64,000 nt of DNA. Source: Pelobacter propionicus DSM 2379 (lineage in GTDB: Bacteria; Desulfobacterota; Desulfuromonadia; Geobacterales; Pseudopelobacteraceae). A program made the position numbers and the translations under genes. Below, piece by piece: positions 1 through 64,000 of the stretch; position 1 is the first letter of the stretch, and each line of letters starts with the position of its first letter. The notes below the pieces were generated by a model. That model was not told where the DNA came from. It made no database searches and saw nothing but the letters and a program-made list of their open reading frames with translations. Location: assembly GCF_000015045.1 (NCBI RefSeq), contig NC_008609.1, positions 3,262,001 to 3,326,000 on the forward strand, given 5' to 3'.

Positions 1-1061
1 CAATAGAGACGATCACGGGCGCATTTGCCGGATTTGAACCGGTGCTGCTGATCTTCTTCGCCTCACCGTTCTTTGAGGGCACGGCGGTCAGTGCGGCAAT
101 GGCCGGCGCCTTCCCCAACGCCACGGTCTTCGGCTGCTCATCTGCCGGCGAACTCACCACGGGGAGGATGCTGAACAACGCCATTTCAGCCCTGGCCTTT
201 TCCCGGGAGGCCATCGGAGATGTATGCATCCAGGTGGTGGAGGACATGCGCAACGGCATGGATGTCAACAAAGCCTTCAATGCCTTCCAGGAGCACTATG
301 GCATATCCTCCCACGACCTGGACCCATCCCGCCACATAGGCATCGTGCTGGTGGACGGCCTCTGCCGGAGAGAAGAGGAGCTGATGGACCGCATCGGCGA
401 CCTGACCATGGTCAACTTTATCGGCGGCTCGGCCGGAGACGACTTCCAGTTCCGGGAGACCCACGTCTACGCCAACGGCACATCCTACACCAACGCAGCG
501 GTGCTGGCCATCGTGCGCCCGCTGATTCCCTTTACCTTTGTCAAGACCCAGAGCTTTGTTCCCCTTGACCGCAAGCTGCTGGTTACCGAGGCCCGTGAAG
601 AGGCGCGCGAGGTGATCAGCTTCAACGGGAAACCGGCAGCCCAGGCCTATGCCGAGGCCCTGGGAGTCGCCACGGAAGAGGCCTCCCGGCGCCTGAAGCA
701 CAACCCGCTGGGACTGATCGTGGACGGCATCCCCTTCGTGCGCAGTCCGCAGCGCATCCAGGGGAGCAGCATGCTCTTCTACTGCGGCATCAAGGAGGGG
801 ATGGAGCTCTCGCTGCTGGAAGCAACCGACATCATCGCCGATACCCGCGCCGCGCTGGATCAGGCGCGGAAGAAGATCGGCCCGCTCTCGGGAGTGCTCA
901 GCTTCAACTGCATCATGAGGATTCAGGAGCTGGAGCAGAACGGCCTGACCGATCAGTACGGAGCGCTGTTAGGCGACGTCCCCACCGCCGGCCTGGGCAC
1001 CTATGGTGAGCAGTTCATCGGCCATGTCAACCAGACCGCAACCATGCTGGTCTTCGGCTGA
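1..1061 (+). CDS. FIST domain sensory protein, 5'-truncated by the window edge
   Basis: The reading frame is open from base 3 and continues upstream of the window, so the N-terminus is missing; the first in-window Met (position 42) lies inside a conserved strand and is unlikely to be the start. About 352 residues are visible. The first part (GCSSAGELT, then a strand ending in GGSAGDD) matches the FIST_N pattern, and the second part (AQAYAEALGV, then FNCIMR near the end) matches FIST_C. FIST domains are sensory modules predicted to bind small ligands, perhaps amino acids, and are commonly encoded beside histidine kinases, GGDEF proteins or chemotaxis genes. No transmembrane segment is visible, so the protein is probably cytoplasmic. 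Its partner gene probably lies upstream of the window. The family call rests on motif recognition only. Confidence 0.8.
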   Translation, partial: IETITGAFAGFEPVLLIFFASPFFEGTAVSAAMAGAFPNATVFGCSSAGELTTGRMLNNAISALAFSREAIGDVCIQVVEDMRNGMDVNKAFNAFQEHYGISSHDLDPSRHIGIVLVDGLCRREEELMDRIGDLTMVNFIGGSAGDDFQFRETHVYANGTSYTNAAVLAIVRPLIPFTFVKTQSFVPLDRKLLVTEAREEAREVISFNGKPAAQAYAEALGVATEEASRRLKHNPLGLIVDGIPFVRSPQRIQGSSMLFYCGIKEGMELSLLEATDIIADTRAALDQARKKIGPLSGVLSFNCIMRIQELEQNGLTDQYGALLGDVPTAGLGTYGEQFIGHVNQTATMLVFG

Positions 1062-1094
1062 GAGCAACCACCCAGGTCACGGAAGGAGGCTGTC

Positions 1095-1136
1095 GTGGAG
1101 TTGCAGGACATGGGCGGCCGCCTGACCCCGGCATAG
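1095..1136 (+). other. 13-codon mini-ORF with strong ribosome binding site, possible gene remnant
   Basis: A canonical AAGGAGG (about 1083-1089) lies 5 bases before a GTG that opens a 13-codon frame ending in TAG. It begins 34 bp after the FIST stop codon, where a co-transcribed partner gene would be expected. It could be the surviving start of a deleted or frameshifted downstream gene, a leader peptide, or chance. Confidence 0.25.
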
Positions 1137-1164
1137 CAGGAAAAAACAGCCATCTGTTCAAAAA

Positions 1165-1203
1165 GAGGGGGGCGTGACGTCTGTCTGACGTCACGCCCCC
1201 CTC
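1165..1203 (-). terminator. Strong intrinsic terminator for the EcsC/TM2 transcript
   Basis: Two perfectly complementary 17-base arms (1165-1181 and 1187-1203) are separated by a 5-base loop. On the minus strand the hairpin is followed by a T-run (complement of AAAAA at 1160-1164), so it fits the end of the leftward EcsC-like transcript; its stem may also stop readthrough from the FIST gene. Confidence 0.85.
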
Positions 1204-1430
1204 TGGTATTGCCCAGAAACGCTGACAGTGCAGTTTCCGGTCCTGGGCTTTCCCCCGGAACAGGCAGGAGTGGAATCAGATCGCAACCTATTGTCTCGCA
1301 GCCGCCAGAGCCCCAGAAAAACTGCTCCGGAAAACAGCTTCCGTTCTTGATCTGCGGCCACCCGTCGCTGGGCCCGCATCCGGCTGACAAGCCCCTCTTA
1401 TCCCCGGGCGCGCCCATCGTGCGCCACCCT

Positions 1431-2216
1431 TCAGCCCAGCTCCCCGTACATCCGGCGGACCTCTTCGTGGCCATGGATCCGCTCCAGCCTCCTGATGATG
1501 AAATGGCCGCGCCCCATATCCTGAAAGTGATCGATGAACAGGGCATTGATCGCCGCGCCACCCAAGGCCCCCAGCACCGGCACCGCCTGGGCAGCCGCCT
1601 TCTGGGAGACAACGACGGAAAAGCGCGCCGCTACCTGGGTGATCAGCCTGACAAGGGCCGGAGCGCCCTTCCGGGTCAGCCCCTTTCGGGCCAGGTGCTC
1701 GGCAGCTTCCGAGACCGCCTTGGCAAGGGCCGCCCTGGCCGCGAAATAGCCCGCCTCGGCCGGATCGTCACCCTTCGACTGTCCGCCCAGGGCCAGCACC
1801 TGCAGGCACTGGAGCCTGGCATCCGGGTGGCGCAGATCCTCCCCCTGACTGCGGGCGATGTCAGCAATGGAACGCAGCATGATCGCCGTGGAGACAGGCA
1901 GCTCGATCGCCAGGGCCGACAGGCCGAATACACCTCCAGTGGCGCCGGTGGCCCCCACCGCGACCTTGTGCCACCAGTTGGACGCCTCCCCCCCGCATCC
2001 GTCCCGGTCCATGGTCAATAGGGCGACAGCCAGCGCCTTTTCGATGGACTTGCGGGCAGCGGCAATGATTGCCCCATGCAGCGATTCGGGCAGTCTCCTG
2101 AATCCGGCTTCGATGGGGGCGCCGACCAGACTGCTCAGGCGGGCGGCCAACCCAGGATTCTCCAACAGGTTCCTGGCTGTCCGCAGATCAGCTATTTCCG
2201 TGGCTGAGAGCGCCAT
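1431..2216 (-). CDS. EcsC family protein
   Basis: A 261-residue protein resembling the EcsC family, named for a Bacillus gene next to an ABC transporter whose own biochemical role is not established. Visible features are a glycine/alanine-rich hydrophobic stretch (VGATGATGGVFGLSALAIEL, roughly residues 90-110) and a second one near 220-235 (AVPVLGALGGAAINALFIDH), consistent with membrane association. The start is ATG at 2216, with GGAGGG seven bases upstream; the longer frame from 2243 lacks an SD. It follows the TM2-domain gene by 23 bp and ends at a strong terminator, so the two form a small operon. Confidence 0.7.
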   Translation of the reverse strand: MALSATEIADLRTARNLLENPGLAARLSSLVGAPIEAGFRRLPESLHGAIIAAARKSIEKALAVALLTMDRDGCGGEASNWWHKVAVGATGATGGVFGLSALAIELPVSTAIMLRSIADIARSQGEDLRHPDARLQCLQVLALGGQSKGDDPAEAGYFAARAALAKAVSEAAEHLARKGLTRKGAPALVRLITQVAARFSVVVSQKAAAQAVPVLGALGGAAINALFIDHFQDMGRGHFIIRRLERIHGHEEVRRMYGELG

Positions 2217-2239
2217 GTACGTCCCTCCGATCCGGGAAA

Positions 2240-2590
2240 TCACACCCCGCCGTACTTCCGGTTGAAATCATCGTCGCTCATGATCAGCAGGAGTATGGCA
2301 TCGATAAATCCCAGGAGCGCCGGGATGAAGGTCCAGCAGAAGAGCAGATAGAGGATGCCCGCCCCGCTACGTCCCAGGTAGAACTTGTGGATGCCGAAGC
2401 CACCCAGGAACAGGGCGAACAGGATTGCCGCCAGTTTGCTTTTGCCGTTGGGCGCCACCGCGCCCAGGCTGCCAAAGGGGGATGCCTGCCGCACCCCGCA
2501 CTTGGGGCAGATCTCGGCCCTGGCCTTGATGATCGCCCCGCACTCCGAGCAGTATTTCTCATCCGGGCCTTTTTGACCGCTTCCGTTCAT
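2240..2590 (-). CDS. Zinc-ribbon plus TM2 domain membrane protein
   Basis: A 116-residue protein. Residues 10-35 form a zinc ribbon with two CxxC pairs (YCSECG and CPKCG) separated by about 14 residues. The C-terminal 60 residues are a TM2 domain: a first hydrophobic helix with the motif GGFGIHKFYLG, a turn, and a second helix (LLGFIDAILLLIM). TM2 proteins are small two-helix inner-membrane proteins of unknown function. The start is chosen at the second of two adjacent ATGs (2590) because AGGAGG lies 5 bases before it; the ATG at 2593 is too close and the frame opening at 2737 has no SD. It is the first gene of a two-gene operon with the EcsC-like gene and is divergent from the radical SAM gene. 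Confidence 0.8.
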   Translation of the reverse strand: MNGSGQKGPDEKYCSECGAIIKARAEICPKCGVRQASPFGSLGAVAPNGKSKLAAILFALFLGGFGIHKFYLGRSGAGILYLLFCWTFIPALLGFIDAILLLIMSDDDFNRKYGGV

Positions 2591-2842
2591 CATTTCCTCC
2601 TGGTACAGCCTGCAGATAGAATTACGGGGTGTCCCACACAGCACCAAAACCTTGCGGCCAACGCAACTTGAATCAGCCCTTCCCGTCACCACATGTATCA
2701 GAATCATCCAAGAATAGCCACGGCAAAGAGCCGGCAAGAAGCACCCTCATCCCCTCTGCCTCAGCTCCCGGAACATCCGAATTGAAATGATGGGGCAATC
2801 AGGGTAAAGTGCCGCTGAGATTTCACTGCGAGGAGATGCTTC

Positions 2843-4177
2843 ATGTCACGACGATTGCCCAAGATGCTCTATGCCGACCCGCAAGGGAACATCTTCGACC
2901 ACCCCGAACTCTGCATGGCGGGCATGAACGGAAACCAGACAGTGCTGCCGGAGGAGATGGAACTGATCCCGCTCCCCGAGGACAGCCGGCTGTTCACCAT
3001 GCCAGCCATGCCGCCCATAGCCTGGGACCGGCGCACAAAGAGCTTCATCACCCTGGAGAGCGTCCCCGGGGGGAGGAGACGGGGGCCCCAGCAGATCCAG
3101 GCCGTGGCCGCCTTCATGGCCCCTGGCTACATGCGCACCCTGCTGCCGGCCTGCGACTATCCCACAGAGAGGGAACACCTGCCGCTCTGGTCTTACACCG
3201 CCGTGGGCTGGGACGAGGAGCAGGAGTGCTTCGTGGTGGCAGCCACCCGGGTGGATAGCAACCGGAACTGGGACCCCTGCAACTACGACGACCGCACCCT
3301 GGACCCGCTGGTGCGCACAATGCTAGGGGAGATGCCGGACAACCGACTGCTGGAGCAACTGGCCCGCTGCGCCCTGGACTACCACTGCTTTGCCGCCAAG
3401 AACCTCTTCTACCGCCGCTGGGAGGCTCCGCTGCCCACCTCGCCGGTCTGCAACTCCGCCTGCCTGGGGTGCATCAGCCTGCAGCCGTCAGACTACTGCC
3501 CCTCCAACCACGAGCGGATCACCTTCGTTCCCACCCCGGAGGAGCTGTGCCAGATCGCCGTGCCGCACCTGGAGCAGGCCGAGCAGGCCATCGTCTCCTA
3601 CGGCCAGGGGTGCGAGGGAGACCCGATCCTCCAGGCCGACACCATCGCCGAAGCCACCCGCCGCATGAAACGGGCCACCTCCCGCGGCACGGTGAACTTC
3701 AACTCCAACGGCTCCCTTCCGGACAAGGTGCGGCTCCTGTGCGACGCCGGCATGGACTCGTTCCGTTTCTCCCTGAACTCGGTGCGCGAGGATCTCTACA
3801 ACCGCTACTACCGTCCCCGGGGGTACTGTTTCGACAACGTGCTGGAATCGGTCAGGATCGCCAAACAGGCCGGCCGCTTCACCATGATCAACTACCTGGT
3901 CTCCCCCGGCGTCAGCGACGCTCCCGAGGAGGTGGAGGCGCTGCTTCGCTTCGTGGCCGACACGCGAGTGGACATGCTCCAGCTGCGCAACCTGTCCATC
4001 GACCCGGAGTACTACAACCGCGAGATGGGGGTGACGGGCCGGGGCATCGGCATGTACCGGCTGCTGGAGCGCCTGAAGAGCGAGTTTCCCCGCCTGCAGT
4101 TCGGCTACTACAACCGCACGAAGGAGAACTTCTTCCCCTCCGGTTTCGAGCAGGGGTGGCCGATCGCGAAACGTTAA
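2843..4177 (+). CDS. Radical SAM protein with N-terminal extension
   Basis: A 444-residue radical SAM enzyme. The [4Fe-4S]-binding CxxxCxxC motif is C203, C207 and C210 (CNSACLGC), so about 200 residues precede the core. Later core features include YGQGCEGDPIL, which fits the strand usually carrying a G-E motif, and FRFSLNSV. The N-terminal region is rich in Pro, Trp and acidic residues and I do not recognise it; it may bind the substrate. The substrate is unknown. AGGAG lies about 8 bases before the ATG. It appears monocistronic and is divergent from the TM2/EcsC pair, with a 252-bp gap in which I see no convincing promoter. No C-terminal SPASM cysteine cluster is visible, so auxiliary clusters are unlikely. 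Confidence 0.8.
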   Translation: MSRRLPKMLYADPQGNIFDHPELCMAGMNGNQTVLPEEMELIPLPEDSRLFTMPAMPPIAWDRRTKSFITLESVPGGRRRGPQQIQAVAAFMAPGYMRTLLPACDYPTEREHLPLWSYTAVGWDEEQECFVVAATRVDSNRNWDPCNYDDRTLDPLVRTMLGEMPDNRLLEQLARCALDYHCFAAKNLFYRRWEAPLPTSPVCNSACLGCISLQPSDYCPSNHERITFVPTPEELCQIAVPHLEQAEQAIVSYGQGCEGDPILQADTIAEATRRMKRATSRGTVNFNSNGSLPDKVRLLCDAGMDSFRFSLNSVREDLYNRYYRPRGYCFDNVLESVRIAKQAGRFTMINYLVSPGVSDAPEEVEALLRFVADTRVDMLQLRNLSIDPEYYNREMGVTGRGIGMYRLLERLKSEFPRLQFGYYNRTKENFFPSGFEQGWPIAKR

Positions 4178-4243
4178 CCCCCCATCTTCTTGCGCCCTTC
4201 CGTTTTTCACGATTCACGCTAAGATATCTACTGTCCATCAACG

Positions 4244-4275
4244 CCCGGGCCGGGCCATGAATGCCCCGGTCCGGG
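4244..4275. other. GC-rich hairpin without T-tract in the radical SAM / GGDEF-EAL gap
   Basis: Arms 4244-4254 and 4265-4275 pair over 11 positions with one G-U wobble and a 10-base loop. There is no T-run on the plus side, so it may be a Rho-assisted terminator, an mRNA-stabilising 3' end for the radical SAM gene, or a leader structure for the c-di-GMP gene beginning at 4389. Confidence 0.35.
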
Positions 4276-4388
4276 AGCACCACTCGTGTTCACCGTACCA
4301 TTCGCTGGCTCCGCCCTGACATGCCGGCAACAGGATTCCATCCCCCTGGATGTTCGGGAAACACCCCGCTTCCACCCAAGGAGACGTA

Positions 4389-7019
4389 ATGAGCAGAAAG
4401 ACCAAGGCAATCCTGCTGCTTGTCGCGCTCATCGCAGGTATTTCCTCGTTTCTGTACCTCTCCTCCCACCTGATCCTGCTCAAGAGCTTTTCCCAGCTTG
4501 AACAGGACTACACGTCTGAAAACGTGAGACGGGCTCTCAACTCCATTGCCGACGACATCCGGCAGATAGACACGATCACCAGCGACTATGCCGGATGGGA
4601 TGAGGCCTACGCGTTCATCGACAACGGAAACAAAACCTTCAGCAGGTCAAACCTTGACGACGCCATTTTCCCCAAGCTCCGCTTGAATATCCTCGTCTAT
4701 GTCAGAAATTCAGGCGCTATCGTCTTTGCGAAGGCCTTCGATCTTCGTACGGGCACGGAATCACCGCTGCCCCCCTCCCTGGTGAAACAGCTGACGGCGA
4801 ACAGCCCGCTTGTGCGCCACACATCCAGCGACAGCGTGCTGTCCGGGGCGCTCCTGCTGCCGGAAGGTCCGCTGCTGCTTGTATCGCGACCGGTTCTGAC
4901 GAGTTCCTATCAGGGACCAATCCACGGATCACTGATCATGGGACGATTCCTCGGAACCGACGAAATCAGGCGCCTGGCAGATCTAAACCACCTTAACCTG
5001 TCCATCCTCCCCCTTAACGCAGCCCGACAATCATCGAAAAGCGCGACAATCCTGCCTCCCCTTTCGGCCACCAGGCCTATCGCGGTCATTCCCGGCAGCG
5101 GTGAAACCATCACCGGGTATGGCCTGATCAATGACATCCACGGCAAACCGGCACTCATCGCCCGGGTCGACATGCGGCGCAAGATCTACAGCCAGGGGGT
5201 GGACGCGGTCCAGTACTTCCTCTTCTGCTTCCTGGGGTTCTGCCTGATTTCCTCCCTGACCGGCTATATCCTGTACGCAAAGCTGCTCGCCTCCCGCAAG
5301 GAACGCAAAGACACGGAAAAAAGATACCGATCCGTCATCAGCCAGGCATCGGATATCATTCTGCTCGTAGACATCGACAGCAGGCGCATCCTGGAAGCGA
5401 ACCTCGCCTTTCAGAGGCTTCTGAACTATGCCCCCGACAAGGCCACCCAGCTGACATTGTATGACATTATGGAGGACGACCGCTCCGGGGTTGACTGGCG
5501 TATCAACCGGATACTTTCGGAAAAGGTCTGCTTCCTGGGAGAACACACGGTCAGAGCAGAGGACGGCAGCATGGTTGAGGTCGATCTCAACGCCAACCTG
5601 GTTTCCTATGGGGAGCAACAGGTGATCTGCATGGTACTCAGGGACATTTCCGAGAGGAAGCGCTTCGAAGGAGAGCTGATGCACATGGCGCACCACGATG
5701 CGCTGACCGGGCTGCCAAATCGCACGCTGTTTTTCGATCGACTCAGACAGGGGCTCTACAAGAAGGAACGTTCCGGGAAGATGTTGGCTGTGATCTACCT
5801 GGATCTGGACCGGTTCAAAATCATCAATGACACCCTCGGCCATCACACCGGAGACATGCTTCTCAAGGAGGTGGCAGACAGACTGCGGGGAGTCGTCCGC
5901 AAAGCCGACACCATTTCCCGGCTGGGTGGAGACGAGTTCACCATCATCATCGATGAGATCGCAACACCGGCGGACTCGCTCCTGGTTGCCGAGAAGATAC
6001 TGCACGTCTTTAGTGCGCCATTCCGCCTCGAAAAACATGAGATGTTTATCACGGCCAGCATGGGCGTAACCCTCTACCCGAACGATGGCGACACGGCGGA
6101 GAAACTGCTGAAGAACGCCGATACGGCCATGTATCACGCCAAGGAGGAGGGACGTAACACCTACCAGTTTTTTTCGGAGGAGATGAACTCCCGGGTCAGC
6201 GAGCGTCTCTCCATGGAGACCGGCTTGAGGCATGCCCTGGCACGGAATGAATTCCTGCTCCACTACCAGCCGCGGGTCAACACGACAACCGGCAGGATCG
6301 TGGGGGTGGAGGCACTGATTCGCTGGCAGCAGCCGCAGAAGGGGCTGATTCTGCCCGACGCATTCATCCCGCTGGCCGAGGAGACCGGGCTGATCATACC
6401 GATTGGCGAGTGGGTACTCAGGAACACCTGCACACAGGCCAGAGCCTGGCAGGAGGCCGGGTTTGCGCAGATGAGGATCTCGGTCAACATCTCGTGTCGG
6501 CAGTTCACACACGACAACCTGCCCGACACCATCCGGGGAATCTTGAGGGAGACCGGTCTCCAGCCATCCTGCCTTGAACTTGAGATCACCGAGAGCGTCA
6601 TCATGCTCAACCCGGAGAGGGCCATCAGCCTGCTCAACGAACTGAAGGAGATGGGCATCTCCATCGCCATCGATGATTTCGGTACCGGCTACTCCTCCCT
6701 CTCCCTTCTGAAACGCCTCCCGGCAGACATCCTGAAGATTGACAAGAGTTTTGTCAGCGGCATTCCCGGAAACAAAAGTGACGAGACCCTCGTGGCTACC
6801 ATTATCAACCTGGGGCACAACATGGGGCTTGGCCTGGTGGCGGAGGGGGTCGAGAGACAGGAGCAGCTGCACTTCCTGGAAGAGCGCAACTGCCAGGAGG
6901 TACAGGGGTACTACTTTAGCAAACCGCTGCCTGCGGAAACACTACAGCCCCTCCTGAAAAACGGAACCTATCCGGCGGCGGCAGGCAGGCAGCAGCCCAC
7001 AGACGCCAGGGATATCTGA
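4389..7019 (+). CDS. CHASE4-PAS-GGDEF-EAL cyclic-di-GMP turnover protein
   Basis: An 876-residue membrane sensor for c-di-GMP. An N-terminal helix (residues 5-30) leads into a periplasmic CHASE4 domain (DYAGWDEAY and the segment around residue 100), a second transmembrane helix near 275-300 ([19 protein letters not shown]), a PAS domain (about 325-430), GGDEF (440-605) and EAL (620-865). The GGDEF signature is intact at 513-517, and the inhibitory I-site RxxD (RKAD) sits at the usual distance before it. EAL is intact at 641-643, with [10 protein letters not shown] further on. Both synthesis and hydrolysis are therefore possible on motif grounds, and the net activity cannot be read from sequence. 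AAGGAG lies 5 bases before the ATG at 4389; the upstream ATG at 4350 has no SD. The next gene, a chemoreceptor, starts about 100 bp downstream, which suggests a linked motility role. Confidence 0.92.
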
Positions 7020-7122
7020 GGCAGCGATGTCTTCTGTGGCTGCGATTGACGGAGAAGACAGGCCAACGACACACATGCGCAACAATCGATACATCAACCT
7101 GGGTACAGAAAGGAAACTATCG

Positions 7123-8772
7123 ATGTCAACCGCACGACTCTTCACCAGAATGAAGCTGCTCCACAAGCTGTTCCTGGCCATCACCGTCCTGAATATCCTC
7201 ACCATCACCGCCTTCACCTGCTACAACTACGCGAACCAGAAAAAAACGGTACTACGGGGCATCGACGGCAGACTGCTGGCCAGCGCCCAGGGGCTGAAAC
7301 TGGCCATGGACCGTTTTCATGAACGGCTGGGCCGGGGGGAAACCATCCCCCCTTCCGAATTCAGGAGGGAACTGGACGACCTGTCGGCCATGGTGAACCA
7401 GAGCGGGATCAACTACGCCTATACGGTGGTGATGAAGGATGGAGGGGTCGCCTTCACCCTCTCCAGCTATACGAAGGAGGAGCTGGAAAAGGGGGAGCTG
7501 ACCACCCTGTTTGAACCGTACAGTGACGCTTCAACGGGGCTCAAGAAGGCACTGGCTGAGAACAAAACCGTTTATGAACAGTACACCGACAAGTGGGGGA
7601 CCTTCCGTTCGGTGTTTCTCCCATCACGCCTGGCCGACGGAGCATCCTACGCCATCGGCATCGACATCAGCATCGACGAGATCAATGCGACCCTGCGCAG
7701 GACCCTCCTGGGCTGCCTGTTCATCGGCCTGGGCGTGTTCATGGCCGGCACAGCCGTCGCCTTCTGGGTGGCCTGGTACATCTCCCGGGGGATCGAGCGG
7801 CTGGCCAGCCACCTGCACCAGATCGCCGACGGCGATCTGGGAGTCCTGATCAGCAAGACATCGGACGATGAGTTGGGCATGCTGGCCGATGACATGAACC
7901 GCATGGTGGAACGTCTCAGGCTGCTTCTGGGTAGCGTCCGCCATGCCTCCGACAACGTCGTCGCCGCGGCCCACCAGGTTCACGCAAACTCCGCCAGCAT
8001 GTCCAACGGCGTGGACGCGGTGGCGGCCCAGGCAGTGGCGGTGGCCACGGCGGCGGAGGAGATGGCCGCCACCTCCCAGGAGATCGCCGGCAACTGCGAC
8101 AGCACCGCCGCAAGCGTCAGGGAGACAGAGGGAACAGCCCGAAGCGCGGAGGGGGTTGTCCGCCAGACGGTCCAGATGATGGACAGCATCGCGGAACTGG
8201 TGATGAAATCAGCCGCAACGGTGAAGGAGTTGGGGGCCAGCTCCGACCAGATCGGCACGATCATCGGCGCCATCGACGAGATCGCCGACCAGACCAACCT
8301 GCTGGCCTTGAACGCGGCCATCGAGGCGGCCAGGGCCGGTGAGCAGGGGCGCGGCTTTGCCGTTGTCGCCGACGAGGTTCGCGCCCTGGCGGAGAGGACC
8401 AGCAGGGCGACCAGAGAGATCGCCGGCATGATCGGCTCCATCCAGGGCAACATCCAGGATGCGGCCCGCTCCATGGAAGAGGGGGTCGCGCAGGTGGGCA
8501 GGGGAACCGAAGAGGCCGCCCGGTCGGGTGAGGCGCTGCAGGAAATCCTCCGGCACGCCAGCGCCATCACCTCCCAAATCAGCCAGGTGGCCATTGCCGC
8601 CGAGGAGCAGACCACAACCACCGGCGAGATCAGCGGCAACATCAACCAGATCACCACCATCGCCCAGAAGACCGTCCAGGAGGTCCAGAATTCCGTTGCC
8701 GCGGCCCGTCAGCTGATGGACCTGGCCCACGAACTGCAGGAGCAGGTCGGGCAGTTCAGGCTCGCCCCATAA
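7123..8772 (+). CDS. Methyl-accepting chemotaxis protein
   Basis: A 549-residue transmembrane chemoreceptor. Transmembrane helix 1 is at about residues 14-36, followed by a periplasmic sensor of about 150 residues resembling a single-Cache/4HB-type ligand domain. Transmembrane helix 2 is at about 193-220, HAMP at about 222-270, and the cytoplasmic signalling coiled coil runs to the end. The hairpin tip that contacts CheA/CheW is near residues 386-423 ([19 protein letters not shown]). No C-terminal CheR-docking pentapeptide is visible; the protein ends in QVGQFRLAP. The start is ATG at 7123, with AAAGGAAA 7-8 bases upstream; the frame also opens at 7027 without an SD. It lies downstream of the c-di-GMP gene and ends at a bidirectional terminator. 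Confidence 0.93.
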
Positions 8773-8831
8773 GTCGACCAGGACAGTACAATACTTCCTT
8801 GAGATGGCGGGCGCGTGCCGCGGCCGGAAAC

Positions 8832-8872
8832 CCACAGGCCCCGAACCTTTCGGAACGGGGCCTGTGGATTTT
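8832..8872. terminator. Bidirectional intrinsic terminator between the chemoreceptor and the octaheme cytochrome
   Basis: Twelve-base arms 8832-8843 and 8856-8867 are perfectly complementary. The plus side continues ATTTT and the minus side GTTT, so the hairpin can end both convergent transcripts. Confidence 0.8.
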
Positions 8873-8890
8873 CAGCAGCGGCTTGGCCGG

Positions 8891-10495
8891 CTACTTCCCA
8901 TCACCCTTCCTGGCCACCTGCATGGCGTCGTTCAGGATCCTGACCCCGGCCTTGGAGGCGGCTATGGAGCCGGCCAGGCTTTCGCGGGCAAGGTCGGGAT
9001 TGTGGAAGCCGTCCGAGTTCTCGGCGGTCCAGTACTCCCACAATACATGGGCCTCCTCGTGCTTCTCCCGCGCCTGGGCCAGCACGCTCTCCGTAACCCC
9101 CATGCGCTGGGCAGCGACATAGCTGTCGATCAGCTGCCCCAGCCAGTACTCCGACTTGCGCATCTTGCCGCTGATGTAATTCCGCACCGCCTCGATCTGG
9201 TAGAGCTTGCGCTCAACGGTACTGTCGGGATGACATCCCAGGCAGGACTCTCTGACGTGGTTTTTGGGACGGATCACGCCATGGTTGGAGAAGGACTTGC
9301 CGTTTTTCCCTTTCTGCTGTGGCATGTGGCACTGGTGGCACTGAACGCCGGCCCTGTCGTGCACGCTGCCGGCATAGGTCTCGGCCTCGGGGTGCTGGAA
9401 CTTGACCAGACGGGCGCCGGTTATGGCGTGCTTGAAGTCGTAGAAGTCGAGCTCCCTGTAGTGTTTGAGGAGCTGCAGCGAGTTCCGCAAGGGGAAGTGG
9501 TTGGTGCGGCGGTCGTCGAATCCCACCTTCGCGCCGTCGCTCCACTGGTTGCCGGCATTGCAGTTGTACTCAACGTGGCACTGGGCGCACATCATGCGCG
9601 AGTCGACCTTCTCCATGACGCCGATCTTGCGGAAACCATCCCTGAAGGAGATCATCCTCAGATCGGTCCTGCCGTTTCTGGCGAAGATGTTCGTTGCAGG
9701 CTCCTTTTCAATGGCCTGGATCAGTGCGTCACGCACCACGCGCGGCTGAGTGCCGTGGGGGTCGTGGCAGTGGATGCAGCCCATGGGGTTGTTGGTATCC
9801 TTGGCAATCGCCACGACATCCGATCCGCGGTCCCATTTCGCCTTGGGATCCCTGTCCCCCAGGAATTTCCACCTGAGAATATGGTCGGAGCTCTTGCACT
9901 GGATGCAGGTGGGGTTACCCGCCATGGCGGTCTCGGGCAGCTTCCTGCCGGTGTCGGTCAGCACGTCCCAGGTCTTGCCGGTCCTGTCCACCCCCTTCCA
10001 GCCATCCCTGTACTGGAAGCGCCCCCCCTGGAAGCGGTCCACGATGAACTGGTCCGTGACCATGAAGGCATGGCCGCGGGGTTCGGCATGTTCGAAGGTG
10101 AAACCGTGGCCGGCCAGGAGCTTGTCCTGCATGGGGGAGCGGCCGGTGGGGATGCCCTTTTCCCTGCGGGCATGGGCCTCGTAATTCACCGTGACAAAGC
10201 TGCCGTACTGCTGTTTGTGGCACCTGGCGCAGAGGGCCTGATCGATGACCGTCACCGGCCTGCTGCTCTCGGGATCGTTCATGTGTTCATCCATTTTGCC
10301 ATGGCAGGTCGCACAGGAAAGGGAGGCATGGCGTGACCCCTCCTTGAGAGCCTTGACCTCTTCATGGCATTCGTAGCACTGCGCCCGTCCGTCATTGGCC
10401 GGTTTAGCTTTGGCGGCGGTGGTCAGGACCGGGAGCGACAACAGCGCCAGCGTCCCGATAACGGCCGCGGCACACGCCAGAGTATTCTTCCGCAT
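8891..10495 (-). CDS. Octaheme cytochrome c, ONR/TvNiR-type nitrite reductase
   Basis: A 534-residue exported cytochrome with a Sec signal peptide (residues 1-29). There are eight heme c sites: seven CxxCH (CYECH at 40-44, CATCH, CARCH, CIHCH, CAQCH, CHQCH, CLGCH) and one CxxCK (CIQCK), which is fourth in order. A lysine-ligated fourth heme in an octaheme protein is the hallmark of octaheme nitrite reductases; NrfA has the same CxxCK but only five hemes. CAQCHVEYNC contains a tyrosine with a cysteine two residues later, the spacing of the Tyr-Cys crosslink described in Thioalkalivibrio TvNiR. The likely reaction is six-electron reduction of nitrite (also hydroxylamine or sulfite) to ammonia in the periplasm. 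It is monocistronic, without an NrfH-like donor beside it. The start at 10495 has AAAGGAGA upstream. Other multiheme oxidoreductases are less likely given the CxxCK. Confidence 0.88.
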   Translation of the reverse strand: MRKNTLACAAAVIGTLALLSLPVLTTAAKAKPANDGRAQCYECHEEVKALKEGSRHASLSCATCHGKMDEHMNDPESSRPVTVIDQALCARCHKQQYGSFVTVNYEAHARREKGIPTGRSPMQDKLLAGHGFTFEHAEPRGHAFMVTDQFIVDRFQGGRFQYRDGWKGVDRTGKTWDVLTDTGRKLPETAMAGNPTCIQCKSSDHILRWKFLGDRDPKAKWDRGSDVVAIAKDTNNPMGCIHCHDPHGTQPRVVRDALIQAIEKEPATNIFARNGRTDLRMISFRDGFRKIGVMEKVDSRMMCAQCHVEYNCNAGNQWSDGAKVGFDDRRTNHFPLRNSLQLLKHYRELDFYDFKHAITGARLVKFQHPEAETYAGSVHDRAGVQCHQCHMPQQKGKNGKSFSNHGVIRPKNHVRESCLGCHPDSTVERKLYQIEAVRNYISGKMRKSEYWLGQLIDSYVAAQRMGVTESVLAQAREKHEEAHVLWEYWTAENSDGFHNPDLARESLAGSIAASKAGVRILNDAMQVARKGDGK

Positions 10496-10528
10496 CAGAC
10501 TTCTCCTTTCCCCGTGAATTGGTTGCCT

Positions 10529-10547
10529 TGTCATGACAGGAAGTATA
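10529..10547 (-). promoter_or_regulatory. Putative promoter -10 and palindromic operator upstream of the octaheme cytochrome
   Basis: On the minus strand TATACT (10542-10547) resembles a sigma-70 -10 box and is followed within 3 bases by the perfect 10-bp palindrome TGTCATGACA (10529-10538). No good -35 is visible. A palindrome just downstream of the -10 would suit a repressor. The regulator is unknown. Confidence 0.35.
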
Positions 10548-10587
10548 CCAGCTGCGATAAAAAGCGGGCGTGGTGAAAATTTTTAGG

Positions 10588-10615
10588 TTGACCTGCAAGG
10601 TTTTGATGCTAAAGT
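10588..10615 (+). promoter_or_regulatory. Putative sigma-70 promoter for bcp
   Basis: TTGACC (10588-10593), a 16-base spacer and TAAAGT (10610-10615) lie about 50 bp before the bcp start, in the 168-bp gap between divergent genes. Confidence 0.45.
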
Positions 10616-10663
10616 AGACCCAATTGGTCCTGTTGAATTCAATTTACCTCAAGGAGGCAGATC

Positions 10664-11128
10664 ATGTCATTGGAAGGAAAAAAAGCCCCTGACTTCACCC
10701 TGGAGGGGAGCGACGGCAAACAGCACAGCCTGAGCGAGTACGCCGGGAAAACGGTCGTCATCTATTTCTACCCCAAGGACAACACCCCCGGCTGCACCAA
10801 GGAGGCCTGCGGTTTCCGGGACAACCACGGGAAACTTGACGCTAACAATATCGTTCTGCTGGGCGTGAGCAAGGACAGTATCGCGTCCCACAACAAGTTC
10901 ATCAGCGCCTTCGGGCTCCCCTTCGTGCTGCTATCCGACCCGGAGACCACCATGATGCAGGCCTATGGCGCTTTCGGGGAGAAGGTGGCCTGCGGCAGGA
11001 AAACCGTCGGCATCATTCGCTCCACGGTGGTGATCGATGCCGACGGAATCGTGAAAAAGCAGTGGCCCAAAGTCGCCAAGGCTGAACAACACCCAGCCCA
11101 GGTCCTCGACTATTTGAATATCCCGTAA
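10664..11128 (+). CDS. bcp: Thioredoxin-dependent peroxiredoxin, Bcp/PrxQ type
   Basis: A 154-residue cytoplasmic peroxiredoxin that reduces H2O2 and organic hydroperoxides using thioredoxin. The active-site segment NTPGCTKEACGFRDNH contains the peroxidatic Cys and the resolving Cys five residues later, the atypical two-cysteine arrangement of the BCP/PrxQ group. Length matches the family (about 155). AAGGAGG is placed 6-7 bases before the ATG. A plausible promoter lies upstream. The YceI-family gene follows after 29 bp, so the two may be co-transcribed as an oxidative-stress pair. Confidence 0.93.
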   Translation: MSLEGKKAPDFTLEGSDGKQHSLSEYAGKTVVIYFYPKDNTPGCTKEACGFRDNHGKLDANNIVLLGVSKDSIASHNKFISAFGLPFVLLSDPETTMMQAYGAFGEKVACGRKTVGIIRSTVVIDADGIVKKQWPKVAKAEQHPAQVLDYLNIP

Positions 11129-11157
11129 CAGGTCATATCACCCGCAAGGAGGATGTC

Positions 11158-11745
11158 ATGAAACGGTTTATCTCTCTCGTAACCCTGCTGCTTCTGGCCC
11201 TGCCGCTTTCGGCCCTGGCCTCCACCTGGAACCTGGACCCGGACCACAGCGCTGCCCAGTTCAAGGTCAAGCACCTGATGATCAGCAATGTCAGGGGCAA
11301 CTTCGAGAAGATCAGCGCCACCCTGCACCTGGATGACAGGGACATCACGAAATCACGGGTCGAGGTCAGCATCGACGTTGCTTCCATCAACACCGGTGTC
11401 AACAAGCGGGACGACCACCTGCGCAGCCCTGACTTCTTCGATGTGACGAAATTTCCCGCCATGACCTTCGTCTCCACCAGGGTGGAGAAGGCCGGACCGG
11501 GCAAGCTCAGCGTAACCGGCAACCTGACCATCAAGGGGGTTACCAGACCGGTGGTGCTGCGTGTTGACGGCCTGACACCCGAGGTGCGGGACCCTTGGGG
11601 CCAGATCAGGCGCGGCGCTTCGGCAACGACAACCATCAACCGCAGGGACTTCGGCATCACCTGGAACAAGAGCATGGACAACGGCGGCGTGGTGGTGGGA
11701 GAAGAGGTGGCCATCCAACTGGAGGTGGAGTTCGTCAGGAAATAG
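11158..11745 (+). CDS. YceI family periplasmic protein
   Basis: A 195-residue protein with a Sec signal peptide (residues 1-21, cleavage after ALA). The mature part is the lipocalin-like YceI fold: WNLDPDHSAAQFKVKHLM at the start, HLRSPDFFDV in the middle and RRDFGITWN near the C-terminus are family landmarks. YceI domains bind long polyprenyl or amphiphilic ligands; the physiological role is unclear, although base- and stress-induced homologues are known. A good SD (AAGGAGG) precedes the ATG. It follows bcp at short distance. The kinase gene starting at 11780 follows with its own SD and could be co-transcribed. Confidence 0.9.
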   Translation: MKRFISLVTLLLLALPLSALASTWNLDPDHSAAQFKVKHLMISNVRGNFEKISATLHLDDRDITKSRVEVSIDVASINTGVNKRDDHLRSPDFFDVTKFPAMTFVSTRVEKAGPGKLSVTGNLTIKGVTRPVVLRVDGLTPEVRDPWGQIRRGASATTTINRRDFGITWNKSMDNGGVVVGEEVAIQLEVEFVRK

Positions 11746-11779
11746 CAGGGCAGGCCGCATCCGCTGAAAGGAGAAAGAG

Positions 11780-14134
<2,355 letters not shown>

Positions 14135-14154
14135 AGCGGTACGGACCGATCCGT

Positions 14155-15456
14155 TCAGAGCTTGGGCAGGCAGACGAACAAGAGCATCGACAGAAGCGCC
14201 AGCACCCACATGCCCGGCTTGACCTCGCCCCCCCTGCCGGTGAACAGCTTGAGCAGGACATGGGTGATCATCCCCGCGGTCATCCCCACCCCGATATTGT
14301 AGGTGAACGCCATCAGGCAGATGGTCAGGAAGGCAGGCACCAACTCGGTCACATCGTCGAAATCGATGCGGGTGATGGGGCGGATCATGAAGGAACCGAT
14401 CACTACCAGGGCGATGCCATAGGCGTGGGGAGGGACGATGGTGAAGAGCGGGGCGAAGAACAGCGACAGCAGGAAGAGGAGCGCCACAACCAGGGCCGAG
14501 AAACCGGTGCGCCCCCCCTCCTCGATACCGGCGGCCGACTCGATGTAGGCGCCGGTAGTGGAGGTACCCAGGAGCGGGGCGGCCATGGTGGCCAGGGAGT
14601 CGGCCAACATGGGGCGCTCGATCTCCGGCAGGTTGCCGTTCTCGTCCAGCAGGTCGGCACGCATGGAGAGTCCGATCAGGGTGCCCACCGTATCCAGGAA
14701 GGCCATGATGAAGATCACCGCCACCACCGGCAGGAACGAAACCGAGAGCGCGCCGGCGATGTCCAGCTTGAACAGGATCGGCTCCAGTGACGGAGGAAGG
14801 CTGGCAATGCTGTCCGGCAGGGGGGTAAGCCCCAGGCTTATGGAGCCCAGGGTGGCGGCCATGATGCCGATCAAAAGGGCGCCGCGCACCCGGAGGGCCA
14901 TGAGCGCCGTCACCAGCAGGAAACCGGCCACCGCCAGCAGGCAGGAGGGCTCCCCCAGATTACCCAGCCTGACCGGCGCTCCCGGAACCCCCAACACCAC
15001 CAGGCCGGTCTCGTTCAGGCCGATGAAGGTCAGAAACAGGCCGATCCCCACGGCAAAGCCGGCCTTGAGGGACAGGGGGATGGACTCGGCCAGCCAGCCG
15101 CGGATGCCGAACAGGGTCAGCAAGGTGAAGAGCGCGCCGGCGATGAACACCCCCCCTAGGGCAGCCTGCCAGCTGTAGCCCATCACCTTGACCACCACGA
15201 AGGCGATGAAGGCGTTCTCCCCCATGTAGGGGGCGATGGCAAAGGGGCGCCGCGCCCAGAGCGCCATGATCACCGTACCGATGACAGCTGCCAGGATGGT
15301 GGCGGTGATCGACGCTCCCCGGGGGATGCCGGCGTTCTCCATGATGGCCGGGTTGACGATGATAATGTAGGCCATGGTCAGGAAGGTGGTCACCCCGGCC
15401 AGAGTTTCCTGACGAAAGCTGGTATTGTAGCGCTCGAAGCGGAAGAACCGTTTCAC
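14155..15456 (-). CDS. NCS2/AzgA-type purine base permease
   Basis: A 433-residue inner-membrane permease with about 12-14 hydrophobic segments. The N-terminus (RQETLAGVTTFLTMAYIIIV, then APYMGENAFIAF) is typical of the AzgA branch of the NCS2 family, proton symporters for adenine, guanine and hypoxanthine. The start is GTG at 15456, four bases after the hpt stop codon, so translation is probably coupled. Position behind a hypoxanthine phosphoribosyltransferase supports a purine-salvage role: import of the base followed by conversion to the nucleotide. Exact base preference cannot be read from the sequence. Confidence 0.9.
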   Translation of the reverse strand: MKRFFRFERYNTSFRQETLAGVTTFLTMAYIIIVNPAIMENAGIPRGASITATILAAVIGTVIMALWARRPFAIAPYMGENAFIAFVVVKVMGYSWQAALGGVFIAGALFTLLTLFGIRGWLAESIPLSLKAGFAVGIGLFLTFIGLNETGLVVLGVPGAPVRLGNLGEPSCLLAVAGFLLVTALMALRVRGALLIGIMAATLGSISLGLTPLPDSIASLPPSLEPILFKLDIAGALSVSFLPVVAVIFIMAFLDTVGTLIGLSMRADLLDENGNLPEIERPMLADSLATMAAPLLGTSTTGAYIESAAGIEEGGRTGFSALVVALLFLLSLFFAPLFTIVPPHAYGIALVVIGSFMIRPITRIDFDDVTELVPAFLTICLMAFTYNIGVGMTAGMITHVLLKLFTGRGGEVKPGMWVLALLSMLLFVCLPKL

Positions 15457-15460
15457 TGCC

Positions 15461-16012
15461 TCACATCCCTTTCACCGCAAAAATTCCGGGCGCGTTGCGC
15501 CAGTACCCCTTGTAGTCCAGGCCGTATCCGAACAGGAAACGATCGCCGATTTCCAGGCCGGTGAAATCGGCCCGTATGCCGGGAGTCACCTTGCGGCTGT
15601 GCAGCTTCTCCACCAGCACCGCCGTCAGCACCTCAAGCGCCCCCATCCCGCGGCAGTACTCGATGATGGCGGCCAGGGTGATCCCCTCGTCCAGGATATC
15701 GTCCAGAAGCAGCACCGTCCTGCCGACCAGGTTCAGGTGCGGCCTACGGTGCCAGTTCAGCCGGTCACCCCAGGTGGCCTGTCCGTAACGGGTGGCATGG
15801 ACGTAATCCAACTCCAGGGGAAAGTGCAGCCGGGGCAAAAGCTGGCCACTGAAGATCAGGCCGCCGTTCATGATGCAAAGTACCACCGGGTTGGAGCCGG
15901 CCAACCGCCCCGTGATCTCGCCCGCCATGCGACCGATGGCCCCCTGGATTTCTTCCTCACCCATCAGCAGGTCTGCCTCGTCCAGAACGCGCCGTGCCTC
16001 GTCAAACGTCAT
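15461..16012 (-). CDS. hpt: Hypoxanthine(-guanine) phosphoribosyltransferase
   Basis: A 183-residue cytoplasmic phosphoribosyltransferase for purine salvage, transferring phosphoribose from PRPP to hypoxanthine or guanine. The PRPP-binding loop is visible as VLLLDDILDEGITL, and the C-terminal FLFGYGLDYKGYWRN matches the purine-binding end of HGPRTs. Its ATG overlaps the prmC stop codon by four bases (ATGA), and the purine permease gene starts four bases after its own stop, giving a tightly coupled three-gene operon. Length is normal for the family. Guanine versus hypoxanthine preference is not decided here. Confidence 0.93.
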   Translation of the reverse strand: MTFDEARRVLDEADLLMGEEEIQGAIGRMAGEITGRLAGSNPVVLCIMNGGLIFSGQLLPRLHFPLELDYVHATRYGQATWGDRLNWHRRPHLNLVGRTVLLLDDILDEGITLAAIIEYCRGMGALEVLTAVLVEKLHSRKVTPGIRADFTGLEIGDRFLFGYGLDYKGYWRNAPGIFAVKGM

Positions 16013-16875
16013 GTCAATTCCACCTTTCGTGCCGCTCCCACCACCCGCTCAATCCCCCCGGGATCGGGGGAGCTAACGACCTGGCCATACCCGTCAGCCA
16101 GGGGGAACATCTCCGCCACGTCCTGCGCCTGCCCCATGCCCACCTCCAGCAGCAGCCAGCCGCCCGGTTCCAGATGCTCCAGGCTGGCCGGGATCAGGCG
16201 TCGATAGATGTCCAGTCCGTCCGGCCCGCCGTCCAGGGCCAGCCGTGGATCGCCGTCCCGCACCTCCGGCTCCAGCAGTTGGATATCCGCGCTGGGAATG
16301 TAGGGAGGGTTGGAGACGATCAGGTCGAAGCAACGCCCGGCAACCGGCTCCAGCAGCGAGCCGTGCAGGAATTCCACATCCACCCCATTGGCCCGGGCGT
16401 TAGCGCGGGCCATTTCCAGCGCCACGGCAGAGATGTCGCTCGCCACGATCCGGGCACCTGGCAGGCGCCTTGCCAGGCTGACGGCGATGCAGCCGCTGCC
16501 GGTGCCGATGTCCAGAACCGTACGCGCCAGAGGCGCCCGCCTGAGCGCCTCTTCCACCAGGGTCTCCGTATCGTGGCGCGGGATGAGCACATCCGGCGAA
16601 ACCGCGAACTCCAGGCCGCAGAACTCCTGACTGCCGAGGATGTGCTGCAGAGGCTCCCGCCGCGCCCGGCGGGCCACCATCTGGCGAAAGGCGGACAGTT
16701 CCTCGCGGTTCAACGGCTTGTCGTAGTTGAGGTACAGCCCGACCCGGTCCAGGCCGGTGGCGGCGCAGAGCAGCCACTCGGCCTCCAGCCGGGCATTTTC
16801 TATTCCCCGGGCGCCAAAGTACTCCTTGGTCCAGGTGAGAATCCTGAGAGTGGTCCAGGTTTCCTGATCCGTCAT
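16009..16875 (-). CDS. prmC: Peptide chain release factor N5-glutamine methyltransferase
   Basis: A 288-residue SAM-dependent enzyme that methylates the glutamine of the GGQ motif in release factors RF1/RF2. An N-terminal helical domain precedes the Rossmann methyltransferase core with motif I (VLDIGTGSGCIAVSLA) and the catalytic NPPY motif (SNPPYIPSADI). PLQHILGSQEFCGLEF and VLIPRHDTE are PrmC landmarks. The start was moved to ATG 16875, where GGAGG lies about 7 bases upstream; the longer frame to 17019 adds a non-conserved 48-residue leader with no SD. Stop overlaps the hpt start. In many genomes prmC follows prfA, which is not seen upstream here. Confidence 0.93.
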   Translation of the reverse strand: MTDQETWTTLRILTWTKEYFGARGIENARLEAEWLLCAATGLDRVGLYLNYDKPLNREELSAFRQMVARRARREPLQHILGSQEFCGLEFAVSPDVLIPRHDTETLVEEALRRAPLARTVLDIGTGSGCIAVSLARRLPGARIVASDISAVALEMARANARANGVDVEFLHGSLLEPVAGRCFDLIVSNPPYIPSADIQLLEPEVRDGDPRLALDGGPDGLDIYRRLIPASLEHLEPGGWLLLEVGMGQAQDVAEMFPLADGYGQVVSSPDPGGIERVVGAARKVELT

Positions 16876-17008
16876 GCCGCGCCTCCTTGAAGCGTGGCAT
16901 ACTACCCCATTCTCCGGCGTCACTCCAGACAATTCCAATGCCTTGACGACCTGGGCGCCTGTGCTATTTTTGAGACTGCACCCACAACGATCAACCGGGA
17001 GAAGGCAC

Positions 17009-18193
17009 ATGGCTGGCACTCAGGATTCCCCGCAACTCCCCCCCTCCGGCAGCTGGTTTGCGCCGGCAGAACGCGCCCCGGAGAAACAGGTCCGCAGCAT
17101 GGCCGACTGCTGCCTGCACAACCCGATCACCCAGATCATCCTGGACTCGGTGGAGGGGTACGTCCTGGTGCTCAACGAACAACGCCAGATCCTGGCCGCC
17201 AATCCGGAAACCCTGCGCGCGCTGGACATCAAAGAGCCGCAGTCGATCATGGGCATGCGACCGGGAGAGGCCTTTCACTGCGTGCACAGCCAGGATGCAC
17301 CCGGCGGATGCGGCACATCACGCTGCTGCACGACCTGCGGCGCGGCCATCGCCATCCTGGCGAGCCAGGCGTCCAACGAGCCGTGCAGCAGGGAATGCCT
17401 GATGACGGTCTCCCGGGGTGATCGCCTGGAGGCCCACGAGTTCAGCGTGCGCGCCACCCCGCTCAGGCTGGAAGACAGCTGCCTGACCATCTTCGTCCTG
17501 CACGACATCAACGCCGAAAAGCGGCGCGACGTGCTGGAGATGGTCTTTCTCCACGACCTGAGCAACGTCATCACCGGCCTGCAGGGATGGAGCGAACTGC
17601 TGCTGCGCCGACCCCAGGACGCCTCCCTGATCGCCCAGAACATCGTCAGCATCTCGGAACGTATCAACCAGGAGATCCAAACCCAGCGCCTGATCCTGCA
17701 GGCAGAACAGGGGGAGCTGAAAGTAACCCTGGAACCGACCACCAACACCGACATCCTGGAGGGGGTCAGGTCGCTGTTCACCGGCTACCCGCCCGACATG
17801 GCGTACCGCCTGCACATAGAGGCCACGGAGACGGCCAGCTGCCTGCTCACCAGTCCGCCCCTGCTGACGCGCATCCTGGCCAACATGGTCAAGAACGCCC
17901 TGGAGGCAACATCCCTGGGCGACCACGTGAGGCTCTGGTACGAGTCGCGCGACCAGAGGCCCTGTTTCGTAGTGCACAACCCAGGCATGATACCGGATGA
18001 GATCGCCTTGCAGATCTTCAAGCGCTCCTTCAGCACCAGGGAGGGACCGGGCAGGGGAATGGGGACCTACAGCATGAAACTGTTCGGAGAGCAGGCTCTG
18101 GGGGGAGAGGTGGGATTCACCACCGACGAGACTACGGGGACCAGCTTCTTCATCATGCTTCCCGCCGACACGATCCAGCTGCTCATGCCCTGA
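17009..18193 (+). CDS. Soluble PAS histidine kinase with cysteine-cluster PAS domain
   Basis: A 394-residue kinase with no transmembrane helix. The PAS domain (about residues 45-165) contains six cysteines within about 40 residues (starting FHCVHS and ending RCCTTCG), more than a normal PAS and suggestive of a metal or Fe-S site. The phospho-accepting histidine is H182 in VFLHDLSNVITGL, followed by a four-helix dimerisation region and an HATPase_c domain with an N box (NMVKNALEA) and a G2-like GRGMGTYSM. The catalytic domain is somewhat divergent: the G1 DxGxG is replaced by HNPGMI. The start is ATG 17009 with GGGAGAAGG upstream; the frame extends to 16874 but without an SD. It is divergent from prmC and has no adjacent response regulator. 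Confidence 0.8.
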   Translation: MAGTQDSPQLPPSGSWFAPAERAPEKQVRSMADCCLHNPITQIILDSVEGYVLVLNEQRQILAANPETLRALDIKEPQSIMGMRPGEAFHCVHSQDAPGGCGTSRCCTTCGAAIAILASQASNEPCSRECLMTVSRGDRLEAHEFSVRATPLRLEDSCLTIFVLHDINAEKRRDVLEMVFLHDLSNVITGLQGWSELLLRRPQDASLIAQNIVSISERINQEIQTQRLILQAEQGELKVTLEPTTNTDILEGVRSLFTGYPPDMAYRLHIEATETASCLLTSPPLLTRILANMVKNALEATSLGDHVRLWYESRDQRPCFVVHNPGMIPDEIALQIFKRSFSTREGPGRGMGTYSMKLFGEQALGGEVGFTTDETTGTSFFIMLPADTIQLLMP

Positions 18194-18314
18194 GTCCCCT
18201 TTTCACTCGCGGATGCGCTGAAAAGGGTTCCGGTTTGGCCAGCTCTGTGCTACATAACGGATTCGCGCAATCGAGCGACAGCACCAGAGCACCACAACGC
18301 ACCGGAGGTTTCAT

Positions 18315-18833
18315 ATGTCAGAACAAAATCCGCGGGTCCTGCTGGAAACATCCATGGGGTCCATTACCGTCGAACTGTTCAAGGAAAAAGCGCCCATCAC
18401 CGTCAAGAACTTCCTCGGCTACGTCAAGGACGGCTTCTACGACGGACTGATCTTTCACCGGGTGATCAAGGATTTCATGATTCAGGGGGGTGGCCTGAAC
18501 GAGGCCATGGAACAGAAGAAGCCCAAGTTCGCCATCAAGAACGAGGCAACCAACAAGCTCTCCAACAAACGGGGCACCCTGGCCATGGCCCGCACCGCCA
18601 TCGTGGATTCCGCCACCTCGCAGTTCTTCATCAACACCGTTGACAACGCCTTCCTGGACCACCAGGGCAAGCAGCCCGACCGCTTTGGCTACTGCGTCTT
18701 CGGCCAGGTTCTGGAGGGGATGGATGTGGTTGACCAGATCCGCGCCGTCAAGACCGGCAATAAAAACGGCCACGGCGATGTTCCGCTGGAGCCGGTTTAC
18801 ATCACCAGCGCCACGTTGATCGAAGCGGAATAA
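18315..18833 (+). CDS. Cyclophilin-type peptidyl-prolyl cis-trans isomerase
   Basis: A 172-residue cyclophilin without a signal peptide, hence cytoplasmic, catalysing prolyl bond isomerisation. Landmarks are [13 protein letters not shown] (catalytic Arg), GTLAMARTA and ATSQFFINT (active-site Phe). It is close in layout to PpiB. It has a short 5' gap and its own intrinsic terminator immediately downstream, so it is probably monocistronic. The ATG is preceded by a GGAGG 8 bases upstream. Confidence 0.93.
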
Positions 18834-18853
18834 GCGCGCTACCCCCCAGCTTC

Positions 18854-18890
18854 AACGCCCCGCTTCCGCCACGGAAACGGGGCGTTTTTT
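18854..18890 (+). terminator. Intrinsic terminator after the cyclophilin gene
   Basis: Arms around 18854-18867 and 18873-18886 pair with one mismatch, and six T residues end the element (18885-18890). The T-run reaches the stop codon of the convergent hybrid kinase gene. Confidence 0.85.
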
Positions 18891-21751
18891 CATGCCGCGT
18901 CCCCCGTATTTTCCTGCCGGGCGATGACCCCATCCAGCACCCGCTTCAGCTCGGTCAGCCGGTACGGCTTGGTGATCACCCCGCTGAAGCCGTATGCCCG
19001 GTAATCGGCCATGATCGGGTCGTTGGAATAGCCGCTGGAAACCACCGCCACAACCGATTGATCCATCTCCCGCAACAGGGCGATGGCATCCTTCCCCCCC
19101 ATGCCTCCCGGAATGGTCAGATCCATCAGCAGGGCCGAAAAGGTGTGCTCCCCCTCCTGCGCCACACGGTACAACTCCACCGCCTCGGCGCCGTCACGGG
19201 CAAAGACCACCTCATACCCCAGATAGGAGAGCATCTCGCCAGCCACCTCACGAATACTCTCCTCGTCATCCATGACCAGGATACGCCCTTTGCCGGGTGT
19301 GGTCGACGTCTCCACGGGAGCCGCCGCCACCATGCCGCTGACGGTGGCGGGGAGATGGATGGTGAACGCGGTCCCCTGTCCCGGGGATGAGCTGACACTG
19401 ATATGACCGTCGTGATTCCTAATGATGGAGTAGACCGTTGCCAGCCCCAGCCCCTTGCCCTCCTTCTTTGTGGTGAAGTAGGGATCGAAGATGCGGGGGA
19501 CGAGCTCCTCCGGAATCCCCTCCCCCCGGTCCCTGACGCTGATACGCACATAGGCGCCCGCCGGTAGCGGCAGATGGGACTCCCTGGCCAGGGTGACATT
19601 GGCGCAGACGATCTCGATCTCCCCCCCGGCGGGCATGGCCTGATCGGCGTTGAGCACCAGGTTGTTGATCACCTGGCTGAACTGCCCCTCGTCAACATCC
19701 ACCGGGTACAGGTCGTCGGGGATCTGGAATCGGCAGGTGGTCCGGGAACCGGACAGGGTGAAGGTGGCAGAGTCCCTGATGATGGCGGTCAGGGAAACGG
19801 TCTTGCGCACCGGTGCTCCGCCACGGGAGAAGGTCAGCAGCTGCTGGGTCAGGTCCTTGGCCCGCAAAGAGGCCTTTTCCGCCTCATCCAGGTTTCGCCT
19901 CAGCCTGTCCCCCTCGCCGACCTGCATCCTGGTGAGGGAGATATTGCCCAGTATGGAGGTGAGCAGGTTGTTGAAGTCGTGGGCAATGCCACCGGCCAGG
20001 AGTCCGATGGAGTCCAGCTTACGGGCATTGAAGAGCTCCTCCTCCATCTTCTTCTTCTCGGTGATGTCGCGGAACACCAGCACGACCCCCACCAGCCGGC
20101 TCTGTCGGTCACGAATCGGCGCGCCGCTGTCGGCGATGACCCGCTCTCCGCCGTCCCTGGCGATCAGGAGGGTGTGGTTGGCAAGCTCCACCACCACCCC
20201 GTCGGCAAGCACCTGCTCCACCGGGCTGGGACAGCATTCCCGGCTCTTTTCGTTGATGATCCGGAACACATCCTGAAACGGCTTTCCCGCCGCCTCTTCC
20301 TGCGTCCAGCCGGTCATCTCCTCGGCGGCCCTGTTGAGCAACACCACCATCCCGCTGGTATCGGTGGTGATCACCCCGTCACCAATGGAACGCAGCGTCA
20401 CCGCCAGACGCTCCTTCTCCGTGGCAAGGGCTTCGGCGGCCTCCCCGCGTTTCCGCTCCAGCCGGTCGCGCTCCAGGCGCGCCTGCAGAATCGGGGAGAT
20501 GCGGTCGGCGATGATCTCAAGCAGCTCCCGCTCGCCATCGCCGAACCCTCCCGGCTTGTTCGCCAAGGCGATCAGGCCGATGCTGGCCCCGCGGTACACA
20601 ACCGGAATCGCGAGAAAATTATCGATGTCGATGTGCCCCTGCGGCACCGAGAAGGGGCCGTCACCGCAACACGAGACCTGCTCCCGCAGGGCACGGCCCC
20701 ACAGTCCGGACCAGCTGTCGGAGGAAAAACGGATCGTCTTGTCCGGAATCAGGCACTCCTGCCACACCGCCCCCATCAGAGTGGGAACCACCAGGGCGCC
20801 ATCTTCGTCGATGTAGCCGAACAGGGCATGGGCGCAGTCGATGGCATCACGGATTACCGACAGCACCTGGGAGAACATCTGCTCATCGGGAGTGGCCAGG
20901 AATATGTTGGCGATCTGGTTTTTCAGCGTCAGGATCCGCTCCGAGCGCCTGAGCGCCTGCTCGGTCCTGCGCTGAGCGGTAACGTCGAGCATGACCAGTA
21001 CCATGCCCAGGATATCCTCCCTGCCGCCCGAGATGGGGGTTAGCCTGGCCTCGATGGGAACCGTTTTCCCCGATTCGGTCATCAGCACGCTATCGACCGG
21101 CAGCACCACCGTCTCCCCCGCACCGACCACCCTGCCGACTATCTCCTCCGCGGTCAACATACTGATTTCGCTCCGGTAGCGGAACAGTTCCTCCAACGGC
21201 CTTCCCAGCGCCACTTCCTGTGTGAGGCCAATCAGTTCTTCCGCCACGGGATTCACGTAGCTGACCAGTCCGGACACATCCGTGGTGACCACCGCGTCTC
21301 CGATGCTGCGCAGGGTGGTGGCCAGCCACTGCTCGCTTTTCTTAAGCCGGCTCTCCATGCGGTGCTTGTAGAGGGCCATCTCGATGGCCGACTGCAGGGT
21401 ATGGTCCTGAAACGGCTTGACGATGTAACCGAACGGCTCCGTCACCTTGGCCCGCCCCAGGGACTCGGCGTCCGTATAGGCGGTGAGGTAGATCACCGGA
21501 AGGTCCAGCCGGGAACGAATGCTCTCCGCCGCCTGGATTCCGTCCATGCTCCCCTGGAGGTTGATATCCATGAGAACCAGGTCCGGAGGATTCTCCGTTG
21601 CGCTCTGAATCGCCTCCTCACCAGAAGGGACGATATCGATCACGTCGTATCCCATGCCCTGCAGACGCTTCTGGATACCCCTGGCGATGATCAGCTCGTC
21701 CTCGACGATCAGTATCCTGTTCCTGTGCGTTGCCGGTTCCATGTCAGCCAT
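18890..21751 (-). CDS. Hybrid sensor kinase: REC-PAS-GAF-PAS-HisKA-HATPase-REC
   Basis: A 953-residue soluble hybrid kinase. Domains in order: receiver 1 (about 12-125, phospho-acceptor Asp in LVLMDINLQ), PAS (about 145-260), GAF (about 290-430), PAS (about 445-560), HisKA with H591 in GGIAHDFNNLLTS, HATPase_c (about 680-800, GKGLGLATV), and receiver 2 (about 830-945, Asp in LLMDLTIPGG). A receiver at both ends suggests that it takes phosphate from another kinase and relays it internally. No transmembrane helices are visible. The start is ATG 21751, with GGAGG upstream of it in the run just before the ATG; the frame opens to 21859. It is the last gene of a five-gene sensory block, 145 bp after the previous gene. 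No histidine phosphotransfer protein or DNA-binding regulator is nearby. Confidence 0.9.
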   Translation of the reverse strand: MADMEPATHRNRILIVEDELIIARGIQKRLQGMGYDVIDIVPSGEEAIQSATENPPDLVLMDINLQGSMDGIQAAESIRSRLDLPVIYLTAYTDAESLGRAKVTEPFGYIVKPFQDHTLQSAIEMALYKHRMESRLKKSEQWLATTLRSIGDAVVTTDVSGLVSYVNPVAEELIGLTQEVALGRPLEELFRYRSEISMLTAEEIVGRVVGAGETVVLPVDSVLMTESGKTVPIEARLTPISGGREDILGMVLVMLDVTAQRRTEQALRRSERILTLKNQIANIFLATPDEQMFSQVLSVIRDAIDCAHALFGYIDEDGALVVPTLMGAVWQECLIPDKTIRFSSDSWSGLWGRALREQVSCCGDGPFSVPQGHIDIDNFLAIPVVYRGASIGLIALANKPGGFGDGERELLEIIADRISPILQARLERDRLERKRGEAAEALATEKERLAVTLRSIGDGVITTDTSGMVVLLNRAAEEMTGWTQEEAAGKPFQDVFRIINEKSRECCPSPVEQVLADGVVVELANHTLLIARDGGERVIADSGAPIRDRQSRLVGVVLVFRDITEKKKMEEELFNARKLDSIGLLAGGIAHDFNNLLTSILGNISLTRMQVGEGDRLRRNLDEAEKASLRAKDLTQQLLTFSRGGAPVRKTVSLTAIIRDSATFTLSGSRTTCRFQIPDDLYPVDVDEGQFSQVINNLVLNADQAMPAGGEIEIVCANVTLARESHLPLPAGAYVRISVRDRGEGIPEELVPRIFDPYFTTKKEGKGLGLATVYSIIRNHDGHISVSSSPGQGTAFTIHLPATVSGMVAAAPVETSTTPGKGRILVMDDEESIREVAGEMLSYLGYEVVFARDGAEAVELYRVAQEGEHTFSALLMDLTIPGGMGGKDAIALLREMDQSVVAVVSSGYSNDPIMADYRAYGFSGVITKPYRLTELKRVLDGVIARQENTGDAA

Positions 21752-21896
21752 CCTCCCCCCTCCAGTGCGCCCCAGCTTCAAGCGCCGTTCGCGCACACCC
21801 TTCGCAGCATAGTACCAATAGCATGGCACAGATAACACGATCCCGGCGTTGCGGACCACGCCATGGCTGTTCCGCCCGCGGCTCGCCCGTTCCCTC

Positions 21897-24248
21897 TCAT
21901 CCAGCGGGACTCATCGGAAAGCGGATGCTAAACCGGGCACCACCGGAACTGTCCAGAGCAATCTCTCCCCTGAGCTGTTTGACCAGCATCCTGACCAGTT
22001 GCAGCCCCAGGGTCTCGCTGGCGGTGAAATCCAGGTTGACGGGCAGGCCGACACCGCTGTCGGCAACCGTCAACGAGACCATGCCGTCCCCTTGTTCGCG
22101 AATGCTGACGCTGATATTCCCCGCCGCGCTTCCGGGAAAAGCGTACTTCAGGGAATTGGAGACCAGTTCGCTGATGATCAACCCGCAGGGAATGGCCTGA
22201 TCGATACTCAGGCAGACGTTACCCGCGTCAATGGAGAAGGAGACGCGCCCGAAATCGATGGCATAACTGTTGTAGAGATGGGCGGTCAGGCTCTCGATGT
22301 ACCCCGAAAAATCAATGAAGGAGAGGTCCTCGGTCCGGTAGAGCTTCTCGTGCACCAGCGCCATGGCCCTGATACGGTCTTGGCTCTCCCGGAAGGCGCA
22401 TAGCGCCCCCTCATCCCGCACGGATTCGGCCTGCAGGTCCAGCAGGGTGGAGATTATCTGCAGGTTGTTCTTGACCCGGTGGTGGATCTCCTTCAAAAGG
22501 ACCACCTTTTCCGTCAGCGCGGCCCGGATTTTCTCCTCAGCCAGCTTGCGCTCGGTGATATCCAGCACCACTCCCTGGAAGTGGCTGATGCGCCCCTGGC
22601 TGTCACGTTCCACGGCCGACCGGTCGTCGATCCAGCGAACAGCACCCCCTTTGGTGACAATGCGGTACTCCTGCTGAAAGCGATCAACCCCCTGACGGAC
22701 AAACTCGGCCACCTCGGCGGCGACCTGCCGCAGGTCATCGGGATGCACCAGGGCGGAGAAAGGGACCACACCGGTAATCAGCTCGTCCGGCGTATAGCCG
22801 AAACGGGTCACATTACGGGAAACCAGCTCCACCGGCCACCCCTCGGTCGCCCGCCAGCGGAACAGCACCAGCGGGCTGTTCTCCACGATCAGGTTTGCCA
22901 GGCGCAGCGACTCTTCCACCTGCTTGCGCTCGGTAATATCAACCAGCACGGCGATGCTGCCAACGATGCGCCCCTCGGTGTCATGCAGCGGCGAGGCGTA
23001 GATGCTGCAATCCATGGGAGAGCCGTCCTGGCGGTGGCGCCTGACCTCGACGCCGTCCAGTATTCTGCCACCGCGAATCCACTCCTGGAAGTCCCTGAAC
23101 TCTTCCCGCTGCTCCGGATCCATACCGGGGAGCGGTTTTCCCATGACCTCTGCGGCGCTCCACCCCAGCATCCGTTCCGCCGCCGGATTCCAGACGTTGC
23201 ACACATTTCCGTCCAGGTCCAGACCGATGATCGCCGTGGGGGCGGCCTGAATGATGGCACGCAGCATGTCATTTTTGAGCAACAGCTCGCGCTCGGCCCG
23301 TCTGCGCCCGCTTATGTCCGTGATCGCGCCGACCAGACCGGCCACCCGGTTCTCCGGATCCACAAAGGTGGCCTTGTTGAAGATAACATCGCGCGTGGAG
23401 CCGTCCCTGTTCTGGAACTCCGCCTCATAGACCTGCACCCCGGGCGCATCAAACAGGGCGGCGTCGGCCTCCTGGTAGACATCTGCCCGCTGGCTCGGCG
23501 CCAGGTCATGGACCGTCCTGCCGACGATACGCTCCCTGGAAAAGCCGCAGAACAGCTCGAAGGCAGAGTTGCACCCCAGGTACACCCCATCCGTATCCTT
23601 GTAAAACACCGGCAGCGGGATGGTATCCAGCAACTGCTGGAGGAAGTGGAGCTGTTCGCTCAGCCTCTCTTCCGCGCGCTTGCGGCCGGTTATTTCCAGG
23701 ATGATGCCGTCCCAGACGATATCTCCGTTGGCATGCCGCTCGGGGCGGGAAATGCAGTCGTACCAGCGTACTTCGCCATGCACGATGTGCCGGATCTCCT
23801 CCCGCCAGGGAGCGAGCGTCTCGGCGGAACGCCTGACGGATGCGAAGAACCTGTCGCGATCATCGGGGTGGATCAGCCTGGTGAGGAGTCCGACATCGGC
23901 CATGAGTTCGTGCGGAGCGATGGCGAACAGCTCCCCAGAGGCATCGCTCACCGAGGGAAAGGAAAACGTCCCGTCCGGGTGCAGCGCGAACAGGTATACC
24001 ATGCCGGGAATATTGGCCTTCAGGCGGCGGCAGGATTCCCGACACTCCCTGAGCTCGGCTTCGGCAACGGCCCGGGCGTCCGCATGTCCCCGCATGCTCT
24101 CGACGAGGAGCCTGACCTCACGGCTCAGGGCATCGATGTCATCGCCCCCGTCGGCAACTTCCAGGAGCAGGGTACAGTCTCCCTCCCTGGCTTTCCGCAG
24201 CGCCTCGGTCAAACGGTCGATCACGCTCTGGCTTTCCTGCTCAGTCAT
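21897..24248 (-). CDS. Multi-PAS sensor kinase of the HisKA_2/HWE-like class
   Basis: A 783-residue soluble protein with four predicted PAS/PAC units (about 75-190, 200-310, 325-440, 450-565), several ending in the typical DITGRKRAEE or DITERKQVEE linkers. These lead to a HisKA_2 dimerisation domain with the phospho-acceptor in EIHHRVKNNLQ (H590) and an HATPase_c domain. The HRVKNN motif distinguishes this class from ordinary HisKA kinases and is common in light- and stress-sensing kinases that signal to stand-alone receivers. The last 220 residues resemble those of the neighbour at 24260-25726. It starts 11 bp after that gene's stop codon. There are no transmembrane segments. Ligands of the PAS domains are unknown. 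Confidence 0.9.
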   Translation of the reverse strand: MTEQESQSVIDRLTEALRKAREGDCTLLLEVADGGDDIDALSREVRLLVESMRGHADARAVAEAELRECRESCRRLKANIPGMVYLFALHPDGTFSFPSVSDASGELFAIAPHELMADVGLLTRLIHPDDRDRFFASVRRSAETLAPWREEIRHIVHGEVRWYDCISRPERHANGDIVWDGIILEITGRKRAEERLSEQLHFLQQLLDTIPLPVFYKDTDGVYLGCNSAFELFCGFSRERIVGRTVHDLAPSQRADVYQEADAALFDAPGVQVYEAEFQNRDGSTRDVIFNKATFVDPENRVAGLVGAITDISGRRRAERELLLKNDMLRAIIQAAPTAIIGLDLDGNVCNVWNPAAERMLGWSAAEVMGKPLPGMDPEQREEFRDFQEWIRGGRILDGVEVRRHRQDGSPMDCSIYASPLHDTEGRIVGSIAVLVDITERKQVEESLRLANLIVENSPLVLFRWRATEGWPVELVSRNVTRFGYTPDELITGVVPFSALVHPDDLRQVAAEVAEFVRQGVDRFQQEYRIVTKGGAVRWIDDRSAVERDSQGRISHFQGVVLDITERKLAEEKIRAALTEKVVLLKEIHHRVKNNLQIISTLLDLQAESVRDEGALCAFRESQDRIRAMALVHEKLYRTEDLSFIDFSGYIESLTAHLYNSYAIDFGRVSFSIDAGNVCLSIDQAIPCGLIISELVSNSLKYAFPGSAAGNISVSIREQGDGMVSLTVADSGVGLPVNLDFTASETLGLQLVRMLVKQLRGEIALDSSGGARFSIRFPMSPAG

Positions 24249-24259
24249 GGCACCGTCCT

Positions 24260-25726
24260 TCAGGATGTCCGCTTCGCGTCATCCGCGACCTGAACCACCC
24301 CTCCCCCCTGCTGCATCCCCCGGAAACTGATGGTGAATGCCGTCCCACCAGCGACCTCCCCCTGGACCGTCAGTTCTCCCCGCACCTGCCTGACCAGCAT
24401 GGTCACCAACTGCAGCCCCAGGGTCTTGGTCGCCATGAAATCCAGGTCAGGGGGGAGGCCTACGCCGTTATCCGAGACACGGAGACGGATCAGGCCATCT
24501 TCGGCGCTCTGGCACTGAACCAGGATCTCGCCGTGTCTCCCTTGGGGAAAAGCATGTTTCAGGGAGTTGGAGACCAGCTCGTTGACGATCAGACCGCAGG
24601 GGATCGCCTCGTCGATGCCCAGCGTGACCTTGGCGATAGCGCATTTCAGGGAAATCCGCTTCGGATCGACGACATAGGACTTGAACAGGTGGTCAGTAAG
24701 CCCCTCCAGGTACACGGTGAAGTCGATCCGGGCCAGATCCCTGGAACGATACAGCGCCTCATGAACCAGGGCCATGGAGTTGATCCGGTCCTGGCTTTCC
24801 TGGAAGTACCTCAGTGACTGTTCGTCATCGATGTAGTCGGATTGCAGATCGAGCAGGGTGGAGACGATCTGCAGGTTGTTCTTCACCCGGTGATGGATCT
24901 CGTGGAGCAGGATCTCCTTCTCGCGGAGCGAATCCCGCAACTGCTCCTCGGCCCGCTTGCGGCCAGTTATGTCGAAGATGGTGGCTATGCCGGCAGGCTT
25001 CCCCTTGTAGTCGATGCGGCCGGCGGAGAACAGCGCCCAACGCTCCTCGCCCCCCTTGGTCACATAGCGCAACTCATACTCCGCGAGCGCCAGCGGTTCC
25101 TGCTGCCGCACCAGCACCCATTCCCTCACCAGGTTCTTGAAATCGTCATGTATCCACTCCCCGTACCTCATGCCCAGGAGCTCTTCTTCCGTGTATCCGG
25201 TCAGCCGCTCGGCCGATGGGTTGACATAGACGATGTTTTCCCCTTGGAAAAGGACGATCGCCGCCGGAGACGTCTCGGCCAGGACCCGGAACTGTTCCTC
25301 GCTCTCCCGCAGGGCCTGCTCGGCCTGGCGCCGCTCCCGCCGCTCCGCCGCCGCCGCCAGTTCCCGTTCAACGGCCGGAGAGAGGCGGTCGAGATGATCT
25401 TTCTTGATACAGTCGCAGGCCCCTTGGCGCATGGCTTCGATGGCCACGTCTTCGAGAATGACCCCGGAGACGAGGATGACCGGAATGTCCAGGTTTCTCT
25501 CCCGGACGATATTCAGGGCATCCAGCCCGCCAAAGCCGGGCATGCGGTAGTCCACGAGGATGATATCCCAAGGCTTTCGGTCAAGCGCCTCCCCCATCCC
25601 CTGCGGCGTATCGACACGCTCGTAGATCAGCTCATAGCCCGAGCGACGCAGGCTGCGCGCCACGAGTATGGCGTCATCCTCGTTGTCTTCGGCGATCAGG
25701 ACGCTGAGCAGTTTCTTCTTCTCCAT
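24260..25726 (-). CDS. REC-PAS-HisKA_2 kinase
   Basis: A 488-residue protein with an N-terminal receiver (about 8-125; acidic pocket in LIAEDNEDDA, phospho-acceptor Asp in IILVDYRMPG), one PAS domain (about 140-255) and a HisKA_2/HATPase_c kinase core with H279 in EIHHRVKNNLQ. The input receiver lets it be controlled by an upstream kinase, most simply the PAS kinase at 26420-27856. It starts 11 bp after the stand-alone receiver gene and is followed 11 bp later by the multi-PAS kinase, so all are probably on one mRNA. The SD GGAGG overlaps a short palindrome just before the ATG. Confidence 0.9.
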   Translation of the reverse strand: MEKKKLLSVLIAEDNEDDAILVARSLRRSGYELIYERVDTPQGMGEALDRKPWDIILVDYRMPGFGGLDALNIVRERNLDIPVILVSGVILEDVAIEAMRQGACDCIKKDHLDRLSPAVERELAAAAERRERRQAEQALRESEEQFRVLAETSPAAIVLFQGENIVYVNPSAERLTGYTEEELLGMRYGEWIHDDFKNLVREWVLVRQQEPLALAEYELRYVTKGGEERWALFSAGRIDYKGKPAGIATIFDITGRKRAEEQLRDSLREKEILLHEIHHRVKNNLQIVSTLLDLQSDYIDDEQSLRYFQESQDRINSMALVHEALYRSRDLARIDFTVYLEGLTDHLFKSYVVDPKRISLKCAIAKVTLGIDEAIPCGLIVNELVSNSLKHAFPQGRHGEILVQCQSAEDGLIRLRVSDNGVGLPPDLDFMATKTLGLQLVTMLVRQVRGELTVQGEVAGGTAFTISFRGMQQGGGVVQVADDAKRTS

Positions 25727-25737
25727 GGAGGCGCCTC

Positions 25738-26175
25738 CTACGGTGGCGGCTCATTGAGCACGAGCCAGTACATCCCCAACTGCTTGATCGATTCGGCGAA
25801 CTGGTCGAAATCCACCGGTTTGCGGATATAGCTGTTGGCTCCCAGATCATAGCTGGAAATGACGTCCCTCTCCTCCTTGGACGAGGTGAGAACCGCCACG
25901 GGGAGCCGTCTGGTGCGGCTATCAGCCCGGATGCGCCGCAACACCTCCAGGCCGTCGACCTTGGGGAGCTTCAGGTCCAGGAGCACGATCTGTGGCAGCA
26001 CGGACGTATCGCGGCCATCGTAGCTGCCGGTGCCGAAGAGATAGTCCAGAGCCTCCACCCCATCCCGCGCCACAACGATGGAGTTTGCTATGTTGCTCTT
26101 CCTGAGGGCGCGCATGGCAAGCATCTCGTCATCCGGGTTATCCTCCACCAGCAGTATCACTTTCTGGCTTTCCAT
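25738..26175 (-). CDS. Stand-alone receiver protein, Rcp1-like response regulator
   Basis: A 145-residue single-domain response regulator. The acidic pair is in LLVEDNPDDE, the phospho-acceptor Asp in IVLLDLKLPKVDG, the conserved Thr/Ser in VAVLTSSKEE and the Lys in YIRKPVD. The long loop after the second strand (LFGTGSYDGRDTSVLP) is typical of the Rcp1 group that partners with phytochrome-like kinases. It has no output domain. Of two adjacent ATGs, the one at 26175 has the better spacing (6 bases) to AAGGAGG. It lies between a PAS kinase (upstream, 244-bp gap) and a REC-PAS kinase (downstream, 11-bp gap). Confidence 0.92.
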   Translation of the reverse strand: MESQKVILLVEDNPDDEMLAMRALRKSNIANSIVVARDGVEALDYLFGTGSYDGRDTSVLPQIVLLDLKLPKVDGLEVLRRIRADSRTRRLPVAVLTSSKEERDVISSYDLGANSYIRKPVDFDQFAESIKQLGMYWLVLNEPPP

Positions 26176-26229
26176 CATAAACCTCCTTCTGGATTCGGAC
26201 CTGAACGAATCAGAGACATTCCAGCTGTT

Positions 26230-26257
26230 ATTGTACCCGTAAAACAGCGCTTGGCCA
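26230..26257 (-). promoter_or_regulatory. Putative promoter for the receiver and downstream kinases
   Basis: On the minus strand TGGCCA (26252-26257), 16 bases and TACAAT (26230-26235) lie about 55 bp before the receiver start. The 244-bp gap behind the kinase gene makes an internal promoter plausible. Confidence 0.35.
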
Positions 26258-26419
26258 CGAGGGGGGGAGATCCGTCGCCCCCGGCGAAATCGGGCGTCAA
26301 CAGCCGATACTGCCCGAAACCCTTGGGTGAGTGTATCGACTGCTGCTCCAGAACACCCTGGCAGTACAGAAACGGGCCGTCCGCACGAACGCAGGCAGTA
26401 TGCCGGCGCAAAATCAGCT

Positions 26420-27856
26420 TCAGAGGACGAAATAGAAGCTGGCCCCCTTGCCGACCTCAGCCTCAGCCCAGACCCGGCCGCCGTGACGGTGAATGACGCG
26501 CTGCACAATGGCAAGGCCGATGCCGGTGCCGGGAAATTCCTTGGCGCCGTGCAGCCGCTGGAAGACGCCGAATAGCTTGTCGCCGTACGTCATATCGAAA
26601 CCAGCTCCGTTGTCGCTGACGTGGAAAGCCCGTTCTCCTTCCACCTCCCGTGTACCGAACTCTACCCGCGCCCGGTCCTTCTGGGAGGAGAACTTCCAGG
26701 CATTGGCCAGCAGGTTCTGCAGGGCGATCCTGAGCAGTGCCGGATCGCCATGGACCGTCAATCCGGGGGCGATGACAAAGTCGCCCTGGCGGTCCGGGTC
26801 AGCCCCCTTCAGTTCCTCCGCGATCTCGGCGGCAATAGCGCTTAAGTCCACGGTCTGGTAGTGCATTTCCTCACGCGAAAGCCGGGATAGCCTGAGGATG
26901 TTGTCGATGAGAATGCCCATGCGCTGGCTGCCGGCGCGGAGCCGGCCAAGATACTCCCTCCCCTCGTCGTCCAGCCTGTCGTTATACTCCTCCAGCAGCG
27001 CCTGGCTGAAACCGTCGATTGCCCGCAGCGGCTGGCGCAAATCATGGGAAACCGAATAGGCGAATGATTCCAGCTCCCGGTTTGCCGCCTCCAGGTCACG
27101 GGTGCGGGCCTTCACCCGCTCGTCCAGTTCGTTGTAGGCCTTGTGCAGCTCCTGCTCGGCCAGTTTGCGGTCGGTGATGTCGTTCAGCGTCTCGATGGCG
27201 CCGATGGTGACTCCGTTGACATCCTTCATCTTGATTGTAATGAAGTGCAGCCACCTCCCCCCCCCGGACTGATCGGGAAAGAAATCAGTGCACTCGTAGC
27301 AGTCGGGCAGCAACCCGGAGCGGGTCACCCTATCCCCGTACCAGGCAGCCAGACCATCCTCGCCATCATCAACCAGGAGGTCCGCCAGGCAGGGACGCGC
27401 AGAGGGATAGAAGGCGCTCCACTGCCTGTCAGTTCCCACCACGTCGCACGACGCGATCCCGCTGTAGGCCTCCATGGCCCGGTTCCAGTAGACAACCCGG
27501 TGATTGCCGTCGATGACGAACTGGGGAATCGGATAGCCGAGGAGGATGGTGCACAGCTGCTCGTCCTCCTCGCGCAGCGCCGCCTCCACTTCCCGGCCGC
27601 GGGCGTTCTCCTCGCGCAGTTGCTGATTCTCCCGCTTCAGCTCACCGGTCAGTTCATCCTCCAGCTTTTCCAGGCAGGCGCGACTGATCACGACATGCCC
27701 CGGCACATCGTCCCCGGCGGTGATGAGCGCCTGGCGCCAGTCGCCGACGGTCACAACCCCATAGCCATGCTCCACCAGCAACTCAGCCAGCGAACCGGGT
27801 GAATCCGCCCCCCCATCGACGATCACAATCTCCGGACAACCGTTTTCTCTTTTCAT
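26420..27856 (-). CDS. PAS histidine kinase with degenerate receiver-like N-terminus
   Basis: A 478-residue soluble kinase. Residues 8-70 look like the first half of a receiver (EIVIVDGGADSPGSLAELL) but lack the phospho-acceptor strand. A coiled coil (about 75-110) follows, then a PAS domain (about 110-235) with several cysteines (CYECTDFF), a HisKA with H271 in SVSHDLRQPLRAIDG, and HATPase_c (NLLANAWKFS, GTGIGLAIV). The SHDLRQPL motif is that of phytochrome- and bathy-type kinases, which pair with Rcp1-like receivers such as the next gene. The start is ATG 27856 with GGAGG seven bases upstream; the frame extends to 28150 without an SD. It is divergent from the RNase E/G gene. Confidence 0.87.
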   Translation of the reverse strand: MKRENGCPEIVIVDGGADSPGSLAELLVEHGYGVVTVGDWRQALITAGDDVPGHVVISRACLEKLEDELTGELKRENQQLREENARGREVEAALREEDEQLCTILLGYPIPQFVIDGNHRVVYWNRAMEAYSGIASCDVVGTDRQWSAFYPSARPCLADLLVDDGEDGLAAWYGDRVTRSGLLPDCYECTDFFPDQSGGGRWLHFITIKMKDVNGVTIGAIETLNDITDRKLAEQELHKAYNELDERVKARTRDLEAANRELESFAYSVSHDLRQPLRAIDGFSQALLEEYNDRLDDEGREYLGRLRAGSQRMGILIDNILRLSRLSREEMHYQTVDLSAIAAEIAEELKGADPDRQGDFVIAPGLTVHGDPALLRIALQNLLANAWKFSSQKDRARVEFGTREVEGERAFHVSDNGAGFDMTYGDKLFGVFQRLHGAKEFPGTGIGLAIVQRVIHRHGGRVWAEAEVGKGASFYFVL

Positions 27857-28200
27857 GGGACTACCTCCAGAATGTAGCGACCCGGCACGCCCCCCTCCCC
27901 GTCCCGGACGGGAAGCGGCGATTCGCCACGCACCAGGGGGAACGCATGTCACCTTCAACTCTACCCCACTGCTTTGCCGAGTCAAAACATCACCCCGCGG
28001 AACAGTGCCGGCGGCATGTTTCCCACCAGGAGTCTTATGGGGCACGAACAGACCAGTATCCGGCGCAATCGAAGGCGTCAGATACGCCATTTTTTCGCGC
28101 TCCCCTCCTTTTCCTTTGCTTTCGTCCCAAAAAACTCTATAATTCATCATTTTTTAATAGTTGTATGAGCTCGTCTCATGTGAAAAGGATAAACACAACA
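27857..28200. other. Divergent 344-bp intergenic region between the PAS kinase and RNase E/G genes
   Basis: It holds the RNase E/G promoter (-10 TATAAT at 28138-28143) and about 60 bp of leader, with T-rich stretches near 28090-28125. I see no supported gene in the remainder. RNase E mRNAs often have a long structured autoregulatory leader, but this one is short. Confidence 0.5.
28115..28143 (+). promoter_or_regulatory. Sigma-70 promoter for the RNase E/G gene
   Basis: A perfect TATAAT (28138-28143) is preceded at 17 bases by TTTGCT (28115-28120). It lies 57 bases before the ATG at 28201, in an AT-rich patch that contrasts with the GC-rich surroundings. Confidence 0.6.
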
Positions 28201-30801
28201 ATGAGCAAGGCCGTAAGCAAAAAGATGCTGATCAACGTCATGCACCCCGAAGAGGCCCGCGTGGCCATCGTGCATGACGGACGTCTGATGGAACTGAATA
28301 TAGAGATAAGCGGCAAGGAGCAGACCAAGGGAAACATCTACAAAGGGGTCGTGCTGCGCGTGGAACCGGGGCTACAGGCCGCCTTCGTGGACATCGGCCG
28401 CCCCAAGCCCGGCTTCCTGCAGATGGGCGAACTGCACCCCGACTTCTGGCAGTGGCGGGACGACGTGCCCGAGGAGCAGCGCAAGCGCCGTCCCCGCATC
28501 CAGGAGGTGCTGCGCCGCGGCCAGGAACTGGTGGTGCAGGTGGAGAAGGACGAGCGCGACAACAAGGGCTCGGCCCTGACCAGCTACCTCTCCCTGCCGG
28601 GGCGCTACATGGTGCTCATGCCGGGAAGCGACTCCAGCGGCATCTCCCGCAAGGTGGAGCAGGAGAGCGTGCGCAAGCAGTTGAAAGAGATCATGGCCGG
28701 GATGAGCATCCCCGAGGGGATCGGCTATATCGTACGCACCCAGGCGGTGGGGCGCACCCCCGAGGAACTGCAGAAGGACATGGAAAACCTGCTGGCCATG
28801 TACGAGGGGATCAAAAAGAGCGCCACCGAGATAAAAGGGGCCGGCGAAATCTACCGCGACAAGGGGCTGATCATCCGCTTCATCCGCGACTACTTCTCCG
28901 ACGACATCGACGAGGTGGTGGTGGACAGCAAGGAGGCCTTCAACGAGGCCAGGGACTTCTTCCGCGAAACCATGCCGGGCTGCGAAAAGCTGGTCAAGCT
29001 GCACAAGGAGAAACGGCCGGTCTTCTCCCGCTTCCAGATCGAGGAGCAGATCGACCAGATCTACGAGAAGCGGGTATCGCTCCCCTCCGGCGGCTCCCTG
29101 ATCATCGAACCGACCGAAGCCCTGGTCAGCATCGACGTCAACTCCGGGAAATCCAGCGGCGAGCGGGGCATCGAGGACACCGCCTTCAAGACCAACATGG
29201 AGGCTGCCGAAGAGGTGGCCCGCCAGTTACGTCTGCGCGACCTGGGCGGTCTGATCATGATCGACTTCATCGACATGCGCGACCGCAAACATAACCACGA
29301 GGTGGAGAAGACCCTCAAGCAGGCCCTCAAGATGGACAAGGCACGGGTCAACCTGGGGCGCATCTCCGAGTTCGGCATCCTGGAGATGTCCCGCCAGCGC
29401 ATCGCCAAGACCTTGAACGACGCCATCCACCTGGCGTGCCCCCACTGCGAGGGGCGCGGCAAGGTCAAATCGGTGGAGGCCATGGCGCTCTCCTTTCTGC
29501 GCAAGGTGCATGGCGCGGCGGCCAAGGGAAACGTATGCGAGGTGCATGGCGGCCTGCCGCTGGAAGTGGCCTACTACCTGCTCAACCGCAAGAAGCGGGA
29601 ACTGGCCCAGATCGAAAATGACTACGACATCGAAGTAACGGTCAAGGGGAAGACATCCTTCCTGCTCAACCAGATGGAGCTGGAGATCGTCAAACGAGAG
29701 AAAAAGCGGCCCGAAGAGCCGGCCAGGGACGATGCGGACAACGGAGAGGCGACCCAACCGGCGCTCGCCGTCGAGACCGTCGCTGCTGTGCCCCAGGAGG
29801 GGGAGCCATCCCCGGAAAACGGGGCCACCGAAGGGGGCAAGAAGCGCAAACGCCGTCGCAAGAAGAAGAAATCAGCGACGGAGGGCACCGCGATACCCGG
29901 ACAGACGGAGGCAGAATCTGCAACAGAGCAGTCCGAAGAGGAGCATCCTCTGGACCAGGCGCCAGGGGAGCCCACTGCCGCCCGGCAGGCCGAGGAGCAC
30001 GAGGTGCCCGGTGCGCCAGCGGAGGAGCAGACTGACGAAGTAACTACGGAACCCACCGAGGAGGGTGAAGCGGCAGCGGCTCCCAAGAAACGCAGACGTC
30101 GGCGCAGCCGCAAGGTGAGCAAAGGCGCCGAGGAATCGGCAACGGCCGAGGAAAGCGATGAGACGGCGTCGGCCGCGGAACCGCTGGAAGTTGCCCCGGC
30201 GGAGCTGGCTGCGCCTGCCGAACCTCCGGCAGGGGAGACAGCGACGGAACAACCGCAAGCGCCGGAGACCGTTCCGCTGGAGACGCGCTCCTTCGAGTCC
30301 GGCCCCCAGGAAGAGCCGGCCGTAGAAACGACTGCAGTTGTCGCGGCAGCCGGGCCAACCGCTGTGGAGACGACTCCAGAAGAGGAGAGCACCACGCAAG
30401 AAGCCGTAGCCGCAGAAACCGCCACGGCCGAGGCTGCCTTGAAGCAGCTTGCCCCGCCCGAAGAGACTTCCGGTGAAATCGTCGCGCCGGAGCTCCTGAC
30501 AGCGGAACTCCTCCCGGAACAGCCAGAAACGCCGGAACCGGCGGCCAAACCGAAGCGGGCCAGGGCGCCACGGGCCAGGAAGAAGACCGTGGCAACGGAG
30601 GAACAGCAGGCCGTCGCAACGACGGAGGCTGTTCCCGAGAGCGCTCCCGCCGAGGCCGAACCAGCGGTAAAAAAACCGCGACGGCGCACCGCGGCCAAGA
30701 AGAGCACACCCGCGGCAGACACGACCGCGGAGCCTGTTACGGAAGCACCGAAACCGGCCCCACGGAAACGTCGCACCAAAAAAGACGAACAAAACCAATG
30801 A
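28201..30801 (+). CDS. Ribonuclease E/G with long basic-patch C-terminal tail
   Basis: An 866-residue endoribonuclease of the RNase E/G family, acting on single-stranded AU-rich RNA in mRNA decay and rRNA/tRNA processing. The S1 domain is near residues 45-130. The catalytic Asp pair is D312 (SIDVNSGKS) and D355 (MIDFIDMRD), exactly 43 apart as in E. coli RNase E. The zinc-link is C413 and C416 (CPHC). From about residue 500 the protein becomes a disordered Glu/Ala/Pro/Thr-rich tail with five Arg/Lys clusters (for example KKRKRRRKKKK, PKKRRRRRSRK and PRKRRTKKD), likely RNA-binding and scaffold regions. The start is ATG 28201; AAAAGGA is upstream. The frame remains open to 27799, but the promoter lies within that stretch. 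Confidence 0.93.
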   Translation: MSKAVSKKMLINVMHPEEARVAIVHDGRLMELNIEISGKEQTKGNIYKGVVLRVEPGLQAAFVDIGRPKPGFLQMGELHPDFWQWRDDVPEEQRKRRPRIQEVLRRGQELVVQVEKDERDNKGSALTSYLSLPGRYMVLMPGSDSSGISRKVEQESVRKQLKEIMAGMSIPEGIGYIVRTQAVGRTPEELQKDMENLLAMYEGIKKSATEIKGAGEIYRDKGLIIRFIRDYFSDDIDEVVVDSKEAFNEARDFFRETMPGCEKLVKLHKEKRPVFSRFQIEEQIDQIYEKRVSLPSGGSLIIEPTEALVSIDVNSGKSSGERGIEDTAFKTNMEAAEEVARQLRLRDLGGLIMIDFIDMRDRKHNHEVEKTLKQALKMDKARVNLGRISEFGILEMSRQRIAKTLNDAIHLACPHCEGRGKVKSVEAMALSFLRKVHGAAAKGNVCEVHGGLPLEVAYYLLNRKKRELAQIENDYDIEVTVKGKTSFLLNQMELEIVKREKKRPEEPARDDADNGEATQPALAVETVAAVPQEGEPSPENGATEGGKKRKRRRKKKKSATEGTAIPGQTEAESATEQSEEEHPLDQAPGEPTAARQAEEHEVPGAPAEEQTDEVTTEPTEEGEAAAAPKKRRRRRSRKVSKGAEESATAEESDETASAAEPLEVAPAELAAPAEPPAGETATEQPQAPETVPLETRSFESGPQEEPAVETTAVVAAAGPTAVETTPEEESTTQEAVAAETATAEAALKQLAPPEETSGEIVAPELLTAELLPEQPETPEPAAKPKRARAPRARKKTVATEEQQAVATTEAVPESAPAEAEPAVKKPRRRTAAKKSTPAADTTAEPVTEAPKPAPRKRRTKKDEQNQ

Positions 30802-30811
30802 CATTGAAACA

Positions 30812-30842
30812 GGGAACGCTCCACCCGGGGCTCCCCTTTTTT
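30812..30842 (+). terminator. Imperfect intrinsic terminator after the RNase E/G gene
   Basis: A GC-rich imperfect hairpin (30812-30835) is followed by TTTTTT (30837-30842). The stem has mismatches, so strength is uncertain. Confidence 0.5.
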
Positions 30843-30844
30843 GC

Positions 30845-30873
30845 TTGACGTTACGACACATCGGCGATATTTT
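30845..30873 (+). promoter_or_regulatory. Sigma-70 promoter for lysS
   Basis: TTGACG (30845-30850), a 17-base spacer and TATTTT (30868-30873) lie directly after the RNase E/G terminator and 28 bases before the first lysS start codon (58 before the second). Confidence 0.6.
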
Positions 30874-30900
30874 TAGCAGTCTTTTCCCCTGCTATCCCAG

Positions 30901-32412
30901 ATGACATTGCCGAGAAAGGCCCCGATCACAATGGAAGAACTGAGCGAACTGCTGCTCCAGAGAAGACGCAAGGTCGACACCCTCTGGGAAGCCGGCATTA
31001 ATCCCTATCCCAACGATTTCAGACCAGAGCACACCTCAGCCGACGTCTTTGCCGCCTATGGCGATAAGGAGCAGGTAGACGCAGAGCATGACATATTCGT
31101 CGTGGCGGGGCGCATCCTGGCGCGCCGCTCCTTCGGCAAGGCAGCCTTCATCAAGATCCAGGACCGCAAGGGCCGCCTGCAGCTGTACATCAAGAAGGAC
31201 GAGATTGGCGAACAGGCCTTCGCGGACTTCGAAACCTTCGACATCGGCGACATCGTCGGCGTTGAAGGTTTCCCCTTCCGCACCAAGACCAACGAACTCT
31301 CCCTGCACGCGAAGAAGATCCGCCTGCTGGTCAAGTCACTGCACCCCCTGCCGGAAAAGTTCCACGGCCTGACCGACGTGGAAACCCGCTACCGCCAGCG
31401 CTACGTCGACCTGATCGTCAACCCGGAATCGCGGGAGATATTCATCAAGCGCTCCCGCATCATCAACCTGATCCGCGCCTTCATGACCGCCCGGGACTTC
31501 CTGGAGGTGGAAACCCCCATGATGCAACGGATCCCGGGAGGCGCCACGGCCAAGCCATTCATCACCCATCACAACGCCCTGGACATGCAGCTCTTCCTGC
31601 GCATCGCGCCGGAACTGTACCTGAAACGGCTGGTCGTGGGGGGCATGGAGCGGGTCTTCGAGATCAACCGCAACTTCAGGAACGAGGGGATCTCCGTCCG
31701 CCACAACCCGGAATTCACCATGATGGAGTTCTACCAGGCCTACGCCACCTACGAGGACCTGATGAACTTCACCGAGGAACTGTTCTGCCATGTGGCCCAA
31801 GAGGTCCTGGGAACCCTGGACTTCGTCAACCAGGGCAGGGAGATCAGTTTCCAGCGCCCCTGGAAGCGCCTGACCGTGCGGGATGCCATCCTGGAGTACG
31901 GCGACATCGACGCCAAAAAACTGGATGATCGCGACCTGGCCCTGATCTATGCCCGCAGCATCGGCCTGGACCTGCCCGACGACATCGGCCATGGCAAGCT
32001 CATGATGGAGATCTTCGAGGAAGTGGCCGAGCACAAGCTGATCCAGCCCACCTTCGTCACCGCCTACCCCACCGAGGTATCGCCGCTCTCCCGCAAGAAC
32101 GACCACAACCCGGACATCGTGGACCGCTTCGAGCTGATCGTCGGCGGCAGGGAGATCGCCAACGCCTTCTCCGAGCTGAACGATCCGGTGGACCAGAAGG
32201 AGCGCTTCCTCTCCCAAGTGGCCGAAAAGGCCAAGGGGGACGAAGAGGCCCACTACATGGACGAGGACTACATCCGAGCCCTGGAATACGGCCTCCCCCC
32301 CACCGCCGGCGAAGGGATTGGTATCGACAGGCTGGTGATGCTGTTGACCGACTCGGCCTCGATCCGCGACGTCATCCTCTTCCCGCAGCTGCGAAAGGAG
32401 AAACGGGATTAG
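30901..32412 (+). CDS. lysS: Lysyl-tRNA synthetase, class II
   Basis: A 503-residue cytoplasmic class II synthetase charging tRNA-Lys. The N-terminal OB-fold anticodon-binding domain ([20 protein letters not shown]) spans about residues 60-170. Class II motif 1 is near [10 protein letters not shown], motif 2 at [20 protein letters not shown] and motif 3 at [13 protein letters not shown] close to the C-terminus. Length matches bacterial LysS. The first ATG (30901) has no SD and leaves a very short leader from the predicted promoter; the ATG at 30931 has GAGAAAGG upstream and may be the true start, giving 493 residues. It is followed by a hairpin repeat and the lol genes. Confidence 0.95.
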
Positions 32413-32433
32413 GGAAACGGATAACGGAAACCA

Positions 32434-32508
32434 GGGACCGGGGACGGGTAAAAGTTTTTACCGTTCTCCGGTCCCCGGTCCCCGGCTCCCGGTTCCCGGT
32501 CCCCGCTT
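32434..32508. repeat. Long near-perfect hairpin plus degenerate GGTCCCC tandem repeats
   Basis: Arms 32434-32453 and 32456-32475 match at 17 of 20 positions around a two-base centre. The right side continues as imperfect repeats of GGTCCCC/GGTTCCC to about 32508, only four bases before the lolC/E start codon. It could terminate lysS transcription or control entry into the lol genes, but there is no free T-run on the plus side. Confidence 0.75.
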
Positions 32509-32512
32509 TACC

Positions 32513-33775
32513 ATGCCTTTCGAACTTCTCATCTGCCTGCGCTATCTCAAGGCAAAACGTAAATCGACCTTTATCTCCATCATCAGCCTGATCTCCACAG
32601 CCGGGGTCAGCCTGGGAGTCATGGCGCTGATCGTGGTTCTGGCGGTCATGACCGGCTTCGAGGAAGACCTGAAGGAAAAAATCCTGGGAACCAATGCCCA
32701 TGTGGTGGTCATCCGCAACGGGCTCCCCATGGATGAGTACCGCCAGGTCATGGAGAAGCTGACCGCCATGCCGGGGATCACCGCCGCCACCCCCTTCATC
32801 TACAATCAGGTCATGCTCTCCTCGGGCAGGAACGTTTCCGGCGTCGTCCTGCGGGGCATCGACGTACCTTCGGACCGCCTGGTAACGCGACTGAACGCGT
32901 CGTTGGTGGAGGGGAACACCGATAACCTGGACCCGAAGATGGGCGACGGCGCCGTTGCCCTGCCGGGGCTGCTGATCGGCAAGGAGCTGGCCAGAAATCT
33001 CAACCTGCGGCTGGGGGACCGGATCAACGTCGTCTCGCCCATGGGGAACATAACCCCCCTGGGAATGATTCCCCGCATGAAGCCGTTCAGAGTGGTCGGC
33101 ATCTTCAACACCGGCATGTTCGAGTACGACTCGACCCTGGCCTACGTCAGCCTGACCCAGGCACAGACGTTCTTCGACCTGGGAGACACCGTAACCGGCA
33201 TCCAGCTCAAGGTGAAGGATGTCTACCACACCGGCGAACTGGCCCGCGAGATCAACCGCGTTCTGGGCAGCGACTACTTCGCCCGCGACTGGATGCAGAT
33301 GAACCGCAACATCCTCTTCGCCCTCAAGACGGAGAAGGTGGTCATGTTCGTGATCCTGACCCTGATCGTGCTGGTTGCCGCTTTTGGTATTGCCTCAACC
33401 CTGTTTATGGTGGTAATGGAAAAAACCAGGGACATCGCCATCCTCAAATCCATGGGCGCCACCGGAAGCAGCATCATGAAGATATTCGTCATGGAGGGGC
33501 TGATCATCGGCGTTATCGGCACGCTGCTGGGGGTCGCCTCGGGGCTTCTGATCGCCCTCAACCTGGAGCCGATCATCGACACGATCCAGAAGGTCACCGG
33601 CCAGAACTTCTTCAGCAAGGACATCTACTACCTAGACCATTTCCCCTCCCAGGTGGTGCCCGCCGACGTGGCGCTGATCTCGGTCACGGCGGTGCTGATC
33701 TCCTTCATCGCCACGCTCTACCCCGCCTGGCAGGCGTCGCGCATGCTTCCGGCAGAGGCGCTGCGCTATGAGTAA
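32513..33775 (+). CDS. lolC: Lipoprotein-releasing ABC transporter permease, LolC/LolE family
   Basis: A 420-residue inner-membrane permease of the complex that extracts outer-membrane lipoproteins and passes them to LolA. The N-terminal helix (about 25-50, [20 protein letters not shown]) is followed by a periplasmic MacB-like core domain (about 50-265) and three C-terminal helices (about 275-300, 320-345, 380-405). [20 protein letters not shown] at the start is characteristic. Only one permease gene is present, so the complex is probably a homodimer, unlike the LolCE heterodimer of E. coli; the symbol is therefore approximate. The ATG at 32513 has no visible SD because the repeat abuts it. 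The ATP-binding gene overlaps the 3' end by 8 bp. Confidence 0.9.
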
Positions 33776-34451
33776 GCTGCTGGAGGCGCGCGACCTGCGC
33801 AAGAGCTACGGCAACGGGGAGAGCCGGGTAAATGTGCTGAACGGCATCGACCTGGACCTGGAGCAGGGCACCACAACCGCCCTGGTGGGCGCATCCGGTG
33901 CGGGCAAGAGCACCCTGCTGCACCTGCTGGGCGCCCTGGACCACCCCTCCGGCGGCACGGTCCGCTTCCGGGGCGACGACATCTTCCGCAAGAGCGACCG
34001 TGAACTGGCGGCATTCCGCAACAAAAGCATCGGCTTCGTGTTCCAGTTCCACCACCTGTTGCCAGAGTTCAGCGCCCTGGAGAACGTAATGATGCCGGCC
34101 CTGATCGCGCGTGTTCCCAGACGGGATGCGATCTCCCTGGCCAGCGCGCTCCTGGCCGACGTGGGCCTGGGCCATCGCCTGACCCACCGTCCGGGAGAGT
34201 TGTCCGGAGGAGAGCAGCAGCGGGTAGCCATAGCCCGCGCCCTGGTCCTGTCTCCGGACCTGCTCCTGGCGGACGAACCGACCGGCAACCTGGACATGAA
34301 GACCAGTGACGGCGTCCATGCCCTTTTGGGCGATCTGCAGAAGAAACACGGACTGACGCTGGTCGTGGTCACCCACAACGAGCGCCTGGCCGCTGCCATG
34401 GGCCGCACCGTGCACCTGACGGATGGAAAACTGGAATTGACTTCAATTTAA
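33768..34451 (+). CDS. lolD: Lipoprotein-releasing ABC transporter ATP-binding protein
   Basis: A 227-residue cytoplasmic ATPase that powers lipoprotein release with the preceding permease. Walker A is GASGAGKST, the signature is [15 protein letters not shown], Walker B is DLLLADEP and the D-loop is TGNLD, followed by the switch His in [10 protein letters not shown]. Length and sequence fit the LolD/MacB ATPase subfamily. It overlaps the permease gene by 8 bp, so translation is coupled, and bamA starts 23 bp downstream. Other MacB-like exporters have similar ATPases, but the neighbours favour LolD. Confidence 0.92.
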
Positions 34452-34474
34452 TTTGAATCCATAGCGAGGAAACT

Positions 34475-36766
34475 TTGCCCATATCATCACGCTTACTCAT
34501 GGCTGCGGTAGTCCTGCAGCTGGCCCTGTCGGAGTCGGCTTACGCCGAAGGCGAGACCATCGCCGAAATATCCGTCAGGGGCAACCGGCGCATCGAGGCG
34601 TCGGTCATTCAGAACGCCATCAAGCTGAAGGTCGGCGACACGCTCTACAGCGACAAGACCGATGCCGACCTGCGCGCCATACACAAGCTGGGGCACTTCC
34701 AGGAGGTGCTGGTCTCCACCGAGGAAACATCCAAGGGAACAGTGCTGATCTACACCGTGCAGGAAAAGCCGGTCATCCGCGACATCAGGTTCGAGGGAAA
34801 CAAGGAACTCTCCAGCGAAAAGCTCACCAAGGACGGGCTGGATCTGCGGCGGGACACCATCTTTTCCGTCAAGGACCTGAGCAGGAGCGTGGAAAAGATC
34901 AGGAAGCTCTACCAGGACGAGGGGTATTACCTGGTGGAGGTAACTCCGCGTACCAGGATGCGCTCCCCCTCTGAAATGTCGGTCACCTTCCAGGTCGTCG
35001 AGAACCAGAAGGTCCTGATCAGCTCGATCACCTTCGACGGCAACCGGTTCTTCAGCAACCGCAAACTGCGCAGTTTCATGGAAACCAAGCAGAAGTGGTT
35101 CCTCTCCTGGCTGACCAACGCCGGCACCTACCGGGACGAAGTGCTGAGAAACGACGCGCTGATCATCGCCGACCAGTACCAGAACAACGGCTACCTGAAC
35201 GTCAAGGTGGGCGAACCGGTGGTCAAGCTGAACGAGGCCAAGAATTCCCTGGAGGTCCTGATCGGCATCACCGAAGGGGAGCAGTACCGCATCGGCGACA
35301 TCGAGTTCGCCGGAGACCTGCTGGAGCCGGTCTCCACCATGCGCGCAAAGCTGAAATCGGAGCCGGGCGCCATTTTCAGCCGCGCCAACGTCCGCGCCGA
35401 CATCATCACCCTGACCGACCTGTACGGCGACAAGGGGTACGCCTTCACCAACGTCACGCCGCTGACCAAGCCGTTGCCGGAGAGCAAATCAGTCAACCTG
35501 ACCTTCGACATGGAGAAGGGGGAACTGGTCCACATCGAGCGCATCGCCATCTCCGGCAACACCAAGAGCCGCGACAAGGTGGTCCGCCGCGAAATGAGGG
35601 TCACCGAATCCGGCCTCTTCAGCGCCACCGGCATGAAACGCAGCAAGCAGAACCTGATGAACACCGGCTATTTCGAAGAGGCCAACATCTCCACCTCCAA
35701 GGGGAGCAGCGGCAACCTGCTCAACGTCAGCGTGGACGTCAAGGAGAAATCCACCGGCAGCTTCAGCATCGGCGGCGGCTACAGCTCCCTTGACGGCATT
35801 ATCGGACAGGGTTCCGTCTCCCAGACCAATTTCCTGGGACTGGGACTCAAAGCCAATTTCTCCGCCTCCCTGGGGGGCAGCTCCTCGACCTTTGCCATCG
35901 GCCTGACCGACCCCTATTTCCGCGACACGAAATGGACCTTGGGCGCCGACATCTACCGCTCCGAGCGCGACTACCTGGATTACACCCGCCGGGTCACCGG
36001 CGGCGACATAAAGGCCGGCTATCCCATCAACGACTTCGTCAGCACCTTCTTCATGTACAAGTACGAGATCAAGAAACTCTTCGATCCGGAAGATGCCTAC
36101 GAAAAATACAATGAAATAGATCCGGACAACTTTCCGCTGGACACGACGTCTACCAGTTCCATCATGGCCAGCATCAGCCACAACAACACCGATTACCGCA
36201 TCGATCCCAGTACCGGTTTCGTCAACAACCTGTCAGCCGAGTATGCAGGTCTGGGGGGTGACAACCGCTTCGCCAAGTTCACCACCGACCACACCTGGTT
36301 TCACCCGCTCTACAAGAAGCTGATCTTCTCCACCAAACTGAGCCTGGGCTACATCCAGGAGGTTGGCAAGGATATCCCCATCGACGACAAGTTCTACCTG
36401 GGGGGCATCTACTCGCTGCGCGGCTACAAATCCCGCACGGTCTGCCCCACGAAAACCATAACCGTGGACGGCGACGAGGACCGGGTCTACATGGGCGGCA
36501 GCAAGGAGTTCTTCGGCAATACGGAGCTGACCTTCCCGATCCTGTCCGAATCCGGCTTCAAGGGAGTGGTATTCTTCGACTACGGCAACTCCGACGACAA
36601 GACTAGCAAGCTGTTCAACAACATACTGATGAGCTATGGCGCAGGCATCCGCTGGGCATCCCCCCTGGGCCCGCTGCGCCTTGAGTACGGCATACCGATC
36701 AACCCCCGCGAGGACATAGACAAGAAAAGCGGGCGATTCGAGTTTTCCATCGGCGGCATGTTCTAG
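34475..36766 (+). CDS. bamA: Outer-membrane protein assembly factor BamA
   Basis: A 763-residue Omp85-family protein that inserts beta-barrel proteins into the outer membrane. A signal peptide (about 1-24, ending AYA) is followed by five POTRA domains (about 25-345; repeats such as ISVRGNRRIEASVI and IRDIRFEGNKEL) and a C-terminal 16-strand barrel. The lid-lock motif appears as YSLRGYKSRT rather than the classic VRGF. The protein ends in phenylalanine (FSIGGMF), the outer-membrane recognition signature. A TTG start at 34475 is chosen because GAGGA lies 6-7 bases upstream; ATG 34499 would shorten the signal peptide. It stands between lolD and a Skp-like chaperone gene, a common arrangement. 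Confidence 0.95.
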   Translation: MPISSRLLMAAVVLQLALSESAYAEGETIAEISVRGNRRIEASVIQNAIKLKVGDTLYSDKTDADLRAIHKLGHFQEVLVSTEETSKGTVLIYTVQEKPVIRDIRFEGNKELSSEKLTKDGLDLRRDTIFSVKDLSRSVEKIRKLYQDEGYYLVEVTPRTRMRSPSEMSVTFQVVENQKVLISSITFDGNRFFSNRKLRSFMETKQKWFLSWLTNAGTYRDEVLRNDALIIADQYQNNGYLNVKVGEPVVKLNEAKNSLEVLIGITEGEQYRIGDIEFAGDLLEPVSTMRAKLKSEPGAIFSRANVRADIITLTDLYGDKGYAFTNVTPLTKPLPESKSVNLTFDMEKGELVHIERIAISGNTKSRDKVVRREMRVTESGLFSATGMKRSKQNLMNTGYFEEANISTSKGSSGNLLNVSVDVKEKSTGSFSIGGGYSSLDGIIGQGSVSQTNFLGLGLKANFSASLGGSSSTFAIGLTDPYFRDTKWTLGADIYRSERDYLDYTRRVTGGDIKAGYPINDFVSTFFMYKYEIKKLFDPEDAYEKYNEIDPDNFPLDTTSTSSIMASISHNNTDYRIDPSTGFVNNLSAEYAGLGGDNRFAKFTTDHTWFHPLYKKLIFSTKLSLGYIQEVGKDIPIDDKFYLGGIYSLRGYKSRTVCPTKTITVDGDEDRVYMGGSKEFFGNTELTFPILSESGFKGVVFFDYGNSDDKTSKLFNNILMSYGAGIRWASPLGPLRLEYGIPINPREDIDKKSGRFEFSIGGMF

Positions 36767-36863
36767 GACAGGCGTCGCTACGACCAGCAGGCAAAGAGAC
36801 AACCACCACCGGCATCCCGATCAGCGGGGCCGAACATATGCGCATAAAAAAGGAGACTGCTGT

Positions 36864-37391
36864 ATGAAACGTCTTATTCTGGCCGTGATTCTACTGGGCT
36901 GCATCACCACGGGAGCCGCATTCGCCGCCGAAGCGAAGAACGCTGCCAAGATCGGTTATATTGACATGCAGCGCGCCATCAACACCTCCGATTCCGGCAA
37001 GCAGGCCAAGGAGCAGCTGGCGGCACGCCTGAAGAAGTACCAGGACGAGATCAACAGCCGCCAGAACGAACTGAAGCGTTTGAAGGAAGACCTGGAGAAA
37101 CAGGGCATGCTCCTGTCCGAAGCGGCCCGTTCCGCCAAGGAGAAGGACTACCAGCAGAAACTGAAGGAGTTCCAGCGTTTTACCAAGGATGCCCAGGAAG
37201 AGTTGCAGGCCAAGGACGAGGAACTGACCCGCAAGATCCTGGAGGGGATGGAGAAGGTAATCCAGGAGTTCGGTAAAAACAACGGCTACACCTTCATCTT
37301 CGTCAGAAACGAGAGCATGCTCTTCGCCGACGACAAGGCCGACCTGACCGAAGAGGTGCTCAAGCTGTACAACGCTACCCACAAAAAATAG
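36864..37391 (+). CDS. skp: Periplasmic chaperone Skp/OmpH
   Basis: A 175-residue protein with a signal peptide (about 1-21). The mature part starts [19 protein letters not shown] and continues as two long alpha-helical tentacles rich in Lys, Glu and Gln (about 50-130), the jellyfish fold of Skp that carries unfolded outer-membrane proteins to BamA. The C-terminal strand segment ([18 protein letters not shown]) closes the body domain. A GGAG-type SD lies upstream. It sits 97 bp after bamA and 20 bp before lpxD, as in many proteobacteria. Confidence 0.92.
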
Positions 37392-37411
37392 GCGACACAC
37401 GGGATACGACC

Positions 37412-38452
37412 ATGCAAACCACGAAAACACTGAAAGAGCTGGCCGACTATCTGGGCGGGACGGTGCGGGGTGACGAAACCCTCGTGGTCAACGGCCTGGC
37501 GCCACTGGAGTCGGCCGGAGCGGACAAGATCACCTTCCTGGCCAACCCCAAATACGCCGCAAAAGTGGCCGAGACCGGCGCCGGCGCGGTGCTGATGGCT
37601 CCTGGCGGCGAGGCCTTTGGCCGCAACCTGATCGAGGTGGCCACCCCCTATCTGGCCTTCGCCAAGCTGCTGAACCTGTTCTACGTGCACAAACCAGCCC
37701 CCCGTGGTGTCATGGAGGGGGCAAGCATCGGCGCCAACCTCACCCTGGGAAGCGATGTCACCATCCATCCCGGCGCAATGATCGGCAACAACGTGCGCGT
37801 CGGCGACCGCTGCGTCATCCATAGCGGCGCGGTAATCTACGACGGCGCCAGCATCGGCGATGACTGCCTGATCCACGCCAACGCGGTGGTGCGCGAGCGC
37901 TGCCGCATCGGCAACCGCTGCGTGCTCCAGCCGGGCGCGGTGATCGGCAGCGACGGTTTCGGCTATGCCCCGGACGGCTCCGGCTACTACCCCATCCCCC
38001 AGATCGGCATCGTGGTGCTGGAGGACGACGTGGAGATCGGCGCCAACAGCTGCGTCGACCGGGCCGCCCTGGAGGTGACCCTGATCAGGCGCGGCACCAA
38101 GCTGGACAACCTGGTGCAGATCGCCCACAACTGCCAGATCGGCGAGGACTGCATGATCGTCTCCCAGGTGGGCATCTCCGGGAGCACCAAGCTGGGCAAC
38201 CACGTCACCCTGGCCGGACAGGTGGGGGTTGCCGGGCATCTCACCATCGGTGACAACGTCATGATCGGCGCCCAGTCCGGCGTACCCAACTCGGTGCCGG
38301 CAAATGCCGGCTACAGCGGCACGCCGATCATGCCCCACAAGGATTGGCTGAGAGCCATGGCGGTCGTGCCCCGCCTGCCGGAACTGCGCAAGACCATCGG
38401 CGCCCTGGAAAAAAGAATCGCAGAACTTGAAGCACGCCTGGCGGAAAAATAA
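37412..38452 (+). CDS. lpxD: UDP-3-O-acyl-glucosamine N-acyltransferase LpxD
   Basis: A 346-residue cytoplasmic acyltransferase for the third step of lipid A synthesis, adding a hydroxyacyl chain from ACP to the 2-amino group. An N-terminal uridine-binding domain (1-100) precedes a left-handed beta-helix of hexapeptide repeats (about 105-310) with the catalytic His in [11 protein letters not shown], and a C-terminal helical tail ([20 protein letters not shown]). The landmark [13 protein letters not shown] is present. If this strain makes UDP-GlcNAc3N (see the gnnAB genes), the acceptor would be the 3-N-acylated rather than the 3-O-acylated sugar. A weak SD precedes the ATG. It lies 175 bp before fabZ. 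Confidence 0.95.
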
Positions 38453-38627
38453 GCAGTACCCGATACCTTTACGCCCGAGGGAGGCAACGGGCGTATCGCC
38501 TTCAGTCGCTCGTATCCCGGCGGACAGCATGCCGGAAACGCCCGGAGCGGGGCAGTTCATACCGGAATAATCCGAAGGATGCCACGCAACCGGACGTACA
38601 TTAACCAGATAAAAAGGGGGAATACCC

Positions 38628-39071
38628 ATGTTACTGGATGTCAATGAAATCATGAAGATCCTGCCGCACCGTTTCCCGTTTCTCATGGTGGACCGCGTCA
38701 TCGAACTGGAGCCCGGCAAACGCTGCGTCGGACTCAAGAACGTGACCATCAACGAGCCGTTTTTCCAGGGACACTTTCCCGGCCACCCGGTCATGCCGGG
38801 CGTGCTGATCGTGGAGGCCATGGCCCAGGTTGCCGGCATCATGGCCTATATGGCGTCGGACGACCGCACCAAGAAGAAGGTCAGCTACTTCATGTCCATC
38901 GACAGCGCCAAGTTCCGCAAGCCGGTCTTCCCCGGCGACCAGCTGCGCATCGAGGTGGAGACAACCATGAACCGGCGCGGCATCTGGGGCGTCAACGGCA
39001 AGGTCTACGTGGACGGCACGCTGGTCACCGAGGCGGCCCTCAAGGCTACCTTCGCCGACGCGGCGGACTGA
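38628..39071 (+). CDS. fabZ: 3-hydroxyacyl-ACP dehydratase FabZ
   Basis: A 147-residue hot-dog-fold enzyme that dehydrates 3-hydroxyacyl-ACP in type II fatty acid synthesis, competing with LpxA and LpxD for the same hydroxyacyl-ACP pool. Catalytic His is in LPHRFPFLMVDRV and catalytic Glu in PGVLIVEAMAQ. Length is typical. The 175-bp gap upstream contains a 7-bp hairpin near 38471-38496 and could house a promoter, although none stands out. A GGGGGA-type SD is about 6 bases before the ATG. lpxA follows after 111 bp. Confidence 0.95.
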   Translation: MLLDVNEIMKILPHRFPFLMVDRVIELEPGKRCVGLKNVTINEPFFQGHFPGHPVMPGVLIVEAMAQVAGIMAYMASDDRTKKKVSYFMSIDSAKFRKPVFPGDQLRIEVETTMNRRGIWGVNGKVYVDGTLVTEAALKATFADAAD

Positions 39072-39182
39072 TCGCCGTCTGCCGGCACAATAATGGACCA
39101 GGGCGGGCGCCTGAGCGCGTCCCCGCCCTGGTCCGCGTACCGTTCCTCCCTCACCCTTAGGTTTCGACTCGGAGAGCACCCC

Positions 39183-39962
39183 ATGATACATCCCAGCGCG
39201 ATCATTGACAGCAGCGCGGAGCTGGCGGCAGACGTCGAGGTAGGCCCCTACGCCATTATCGGCAAAAAGGTCAGCATCGGCAGCGGGACCAGCATCGGCC
39301 CCCATGCCGTGATCGGCGACTTTACCACCATCGGCGAAAACAACCAGATCTTCCACCAGAGCTCCGTAGGCGCAGCGCCGCAGGACCTGAAGTACCGCGG
39401 CGAAGAGTGTTGGACCCGCATCGGCGACAAGAACATCATCCGCGAATTCGCCACCATCCATCGCGGCACGGTCACCGGCCATGGCGAGACCCTGGTCGGA
39501 AGCGGCAACCTGTTCATGGCCTACTCCCACGTGGCCCACGACTGCCGCATCGGCAATGGCGTGGTCATGGCCAACGTGGCCACCCTGGCCGGACACGTCA
39601 CCGTGGAGGACAACGTCATCCTGGGCGGGCTGGTGGCGGTGCACCAGTTCTCCACCATCGGCAGCCATGCCATGATCGGCGGCGGAACCATGGTCGGCCT
39701 GGACATCGTCCCCTACTGCATCGCCACCTCCGGCAAGCGGGACGCCAAACTGCGCGGCCTGAACCTGATCGGGCTGAAGCGGCGCGGCTTCTCCGACGAA
39801 GCCATCTCCAGCCTGAAGAAAGCCTACAAGACCCTCTTCATGGCCAACCTGAAGCTCGCCGACGCCATCAGCCGCATCAGGAGCGAAACCAGCGTCTGTG
39901 CCGAGGTGGAGTACATGCTGGCCTTCATCGAGCGCTCGGAGCGGGGCATCTGCCGGGGATGA
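39183..39962 (+). CDS. lpxA: UDP-sugar acyltransferase LpxA
   Basis: A 259-residue trimeric hexapeptide-repeat acyltransferase that starts lipid A synthesis. MIHPSAIIDSSAELAADVEV is the typical N-terminus, and the catalytic His is in YSHVAHDCRIGNG. The start was moved to ATG 39183 (SD GGAG about 11 bases upstream); the longer frame from 39093 adds a non-conserved leader. Its stop overlaps the gnnA start by four bases. With gnnA and gnnB directly downstream, this LpxA probably acylates the 3-amino group of UDP-GlcNAc3N, as in Acidithiobacillus ferrooxidans and Leptospira, instead of the 3-hydroxyl of UDP-GlcNAc. Confidence 0.95.
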   Translation: MIHPSAIIDSSAELAADVEVGPYAIIGKKVSIGSGTSIGPHAVIGDFTTIGENNQIFHQSSVGAAPQDLKYRGEECWTRIGDKNIIREFATIHRGTVTGHGETLVGSGNLFMAYSHVAHDCRIGNGVVMANVATLAGHVTVEDNVILGGLVAVHQFSTIGSHAMIGGGTMVGLDIVPYCIATSGKRDAKLRGLNLIGLKRRGFSDEAISSLKKAYKTLFMANLKLADAISRIRSETSVCAEVEYMLAFIERSERGICRG

Positions 39963-40927
39963 ACGATCAGTCAGCCACAGCGGCGGCCCCCTTAAGGACC
40001 GCCGTAATCGGTGTGGGCTACCTGGGCAGCTTCCACGCCCAGAAGTACGCAGCCATCCCGGATGTTCAGCTGGTGGGCGTAGCCGACAGCGACCCGGCGC
40101 GGGCCAGGGAGGTCGCCGACAGCCTCGACGTTTCCTCCCATGGGGACCACCGGGAACTGATCGGCCAGGTCGATGCCGTCAGCGTGGCCGTACCAACCCA
40201 GTTCCACCACGCGGTTGCCCGGGATTTCCTGGCCGCCGGGGTGCACGTGCTGATCGAAAAACCGATCACCGTCACCATCGAAGAGGCGGACGAACTGATC
40301 AGCCTGGCACACAGCCGCGGTGTGGTCTTCCAGGTCGGCCACCTGGAACGCTTCAATCCGGTGCTCATGGCCATCGACGGCATCCTGAGCGAGCCGCTGT
40401 TCGTGGAATCGGTGCGCATCGCCCCCTTCAAGCCGCGCGGCACCGACGTCAACGTGGTCCTGGACCTGATGATCCACGACATCGAGATCATTCAGCACAT
40501 CGTGAGATCCGGGGTCAGACGGGTGGACGCCATCGGCGCCCCGGTGTTCACCAGCGAGGAGGACATCGCCAATGCCCGCATCCTCTTCGACAACGGCTGC
40601 GTGGCCAATGTCACCGCCAGCCGCATCAGCCTGAAGAGCGAACGCAAGATGCGCATCTTCCAGCGCGACGCCTACATCACCCTGGACTTCCAGAACCGCA
40701 AGGTGCTGGTGGCCAGGAAGGGAAGCGGCGAACTGTTCCCCGGCATACCCAACGTCAGGGTCGACGAGCGCGAACTGGGCCAGGCCGACCCGCTGCTGCG
40801 CGAGATCGAATCGTTCATCGCCGCCATCAGAAACGGCACCCCGCCGGAGGTGAGCGGCCTGGACGGACGCATGGCCCTCTCCACGGCCCTTACCATCAAC
40901 AACAGTCTTGGCAGGAGACATTCATGA
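39959..40927 (+). CDS. gnnA: UDP-GlcNAc 3-dehydrogenase, GnnA-type Gfo/Idh/MocA oxidoreductase
   Basis: A 322-residue NAD(P)-dependent oxidoreductase. The Rossmann motif is GVGYLGSFHAQKY near the N-terminus and the family's EKP motif appears as VLIEKPITVTIEEA; DVVLDLMIHD-like residues (VNVVLDLMIHDIEI) mark the second domain. Gfo/Idh members have many substrates, but location between lpxA and lpxB and pairing with a DegT aminotransferase match GnnA, which oxidises UDP-GlcNAc at C3. The four-base overlaps (ATGA) with both neighbours imply tight translational coupling. The start is ATG 39959. Confidence 0.85.
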   Translation: MNDQSATAAAPLRTAVIGVGYLGSFHAQKYAAIPDVQLVGVADSDPARAREVADSLDVSSHGDHRELIGQVDAVSVAVPTQFHHAVARDFLAAGVHVLIEKPITVTIEEADELISLAHSRGVVFQVGHLERFNPVLMAIDGILSEPLFVESVRIAPFKPRGTDVNVVLDLMIHDIEIIQHIVRSGVRRVDAIGAPVFTSEEDIANARILFDNGCVANVTASRISLKSERKMRIFQRDAYITLDFQNRKVLVARKGSGELFPGIPNVRVDERELGQADPLLREIESFIAAIRNGTPPEVSGLDGRMALSTALTINNSLGRRHS

Positions 40928-42021
40928 TCCCCATGGTGGATTTGAAAACCCAGTACCACAACCTGAAGGGCGAGATCGACCGCGCCGTTCTGGACGCCCT
41001 GGAGAGCAGCCAGTTCATCCTCGGCCCCAATGTGGCCGCCTTTGAACAGGAGGTGGCCGACTATCTGGGCGCCAACCACGCCGTGGCCGTCGCCTCCGGC
41101 ACCGATGCGCTGCACCTGGCGCTCCTGGCCGCCGGTGTCGGGCCGGGGGACGAGGTGATCACCTCCACCTTCACCTTCATCGCCACCGCCGAGGCGGTGC
41201 GCTACCTGGGGGCCACGCCGGTATTCGTGGACATCGATTCCCGCACCTTCAACATCGATCCGGCGCTGATCGAGCAGGCCATAACCCCCCGCACCAAGGC
41301 GGTCATACCGGTACACCTCTTCGGCCAACCGGCCCACCTGAAGGTCATCACCGAGATCTGCGACCGCCACGGCCTGCTCCTGATCGAGGACTGCGCCCAG
41401 TCCTTCGGAGCGCCCGCCGACGGCAGGAAGACCGGCACCTACGGCGCAGCAGGATGCTACAGTTTCTTTCCCAGCAAGAACCTGGGCTGCTACGGCGACG
41501 GCGGCCTGGTGGTCTGCAAGACGGACGACATGGCCGACAGGCTCAGGATGCTGCGCAATCATGGCAGCCGCCAGCGCTATCACCACGATGTGATCGGCTT
41601 CAACAGCCGCCTGGACGAGATCCAGGCCGCGATCCTGCGCGTCAAGCTGAGGCGCATCGACGAGTTCAACGAGGGGAGGCGGCGTGTAGCCAGCCTGTAC
41701 AACGAGCTGCTCTGGGACATGGTCCAGACGCCGCTGATCGATGGCAACGGGCTGCACGTCTATCACCAGTACACGGTCATGACCAATCACCGCGAACTGA
41801 TCATGGCCAAACTGGCCGAGGCGGGCATCGCCTCGGCGATCTACTACCCCATCCCGCTCCACCGCCAGGCGGTGTTTGCGGATGACTACGCCGATGCGAT
41901 CCTGCCGGTGGCCGAGCATACCGCCAACCGCTGCCTGTCGCTGCCGATCTACCCCGAGATGCCGGAGGAATCCATCCGGCTGGTGGCGGACACCATATCC
42001 GAAGCGCTGATCGGGAGCTGA
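40924..42021 (+). CDS. gnnB: UDP-sugar 3-aminotransferase, GnnB-type DegT/DnrJ/EryC1 family
   Basis: A 365-residue PLP-dependent sugar aminotransferase. The PLP lysine is K185 in FFPSKNLGCYGDGG, with the Asp that contacts the pyridine nitrogen in LLIEDCAQSFGA, and ASGTDALHLAL binds the phosphate. It would transfer an amino group from glutamate to UDP-3-keto-GlcNAc, giving UDP-GlcNAc3N, the substrate for an amide-forming LpxA. Context (lpxA-gnnA-gnnB-lpxB) supports this over other DegT functions such as QuiNAc4N or FdtB-type synthesis. The start overlaps the gnnA stop, and lpxB begins 4 bp after this stop. Confidence 0.85.
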   Translation: MIPMVDLKTQYHNLKGEIDRAVLDALESSQFILGPNVAAFEQEVADYLGANHAVAVASGTDALHLALLAAGVGPGDEVITSTFTFIATAEAVRYLGATPVFVDIDSRTFNIDPALIEQAITPRTKAVIPVHLFGQPAHLKVITEICDRHGLLLIEDCAQSFGAPADGRKTGTYGAAGCYSFFPSKNLGCYGDGGLVVCKTDDMADRLRMLRNHGSRQRYHHDVIGFNSRLDEIQAAILRVKLRRIDEFNEGRRRVASLYNELLWDMVQTPLIDGNGLHVYHQYTVMTNHRELIMAKLAEAGIASAIYYPIPLHRQAVFADDYADAILPVAEHTANRCLSLPIYPEMPEESIRLVADTISEALIGS

Positions 42022-42025
42022 ACCC

Positions 42026-43165
42026 ATGTCTGAACGACGCGTCATGATTGTCGCGGGGGAGGCATCCGGCGACATCTACGGCGCGCAGCTCGCATCGGAA
42101 ACCGCCCGGCTCTCCCCGAACATTCGCTTCTTCGGCATCGGCGGCGAGCGCATGCGCGAGGCCGGAGTCCAGACCCTGGTGGACTCGGCCGACATGGCCG
42201 TGGTCGGGCTGGTTGAGGTGTTGCGCCACTTCGACGTCATCGCGAAAGCCTTCCTGAAGTTGAAGAGGATCCTGCTCCAGACCCCCCCCCACCTACTGGT
42301 CCTGATCGACTACCCCGGTTTCAACCTGCGTCTGGCCAGGGTCGCCCGCAGGTCCGGTGTCAGGGTGCTCTACTACATCAGCCCCCAGATATGGGCCTGG
42401 CGCCAGGGACGGGTGCATGAAATCGCCCGCCTGGTGGATCACATGGCGGTGATATTCCCCTTCGAACTCCCCTTCTACCGGAACGCGGGCGTAGCGGCAT
42501 CCTTCGTCGGCCACCCCCTCTACGATCTGGTGGCGGTGGAAGCGAGCCGCGACCAGGCAGCCGCCAGCTTCGGCCTGGACCCCTCCCGCAGGATCCTGGG
42601 ACTATTCCCCGGCAGCCGCCGCAGCGAAGTGCAACGGCTGCTGCCGGTCATCGTCCAGGCAGCCGCGCTCCTGAAACAATGCTATCCGGACCTGCAGCTT
42701 GTCCTGCCGCTGGCATCCACCCTGGGGTCCGAGGACATCGCCCCTCACCTGCCCTCGGACCTCCCGGTCACCATCACCCGTGACCGCATCCACGACCTGA
42801 TCCGTGGCTGCGACGCAATCATCTCCGTCTCCGGCACCGTCACCCTGGAAATCGCCCTGCTGGGCACCCCCATGGTGGTGATCTACAAGCTCTCTCCCCT
42901 TACCTACCAGCTGGCCAGACGGCTGGTGAAGGTGGACAACATCGCGCTGTGCAACATCGTTGCCGGAGAAACGGTGGTACGGGAGCTGATCCAGGACGAC
43001 GCCTCGGCCAACGGCATTGCGGCCGAGATCGGGACGATTCTGGATGACGACGCCTATGCCGGCACCATCAGGGCCAAGCTGGCAACGGTGCGCTCCCGCC
43101 TGGGGCGCGGCGGCGCGGCCCGCAACGTGGCACGCCTGATCCTGGAAATGGTGGAACAGTCATGA
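42026..43165 (+). CDS. lpxB: Lipid A disaccharide synthase LpxB
   Basis: A 379-residue GT19 glycosyltransferase on the inner face of the inner membrane, joining lipid X and the UDP-diacyl sugar into the lipid A disaccharide. Landmarks: VAGEASGDIYGAQL at the N-terminus, FFGIGGERM, YYISPQIWAWRQGR, LGLFPGSRRSEV and SGTVTLEIALLGTPMVVIYK. Length is normal. The start is 4 bp after gnnB, and the 3' end overlaps msbA by four bases (ATGA). Confidence 0.96.
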   Translation: MSERRVMIVAGEASGDIYGAQLASETARLSPNIRFFGIGGERMREAGVQTLVDSADMAVVGLVEVLRHFDVIAKAFLKLKRILLQTPPHLLVLIDYPGFNLRLARVARRSGVRVLYYISPQIWAWRQGRVHEIARLVDHMAVIFPFELPFYRNAGVAASFVGHPLYDLVAVEASRDQAAASFGLDPSRRILGLFPGSRRSEVQRLLPVIVQAAALLKQCYPDLQLVLPLASTLGSEDIAPHLPSDLPVTITRDRIHDLIRGCDAIISVSGTVTLEIALLGTPMVVIYKLSPLTYQLARRLVKVDNIALCNIVAGETVVRELIQDDASANGIAAEIGTILDDDAYAGTIRAKLATVRSRLGRGGAARNVARLILEMVEQS

Positions 43166-44910
43166 ATCCGACCCTGACCCGCACCCTGGCCTACTTCAAA
43201 CCCTACTGGAAACTGCTGGCGGTCTCTGCGCTCTGCTCAGCCATCGTGGGGGGCATGGACGGCGCCTTCGCCTACCTGGTGGAGCCGGTGCTGAAGAAGA
43301 TCTTCGCCGGCGGTGAGACCGGCATCTTCCTTTTGATTCCCCTGGGGATCGTGGCCCTGTTCGCCCTGCGCGGCCTGGCCCGCTTCACCTACGACTCCAC
43401 TATCCAGCTGGCCGGCCAGAAGGCCATCCAGGACATCCGCAACCAGGTCTATGCCAGCACGGTGCGCATGGACATGGCCTTCTTCACCCGCCGCTCCACC
43501 GGCGAGCTCATGTCCCACGCCACCAACGACATCAGCACCATGCAGGCCGGCATGGCCAACGTGGTCTGCGGCCTGTTCCGCGAAATCCTCTCCGCCTGTT
43601 CGCTCTTGGGGGTGATCTTCTACCGCAACTGGCAGCTGGCGCTCTTTTCCTTCGTGGTGATCCCCCTCACCGCCTACCCGGCCCAGCTGATCGGCAAGAA
43701 GATCAAGCGCGCATCGGGCAGGAGCCTGAATGTCATGGGGGGGCTGACCGCCATCCTCCAGGAGTCCTTCTCGGGCATCAAGGTCATCAAGGCCTTCGGA
43801 CTGGAGGGGAGCGCCATCGAGCGCTTCCGCGCCAGCAACCGCGACTACTTCACCCAGTACCGGCAGTACATCAAGTATGACGCCATGTCCATGCCGGTAT
43901 CGGAGACCATCATCTCCTTCGGCATTGCCGCCGTGGTCTATTTCGGCGGCAGCCAGGTCATGTCCGGCCGCATGACCGCTTCGGAATTCTTCTCGTTCAT
44001 TGCCGCCATGGTGATGGTCTTCAACCCGATCAAGAAGCTGCAGAACTCCTACAACTCCCTGCAGCGTTCCGCCGGTGCGGCGGAGCGGGTTTTCCGGCTT
44101 CTGGACGAGCCGCGCCGAGTACAGGAACGCCCCCATGCCGTTGCCCTGGGCCGCTCCACCGGCCTGGTAATTTTCCGCGATGTCTCCTTCAGCTACGGCG
44201 ACGAGCCGATCCTGGACGGAGTTTCCTTGGAGGTGCAACCCAACAGCATGGTGGCGCTGGTGGGACCGTCGGGGAGCGGCAAATCCACGCTGGTGTCACT
44301 GCTGCCCCGCTTCTATGATGTGGCAGGGGGAAGCATCACCATCGACGGATACGACATCCGCGACCTGACCCTGGACTCGCTGGTGAATCAGATCGCCCTG
44401 GTGGACCAGGAAACAACCCTGTTCCACGACAGCATCGCCAACAACATCCGCTACGGCAAACCGCACGCCACCCTGGACGAGGTGATGGAGGCAGCCAAAG
44501 CCGCCTATGCCCATGATTTCATCACGCAGCTGCCCGAGGGGTACGACACCAGCATCGGCGACCGGGGAGTGAGGCTCTCCGGTGGCCAGCGCCAGCGCAT
44601 CTGCATCGCCCGGGCACTGCTCAAAAACGCACCGATCCTGATCCTGGACGAGGCCACCAGCGCCCTGGACACGGAGAGCGAGCAGATGGTGCAGAAGGCA
44701 CTGGACAACCTGATGCAGAACCGCACCACCTTCGTGGTCGCCCACCGCCTCTCCACTGTCCAGCACGCCGACAGCATCGTCGTGCTGGATGAGGGACGCA
44801 TTGTGGAACAGGGTACCCACGAAACACTGCTGGGAGCGGGTGGTCTGTACAGCCGCCTGCACGCGCTGCAGTTCAGCGACAGTAGCGCTATGGAAAACAA
44901 CGGGCCATGA
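43162..44910 (+). CDS. msbA: Lipid A/LPS flippase MsbA, ABC exporter
   Basis: A 582-residue half-transporter: six transmembrane helices (residues 1-310) and a nucleotide-binding domain (about 340-575). Walker A is GPSGSGKSTLV, the signature LSGGQRQRICIARAL, Walker B ILILDEATSALD, and the H-loop VVAHRLST. It flips core-lipid A across the inner membrane. Coupled four-base overlaps with lpxB upstream and the acyltransferase downstream tie it to lipid A export rather than to a drug-export role. Confidence 0.94.
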   Translation: MNPTLTRTLAYFKPYWKLLAVSALCSAIVGGMDGAFAYLVEPVLKKIFAGGETGIFLLIPLGIVALFALRGLARFTYDSTIQLAGQKAIQDIRNQVYASTVRMDMAFFTRRSTGELMSHATNDISTMQAGMANVVCGLFREILSACSLLGVIFYRNWQLALFSFVVIPLTAYPAQLIGKKIKRASGRSLNVMGGLTAILQESFSGIKVIKAFGLEGSAIERFRASNRDYFTQYRQYIKYDAMSMPVSETIISFGIAAVVYFGGSQVMSGRMTASEFFSFIAAMVMVFNPIKKLQNSYNSLQRSAGAAERVFRLLDEPRRVQERPHAVALGRSTGLVIFRDVSFSYGDEPILDGVSLEVQPNSMVALVGPSGSGKSTLVSLLPRFYDVAGGSITIDGYDIRDLTLDSLVNQIALVDQETTLFHDSIANNIRYGKPHATLDEVMEAAKAAYAHDFITQLPEGYDTSIGDRGVRLSGGQRQRICIARALLKNAPILILDEATSALDTESEQMVQKALDNLMQNRTTFVVAHRLSTVQHADSIVVLDEGRIVEQGTHETLLGAGGLYSRLHALQFSDSSAMENNGP

Positions 44911-45857
44911 AACGGATCGTCTGGTTGCTCCAGATAGCCGCCTTCTACCTCTTTACCCTGGCCATGTCGACCATCCCCGAAGGTCGCATCCGCGGCACCG
45001 GCCGCTGCATGGGACTGCTCATGCACCGCCTGCTGGCCGGCCGTCGGCGCATCGCCATCGACAACATCAACCAGGCCTTGGCCTTCATGAAACGCCACCC
45101 GGCATGGTCATGCAGATATGAAACGGCCGAGGAGATCGCCCGGGAGAACTTCATCAACCTGGGTATCTCCCTGGTGGAAACCTGCCGCCTCTATCACGGC
45201 AAGGGGAATGCCATCATCGACGCCATCGAGATGCGGGGACGGGAGCACTACGAGCGGGCGCGGTCCAAGAACAGGGGGCTGATCTTCGTCACCGGCCACT
45301 GCGGAAACTGGGAACTGATGGCGCTGGCCTTCGGCCGCGTTTTTGACGACAGCATGTCCGTGCTGGCCCGCCGCCAGAACAATCCCTACCTGAACAGCAT
45401 GGTGGAAAAGATGCGCATGCGCTACAAAAACAGCGTCATCTACAAGCAGGGTTCCCTCAGGCAGATTATCGGCGTGATCAGGAAGCGGGGAGTGATCGGC
45501 ATCTTGGCCGACCAGGCGGTGCTCAGAACAGAAGGGGTGCTGGTCGACGTGCTGGGGAGGAGAGCCTGGGCCAGCAAGGCGCCCAGCATCATCGCCCAGA
45601 AGACCGGCGTCCCACTGGTGCCGGCATTCATCCACCGGGAAGAAGGGCGCCACGTGATCACCATCTGGCCGGAGTTCGTGCCCAGCGGCGACACCAGCGA
45701 GGAGGGGGTCCAGCGGGACGTTCAGGCCCTGGCGCGCTACCAGGAGGCGTTCGTCTGCGCCCACCCCCAGGACTGGTTATGGATGCACCGTCGCTGGAAG
45801 CGAGCCGGCGAGCCGGGCGAGCCCACACCGGTTCTTCCGGGGGAAAGTCAACGATAA
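44907..45857 (+). CDS. Lipid A late acyltransferase, LpxL/HtrB family
   Basis: A 316-residue membrane-associated acyltransferase. The catalytic HX4E motif is H-C-G-N-W-E in VTGHCGNWELMALA; a single N-terminal helix anchors it in the inner membrane. It adds a secondary acyl chain to the hydroxyacyl groups of lipid A. Only one such gene is present here, so whether it is LpxL- or LpxM-like, and whether a second exists elsewhere, cannot be decided. The C-terminus ends in HRRWKRAGEPGE, near the DWLWMHRRWK family motif. It overlaps msbA by four bases and is followed by a repeat-containing gap. Confidence 0.9.
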   Translation: MKRIVWLLQIAAFYLFTLAMSTIPEGRIRGTGRCMGLLMHRLLAGRRRIAIDNINQALAFMKRHPAWSCRYETAEEIARENFINLGISLVETCRLYHGKGNAIIDAIEMRGREHYERARSKNRGLIFVTGHCGNWELMALAFGRVFDDSMSVLARRQNNPYLNSMVEKMRMRYKNSVIYKQGSLRQIIGVIRKRGVIGILADQAVLRTEGVLVDVLGRRAWASKAPSIIAQKTGVPLVPAFIHREEGRHVITIWPEFVPSGDTSEEGVQRDVQALARYQEAFVCAHPQDWLWMHRRWKRAGEPGEPTPVLPGESQR

Positions 45858-45885
45858 AACAAGTAGTGAACCTGAAAACGGCTGG

Positions 45886-46015
45886 TACTCACGCGGAGTC
45901 GCGGAGATCGCTGAGAAACAGAGCGCCTTGAAATGAACTTGACCCACCATTCAGACACACACTCTCGATTCCGTACGTGCCTGATGTTGCTCCACGTTCT
46001 CCGCGCCTCCGCGTG
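45886..46015. repeat. Dispersed GC-rich inverted repeat pair
   Basis: The left arm (45886-45907) contains CACGCGGAGTCGCGGAGA, and its inverted copy lies at 45998-46015 with one mismatch over 18 bases. The arms are about 90 bp apart in the 218-bp gap before waaA. The motif belongs to the CGCGGAG type of degenerate intergenic repeats; similar elements occur near 32.45 and 56.0 kb. Confidence 0.7.
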
Positions 46016-46075
46016 CTACTGCTTTTTCAAGGTTGAAACGAAAAAACTGATCTCTCCAGAAACGCGGATGTCCGC

Positions 46076-47383
46076 ATGTTCTACCTGACCTACAACATAC
46101 TCTCCCTGTTCCTGCTCATCCCGGCCCTCTTCTACCACCTGTACCGCTCCGTCAACCGCGGCAGGCCGCCGGCCCTGGGGGAGCGCTTCGGCCGTATCCC
46201 GACTGAGGATCTGGCCAAGATCAACGGCCGCCCGGTGATCTGGCTGCACGCAGTATCGGTGGGCGAGGCCATCGCGTCCCGGCCGCTACTCAAGGCGCTG
46301 CGCCAGCGCTATCCCGGCCACGCCATAGTGATGTCCACCACCACCGAAACCGGCCGTTCCCTCGCTGCGGACTTCCCGGACAAGGATATCTGCATCTACT
46401 TCCCCTTCGACTTCCTGCCGGCGGTGAGGCGCACCCTGAATCGCATCAGACCGGACCTGATCATCATCATGGAGACCGAGATCTGGCCCAACTTCACCCG
46501 CGAGGCGCATCGGCGCGGCATTCCGCTGATCCTGGCCAATGGCCGCATATCGGATCGTTCCTTCACGGGGTACCTGCGATTCAGCTGGTTCTTCCGCCAC
46601 CCGCTACGCCTCTTCTCCCGGCTCTGCATGCAGAGCACAGCCGACGCCCGGCGGATCATCGCCATCGGCGCCCCCCCTGAGCGGGTACTCGTCGGCGGCA
46701 ACCTGAAGTACGATATCCCCTTCCGCCAGATCCCCGGGAGCGAGCGACAGGCATTGCGGCACCGCTACGCCATTCCCCACGAGTTGACGGTAATCACCGC
46801 CGCCAGCACCCACGCCGGCGAGGAGGAACCGGTCATCGCCAGTTACCGAGAGCTGATGGCATCCCGCGACAACCTGTTCCTGGTGCTCGTACCGCGCCAC
46901 CCGGAGCGCTGCAGCGAGGTGGCCGCTGTTTTGGAGCGCAGTGGCATACCCTACTGCCGCCGCACGGAACTGGACGCCAGGGGGAAGTTGTTCGTCAGAG
47001 GCGAGGTACTGCTGGTGGACAGCATCGGAGAGATGATGGGGCTGTATGCCCTGTCCGACCTGGCCTTCGTGGGGGGGAGCCTGATCCCCACCGGCGGGCA
47101 CAACCTGCTGGAGCCAGCCTCCCTCGGGGTAGCCAGCATTTTCGGCCCCCACATGACCAATTTCCGCGAGATCGCCGGTCTGGTGCTGGCCTGCGGAGCC
47201 GGTATCCAGGTCGATTCGGCGGCCGGGCTGACCGCCGCCTGTGGCAGACTTTTGGATGACGCTGCCCTGCGCCGCACCATGGGAGCAAACGGCCTGGCCA
47301 TGATGGAGGAAAACGGCGGCGCCACTGAGCGCCACATGGGGATGATCGGCGAACAGTTCGTCGAACCGGTGGCGAAGGGATGA
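46076..47383 (+). CDS. waaA: Kdo transferase WaaA (KdtA)
   Basis: A 435-residue inner-membrane GT30 glycosyltransferase adding Kdo to lipid IVA. An N-terminal anchor helix (LTYNILSLFLLIPALFYHLY) precedes the catalytic segment WLHAVSVGEAIASRPLL with the proposed catalytic Glu, then METEIWPNF and VGGSLIPTGGHNLLEPA, all WaaA landmarks. Whether it adds one or two Kdo residues is not readable. The ATG has only a weak SD and the upstream gap carries an inverted repeat, so this gene may open a second transcription unit (waaA-lpxK-trm112). Its stop overlaps the lpxK start. Confidence 0.94.
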   Translation: MFYLTYNILSLFLLIPALFYHLYRSVNRGRPPALGERFGRIPTEDLAKINGRPVIWLHAVSVGEAIASRPLLKALRQRYPGHAIVMSTTTETGRSLAADFPDKDICIYFPFDFLPAVRRTLNRIRPDLIIIMETEIWPNFTREAHRRGIPLILANGRISDRSFTGYLRFSWFFRHPLRLFSRLCMQSTADARRIIAIGAPPERVLVGGNLKYDIPFRQIPGSERQALRHRYAIPHELTVITAASTHAGEEEPVIASYRELMASRDNLFLVLVPRHPERCSEVAAVLERSGIPYCRRTELDARGKLFVRGEVLLVDSIGEMMGLYALSDLAFVGGSLIPTGGHNLLEPASLGVASIFGPHMTNFREIAGLVLACGAGIQVDSAAGLTAACGRLLDDAALRRTMGANGLAMMEENGGATERHMGMIGEQFVEPVAKG

Positions 47384-48465
47384 ACTCCTCCCTTGCCACA
47401 TACTGGCGCGCCCTGGCCAGCGGCACGCGCCGTTCCCTCCCCGACCGGTCGCTGCTGTCACTGCTTGTCCCGTTCTCCCTGCTCTACGCCCTGATCCAGC
47501 GCCTGCGTGCGGTGCTCTATCGCGTGAGACTCCTGAAGAGCAGGCGCCTCCCCCGACCGGTGATCTCCGTCGGCAACCTGACTGTGGGAGGCACCGGCAA
47601 GACGCCGGTCACGGCACACATCGCCCGCTGGCTTCTGGCGGAGGGATACCGGGTGGCGGTCCTCTCCCGCGGCTACGGCGGCTCCCTGGAGGGGCACACG
47701 GCGGTCGTCAGCGACGGCCGCACCGTCATGATGGAGGCGGAACAGTGCGGCGACGAACCCTTTCTATTGTCCTCCACCATCCCCGGCCTGATGGTAGTCA
47801 TGGGGAGCGACCGCTTCAGCGCGGGAATGCTGGCCATGGAACAGCTGGCGCCCGACGTCTTCCTGCTGGACGACGGCTACCAGCACCTGCGCCTTACGCG
47901 CGACCTGAACATCCTGCTTTTGGACCACGCCCTTCCCTTCGGCAACGGTTGGACCCTGCCGGCCGGAGTGCTGCGGGAACCGACATCGGCTGCCGGCCGC
48001 GCCGACCTGGTCATCCGCACCAGATGCCCCCGCATCGCCCCCTGCCCCTCTCCCCTTCCCGGCATCCCCTCCTGCACGGCACGCCATAGCCTGGGAAACG
48101 TCATTCCCCTGGGCAACGGAGCGGCGTTCCCCATGGAATCGCTGCGCGGCCGGAGGGTGCTGGCCTTCGCCGGCATCGCCGACCCGTACGGCTTTTTCGA
48201 GGAACTGCGCGAACAAGGATTGAATCTGGTGGCCGAATTGGCCATGCCCGACCATGTGGCCTACGATGACAACCGCATCGCCGAAATCGGCCGTCGCCTG
48301 CACGGCTCCGGGGCTGAGTTCGCCGTCACCACCGAGAAGGACGGAGTCAAGCTGCTGGGCCTGCAACGGGAGTGTGCTGAGAAAATCCTGTTGGCGCGAC
48401 TGGAGCTGATCATCGCCGATCCGGCCCCGCTGACTGACGCGCTGCGCAATTTGCTTCAAAAATGA
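47380..48465 (+). CDS. lpxK: Tetraacyldisaccharide 4'-kinase LpxK
   Basis: A 361-residue membrane-associated P-loop kinase phosphorylating the 4' position of the lipid A disaccharide. The P-loop is VGNLTVGGTGKTPVT, and LDDGYQHLRLTRDLNILLLD is the conserved Walker-B-like segment. An N-terminal amphipathic/hydrophobic segment (LLVPFSLLYALIQRL) tethers it to the membrane. The ATG overlaps the waaA stop by four bases. It completes the nine-step pathway genes seen here; lpxC and lpxH or lpxI are not in this window. Confidence 0.94.
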   Translation: MNSSLATYWRALASGTRRSLPDRSLLSLLVPFSLLYALIQRLRAVLYRVRLLKSRRLPRPVISVGNLTVGGTGKTPVTAHIARWLLAEGYRVAVLSRGYGGSLEGHTAVVSDGRTVMMEAEQCGDEPFLLSSTIPGLMVVMGSDRFSAGMLAMEQLAPDVFLLDDGYQHLRLTRDLNILLLDHALPFGNGWTLPAGVLREPTSAAGRADLVIRTRCPRIAPCPSPLPGIPSCTARHSLGNVIPLGNGAAFPMESLRGRRVLAFAGIADPYGFFEELREQGLNLVAELAMPDHVAYDDNRIAEIGRRLHGSGAEFAVTTEKDGVKLLGLQRECAEKILLARLELIIADPAPLTDALRNLLQK

Positions 48466-48518
48466 CCGCGGCTGTGGCACTATGACGCGCCACACCATTT
48501 CACGTTCATCGGTTACCC

Positions 48519-48695
48519 ATGCTCACGAATGATCTGTGTACAACCCTGGCCTGCCCCGTCTGCAAGGGCACACTCACGCTGATTGTCGCCAACGAGGTGC
48601 TGCGTTGTGAGACCTGCAAGCTCGACTACCCGGTTCGCAACGGGATTCCGGTTCTGCTGGTGGACGAGGCTACCAGGGAACCATCCCACTCCTGA
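48519..48695 (+). CDS. Trm112 family zinc-ribbon protein (YcaR-like)
   Basis: A 58-residue protein. It contains two CxxC pairs (ACPVCKG and RCETCKL) about 18 residues apart, and ends with YPVRNGIPVLLVDEA, the Trm112/UPF0434 signature. In E. coli the homologue ycaR lies between lpxK and kdsB, and the same lpxK neighbour is seen here. Eukaryotic Trm112 activates methyltransferases; bacterial partners are not established. The start is ATG 48519, 53 bp after lpxK; no clear SD is visible. Confidence 0.85.
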   Translation: MLTNDLCTTLACPVCKGTLTLIVANEVLRCETCKLDYPVRNGIPVLLVDEATREPSHS

Positions 48696-48785
48696 CCGAT
48701 CAGATGCCTTCCCGGAGCCTGAGGCGCCTTTTCTCGCCTGCCAGCACAGGCCCGGCTGCACCCCTTTTCCAACTCAGGAGCAGTG

Positions 48786-49811
48786 ATGGGCAGTACCGTT
48801 AATCTCTACTTCGTTGCCTCTCCCCTGCAGTACCTGGCGGCGCGCGCCATTGCCCAACAGGTAGATCCGAGAAACCGGCAGGTGCTCGTGTGGTACAAAA
48901 GGGGGGTAACCCCTGTCGTATCGCCGAAAGAGTGGGATGCCGCCTGGTATATGCCCTGGCCGCGCTTCGAACCGCTTCCCGGCAGATTCGGCGGCCAGAG
49001 GCGGCTGCTGGAAAACATCGCCAGGGTCGCGGAACTGGTCGGCCGCTGCGATCGGCTTATCATCCACAGCGCCGTCTTCGACACGGAAGCGATCAATTAC
49101 TTTCTGCGGGCGCTGCCGCCGGCATGCGGTGCCAGCCAGATGCACGCCCGCATCCTGCCGCACGGCCTGATCAGCATACGCAGGTACCCCTTAAGCCTGC
49201 TGAAACGCGGACTGCAGTACCTCAGAAAACTGCGCAGACTCATGGACTCCCGCCTCGACTACTGCTGCTTCACGGGCGACAGAATCGGCTCCGACGCACC
49301 ATTCTGCGACCGCATCTACACCATTCCCAACTTCCCCCATGAGTATCCGGCCACCAAGGTATTCCCCCTCCCTCCCCTGGTCTTCGGTTCAGGATCCACC
49401 GGCCGCTCTTCCCGAAGAACGGCCCTGGTCATCGGCCAGCCGCTGGTCGGTGCCGGGTTGCTTGCCAGGACTGATCTGGCGGGCCTGACGGAGGAGATAT
49501 TCCGCTGGCTCAAGGCCGATTCATTTGACGCCATTGACTACAAGGGGCATCCCAAGGATCCCAACCTGGAGTTGTGCCGGGACGGGTATAACGTACTTGC
49601 GTTGCACGAGCCGCTGGAAACCTGGATGGCGAAGACTCATTACGACGCCGTGGTCGGCGTGCGCTCTTCGGCGCTGCTGTTTGCCCGGCAGATCTACCCG
49701 CAGGAGACCGGGGTAATCGCTTTCGGATGGGACAGGGTACGCTTCAAATCAAAATCCGAGGAACGGGACATGCGCAGCGCGTTCAGCCAATGCGGTGTCC
49801 AGGTGCGCTGA
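48786..49811 (+). CDS. Putative glycosyltransferase, GT52/polysialyltransferase-like
   Basis: A 341-residue cytoplasmic protein. The N-terminus (VNLYFVASPLQYLAARAIA) resembles the TPLQ start of family GT52 LOS sialyltransferases, and the C-terminal half has DYKGHPKDPN and YDAVVGVRSSALLFA, which resemble the KpHP and S-S motifs of the bacterial sialyl/polysialyltransferase superfamily. It probably modifies LPS core or another surface glycan, but the sugar cannot be inferred and sialic acid should not be assumed. The start is ATG 48786 (AGGAG 5 bases upstream) rather than the GTG at 48783. It follows the trm112 gene by 90 bp. Confidence 0.5.
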   Translation: MGSTVNLYFVASPLQYLAARAIAQQVDPRNRQVLVWYKRGVTPVVSPKEWDAAWYMPWPRFEPLPGRFGGQRRLLENIARVAELVGRCDRLIIHSAVFDTEAINYFLRALPPACGASQMHARILPHGLISIRRYPLSLLKRGLQYLRKLRRLMDSRLDYCCFTGDRIGSDAPFCDRIYTIPNFPHEYPATKVFPLPPLVFGSGSTGRSSRRTALVIGQPLVGAGLLARTDLAGLTEEIFRWLKADSFDAIDYKGHPKDPNLELCRDGYNVLALHEPLETWMAKTHYDAVVGVRSSALLFARQIYPQETGVIAFGWDRVRFKSKSEERDMRSAFSQCGVQVR

Positions 49812-49855
49812 CCAAACTCAAAAACTGCGTACATTCAGCACGGGAGATCGATTCC

Positions 49856-51037
49856 ATGCACACTGGCGGCACAACAGCAAAATACTCTCCATCCACGGCC
49901 GACAGGGAAAGATGGCGGCGCGAGGATGAGGCGCTTGCCCCACTGCTGCGTTCCATCCCGGCGGGAGCCAGCGTAATCCGCATCAACGCCGAAACCGGGA
50001 ACCGGCACCCCGCGCCATCCGGCGCCTGGATCGAGGTTGGCCGCCAGGCAGCTCTCGGCCCCACACCATTCCCCGCCGCGCAGTATGCCGTTGTCACAGA
50101 TCTCTTTGACCTGATCGGGTTGGCGGATTCTGAAGCCGTGTTGCAGAAGCTCATCGCCGCCCGGGTCTCGCGAATCATGTTCGTGATCAGCTTTTCTTCG
50201 GCGAAGCCAGGAGCACTTTCGGCATTTTTACGCGACTGCCGCAGAAGCCTAGGAATCGGAACCGATCAGAAACTCACGCAAAAGCTTCCCCATGGGGAAC
50301 AGGAGGTTCGCGATCTCCTCCGACGTCTGAGCCTCACCATCAACGCTGAAACGGCGATTGCCGCCGCCAAGGGCACACAGACCGTCCTGATAGATGCCAC
50401 AGTCTCACCGCTACCTGCAATCACACTCATCCACCGCTGCATCGTGCGAGGCGATGAATGCGAGATCGACGGCAAAATTTATCCCGTGCATCGCGGCCGG
50501 TGGGCCTGCTACATCCCTGACCTGGGTTTAAAACTCCTCTATGGCGTTGGGGGACAGGTGCACTGCATCCACGGCAGCGCACCGGATCGCCAGGCGCTGT
50601 TCGCCGGTCAGGCATCCATCAGCGGCCGCACCTACACTGCGGCCGACTGGCTGGCCGCGTTTTCAAAGAAGGTGACCCGTCGCGCGGCGGAGAACTACGT
50701 CGCGGCATCCCGGCTCGCCTCTGCCGGGATCGGTCCTGCTGTTCGGGGCTGCGTTGTGGTTCGCAAGTTTACCTTCGATGATGCCATTGCGCCGGGAAAG
50801 AGCGCCGGGGTATGCGTCGACAACCTCGAAACGTACGGAAACAAACGGGATACGACGAAGAGGGAGATGATCAGGGCAGGAGTCGAACCGGATCGTATCA
50901 GGAGTTCGCTGAGGCAGCAGATCAGGGGCTATATCAGCGACCTTAACTCGGTTGTCGGCGTCATGCCGCTCAACGCCGACGGTGAAGTAGTGCGCCTTGA
51001 AACGGCACTGGACAGTGCTTTGCTATCCGGTGACTGA
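49856..51037 (+). CDS. Protein of unknown function in the LPS core region
   Basis: A 393-residue protein that I do not recognise. It has no signal peptide or transmembrane helix. Residues about 40-125 have the strand/helix rhythm of a class I methyltransferase (AVVTDLFDLIGL, then SRIMFVISF) but no clear GxGxG. The C-terminal half has features that could be the N-lobe of a protein-kinase-like sugar kinase (LGLKLLYGVGG, then ASRLASAGIGPAVRG), but no catalytic HxD or DFG. The start is ATG 49856 with GGGAG 9 bases upstream; the frame opens at 49727 inside the previous gene. Codon usage looks slightly different from the lpx genes. Position between glycosyltransferase genes suggests a role in glycan assembly. 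Confidence 0.55.
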   Translation: MHTGGTTAKYSPSTADRERWRREDEALAPLLRSIPAGASVIRINAETGNRHPAPSGAWIEVGRQAALGPTPFPAAQYAVVTDLFDLIGLADSEAVLQKLIAARVSRIMFVISFSSAKPGALSAFLRDCRRSLGIGTDQKLTQKLPHGEQEVRDLLRRLSLTINAETAIAAAKGTQTVLIDATVSPLPAITLIHRCIVRGDECEIDGKIYPVHRGRWACYIPDLGLKLLYGVGGQVHCIHGSAPDRQALFAGQASISGRTYTAADWLAAFSKKVTRRAAENYVAASRLASAGIGPAVRGCVVVRKFTFDDAIAPGKSAGVCVDNLETYGNKRDTTKREMIRAGVEPDRIRSSLRQQIRGYISDLNSVVGVMPLNADGEVVRLETALDSALLSGD

Positions 51038-51114
51038 CGCGACTCCTGGACACAGTCCGCGTCGCGTCAGAACAAAGGGCAACGCAGACAGACACAAACA
51101 ACACGGAAATCCTC

Positions 51115-52140
51115 ATGACACACCATAACCCAACAGCCAAGGTGGCCATCTTCAACGACACGCGCCGCACGTCGCACTATGGCTGCGAAATTGTAATGCA
51201 GACACTGGAAGAGCAACTCAGCGCACGAAACATGACATTGGCATTCTCGTGGCCCATGGGCAGGGATTGGCGCAACGAGTTGCACAGGTTCGATGGATTC
51301 AGCATGATCGACGCGATCATCGTCAACGGGGAGGGGTCCATCCACCACAGCGATACCAGGGACAGAGCCCACTACCTGACCGAGACGGCCCGCTACTTCG
51401 GTGACACCTACGGTATCCCCTGTTTTCTGATTAACGCAACGCTGTATGAAATTGGGGATGACATTATCGATAACCTTAGGTATTTTGATGGAATTTGGGT
51501 ACGTGAAAGCTCATCGCAGGAACTCCTGAAGACCAGAGGCATTTCCGCCAACCTGGCACCTGACCTGACCCTTATGGTTGACACACCGGTGACAGCGGAG
51601 AGACCTTTTTCCGTATTGGCAACGGATTCAGTTATCAAGCCCATCGCCGCGCACCTGAAAATGCTCTGCAGAAAGAAAAAATGGCACTATTCGAAACTGA
51701 CCCATGCGAGCCGCCCCCTGTCACAGGACCACTTCCCCAGGCGGGAGGTACTGCGCAGGAACGCCAAGTGGTTAGCCGCGCTCCTCGTGGGGCGGAACAT
51801 CCGCAATCGCCATGAGTTCCTGCGCTATATGTCATCACACCAACTTGTCTGCACGGGACGCTTCCATGCCGTAACCCTGGCGCTGGCGACACGAACTCCA
51901 TATCTGGCCGTCGCTTCCAATACACCCAAGATATCCAGTCTGACCATGGACGTGTTCGGGACACTGGACCGGGTCGTTCCGCTGGAGAGGATCGATACCG
52001 TGCATGACCCGCTGGCGTTCGGGTGGAGCGAACAGGAGCGGAACGCATTGTCCCGTTTTTTGCTGTCATCGAGAAACAGCATTGCCATGATGTTTGACGA
52101 AATACGGGCAATCGTCGATGCCCGTACGCAACGGAAATAG
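51115..52140 (+). CDS. Polysaccharide pyruvyl transferase family protein
   Basis: A 341-residue protein of the CsaB/WcaK/PssM superfamily. Landmarks: NDTRRTSHYGCEIVM at the N-terminus, IIVNGEGSIHH in the middle (the family GEGS/GGGS strand), and VCTGRFHAVTLALATRTPYL followed by an NTPK segment at the C-terminus, the usual R-x-H and K motifs. Family members add ketal pyruvate to a sugar from PEP, but some have become sulfur- or glycosyl-transferases, so the donor is uncertain. The reading frame is less GC-rich than the surrounding genes, particularly around 51420-51500, suggesting possible acquisition. The SD is weak. Confidence 0.75.
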   Translation: MTHHNPTAKVAIFNDTRRTSHYGCEIVMQTLEEQLSARNMTLAFSWPMGRDWRNELHRFDGFSMIDAIIVNGEGSIHHSDTRDRAHYLTETARYFGDTYGIPCFLINATLYEIGDDIIDNLRYFDGIWVRESSSQELLKTRGISANLAPDLTLMVDTPVTAERPFSVLATDSVIKPIAAHLKMLCRKKKWHYSKLTHASRPLSQDHFPRREVLRRNAKWLAALLVGRNIRNRHEFLRYMSSHQLVCTGRFHAVTLALATRTPYLAVASNTPKISSLTMDVFGTLDRVVPLERIDTVHDPLAFGWSEQERNALSRFLLSSRNSIAMMFDEIRAIVDARTQRK

Positions 52141-52315
52141 CGCGATGCGACCAGCGCCGGCAGTTGCGCCACTGTTCCCTTTTCCCCTGTATGGGGACAC
52201 GGACGCGGGATACAGCCGGTGATGCAGTAGCCGTACACCCCATCACACAGGGGATGAGTCCGCAGGCTGCACCGCTTCAGTCCGGTTCCGTCCCACTCCA
52301 CCCTGAAGAGACCAC

Positions 52316-53362
52316 ATGAACCATCCCAACATCCTGATCATCCGCACCAGCGCCATGGGGGACATCGTTATGTCCTCTCCCCTGGCCGAGGGACTGCGCC
52401 GGAAATATCCCCAGGCCCGCATCTGCTGGCTGGCAGAGCCGCAGGTCAAAGACCTGCTGGCCAACAACCCCAACCTTGACCGCCTGATCGTCTGGCCCAA
52501 GACGGAATGGAAGAAGCTCTTCAAGGGTGGGCATATTGTGCTGTTGGCGCGGGAAGCGTTCCGTTTCGCCCGCATGCTGCGCAACGAACACTTTACGCTG
52601 GTTCTGGACGCCCAGGGACTGCTGCGGACGCGGCTTCTGGCCCGACTCTCCGGCGCGCCCAGGCGCACCGGGTTCCGCTCCCGGGAACCGGGCTGGTTTC
52701 TGATGACGGAGATGATTGACAAGGGGGGCAACCCCCGCCGTATGGGGAGCGAATACCTGCACCTGCTGGAAAGCCTGGGGTGTTCCACCGCCGACCTGTC
52801 GCCACGGATACACCTCTCCCCCGGGACCCGGGATGAGGCCACCGCGACGCTCGGCTCGGCCGGAGTAACCGGTGCTTTCGCCGTGTTCGCCCCCTTCACC
52901 ACCCGCCCCCAGAAGCACTGGGTAGAGCAAAACTGGATCGACCTGGCCAAGGGGGTGCGGGAAGATCTGAGCATGGAGGTGGCCTGGCTGGGTGGCCCCG
53001 CCGACTCCGAGAAGGCGGCCCATCTCGCCCATCAGGGTGGGGGCATCAGCTTTGCCGGCACGACGTCTCTGGCAGTCTCGGCCGCGATCATCGAGCAGGC
53101 AGCGCTGGTGGTGGGGGTCGACACCGGCCTCGTGCACCTGGGCACCGCCTTCCGGGTTCCCACCGTGGCGCTGTTCGGGGCCACCCGCCCCTATCTGGAG
53201 ACTCCCAGCCCCTGTACGGTGGTGCTCTACCACCCCTTCCCCTGCTCGCCCTGCCGCCGCTCCCCCACCTGCGAAGGCCGCTTCCCTTGCATGGGTGATA
53301 TTACGGCGGCAGAGGTCCTGGCCACTGCCACGGGACTGCTGGAAAGCGGAAAACGCCCGTGA
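52316..53362 (+). CDS. GT9 heptosyltransferase-family glycosyltransferase
   Basis: A 348-residue protein of the WaaC/WaaF/WaaQ family. ILIIRTSAMGDIVMSSPLAE is the N-terminal motif, LVLDAQGLLRTRLLARLSG the acceptor-side signature, and VVGVDTGLVHLGTAFRVPTV the nucleotide-heptose site. A C-terminal Cys cluster (CSPCRRSPTC, then CM) is frequent in this family. It likely adds L-glycero-D-manno-heptose to Kdo or to an inner-core heptose. A 175-bp gap precedes it, in which I see no clear promoter. It overlaps the GT4 gene by four bases. Confidence 0.9.
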   Translation: MNHPNILIIRTSAMGDIVMSSPLAEGLRRKYPQARICWLAEPQVKDLLANNPNLDRLIVWPKTEWKKLFKGGHIVLLAREAFRFARMLRNEHFTLVLDAQGLLRTRLLARLSGAPRRTGFRSREPGWFLMTEMIDKGGNPRRMGSEYLHLLESLGCSTADLSPRIHLSPGTRDEATATLGSAGVTGAFAVFAPFTTRPQKHWVEQNWIDLAKGVREDLSMEVAWLGGPADSEKAAHLAHQGGGISFAGTTSLAVSAAIIEQAALVVGVDTGLVHLGTAFRVPTVALFGATRPYLETPSPCTVVLYHPFPCSPCRRSPTCEGRFPCMGDITAAEVLATATGLLESGKRP

Positions 53363-54450
53363 GGATCATGCATATCGAAACCGGGCGCTACCTGTACGGA
53401 GGCGCCCTGCAGGTCCTGTTCCTGCTGGAGGGTCTGCGACGGCGCGGCATCGACAACGTACTGGTCTGCACCCGCGACAGCGACATAGCCCGGCAGGCGC
53501 ACCCCTTTGCCCATGTCCGCGCCATGCCAATGTACGGCGAGATGGATCTGCTGTTCCCGCTGCGGTTGTCGGCCGCCATCAGGGAAACACAACCGGATCT
53601 GGTTCATGTGCACAGCCGGCGCGGAGCCGATATCTGGGGTGGCGTCTGCGCCCGTTTCCAGGGCATCCCCGGCCTGCTCACCAGGAGGGTCGACAACCGC
53701 GAATGGCACCCCATCGCTCGGCTGAAGTACGGCTCCTACGACGGAATCGTCAGCATCTCACAGGGGATCAGACAGGTGCTGCTTGGGGAGGGAATCGCCC
53801 CGGACCGTGTGCGCTGCGTGCACAGCGCCGTGGATGTGGAGAAATACCGGATCCAACGCGACCGGGAGTGGTTTCGTGGCGAATTCGGCGTTCCCTGCAC
53901 TGCCCCGGTCATCGGTGTCATCGCCCAACTGATCCCCCGCAAGGGGCACCGCTACCTGCTGGATATCACTCCCCGACTGGTCTCCCGTTTCCCCGACCTG
54001 CGCATCCTCTTCTTCGGCAAAGGCCCATTGCAGAATGAACTGCAGGACAGCATCACACGCAGGGGATTGGGGGAGCGTGTGCAGCTAGCCGGTTTCCGCA
54101 ACGACATGCCCCGCATCCTCCCCTGCCTCGACCTGGTAGTACATCCTGCCCTGATGGAGGGGCTGGGAGTGTCACTGCTGCAAGCGGCGGCCTGCGGTGT
54201 TCCCCTGGTCGCGGCCCGGGCAGGGGGCATTCCCGAAATCGTCCGCCAGGGCGAGAATGGCTACCTGGTGGAACCGGGCAACAGCCGGGAACTGGAGCAG
54301 GCGATCAGCTCCCTGCTGGCTGATCCGGATCTGGCGCACAGCTTCGGTTCCCAGGGACGTCTCATCGTGCAGCGAGAGTTCTCCATCGACAGCATGGTGG
54401 ATGGCAACCTTTCCGTGTATGACAACATGATGCAAAGGAGAAGAAGGTGA
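53359..54450 (+). CDS. GT4 family glycosyltransferase
   Basis: A 363-residue GT-B glycosyltransferase without a membrane segment. The donor-binding motif AGGIPEIVRQGENGYLVEPG and the preceding MEGLGVSLLQAAACG (E-x7-E region) identify family GT4; QLIPRKGHRYLL precedes it. A GTG start at 53359 overlaps the GT9 stop (GTGA). It probably extends the LPS core. The donor sugar is not predictable. The N-terminal IETGRYLYGGALQVLFLLEG fits LPS core transferases of the WaaG-like group. Confidence 0.9.
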   Translation: MRIMHIETGRYLYGGALQVLFLLEGLRRRGIDNVLVCTRDSDIARQAHPFAHVRAMPMYGEMDLLFPLRLSAAIRETQPDLVHVHSRRGADIWGGVCARFQGIPGLLTRRVDNREWHPIARLKYGSYDGIVSISQGIRQVLLGEGIAPDRVRCVHSAVDVEKYRIQRDREWFRGEFGVPCTAPVIGVIAQLIPRKGHRYLLDITPRLVSRFPDLRILFFGKGPLQNELQDSITRRGLGERVQLAGFRNDMPRILPCLDLVVHPALMEGLGVSLLQAAACGVPLVAARAGGIPEIVRQGENGYLVEPGNSRELEQAISSLLADPDLAHSFGSQGRLIVQREFSIDSMVDGNLSVYDNMMQRRRR

Positions 54451-55109
54451 CTGAAAAGCAGGTAATGACATCGTATTACGTGACCATGGCACTGTTGATT
54501 CTGTTTTTTGCATTCTGCACGACCCTGGACGAAACAACCAGGCATATGCTGCTCAAGGAGGGGGGACCGGTGGAAGTACCCTCCGCCATACTCCACTTCG
54601 TCTGCTTCTCGCTGGTGGCGATCAGGGGCGGGTATTCCTACTTCAGGACACACCCCTACTTCACGATCATGCCGCTCGTCTTCGGCATGCGTGAACTGGA
54701 TTTCGACAAGCGTTTCACCACCACGGGGCTCTTCAAGAGCCGCTTCTATCTGCGGCCTGACGTGCCGCTGCACGAGAAGATCATCGGCGCCATCGTCATC
54801 CTGACCATCGCAACCCTGGTAGTGATGATGATCCGGAACCACGCCAAAGGTTTTTTCAGCGGCTTGAAGAATCGCTCCGTTATCGCCATTGGCGCGGCCC
54901 TGACCATCTTCCTGGCGGTCAGTTCCAAGAGCCTGGACGGCCTGGAGCGGAAATGCAGGGGGCTGGGTTTCCAACTGAACCAGGTCGTGGCCACCTACAG
55001 CTCGCCGCTGGAGGAGATCCTGGAACTGGGCATCCCGATCATCATGATCCTGACCTTCATCCACTACTTCCGCCAGCAGCAAATCTCCGCCACTTCCCAG
55101 AACAGCTGA
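54447..55109 (+). CDS. Membrane protein of unknown function in the LPS gene run
   Basis: A 220-residue protein with about five hydrophobic segments (approximately 8-26, 47-65, 113-131, 148-165, 194-212). A GTG start overlaps the GT4 stop codon (GTGA), so it is co-translated with the glycosyltransferase genes. One conserved-looking segment between helices two and three (RTHPYFTIMPLVFGMRELDF) has no family known to me. It could be an LPS or undecaprenyl-linked processing factor, but that is an inference from location only. Confidence 0.65.
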   Translation: MTEKQVMTSYYVTMALLILFFAFCTTLDETTRHMLLKEGGPVEVPSAILHFVCFSLVAIRGGYSYFRTHPYFTIMPLVFGMRELDFDKRFTTTGLFKSRFYLRPDVPLHEKIIGAIVILTIATLVVMMIRNHAKGFFSGLKNRSVIAIGAALTIFLAVSSKSLDGLERKCRGLGFQLNQVVATYSSPLEEILELGIPIIMILTFIHYFRQQQISATSQNS

Positions 55110-55137
55110 GTACGTTGAGCGCCGAGGAATAGCCATC

Positions 55138-55914
55138 ATGTCAGCTCTGCACCGATTTTCCCGCACCGAACTGCTCATCGGAAGCAACGGCCTGGCAACG
55201 CTCAAGAGCAGCCACGTCCTGATCTGCGGCATCGGCGGCGTGGGCAGCTACGCGGCCGAGGCCCTGGGAAGGGCCGGTGTCGGGCGCATCACCCTGGTGG
55301 ATTGCGACGACATCTGCCTGACCAACGTCAACCGCCAGATCCACGCCCTCTCCAGCACCGTGGGCCGTCCCAAGGTCGAGGTCATGGCGGAGCGGCTGCG
55401 TGACATCAACCCGGATGCGGAGATCGTCCCGGTCAAGGCCTTCTTCTCCCAGGAGAATGCGCAGGAACTGCTGGATCCGGCACCGGACTACGTGCTGGAT
55501 GCCATCGACCACTTCACCGCCAAGACAACCCTGATCACCCTCTGCCGAAGCCGCAACATCCCGATCATCTCCAGCATGGGGGCGGCCAACAAGCTGGACC
55601 CGACCAAGATCCACTTGGACGACATCTCTGCCACCCGCCACTGCCGCATGGCCCGTAGCATGCGCAAGATTCTGCGCCAGGCAGGTATCGAGAGCGGGGT
55701 GCGGGTGGTCTACTCCACCGAGGAGCACCGCCAGCTGGACCCAGCCAGCACCAGCCACTGCGACAACGCCCCCGTCTGCCCCCAGCGCGACGACCGGAGT
55801 TTCCGTTGTGAAAACCGAAAGGTGATTCTGGGGAGTATTTCCTTCATCCCCTCCATCTTCGGCCTGACCATGGCCGGGGCTGTGGTAGGCGAACTGCTGT
55901 CGGGCAGCTGGTAA
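55138..55914 (+). CDS. tcdA: tRNA threonylcarbamoyladenosine dehydratase TcdA (CsdL)
   Basis: A 258-residue E1-like ThiF/MoeB-family enzyme that cyclises t6A to ct6A at position 37 of ANN-decoding tRNAs using ATP. N-terminal HRFSRTELLIGSNGLATLKS and the nucleotide-binding GIGGVGSYAAEALGRAGVG, then DCDDICLTNVNRQIHAL, are typical of this subfamily. It lacks the CxxC zinc pairs of MoeB/ThiF, as expected. It begins 28 bp after the unknown membrane gene but its function is unrelated to LPS. A 229-bp repeat-containing gap follows. Confidence 0.9.
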   Translation: MSALHRFSRTELLIGSNGLATLKSSHVLICGIGGVGSYAAEALGRAGVGRITLVDCDDICLTNVNRQIHALSSTVGRPKVEVMAERLRDINPDAEIVPVKAFFSQENAQELLDPAPDYVLDAIDHFTAKTTLITLCRSRNIPIISSMGAANKLDPTKIHLDDISATRHCRMARSMRKILRQAGIESGVRVVYSTEEHRQLDPASTSHCDNAPVCPQRDDRSFRCENRKVILGSISFIPSIFGLTMAGAVVGELLSGSW

Positions 55915-55931
55915 CATCAATTCTCAACAAA

Positions 55932-56063
55932 AAAACCGTTCCGGCACGAAGGCACGGGAAAACCAGGGGTGGAAGATCATCGGAGTCCCTGCCACGATTT
56001 CTTCCGTTCTTGTTTCTGTTCCCTCCTCCGTGTTCTTCGTGCCTCCGTGCGAGTCAGCGGTTT
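55932..56063. repeat. Dispersed inverted repeat pair of the GCACGRAGGCACG type
   Basis: The left arm (55932-55957) has AAAACCG then GCACGAAGGCACG; the inverted right arm (56035-56063) has the same two blocks with a slightly different spacing. It fills the gap between tcdA and the pyrophosphatase terminator. It resembles the repeat at 45886-46015 in layout, though not in exact sequence. Confidence 0.65.
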
Positions 56064-56086
56064 TCTATTTTACGCTCACAAACAAG

Positions 56087-56117
56087 AAGCGGCAGGAGAT
56101 CTGATCCCCTGCCGCTT
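56087..56117 (-). terminator. Intrinsic terminator for the pyrophosphatase gene
   Basis: Ten-base arms (56087-56096 and 56108-56117) are perfectly complementary, with extra pairing of GATC inside. On the minus strand the following sequence is CTTGTTTG, a moderate T-rich tail; the plus side reads TTC, so either direction is possible. Confidence 0.65.
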
Positions 56118-56143
56118 TTCGTTTATCGGAATGTGCGTTTCGC

Positions 56144-58198
56144 TTACATCATCTTGGCCAGGAGCGGCACGATCAGCAGCGACACGATGTTGATGATCTT
56201 GATCATCGGGTTGACCGCCGGACCGGCGGTGTCCTTGTAGGGGTCGCCGACGGTGTCGCCGGTAACGGCAGCCTTGTGGGCTTCGCCCCCCTTGCCGCCA
56301 TGGTGGCCGTCTTCGATGTACTTCTTGGCGTTATCCCAGGCACCGCCGCCGGTGGTCATGGAGATAGCCACGAAGATACCGGTGACGATGGTGCCGACGA
56401 TCACGCCGCCCAAGGCCTTGGGACCGAGGGTGAAGCCGACGATGACCGGAGCGAGGATCGGAATCAGGCCGGGAATGACCATCTCCTTGAGGGCGGTCTT
56501 GGTGACGATGTCCACGCAGGAGGCGTAGTCCGGCTTGCCGGTACCCTGCATGATGCCCTTGATCTCGCGGAACTGGCGACGGACTTCGATGACAACCGCG
56601 CCGCCGGCCTTGCCGACAGCTTCCATGCACTGGGCGGCGAAGTAGTAGGGGAGCATGCCGCCGATGAAGAGGCCGACGATGATGTAGGGATCGGACAGGT
56701 CGAAGGTGATGCTCTTGCCGGCCAGTTTCAGCTCATCCACATAGGAGGTGAACAGGATCACGGCGGCCAGACCGGCGGAGCCGATGGCGTATCCCTTGGT
56801 AACTGCCTTGGTGGTGTTGCCAACCGCATCCAGCGGGTCGGTGACGTCGCGGACCGACTTGTCCAGTTCGGCCATCTCGGCGATCCCGCCGGCGTTGTCG
56901 GTGATCGGGCCATAGGCGTCCATGGCGACCACGATTCCGGTGAGCGACAGCATGGAGACGGCGGCGATGGCGATGCCGTAGACACCGGCACACTCGAAGG
57001 AGATGACGATGCCGGCGGCGATAACGATCACCGGCAGGGCGGTGGCCTTCATGGAGACACCCAGACCGGCAATAACATTGGTGCCGTGGCCGGTTGTGGA
57101 GGCCTGGGCGATGTGCCGCACCGGAGCGTACTCGGTGGCGGTGTAATATTCGGTGATCCAGAAGATGGCGCCGGTCACCACCAGGCCCACCACCGAGGTG
57201 ATGAAGAGGTTAACCGCCGTGAAGGTCGTTCCCTCGGCATTGGTCAGCCCTTGGGGGAACATCTGGACGGTGATGAAGTAGAAGGCGACACAGGCCAGAA
57301 GACCTGAAACGATCAGCCCCTTGTAGAGGGCGGGCATGATCTTCTTGCTGGCGCCCAGCTTGACGAAGAAGGTGCCGATGATGGAGGCGATGATGGAAAC
57401 GCCACCCAGGATCAGCGGATAGCTGACAGCGCCCGGATTGCTGTTGAAGGCGATGGCGCCCAGCAGCATGGCGGCGATCAGGGTGACGGCATAGGTCTCG
57501 AACAGGTCGGCAGCCATGCCGGCGCAGTCGCCCACGTTGTCACCCACGTTGTCGGCGATAACCGCCGGGTTGCGGGGGTCGTCCTCGGGAATACCGGCCT
57601 CGACCTTGCCCACCAGGTCGGCGCCCACGTCGGCGCCCTTGGTGAAGATACCGCCGCCCAGACGGGCGAAGATGGAGATCAGCGAGCCGCCGAAGCCCAG
57701 ACCGACCAGCTGGCTGACAACGTCCTTGACCGGTGCGTCCGGCATGACCTGCTGCAGAAACATATAGTAGCCGGCAACACCCAAGAGGCCCAAGCCCACA
57801 ACCAGCATGCCGGTGATGGCGCCGCCCTTGAAGGCCACGTTCAGCGCCTTCTCGATGCCGGACTTGGCCGCCTCGGTGGTGCGCACGTTGGCGCGGACGG
57901 AGACGAACATGCCGATGAAGCCGGTCAGGCCGGAGAAGAGAGCACCGACAGCGAAGCCGACCGCGGTCTTCCACCCCAGAGACGCGAACAGGGCGATAAA
58001 CATGACCACGCCGACCACGGAGATAATCGTGTACTGGCGCTTCATGTAAGCACCGGCACCCTCCTGGATGGCCGCAGCGATCTGGCGCATCCGCTCGTTA
58101 CCCTGGGGAAGCCCCAGGATCCACTGTGCGGACACAAGACCGTACGCAACGGCTGCAACGGCGCAAGCCAGTGCAAAGATAACAGCATACTGTTCCAT
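56144..58198 (-). CDS. hppA: Membrane-bound proton-pumping pyrophosphatase, K+-independent type
   Basis: A 684-residue integral membrane enzyme of about 16 helices that couples PPi hydrolysis to proton translocation. Substrate-binding segments [20 protein letters not shown] and DNVGDNVGD are intact. In [10 protein letters not shown] the residues K464 and T467 occupy the positions (Lys then Thr three residues later) that mark K+-independent H+-PPases; K+-dependent forms have Ala there. It probably conserves the energy of biosynthetic pyrophosphate in an anaerobe. A strong -35 lies upstream on the minus strand, and a terminator downstream, so the gene stands alone. Confidence 0.95.
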
Positions 58199-58266
58199 TG
58201 TTACAAACCCTCCTGAATATATTCAGCCTTCATGGCTGTAGTACGCCCCGGCGTAAAAACGGGAAA

Positions 58267-58298
58267 TTGTTAAACAAAAATGTCTGTTTTGTCAACAA
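58267..58298 (-). promoter_or_regulatory. hppA promoter with overlapping imperfect palindrome
   Basis: On the minus strand a perfect TTGACA (58290-58295), a 17-base spacer and TAACAA (58267-58272) form a sigma-70 promoter. The same bases make an imperfect inverted repeat, TTGTTAAACAAAA (58267-58279) against TTTTGTCAACAA (58287-58298), which could be an operator. Confidence 0.6.
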
Positions 58299-58438
58299 TT
58301 ATGTTTTACAAAACGCCATATCCGCCCGCCACCGCCGGCAGGGAACAGCACCACTGAATACCGTTTTCTTCCCGTATTGTCATGGCAAGCTCTTCCATGC
58401 TATACATGAGCAACATTTTATCCCCAGGAGCAACTCCC

Positions 58439-59257
58439 ATGAAAACGAAATCAGCCATCATCCTGCTGTCGCTCTGCATTACCCTGACCGGATGCGCCAC
58501 ACAGGGTTCCCTCGATACGACCCGCAACGATATCAACGCCGTCAAGACCCGCCTGTTCTCCGTGGAAAAGGACATGGACGGAATCCGCGGCGAATCAAAG
58601 GATCGCCTGGATGCTCTGGAACGAGAGATGAAATCCGAAATGGCCTCTGTCCGTAAGATAGCCGCCGATGTCCAGGCGTCGGGAGAGACTACCAGGAACG
58701 AAATGCTGGCACTGAACGGCAAACTGGATGACATGTCGAAACCGGCCGACGAGCAGTCGCGCTACCGCGAGGACACTGACAAGCGCATCATCTCCCTGGA
58801 AGAGCGGATCGTCAAACTCCAGGCAACGGTGGACGGCCTTGTCGGAAAGGGCGCCGAGTCCGAGAAGTTCAAGGACGCCACGCCTCCCGCGGACGCCATC
58901 TACCTGAAAGGGCTGGAAGCGTTCAAGGCCGGAAACATGCCCGCGGCCCGGGACTTTTTCGCCACGTTCATCGCAGAGCACCCCAAACACGAACTGGTGG
59001 GCAACGCCCGCTACTGGACCGCCGAAGCGCTCTACGCAGAGAAGAATTATGAAGCGGCAATCGTCTCGTTCCAGGACGTGATAAAAAATCACCCCAAACT
59101 GTCCAAGATCCCCGCTGCCATGCTCAAACAGGGCAGGGCCTTCAAGGCGATCAAGGACCCCAACAGCGCCAGATACGTGTTAAAAAAGTTGATTGCAACC
59201 TACCCCAAGAGTGAAGAGGCGAAGAGGGCCGGCGAACTTCTCAAGGAGATCAAATAG
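58439..59257 (+). CDS. Outer-membrane-associated TPR lipoprotein, CpoB/YbgF-like
   Basis: A 272-residue lipoprotein. The lipobox LTGC (Cys at about residue 18) follows a short signal peptide. An N-terminal coiled coil (about 30-150, Asp/Lys/Glu heptads) precedes three TPR-like repeats in the last 120 residues (YLKGLEAFKAGNMPAARDFF, YWTAEALYAEKNYEAAIVSF, and KQGRAFKAIKDPNSARYVLK). This is the YbgF/CpoB layout that coordinates the Tol-Pal system with peptidoglycan synthesis; here no tol-pal genes are adjacent, and CpoB is normally a soluble periplasmic protein rather than a lipoprotein. The start is ATG 58439 with AGGAG 8 bases upstream; the frame extends to 58382. Confidence 0.75.
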   Translation: MKTKSAIILLSLCITLTGCATQGSLDTTRNDINAVKTRLFSVEKDMDGIRGESKDRLDALEREMKSEMASVRKIAADVQASGETTRNEMLALNGKLDDMSKPADEQSRYREDTDKRIISLEERIVKLQATVDGLVGKGAESEKFKDATPPADAIYLKGLEAFKAGNMPAARDFFATFIAEHPKHELVGNARYWTAEALYAEKNYEAAIVSFQDVIKNHPKLSKIPAAMLKQGRAFKAIKDPNSARYVLKKLIATYPKSEEAKRAGELLKEIK

Positions 59258-59279
59258 CCGCCCCCGGCAGCAACCCAGC

Positions 59280-59786
59280 CTACCGCCCTTCCTTCTCGTT
59301 CCAGAGCGGGTTGTTCCTGTCGTCGGGGTGCAATTTGGCTGTCTCAGCCGGATCCACATGCCAGAAGGAGTGGTCTATGGCCCCTTCCCGGTATTCATGC
59401 TTTCTGCCATGGGTGAAGGGACACCACCAGTTTTCAACTATTTTCACCAGGTAGGACATGTAGCAGAACAGGGCCACGCTCAGCGGGCAGTAGAGTTTGC
59501 AGTTGAACACCCAAAAAATGCGATAATGGGCCACATGGTACCAGGGGACGTTGATTGTCGGCTGCTCGCTGTTGCGGTAGCGGTGGGAGACCCATTCTGG
59601 GACGAACTCCCCGTATGACTTGATCTGCATGCCACCGACATATTTCAGGTGCGTCCTGACCAGCAGCACGCCGACGATCACAAACGGCACCGTGGTCAGG
59701 ATCGGCAGGTAAATCAGCGGCACTCCCAACAACATCTTCCAGAAGGGTCGTTTCTCGTAGTTGCATCCTATCCGTACCCGCTCCAT
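59280..59786 (-). CDS. Small membrane protein of unknown function
   Basis: A 168-residue protein that I do not recognise. It has two hydrophobic segments: about 20-46 (PLIYLPILTTVPFVIVGVLL) and about 95-115 (LSVALFCYMSYLVKIVENW). The loop between them and the C-terminus are rich in His, Trp, Cys and aromatic residues (WYHVAHYRIFW, WCPFTHGRKHEY, HSFWHVDPAE), a composition compatible with metal or heme coordination but not a known motif. The start is ATG 59786, with AGGAGG 5 bases upstream; the longer frame begins with GTG at 59792. It is separated from the his operon by a strong terminator, so it needs its own promoter. Confidence 0.6.
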   Translation of the reverse strand: MERVRIGCNYEKRPFWKMLLGVPLIYLPILTTVPFVIVGVLLVRTHLKYVGGMQIKSYGEFVPEWVSHRYRNSEQPTINVPWYHVAHYRIFWVFNCKLYCPLSVALFCYMSYLVKIVENWWCPFTHGRKHEYREGAIDHSFWHVDPAETAKLHPDDRNNPLWNEKEGR

Positions 59787-59832
59787 CCCCACCTCCTCTT
59801 CCGTCGTTCATCCTTCCATCACATGGCACAAC

Positions 59833-59868
59833 AAAAAAAGGGCGTCCTTGAACGGATCGCCCTTTTTT
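59833..59868 (-). terminator. Intrinsic terminator after the his cluster
   Basis: A-rich/T-rich arms extended by GGGCG/CGCCC (59834-59844 and 59858-59868) form a symmetric hairpin with T-runs on both strands. It lies 20 bp after the hisB stop codon on the minus strand. Confidence 0.85.
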
Positions 59869-59887
59869 CGCTGGATTGTGGGGAGCG

Positions 59888-60475
59888 CTACAGGACCCCC
59901 TTGGTGGACATGACACCTTCTACCCGCGGGTCCAGGCGGGTGGCCATATCCATGGCCCGACCGACCGCCTTGAAGCAGGCTTCAATGATGTGGTGCAGAT
60001 TGTCGCCGTACAGCAGGTTGATGTGCAGGTTTATGCCACAGTGGTTGGCAAAGGCCTGGAAGAATTCCTGTGCCAGCTCAACATCGAAATCCCCGACCTT
60101 GGCCTTGGGGAGGTCGACGTTATAGACCAGGTAGGGGCGGCCGGAGATATCCACAACCGCGCTTGCCAGGGTCTCGTCCATGGGGACCGTGACCTGCCCA
60201 TAGCGGTTGATCCCCTGCTTGTCGGCCAGGGCCTGCTTGAAGGCCTCTCCCAGCACGATGCCGATATCCTCCACCGTATGGTGGAAGTCGATCTGGGTGT
60301 CGCCACACGCCTCCAGGCTCAGGTCGAAGAGCCCGTGGCGGGCGAAGAGGTTGAGCATGTGGTCGAGGAAGGGGACCCCACTGCCGATGGATGTCTCCCC
60401 CCTGCCGTCGATATTCAGGGTGAGCCGTATCCTGGTTTCACTGGTATTCCGTTCAATGGTCGCCGTTCGAGTCAT
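59888..60475 (-). CDS. hisB: Imidazoleglycerol-phosphate dehydratase
   Basis: A 195-residue single-function HisB, sixth enzyme of histidine synthesis, dehydrating IGP to imidazole acetol phosphate. Manganese-binding His/Glu motifs are seen as [27 protein letters not shown] and [12 protein letters not shown]. No N-terminal phosphatase domain is present, so histidinol-phosphatase is elsewhere. The start is ATG 60475, with GGGAGG 4 bases upstream; the frame runs on to 60727 as a shadow of hisC. It is the last gene of the cluster, 17 bp after hisC. Confidence 0.96.
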
Positions 60476-60492
60476 CGTTCCTCCCGGGGATC

Positions 60493-61545
60493 TTAGGCAA
60501 TTTCCGCAAGCGCGGCCAGGGTCAGTTCCATCTCCTGGCGGGTGCCGATGGAAATCCTCAGGCCATGGGCCAGGATCGGATCGGAGAAATGGCGCACCAG
60601 GATCTTGCGGCTGTACAGGGCATCGTAGACCCTCCTGCCGTTGCGGTCGGGCGGAGAGGCGAAGACAAAATTGGTCTGGGAGGGGATCAGGCTGAAGCCG
60701 ATGGAGCGCAGTCCGGCGGAAAACCACTCCCTGGTTTCCCGGATCCTGGCACAGGACTGGCGGAAGTACTCCTGGTCGCCCAGCGAGGCGATGCAGGATG
60801 CCTGGGCCAGGCGGTCAAGGTTGTAGTGGTCGCGGATCTTGTCCAGGGCGGCGACAATCTCCGGCCGGGCAATGGCCAGCCCCAGGCGCATGCCGGCCAG
60901 GGCGTAGCTCTTGGAGAAGGTGCGGGTGACCACCACGTTCTCGTACTTCCTGACCAGCTCCAGGGCGTTTGTATCAGCAAAATCGGCGTAGGCCTCGTCG
61001 ATCACCAGCAGCCCCTGGCAGCTGCGGGCGATCTCTTCCACATAGGAGAGCGGGAACGAGAAGCCCAGCGGCGCATTGGGGGTGGTCAGGAAGAAGACCC
61101 TGCCCTGGTATCGATCGGGGAAGCCGGCGATGCGAAAATCCTCCGTCAGGCCGAAGGTCCGCACTTTGGCCCCCTGGATCTCGGACAGGGTAGCGTAGTA
61201 GGAGTAGGAGGGGTGGACATAGCCGACTTCGTCCCCCTCGGAGGCACAGGCGCGGATCAGGTTGTTGAGCAGTTCGTCGGAACCGTTGGCCATGATGATC
61301 CAGGAGGGATCGAAGCCATACAGCTCCGAGGCAGCTTCTCGCAGCCTCTGGCTGGAAGCGCTGGGGTAGGTGCGCAGCGAGGCGCCGTCGTCGCCCATCT
61401 CGGCCAGGATGGCCTCCCGCACCTTCGGCGAGGGGGGATAGGGGTTTTCGTTGGTGTTGAGTTTAATCCAGGAGGATATGTCCTCGGGCTGATAGCCGGG
61501 GACGTAGCCCTGCATGCTGGCGATGTTGGAGCGGAGAAGCATCAT
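60493..61545 (-). CDS. hisC: Histidinol-phosphate aminotransferase
   Basis: A 350-residue PLP-dependent class I/II aminotransferase that converts imidazole acetol phosphate to histidinol phosphate. Landmarks: [13 protein letters not shown] at the N-terminus, MANGSDELL (phosphate site), VIDEAYADF (the Asp contacting PLP) and [14 protein letters not shown] with the PLP-binding lysine. It starts 41 bp after hisD and overlaps nothing; two adjacent ATGs (61545 and 61542) are both possible. The SD is weak. Confidence 0.95.
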
Positions 61546-61586
61546 TTCAGAAACCCTTGCGATCTAAATATGAAAGAAGAGAGAAC

Positions 61587-62879
61587 CTATCTATCGAGCC
61601 GTATGGAGACCGACCTGGCATGCGCCTCCAGCCCCTCCAGTCCGGCAATCCTGACGATGTCGCGCCCCAGGCGCTTCAGTCCCCCTTCAGAGAGGCAGAC
61701 GATGGACGACTTCTTGACGAAATCATCCACCGAGAGCGGTGAGAAGAAGCGAGCCGTACCCCCGGTGGGGAGGGTGTGGTTCGGGCCTGCCAGATAGTCG
61801 CCGGCGGCCTCGGGAGTCCAGTGCCCCATGAAGATGGCACCCGCGTTGGTGATGGCCGGCAGCAGGCTGAAGGGATCGGCAACAGCCAGTTCCAGGTGCT
61901 CGGGCGCGATGCGGTTGGAAAAAGCCACCGCTTCGTCCAGCGAACCAGCCACGATGATGGCGCCGTAACTCTCCCAGGAAGCCCGGGCGATGCTCTCCCG
62001 GGAGAGGAGCCCCAGCTGGCGCTCGACCTCGCCCGCCACCCTTTCGCCAAAGGAACGGTCGGTGGTGATCAGGATCGACGAGGCCAGTTCGTCGTGCTCG
62101 GCTTGGGAGAGCAGGTCGGAGGCCACGTGGGCGGTATCGCCGCTGCCGTCGTTGATCACCAGGATCTCGCTGGGACCAGCTATCATGTCGATGCCCACCT
62201 GCCCGAACACCAGCTTCTTGGCCGTTGCTACGTAGATGTTACCGGGGCCGGTGATCTTGTCCACCCGGGGGATGGTTGCGGTGCCGTAGGCCAGTGCCGC
62301 CACGGCCTGGGCCCCGCCGATGCGGAAGATGCGATCCACACCGGAGAGGCGCGCCGCGGCCAGCACGTGGGGGTTGACCTCTCCGCCCGGTGTCGGCGTC
62401 ACCATGAGGATTTCACGGACGCCGGCAACACGGGCGGGAACGGCGTTCATGATCACGCTGCTGGGGTAGCTGGCCTTGCCTCCCGGCACATAGATACCGA
62501 CCCGCTCCAGAGGGGTCACCTTCTGCCCCAGCATGATATCCGGCTCTTCGGTGGAGAGCCAGGTCTGCTGGCGCTGCTTCTCGTGAAAGCGGGTTACCCG
62601 CTCCACTGCATGTCGCAGGCTGGCCAGGTCGTCAGCAGCCACGGCCGCAAGGGCGGCGTCGATCTCCGTCTCCCCGACCTCCAGTTCAGCCACGGAGGAA
62701 GTCTCGAGGCGGTCGAAACGACGGGTCAGGTCCAGCAGCGCCTGGTCCCCCCGCGAGCGCACATCGGCGATGATCTCCGCCACGCTCCCCTCAACGGCGC
62801 GGTCGATCTCCTCGCCACGGGAGAGGATCACGGCGAAGCGCTCTCCAAAGTCGGTGTCGCGCATGTCCATCAGCTTCAT
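61587..62879 (-). CDS. hisD: Histidinol dehydrogenase
   Basis: A 430-residue zinc enzyme oxidising histidinol to histidine in two NAD-dependent steps. Conserved segments include VPGGKASYPSSVIMNAVPA, GPGNIYVATAKK, IAGPSEILVINDGSGD and LLSQAEHDELASS, which carries zinc-ligand and base residues. The start ATG overlaps the hisG stop by four bases. A GGAG SD lies within hisG. Length is normal. Confidence 0.96.
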   Translation of the reverse strand: MKLMDMRDTDFGERFAVILSRGEEIDRAVEGSVAEIIADVRSRGDQALLDLTRRFDRLETSSVAELEVGETEIDAALAAVAADDLASLRHAVERVTRFHEKQRQQTWLSTEEPDIMLGQKVTPLERVGIYVPGGKASYPSSVIMNAVPARVAGVREILMVTPTPGGEVNPHVLAAARLSGVDRIFRIGGAQAVAALAYGTATIPRVDKITGPGNIYVATAKKLVFGQVGIDMIAGPSEILVINDGSGDTAHVASDLLSQAEHDELASSILITTDRSFGERVAGEVERQLGLLSRESIARASWESYGAIIVAGSLDEAVAFSNRIAPEHLELAVADPFSLLPAITNAGAIFMGHWTPEAAGDYLAGPNHTLPTGGTARFFSPLSVDDFVKKSSIVCLSEGGLKRLGRDIVRIAGLEGLEAHARSVSIRLDR

Positions 62880-63514
62880 ATGACCTGCTCCAAATTGCGG
62901 ATGATGCCGCTGATCCGCTCATGCTTGGTCTTCAGGCTGGCACGGTTGACGATCAGGCGGGTGGTGATTTCGGCTATGGTCTCCACCTCAACCAGGCCAT
63001 TCTGGCGCAGGGTCTCGCCGGTGGAAACCAGGTCCACGATCCGCTCGGAAAGCCCCACCAGCGGCGCCAGTTCGATGGAGCCATACAGCTTGATGATCTC
63101 CACCTGGATCCCCTTGGCGGCAAAGTAGTTTCCGGCAACATGGGGATACTTGGTGGCGATGCGGATGTGTGACCAAGCAGAGGGGTCGTCATGGGTGGCC
63201 AGGTTGGCAGGCTCGGCCACCATCATCCGGCAATAGCCGAACTTCAGGTCAAGCGGCTCGTAGAGGTCCTTGTCCTGCTCCATAAGGGTGTCCTTGCCCA
63301 CGATACCCAAGTCGGCGCTGCCGTACTCCACGTAGGTGGGGACATCGGTGGCGCGTACGATCATGTAGCGCATCTTCTGAAGCGGGTTTTCGAAGATCAG
63401 TTTGCGGGAATCGCCCAGCAGTTCCCGGCAGTCGATGCCGATCCTGCCGAACAGGTCAACGGATTCTTCAAGGATGCGTCCCTTGGGAATGGCGATGGTG
63501 ATGAAATCGTTCAT
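62876..63514 (-). CDS. hisG: ATP phosphoribosyltransferase, short HisG form
   Basis: A 212-residue catalytic subunit for the first step of histidine synthesis. [19 protein letters not shown] and [14 protein letters not shown] are landmarks, and [18 protein letters not shown] is the PRPP-site signature. It lacks the C-terminal regulatory (PII-like) domain of long HisG, so it should need a HisZ partner for activity and feedback control; none is in this window. The start is ATG 63514, overlapping the murA stop by four bases; the frame extends upstream only as a shadow of murA. Confidence 0.95.
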
Positions 63515-64000
63515 TCTTGGACTCTCACGATGTTTGCGCCCAGGCCGGCCAGTTTCTTCTCGATGGACTCGTAGCCACGGTCCAGGTGGTAGATCCGGGA
63601 GACCTCGGTGGTATTGTCCGATGTCAGGCCAGCCAGGATGAGGGAGGCGGAGGCGCGCAGGTCGGTGGCCATGACCGGCGCCCCGGAGAGCTTTTTGACC
63701 CCCTTGACCGTGGCGACATTCCCCTCGATGACGATGTCGGCCCCGAAGCGTAACAGCTCGGCCACATGCATGAAACGATTCTCGAAGATATTCTCCGAGA
63801 TGACGCTGGCTCCATCCGCCTTGCACATCAGCGCCATGAACTGCGCCTGCATGTCGGTGGGGAAACCGGGGTAGGGGCGGGTCTTGATGTTGACGCTGCG
63901 GATTTTCCTTGGCCCCTTGACCCTTACCACGTTGTCGCGGCTGCTGATCTCCACGCCGGCGTCCTGAAGCTTGAATACCAGCGCATCCAGATGCTCCAGT
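63511..64000 (-). CDS. murA: UDP-GlcNAc 1-carboxyvinyltransferase MurA, 5' part outside the window
   Basis: The reading frame is open to the right edge, so only the C-terminal 162 residues or so are visible. [16 protein letters not shown] contains the conserved catalytic-loop Asp of MurA, and [34 protein letters not shown] and [18 protein letters not shown] are standard C-terminal segments. MurA transfers enolpyruvate from PEP to UDP-GlcNAc, the first committed step of peptidoglycan. Its stop overlaps the hisG start, coupling it to the his cluster. The PEP-adduct cysteine lies outside the window. Confidence 0.95.

Follow-up and report, generated by a model that had tools for sequence, protein, structure and literature searches.

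An octaheme cytochrome c nitrite reductase, in all likelihood of the standard TvNiR type, in Pelobacter propionicus DSM 2379

The stretch of DNA analysed here (64 kb, below called the window) carries a gene whose product is, with very high probability, a true and standard octaheme cytochrome c nitrite reductase (ONR) of the TvNiR/TaNiR family, its proposed function included. Judged from its sequence, the protein is full-length, has every catalytic residue in place and very probably converts nitrite to ammonium in the periplasm; no feature of the sequence argues against this assignment. The Tyr-x-Cys pair near its active site is a fixed and already published mark of the whole ONR family; it is nothing unusual in this genome and no sign of something special there. 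The enzyme adds a further well-formed example to a known family and is of ordinary significance. The genome offers a clear instance of ONR alongside NrfA with no detectable nitrate reductase.

The gene and its product

The features of the gene, its surroundings and the related clusters elsewhere in the genome are collected in Table 1. The open reading frame has exactly the bounds listed. The ATG at 10495 is favoured over an upstream ATG at 10534 because a good ribosome-binding site stands directly before it. The ligand order of the eight hemes is HHHKHHHH, and the segment CAQCHVEYNC occupies residues 303-312, so that Y310-N-C312 comes immediately after heme motif 6.

Table 1. Features of the ONR gene, its product and related loci (window positions unless a contig is named)
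Feature	Position	Strand	Basis or remark
ONR coding sequence	8891..10495	(-)	534 residues; ORF translation, homology and alignment
Probable Sec signal peptide, about residues 1-30 (MRKNTLACAAAVIGTLALLSLPVLTTAAKA)	10406..10495	(-)	Hydrophobic N-terminus, by eye from sequence
Ribosome-binding site, aaggagaag (with the preceding a, aaaggagaag)	10499..10509	(-)	By eye; precedes the ATG at 10495
Heme motif 1, CYECH, residues 40-44	10364..10378	(-)	Motif count/alignment
Heme motif 2, CATCH, residues 61-65	10301..10315	(-)	Motif count/alignment
Heme motif 3, CARCH, residues 89-93	10217..10231	(-)	Motif count/alignment
Arg154, active-site Arg131 of TvNiR	10034..10036	(-)	Alignment; invariant in 90 sequences
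Heme motif 4, CIQCK, residues 197-201; predicted catalytic heme, ligand Lys201	9893..9907	(-)	Alignment; Lys invariant in 90 sequences
Heme motif 5, CIHCH, residues 240-244	9764..9778	(-)	Motif count/alignment
Heme motif 6, CAQCH, residues 303-307	9575..9589	(-)	Motif count/alignment
Tyr310, catalytic Tyr303 of TvNiR	9566..9568	(-)	Structure-database match, alignment, 90-sequence set
Cys312, cross-linked Cys305 of TvNiR	9560..9562	(-)	Structure-database match, alignment, 90-sequence set
Gln367-His368, Gln360-His361 of TvNiR	9392..9397	(-)	Alignment; QH form as in Ca2+-dependent enzymes (PMC11972089)
Heme motif 7, CHQCH, residues 386-390	9326..9340	(-)	Motif count/alignment
Heme motif 8, CLGCH, residues 418-422	9230..9244	(-)	Motif count/alignment
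Peroxiredoxin (AhpC/TSA, Bcp-like), divergent neighbour	10664..11128	(+)	Near ONR in 25 fetched relatives
Phosphonate-type periplasmic binding domain fused to PAS/histidine kinase	11780-14134	(+)	Downstream of the peroxiredoxin and YceI genes
One nrfHA-hcp cluster (L135)	C1:79344-86287		Near hcp and an HcpR/FNR-type palindrome
Other nrfHA-hcp cluster (L136)	C3:1250999-1256685		Near hcp and an HcpR/FNR-type palindrome

Family identity

Among solved structures the protein matches best the octaheme nitrite reductase chain 8rv0/8rvm/8rxu (E = 4e-245, 69% identity). The TvNiR entries come next (E about 3e-166), and pentaheme NrfA chains score far lower. E values of this size for a solved ONR and for TvNiR exclude a chance match. 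The first chain, which we take to be TaNiR of Trichlorobacter ammonificans (the listing names the molecule only), shares with the window protein 69% identity over 490 residues, the identical segment CAQCHVEYNCN, the order of the hemes and the bacterial order of origin. TvNiR of Thioalkalivibrio nitratireducens (2ot4, 2zo5 and others) is a haloalkaliphilic gammaproteobacterial enzyme and carries short insertions that the window protein lacks. It is 52% identical in a global alignment which pairs Y310 and C312 with Tyr303 and Cys305 without gaps and gives the further correspondences R154=R131, K201=K188, Q367=Q360 and H368=H361 (TvNiR residues numbered as in the deposited chain), all six residues being conserved.

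As defined in 2017, the family has seven CXXCH motifs, one CXXCK motif and an active-site Tyr, Arg and Cys, and a Geobacter sulfurreducens protein was given as a case (PMC5433712). The window protein has precisely this set, with the Lys motif fourth, and its full-length identity to known ONRs (52% and 69%) lies above the 40% that serves as the criterion of membership. GsNiR, the G. sulfurreducens protein, is a Geobacterales ONR that was assigned to the family in that work and described by means of a homology model (PMC5433712). The sequence-only reading of this DNA had counted eight heme sites with CxxCK as the fourth and a Cys two residues past a Tyr in CAQCHVEYNC, and had taken the protein for a true ONR and not a generic multiheme cytochrome. 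The motif count confirms the first two points, the identity to solved ONRs supports the third, and the alignment places both the Tyr-Cys pair and the Lys-ligated heme where they are in TvNiR, so that neither of the two grounds for refutation named in that reading applies.

Hydroxylamine oxidoreductase (HAO) and octaheme tetrathionate reductase (OTR), which have eight CXXCH motifs and no CXXCK, are ruled out by CIQCK at residues 197-201; no chain named HAO or OTR was found among the solved structures matched by the window protein. A structure prediction from an alignment of eight sequences was poor (pLDDT 49).

Proposed mechanism

The mechanism is modelled on the characterised enzymes (PMC5433712, PMC8840924, PMC12142623). 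By analogy with these, the protein would be exported, loaded with eight c-type hemes and assembled as a hexamer. The seven bis-His hemes would pass electrons to heme 4, which is predicted to be ligated by Lys201 and to bind nitrite, and Arg154, His368 and Tyr310 would steer the six-electron, eight-proton reduction of nitrite to ammonium. A thioether between Tyr310 and Cys312 would improve the Tyr as a proton donor. No gene for the electron donor lies beside the ONR gene.

TvNiR, a hexamer, forms ammonia from nitrite and from hydroxylamine, and sulfide from sulfite (PMC5433712, PMC8840924). The in vivo role of TaNiR in nitrite ammonification is described as proven (PMC12142623), and the ONR of T. 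lovleyi is upregulated in nitrate ammonification (PMC11972089). The likely role of the window enzyme would be nitrite ammonification or detoxification alongside two NrfHA systems.

Genome setting

The genome has one ONR, two NrfA and two NrfH. The earlier statement that no NrfH-type donor gene adjoins the ONR gene is correct: heme motifs were found in no other predicted gene of the 64-kb window, and both NrfH genes lie elsewhere in the genome. In a profile search of the genome for NapA and NarG the best matches were far below the family cut-offs, and with the NapA of the nearest congener as query the matches did not exceed 192 bits, in two pieces of 36-38% identity, against 970-1825 bits for true NapA matches in Geobacterales. 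The plasmid collection yielded only distant NrfA matches. Because the genome yielded no Nap- or Nar-type nitrate reductase, nitrite reaching the enzyme is probably of external origin. T. ammonificans differs in this respect, its ONR working with Nap and without NrfA (PMC11972089), whereas the genome studied here has two NrfHA systems and no detectable Nap.

ONR occurs in 100 of 141 Geobacterales genomes (E <= 1e-80). Among these 100, NapA is present in 36, NarG in 39 and neither in 42, and 14 of the 39 genomes with both ONR and NrfA, the present one included, have neither Nap nor Nar; the genome counts take in incomplete genomes, so that the absences are upper bounds. The napA gene lies within 10 kb of the ONR gene in 25 of the 100. 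According to a recent review, the co-existence of ONR and NrfA still lacks a physiological explanation (PMC12285233).

A quick tree places the window ONR as sister to that of L085 (support 0.76) inside a group of four (0.94). NapA is present in all three other genomes of the group (G123, G103, G108), and in two of them next to ONR; napA adjoins ONR in the closest relative, and the window ONR has no nitrate-reductase neighbour. Loss of nap in the present genome is the simpler reading, with modest support.

Two ONR genes per genome were seen in G080, G103, G120 and G122, and in G103 the second copy shares no more than 47% identity with the window protein. Three loci (L052, L056, L066) from metagenome bins labelled Holophagaceae, Acidobacteria and Geothrix also have ONRs, 68-70% identical to that of the window, through either gene transfer or mis-binning.

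On the upstream side the ONR gene is flanked by divergent genes for a peroxiredoxin and then YceI, and downstream by genes for a chemotaxis receptor and a GGDEF/EAL protein. In 25 relatives a peroxiredoxin gene lies in the fetched flanks, in many cases head to head with ONR; a functional tie between the two was considered on the ground of position only.

Regulation and role

The palindrome TTGAYnnnnRTCAA, which includes the published Geobacter HcpR motif TTGACnnnnGTCAA (PMC1274295), was scanned for in the fetched loci. Of 105 loci, 46 have it within the 400 bp preceding ONR, a number which overstates the independent cases because many loci are closely related or duplicate, and it is about 34 times denser there than elsewhere in these loci. 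Its usual place is 50-130 bp before the ONR start (for instance in L006, L009, L042 and L046). The 64-kb window contains no match, and the palindrome is also absent upstream of ONR in the closest relatives, L004/L085 and L084. Each of the four places at which the whole 4.2 Mb genome has the 16-base form is at or close to one of the two nrfHA-hcp clusters, and an additional 14-base match precedes the second nrfH. Since the palindrome is absent at the window ONR and sited at the nrfHA-hcp clusters, the window ONR is probably outside the HcpR/FNR-type regulon.

With the adjacent nap presumably lost and no HcpR/FNR-type site at ONR, while the two nrfHA-hcp clusters carry such sites, the enzyme may be uncoupled from nitrate respiration and have a constitutive or different role, acting on external nitrite, hydroxylamine, sulfite or peroxide. 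This proposal is tentative and rather improbable; if true, it would bear on the retention of ONR and NrfA side by side in some genomes.

A related alternative holds that the protein is an ONR by descent which now serves mainly as a multi-substrate stress reductase for hydroxylamine, sulfite and peroxide, its nitrate-reductase partner gone and a peroxiredoxin gene adjacent. Consistent with it are the failure to find Nap and Nar in the genome, the peroxiredoxin gene, which adjoins ONR here and is near it in other loci, a rubrerythrin-like gene (named by eye from sequence) near ONR in 13 other loci, and the reduction of hydroxylamine, sulfite and H2O2 by TvNiR (PMC5433712). The active site, however, is unchanged, the predicted nitrosative-stress palindrome is missing, and the peroxiredoxin gene is on the opposite strand, co-location in any case not being function. 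Such a shift of role is judged unlikely, and nitrite reduction is preferred.

The Tyr-x-Cys pair

The sequence-only reading had regarded the Tyr-x-Cys pair and the Lys-ligated heme as unusual marks for a Geobacterales protein. This part of it is not supported, given the frequency of ONR in the order, the invariance of the pair and a literature which already names G. sulfurreducens (PMC5433712, PMC12285233). In the fetched loci, 109 of the 113 multiheme ORFs matching the window protein have CxxCHxEYxC, some of the 113 being the same gene fetched twice. One (L055) has CAQCHVDYAC, in which Glu is changed to Asp and the Tyr and Cys are kept, and the remaining three are pentaheme NrfAs without the Cys. 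A set of 90 ONRs, with identical sequences merged and with TvNiR, the window protein and the solved 8rv0 sequence among them, has the Arg, Lys, Tyr, Cys and His without exception. Between Tyr and Cys stands Asn in 61 of them and Ala in the other 29.

We infer from the sequence that the Tyr-Cys thioether forms in the window protein. It might be argued that the bond needs conditions specific to Thioalkalivibrio and does not form here in spite of the presence of both residues, the more so as the literature surveyed demonstrates it only in Thioalkalivibrio enzymes. Against this stand the full conservation of both residues in the 90 ONRs compared and a review which counts the Tyr-Cys link among the general features that set octaheme apart from pentaheme enzymes (PMC12285233), and a missing bond appears very doubtful. 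In a myoglobin model of TvNiR, a methylthio-bearing tyrosine increased hydroxylamine reduction 4-fold (PMC11273360).

The two pentaheme NrfA paralogues of the same genome share with the window ONR a homologous catalytic part, the CxxCK heme and the Tyr. They differ in having five hemes, an NrfH partner and no Cys after the Tyr (CAQCHVTYNI and CAQCHVTYVI). That the window protein is itself an N-terminally extended pentaheme NrfA whose Cys is incidental, as the match to Pfam Cytochrom_C552 and weak matches to the NCBIfam NrfA models might suggest, has next to no probability and is refuted by alignment and scores: the NCBIfam scores are 126.2 bits against a cut-off of 595 and 103.7 against 692.5, the protein has eight hemes, its identity is 52-69% to ONRs versus about 31% to the NrfAs of its own genome, and the Cys, invariant in ONRs, is missing from the three NrfAs inspected.

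The QH form before Pro-Glu denotes the Ca2+-dependent class, as used in PMC11972089. The window ONR has KFQHPE, and both NrfA copies of its genome have RHPE. The ONR of L055 (8001-9611, on a contig of low coverage, about 2x) is the sole one of the 90 in which Arg replaces the Gln of QHPE (KIRHPE); because the RH form marks Ca2+-independent enzymes in NrfA, it may be a Ca2+-independent ONR.
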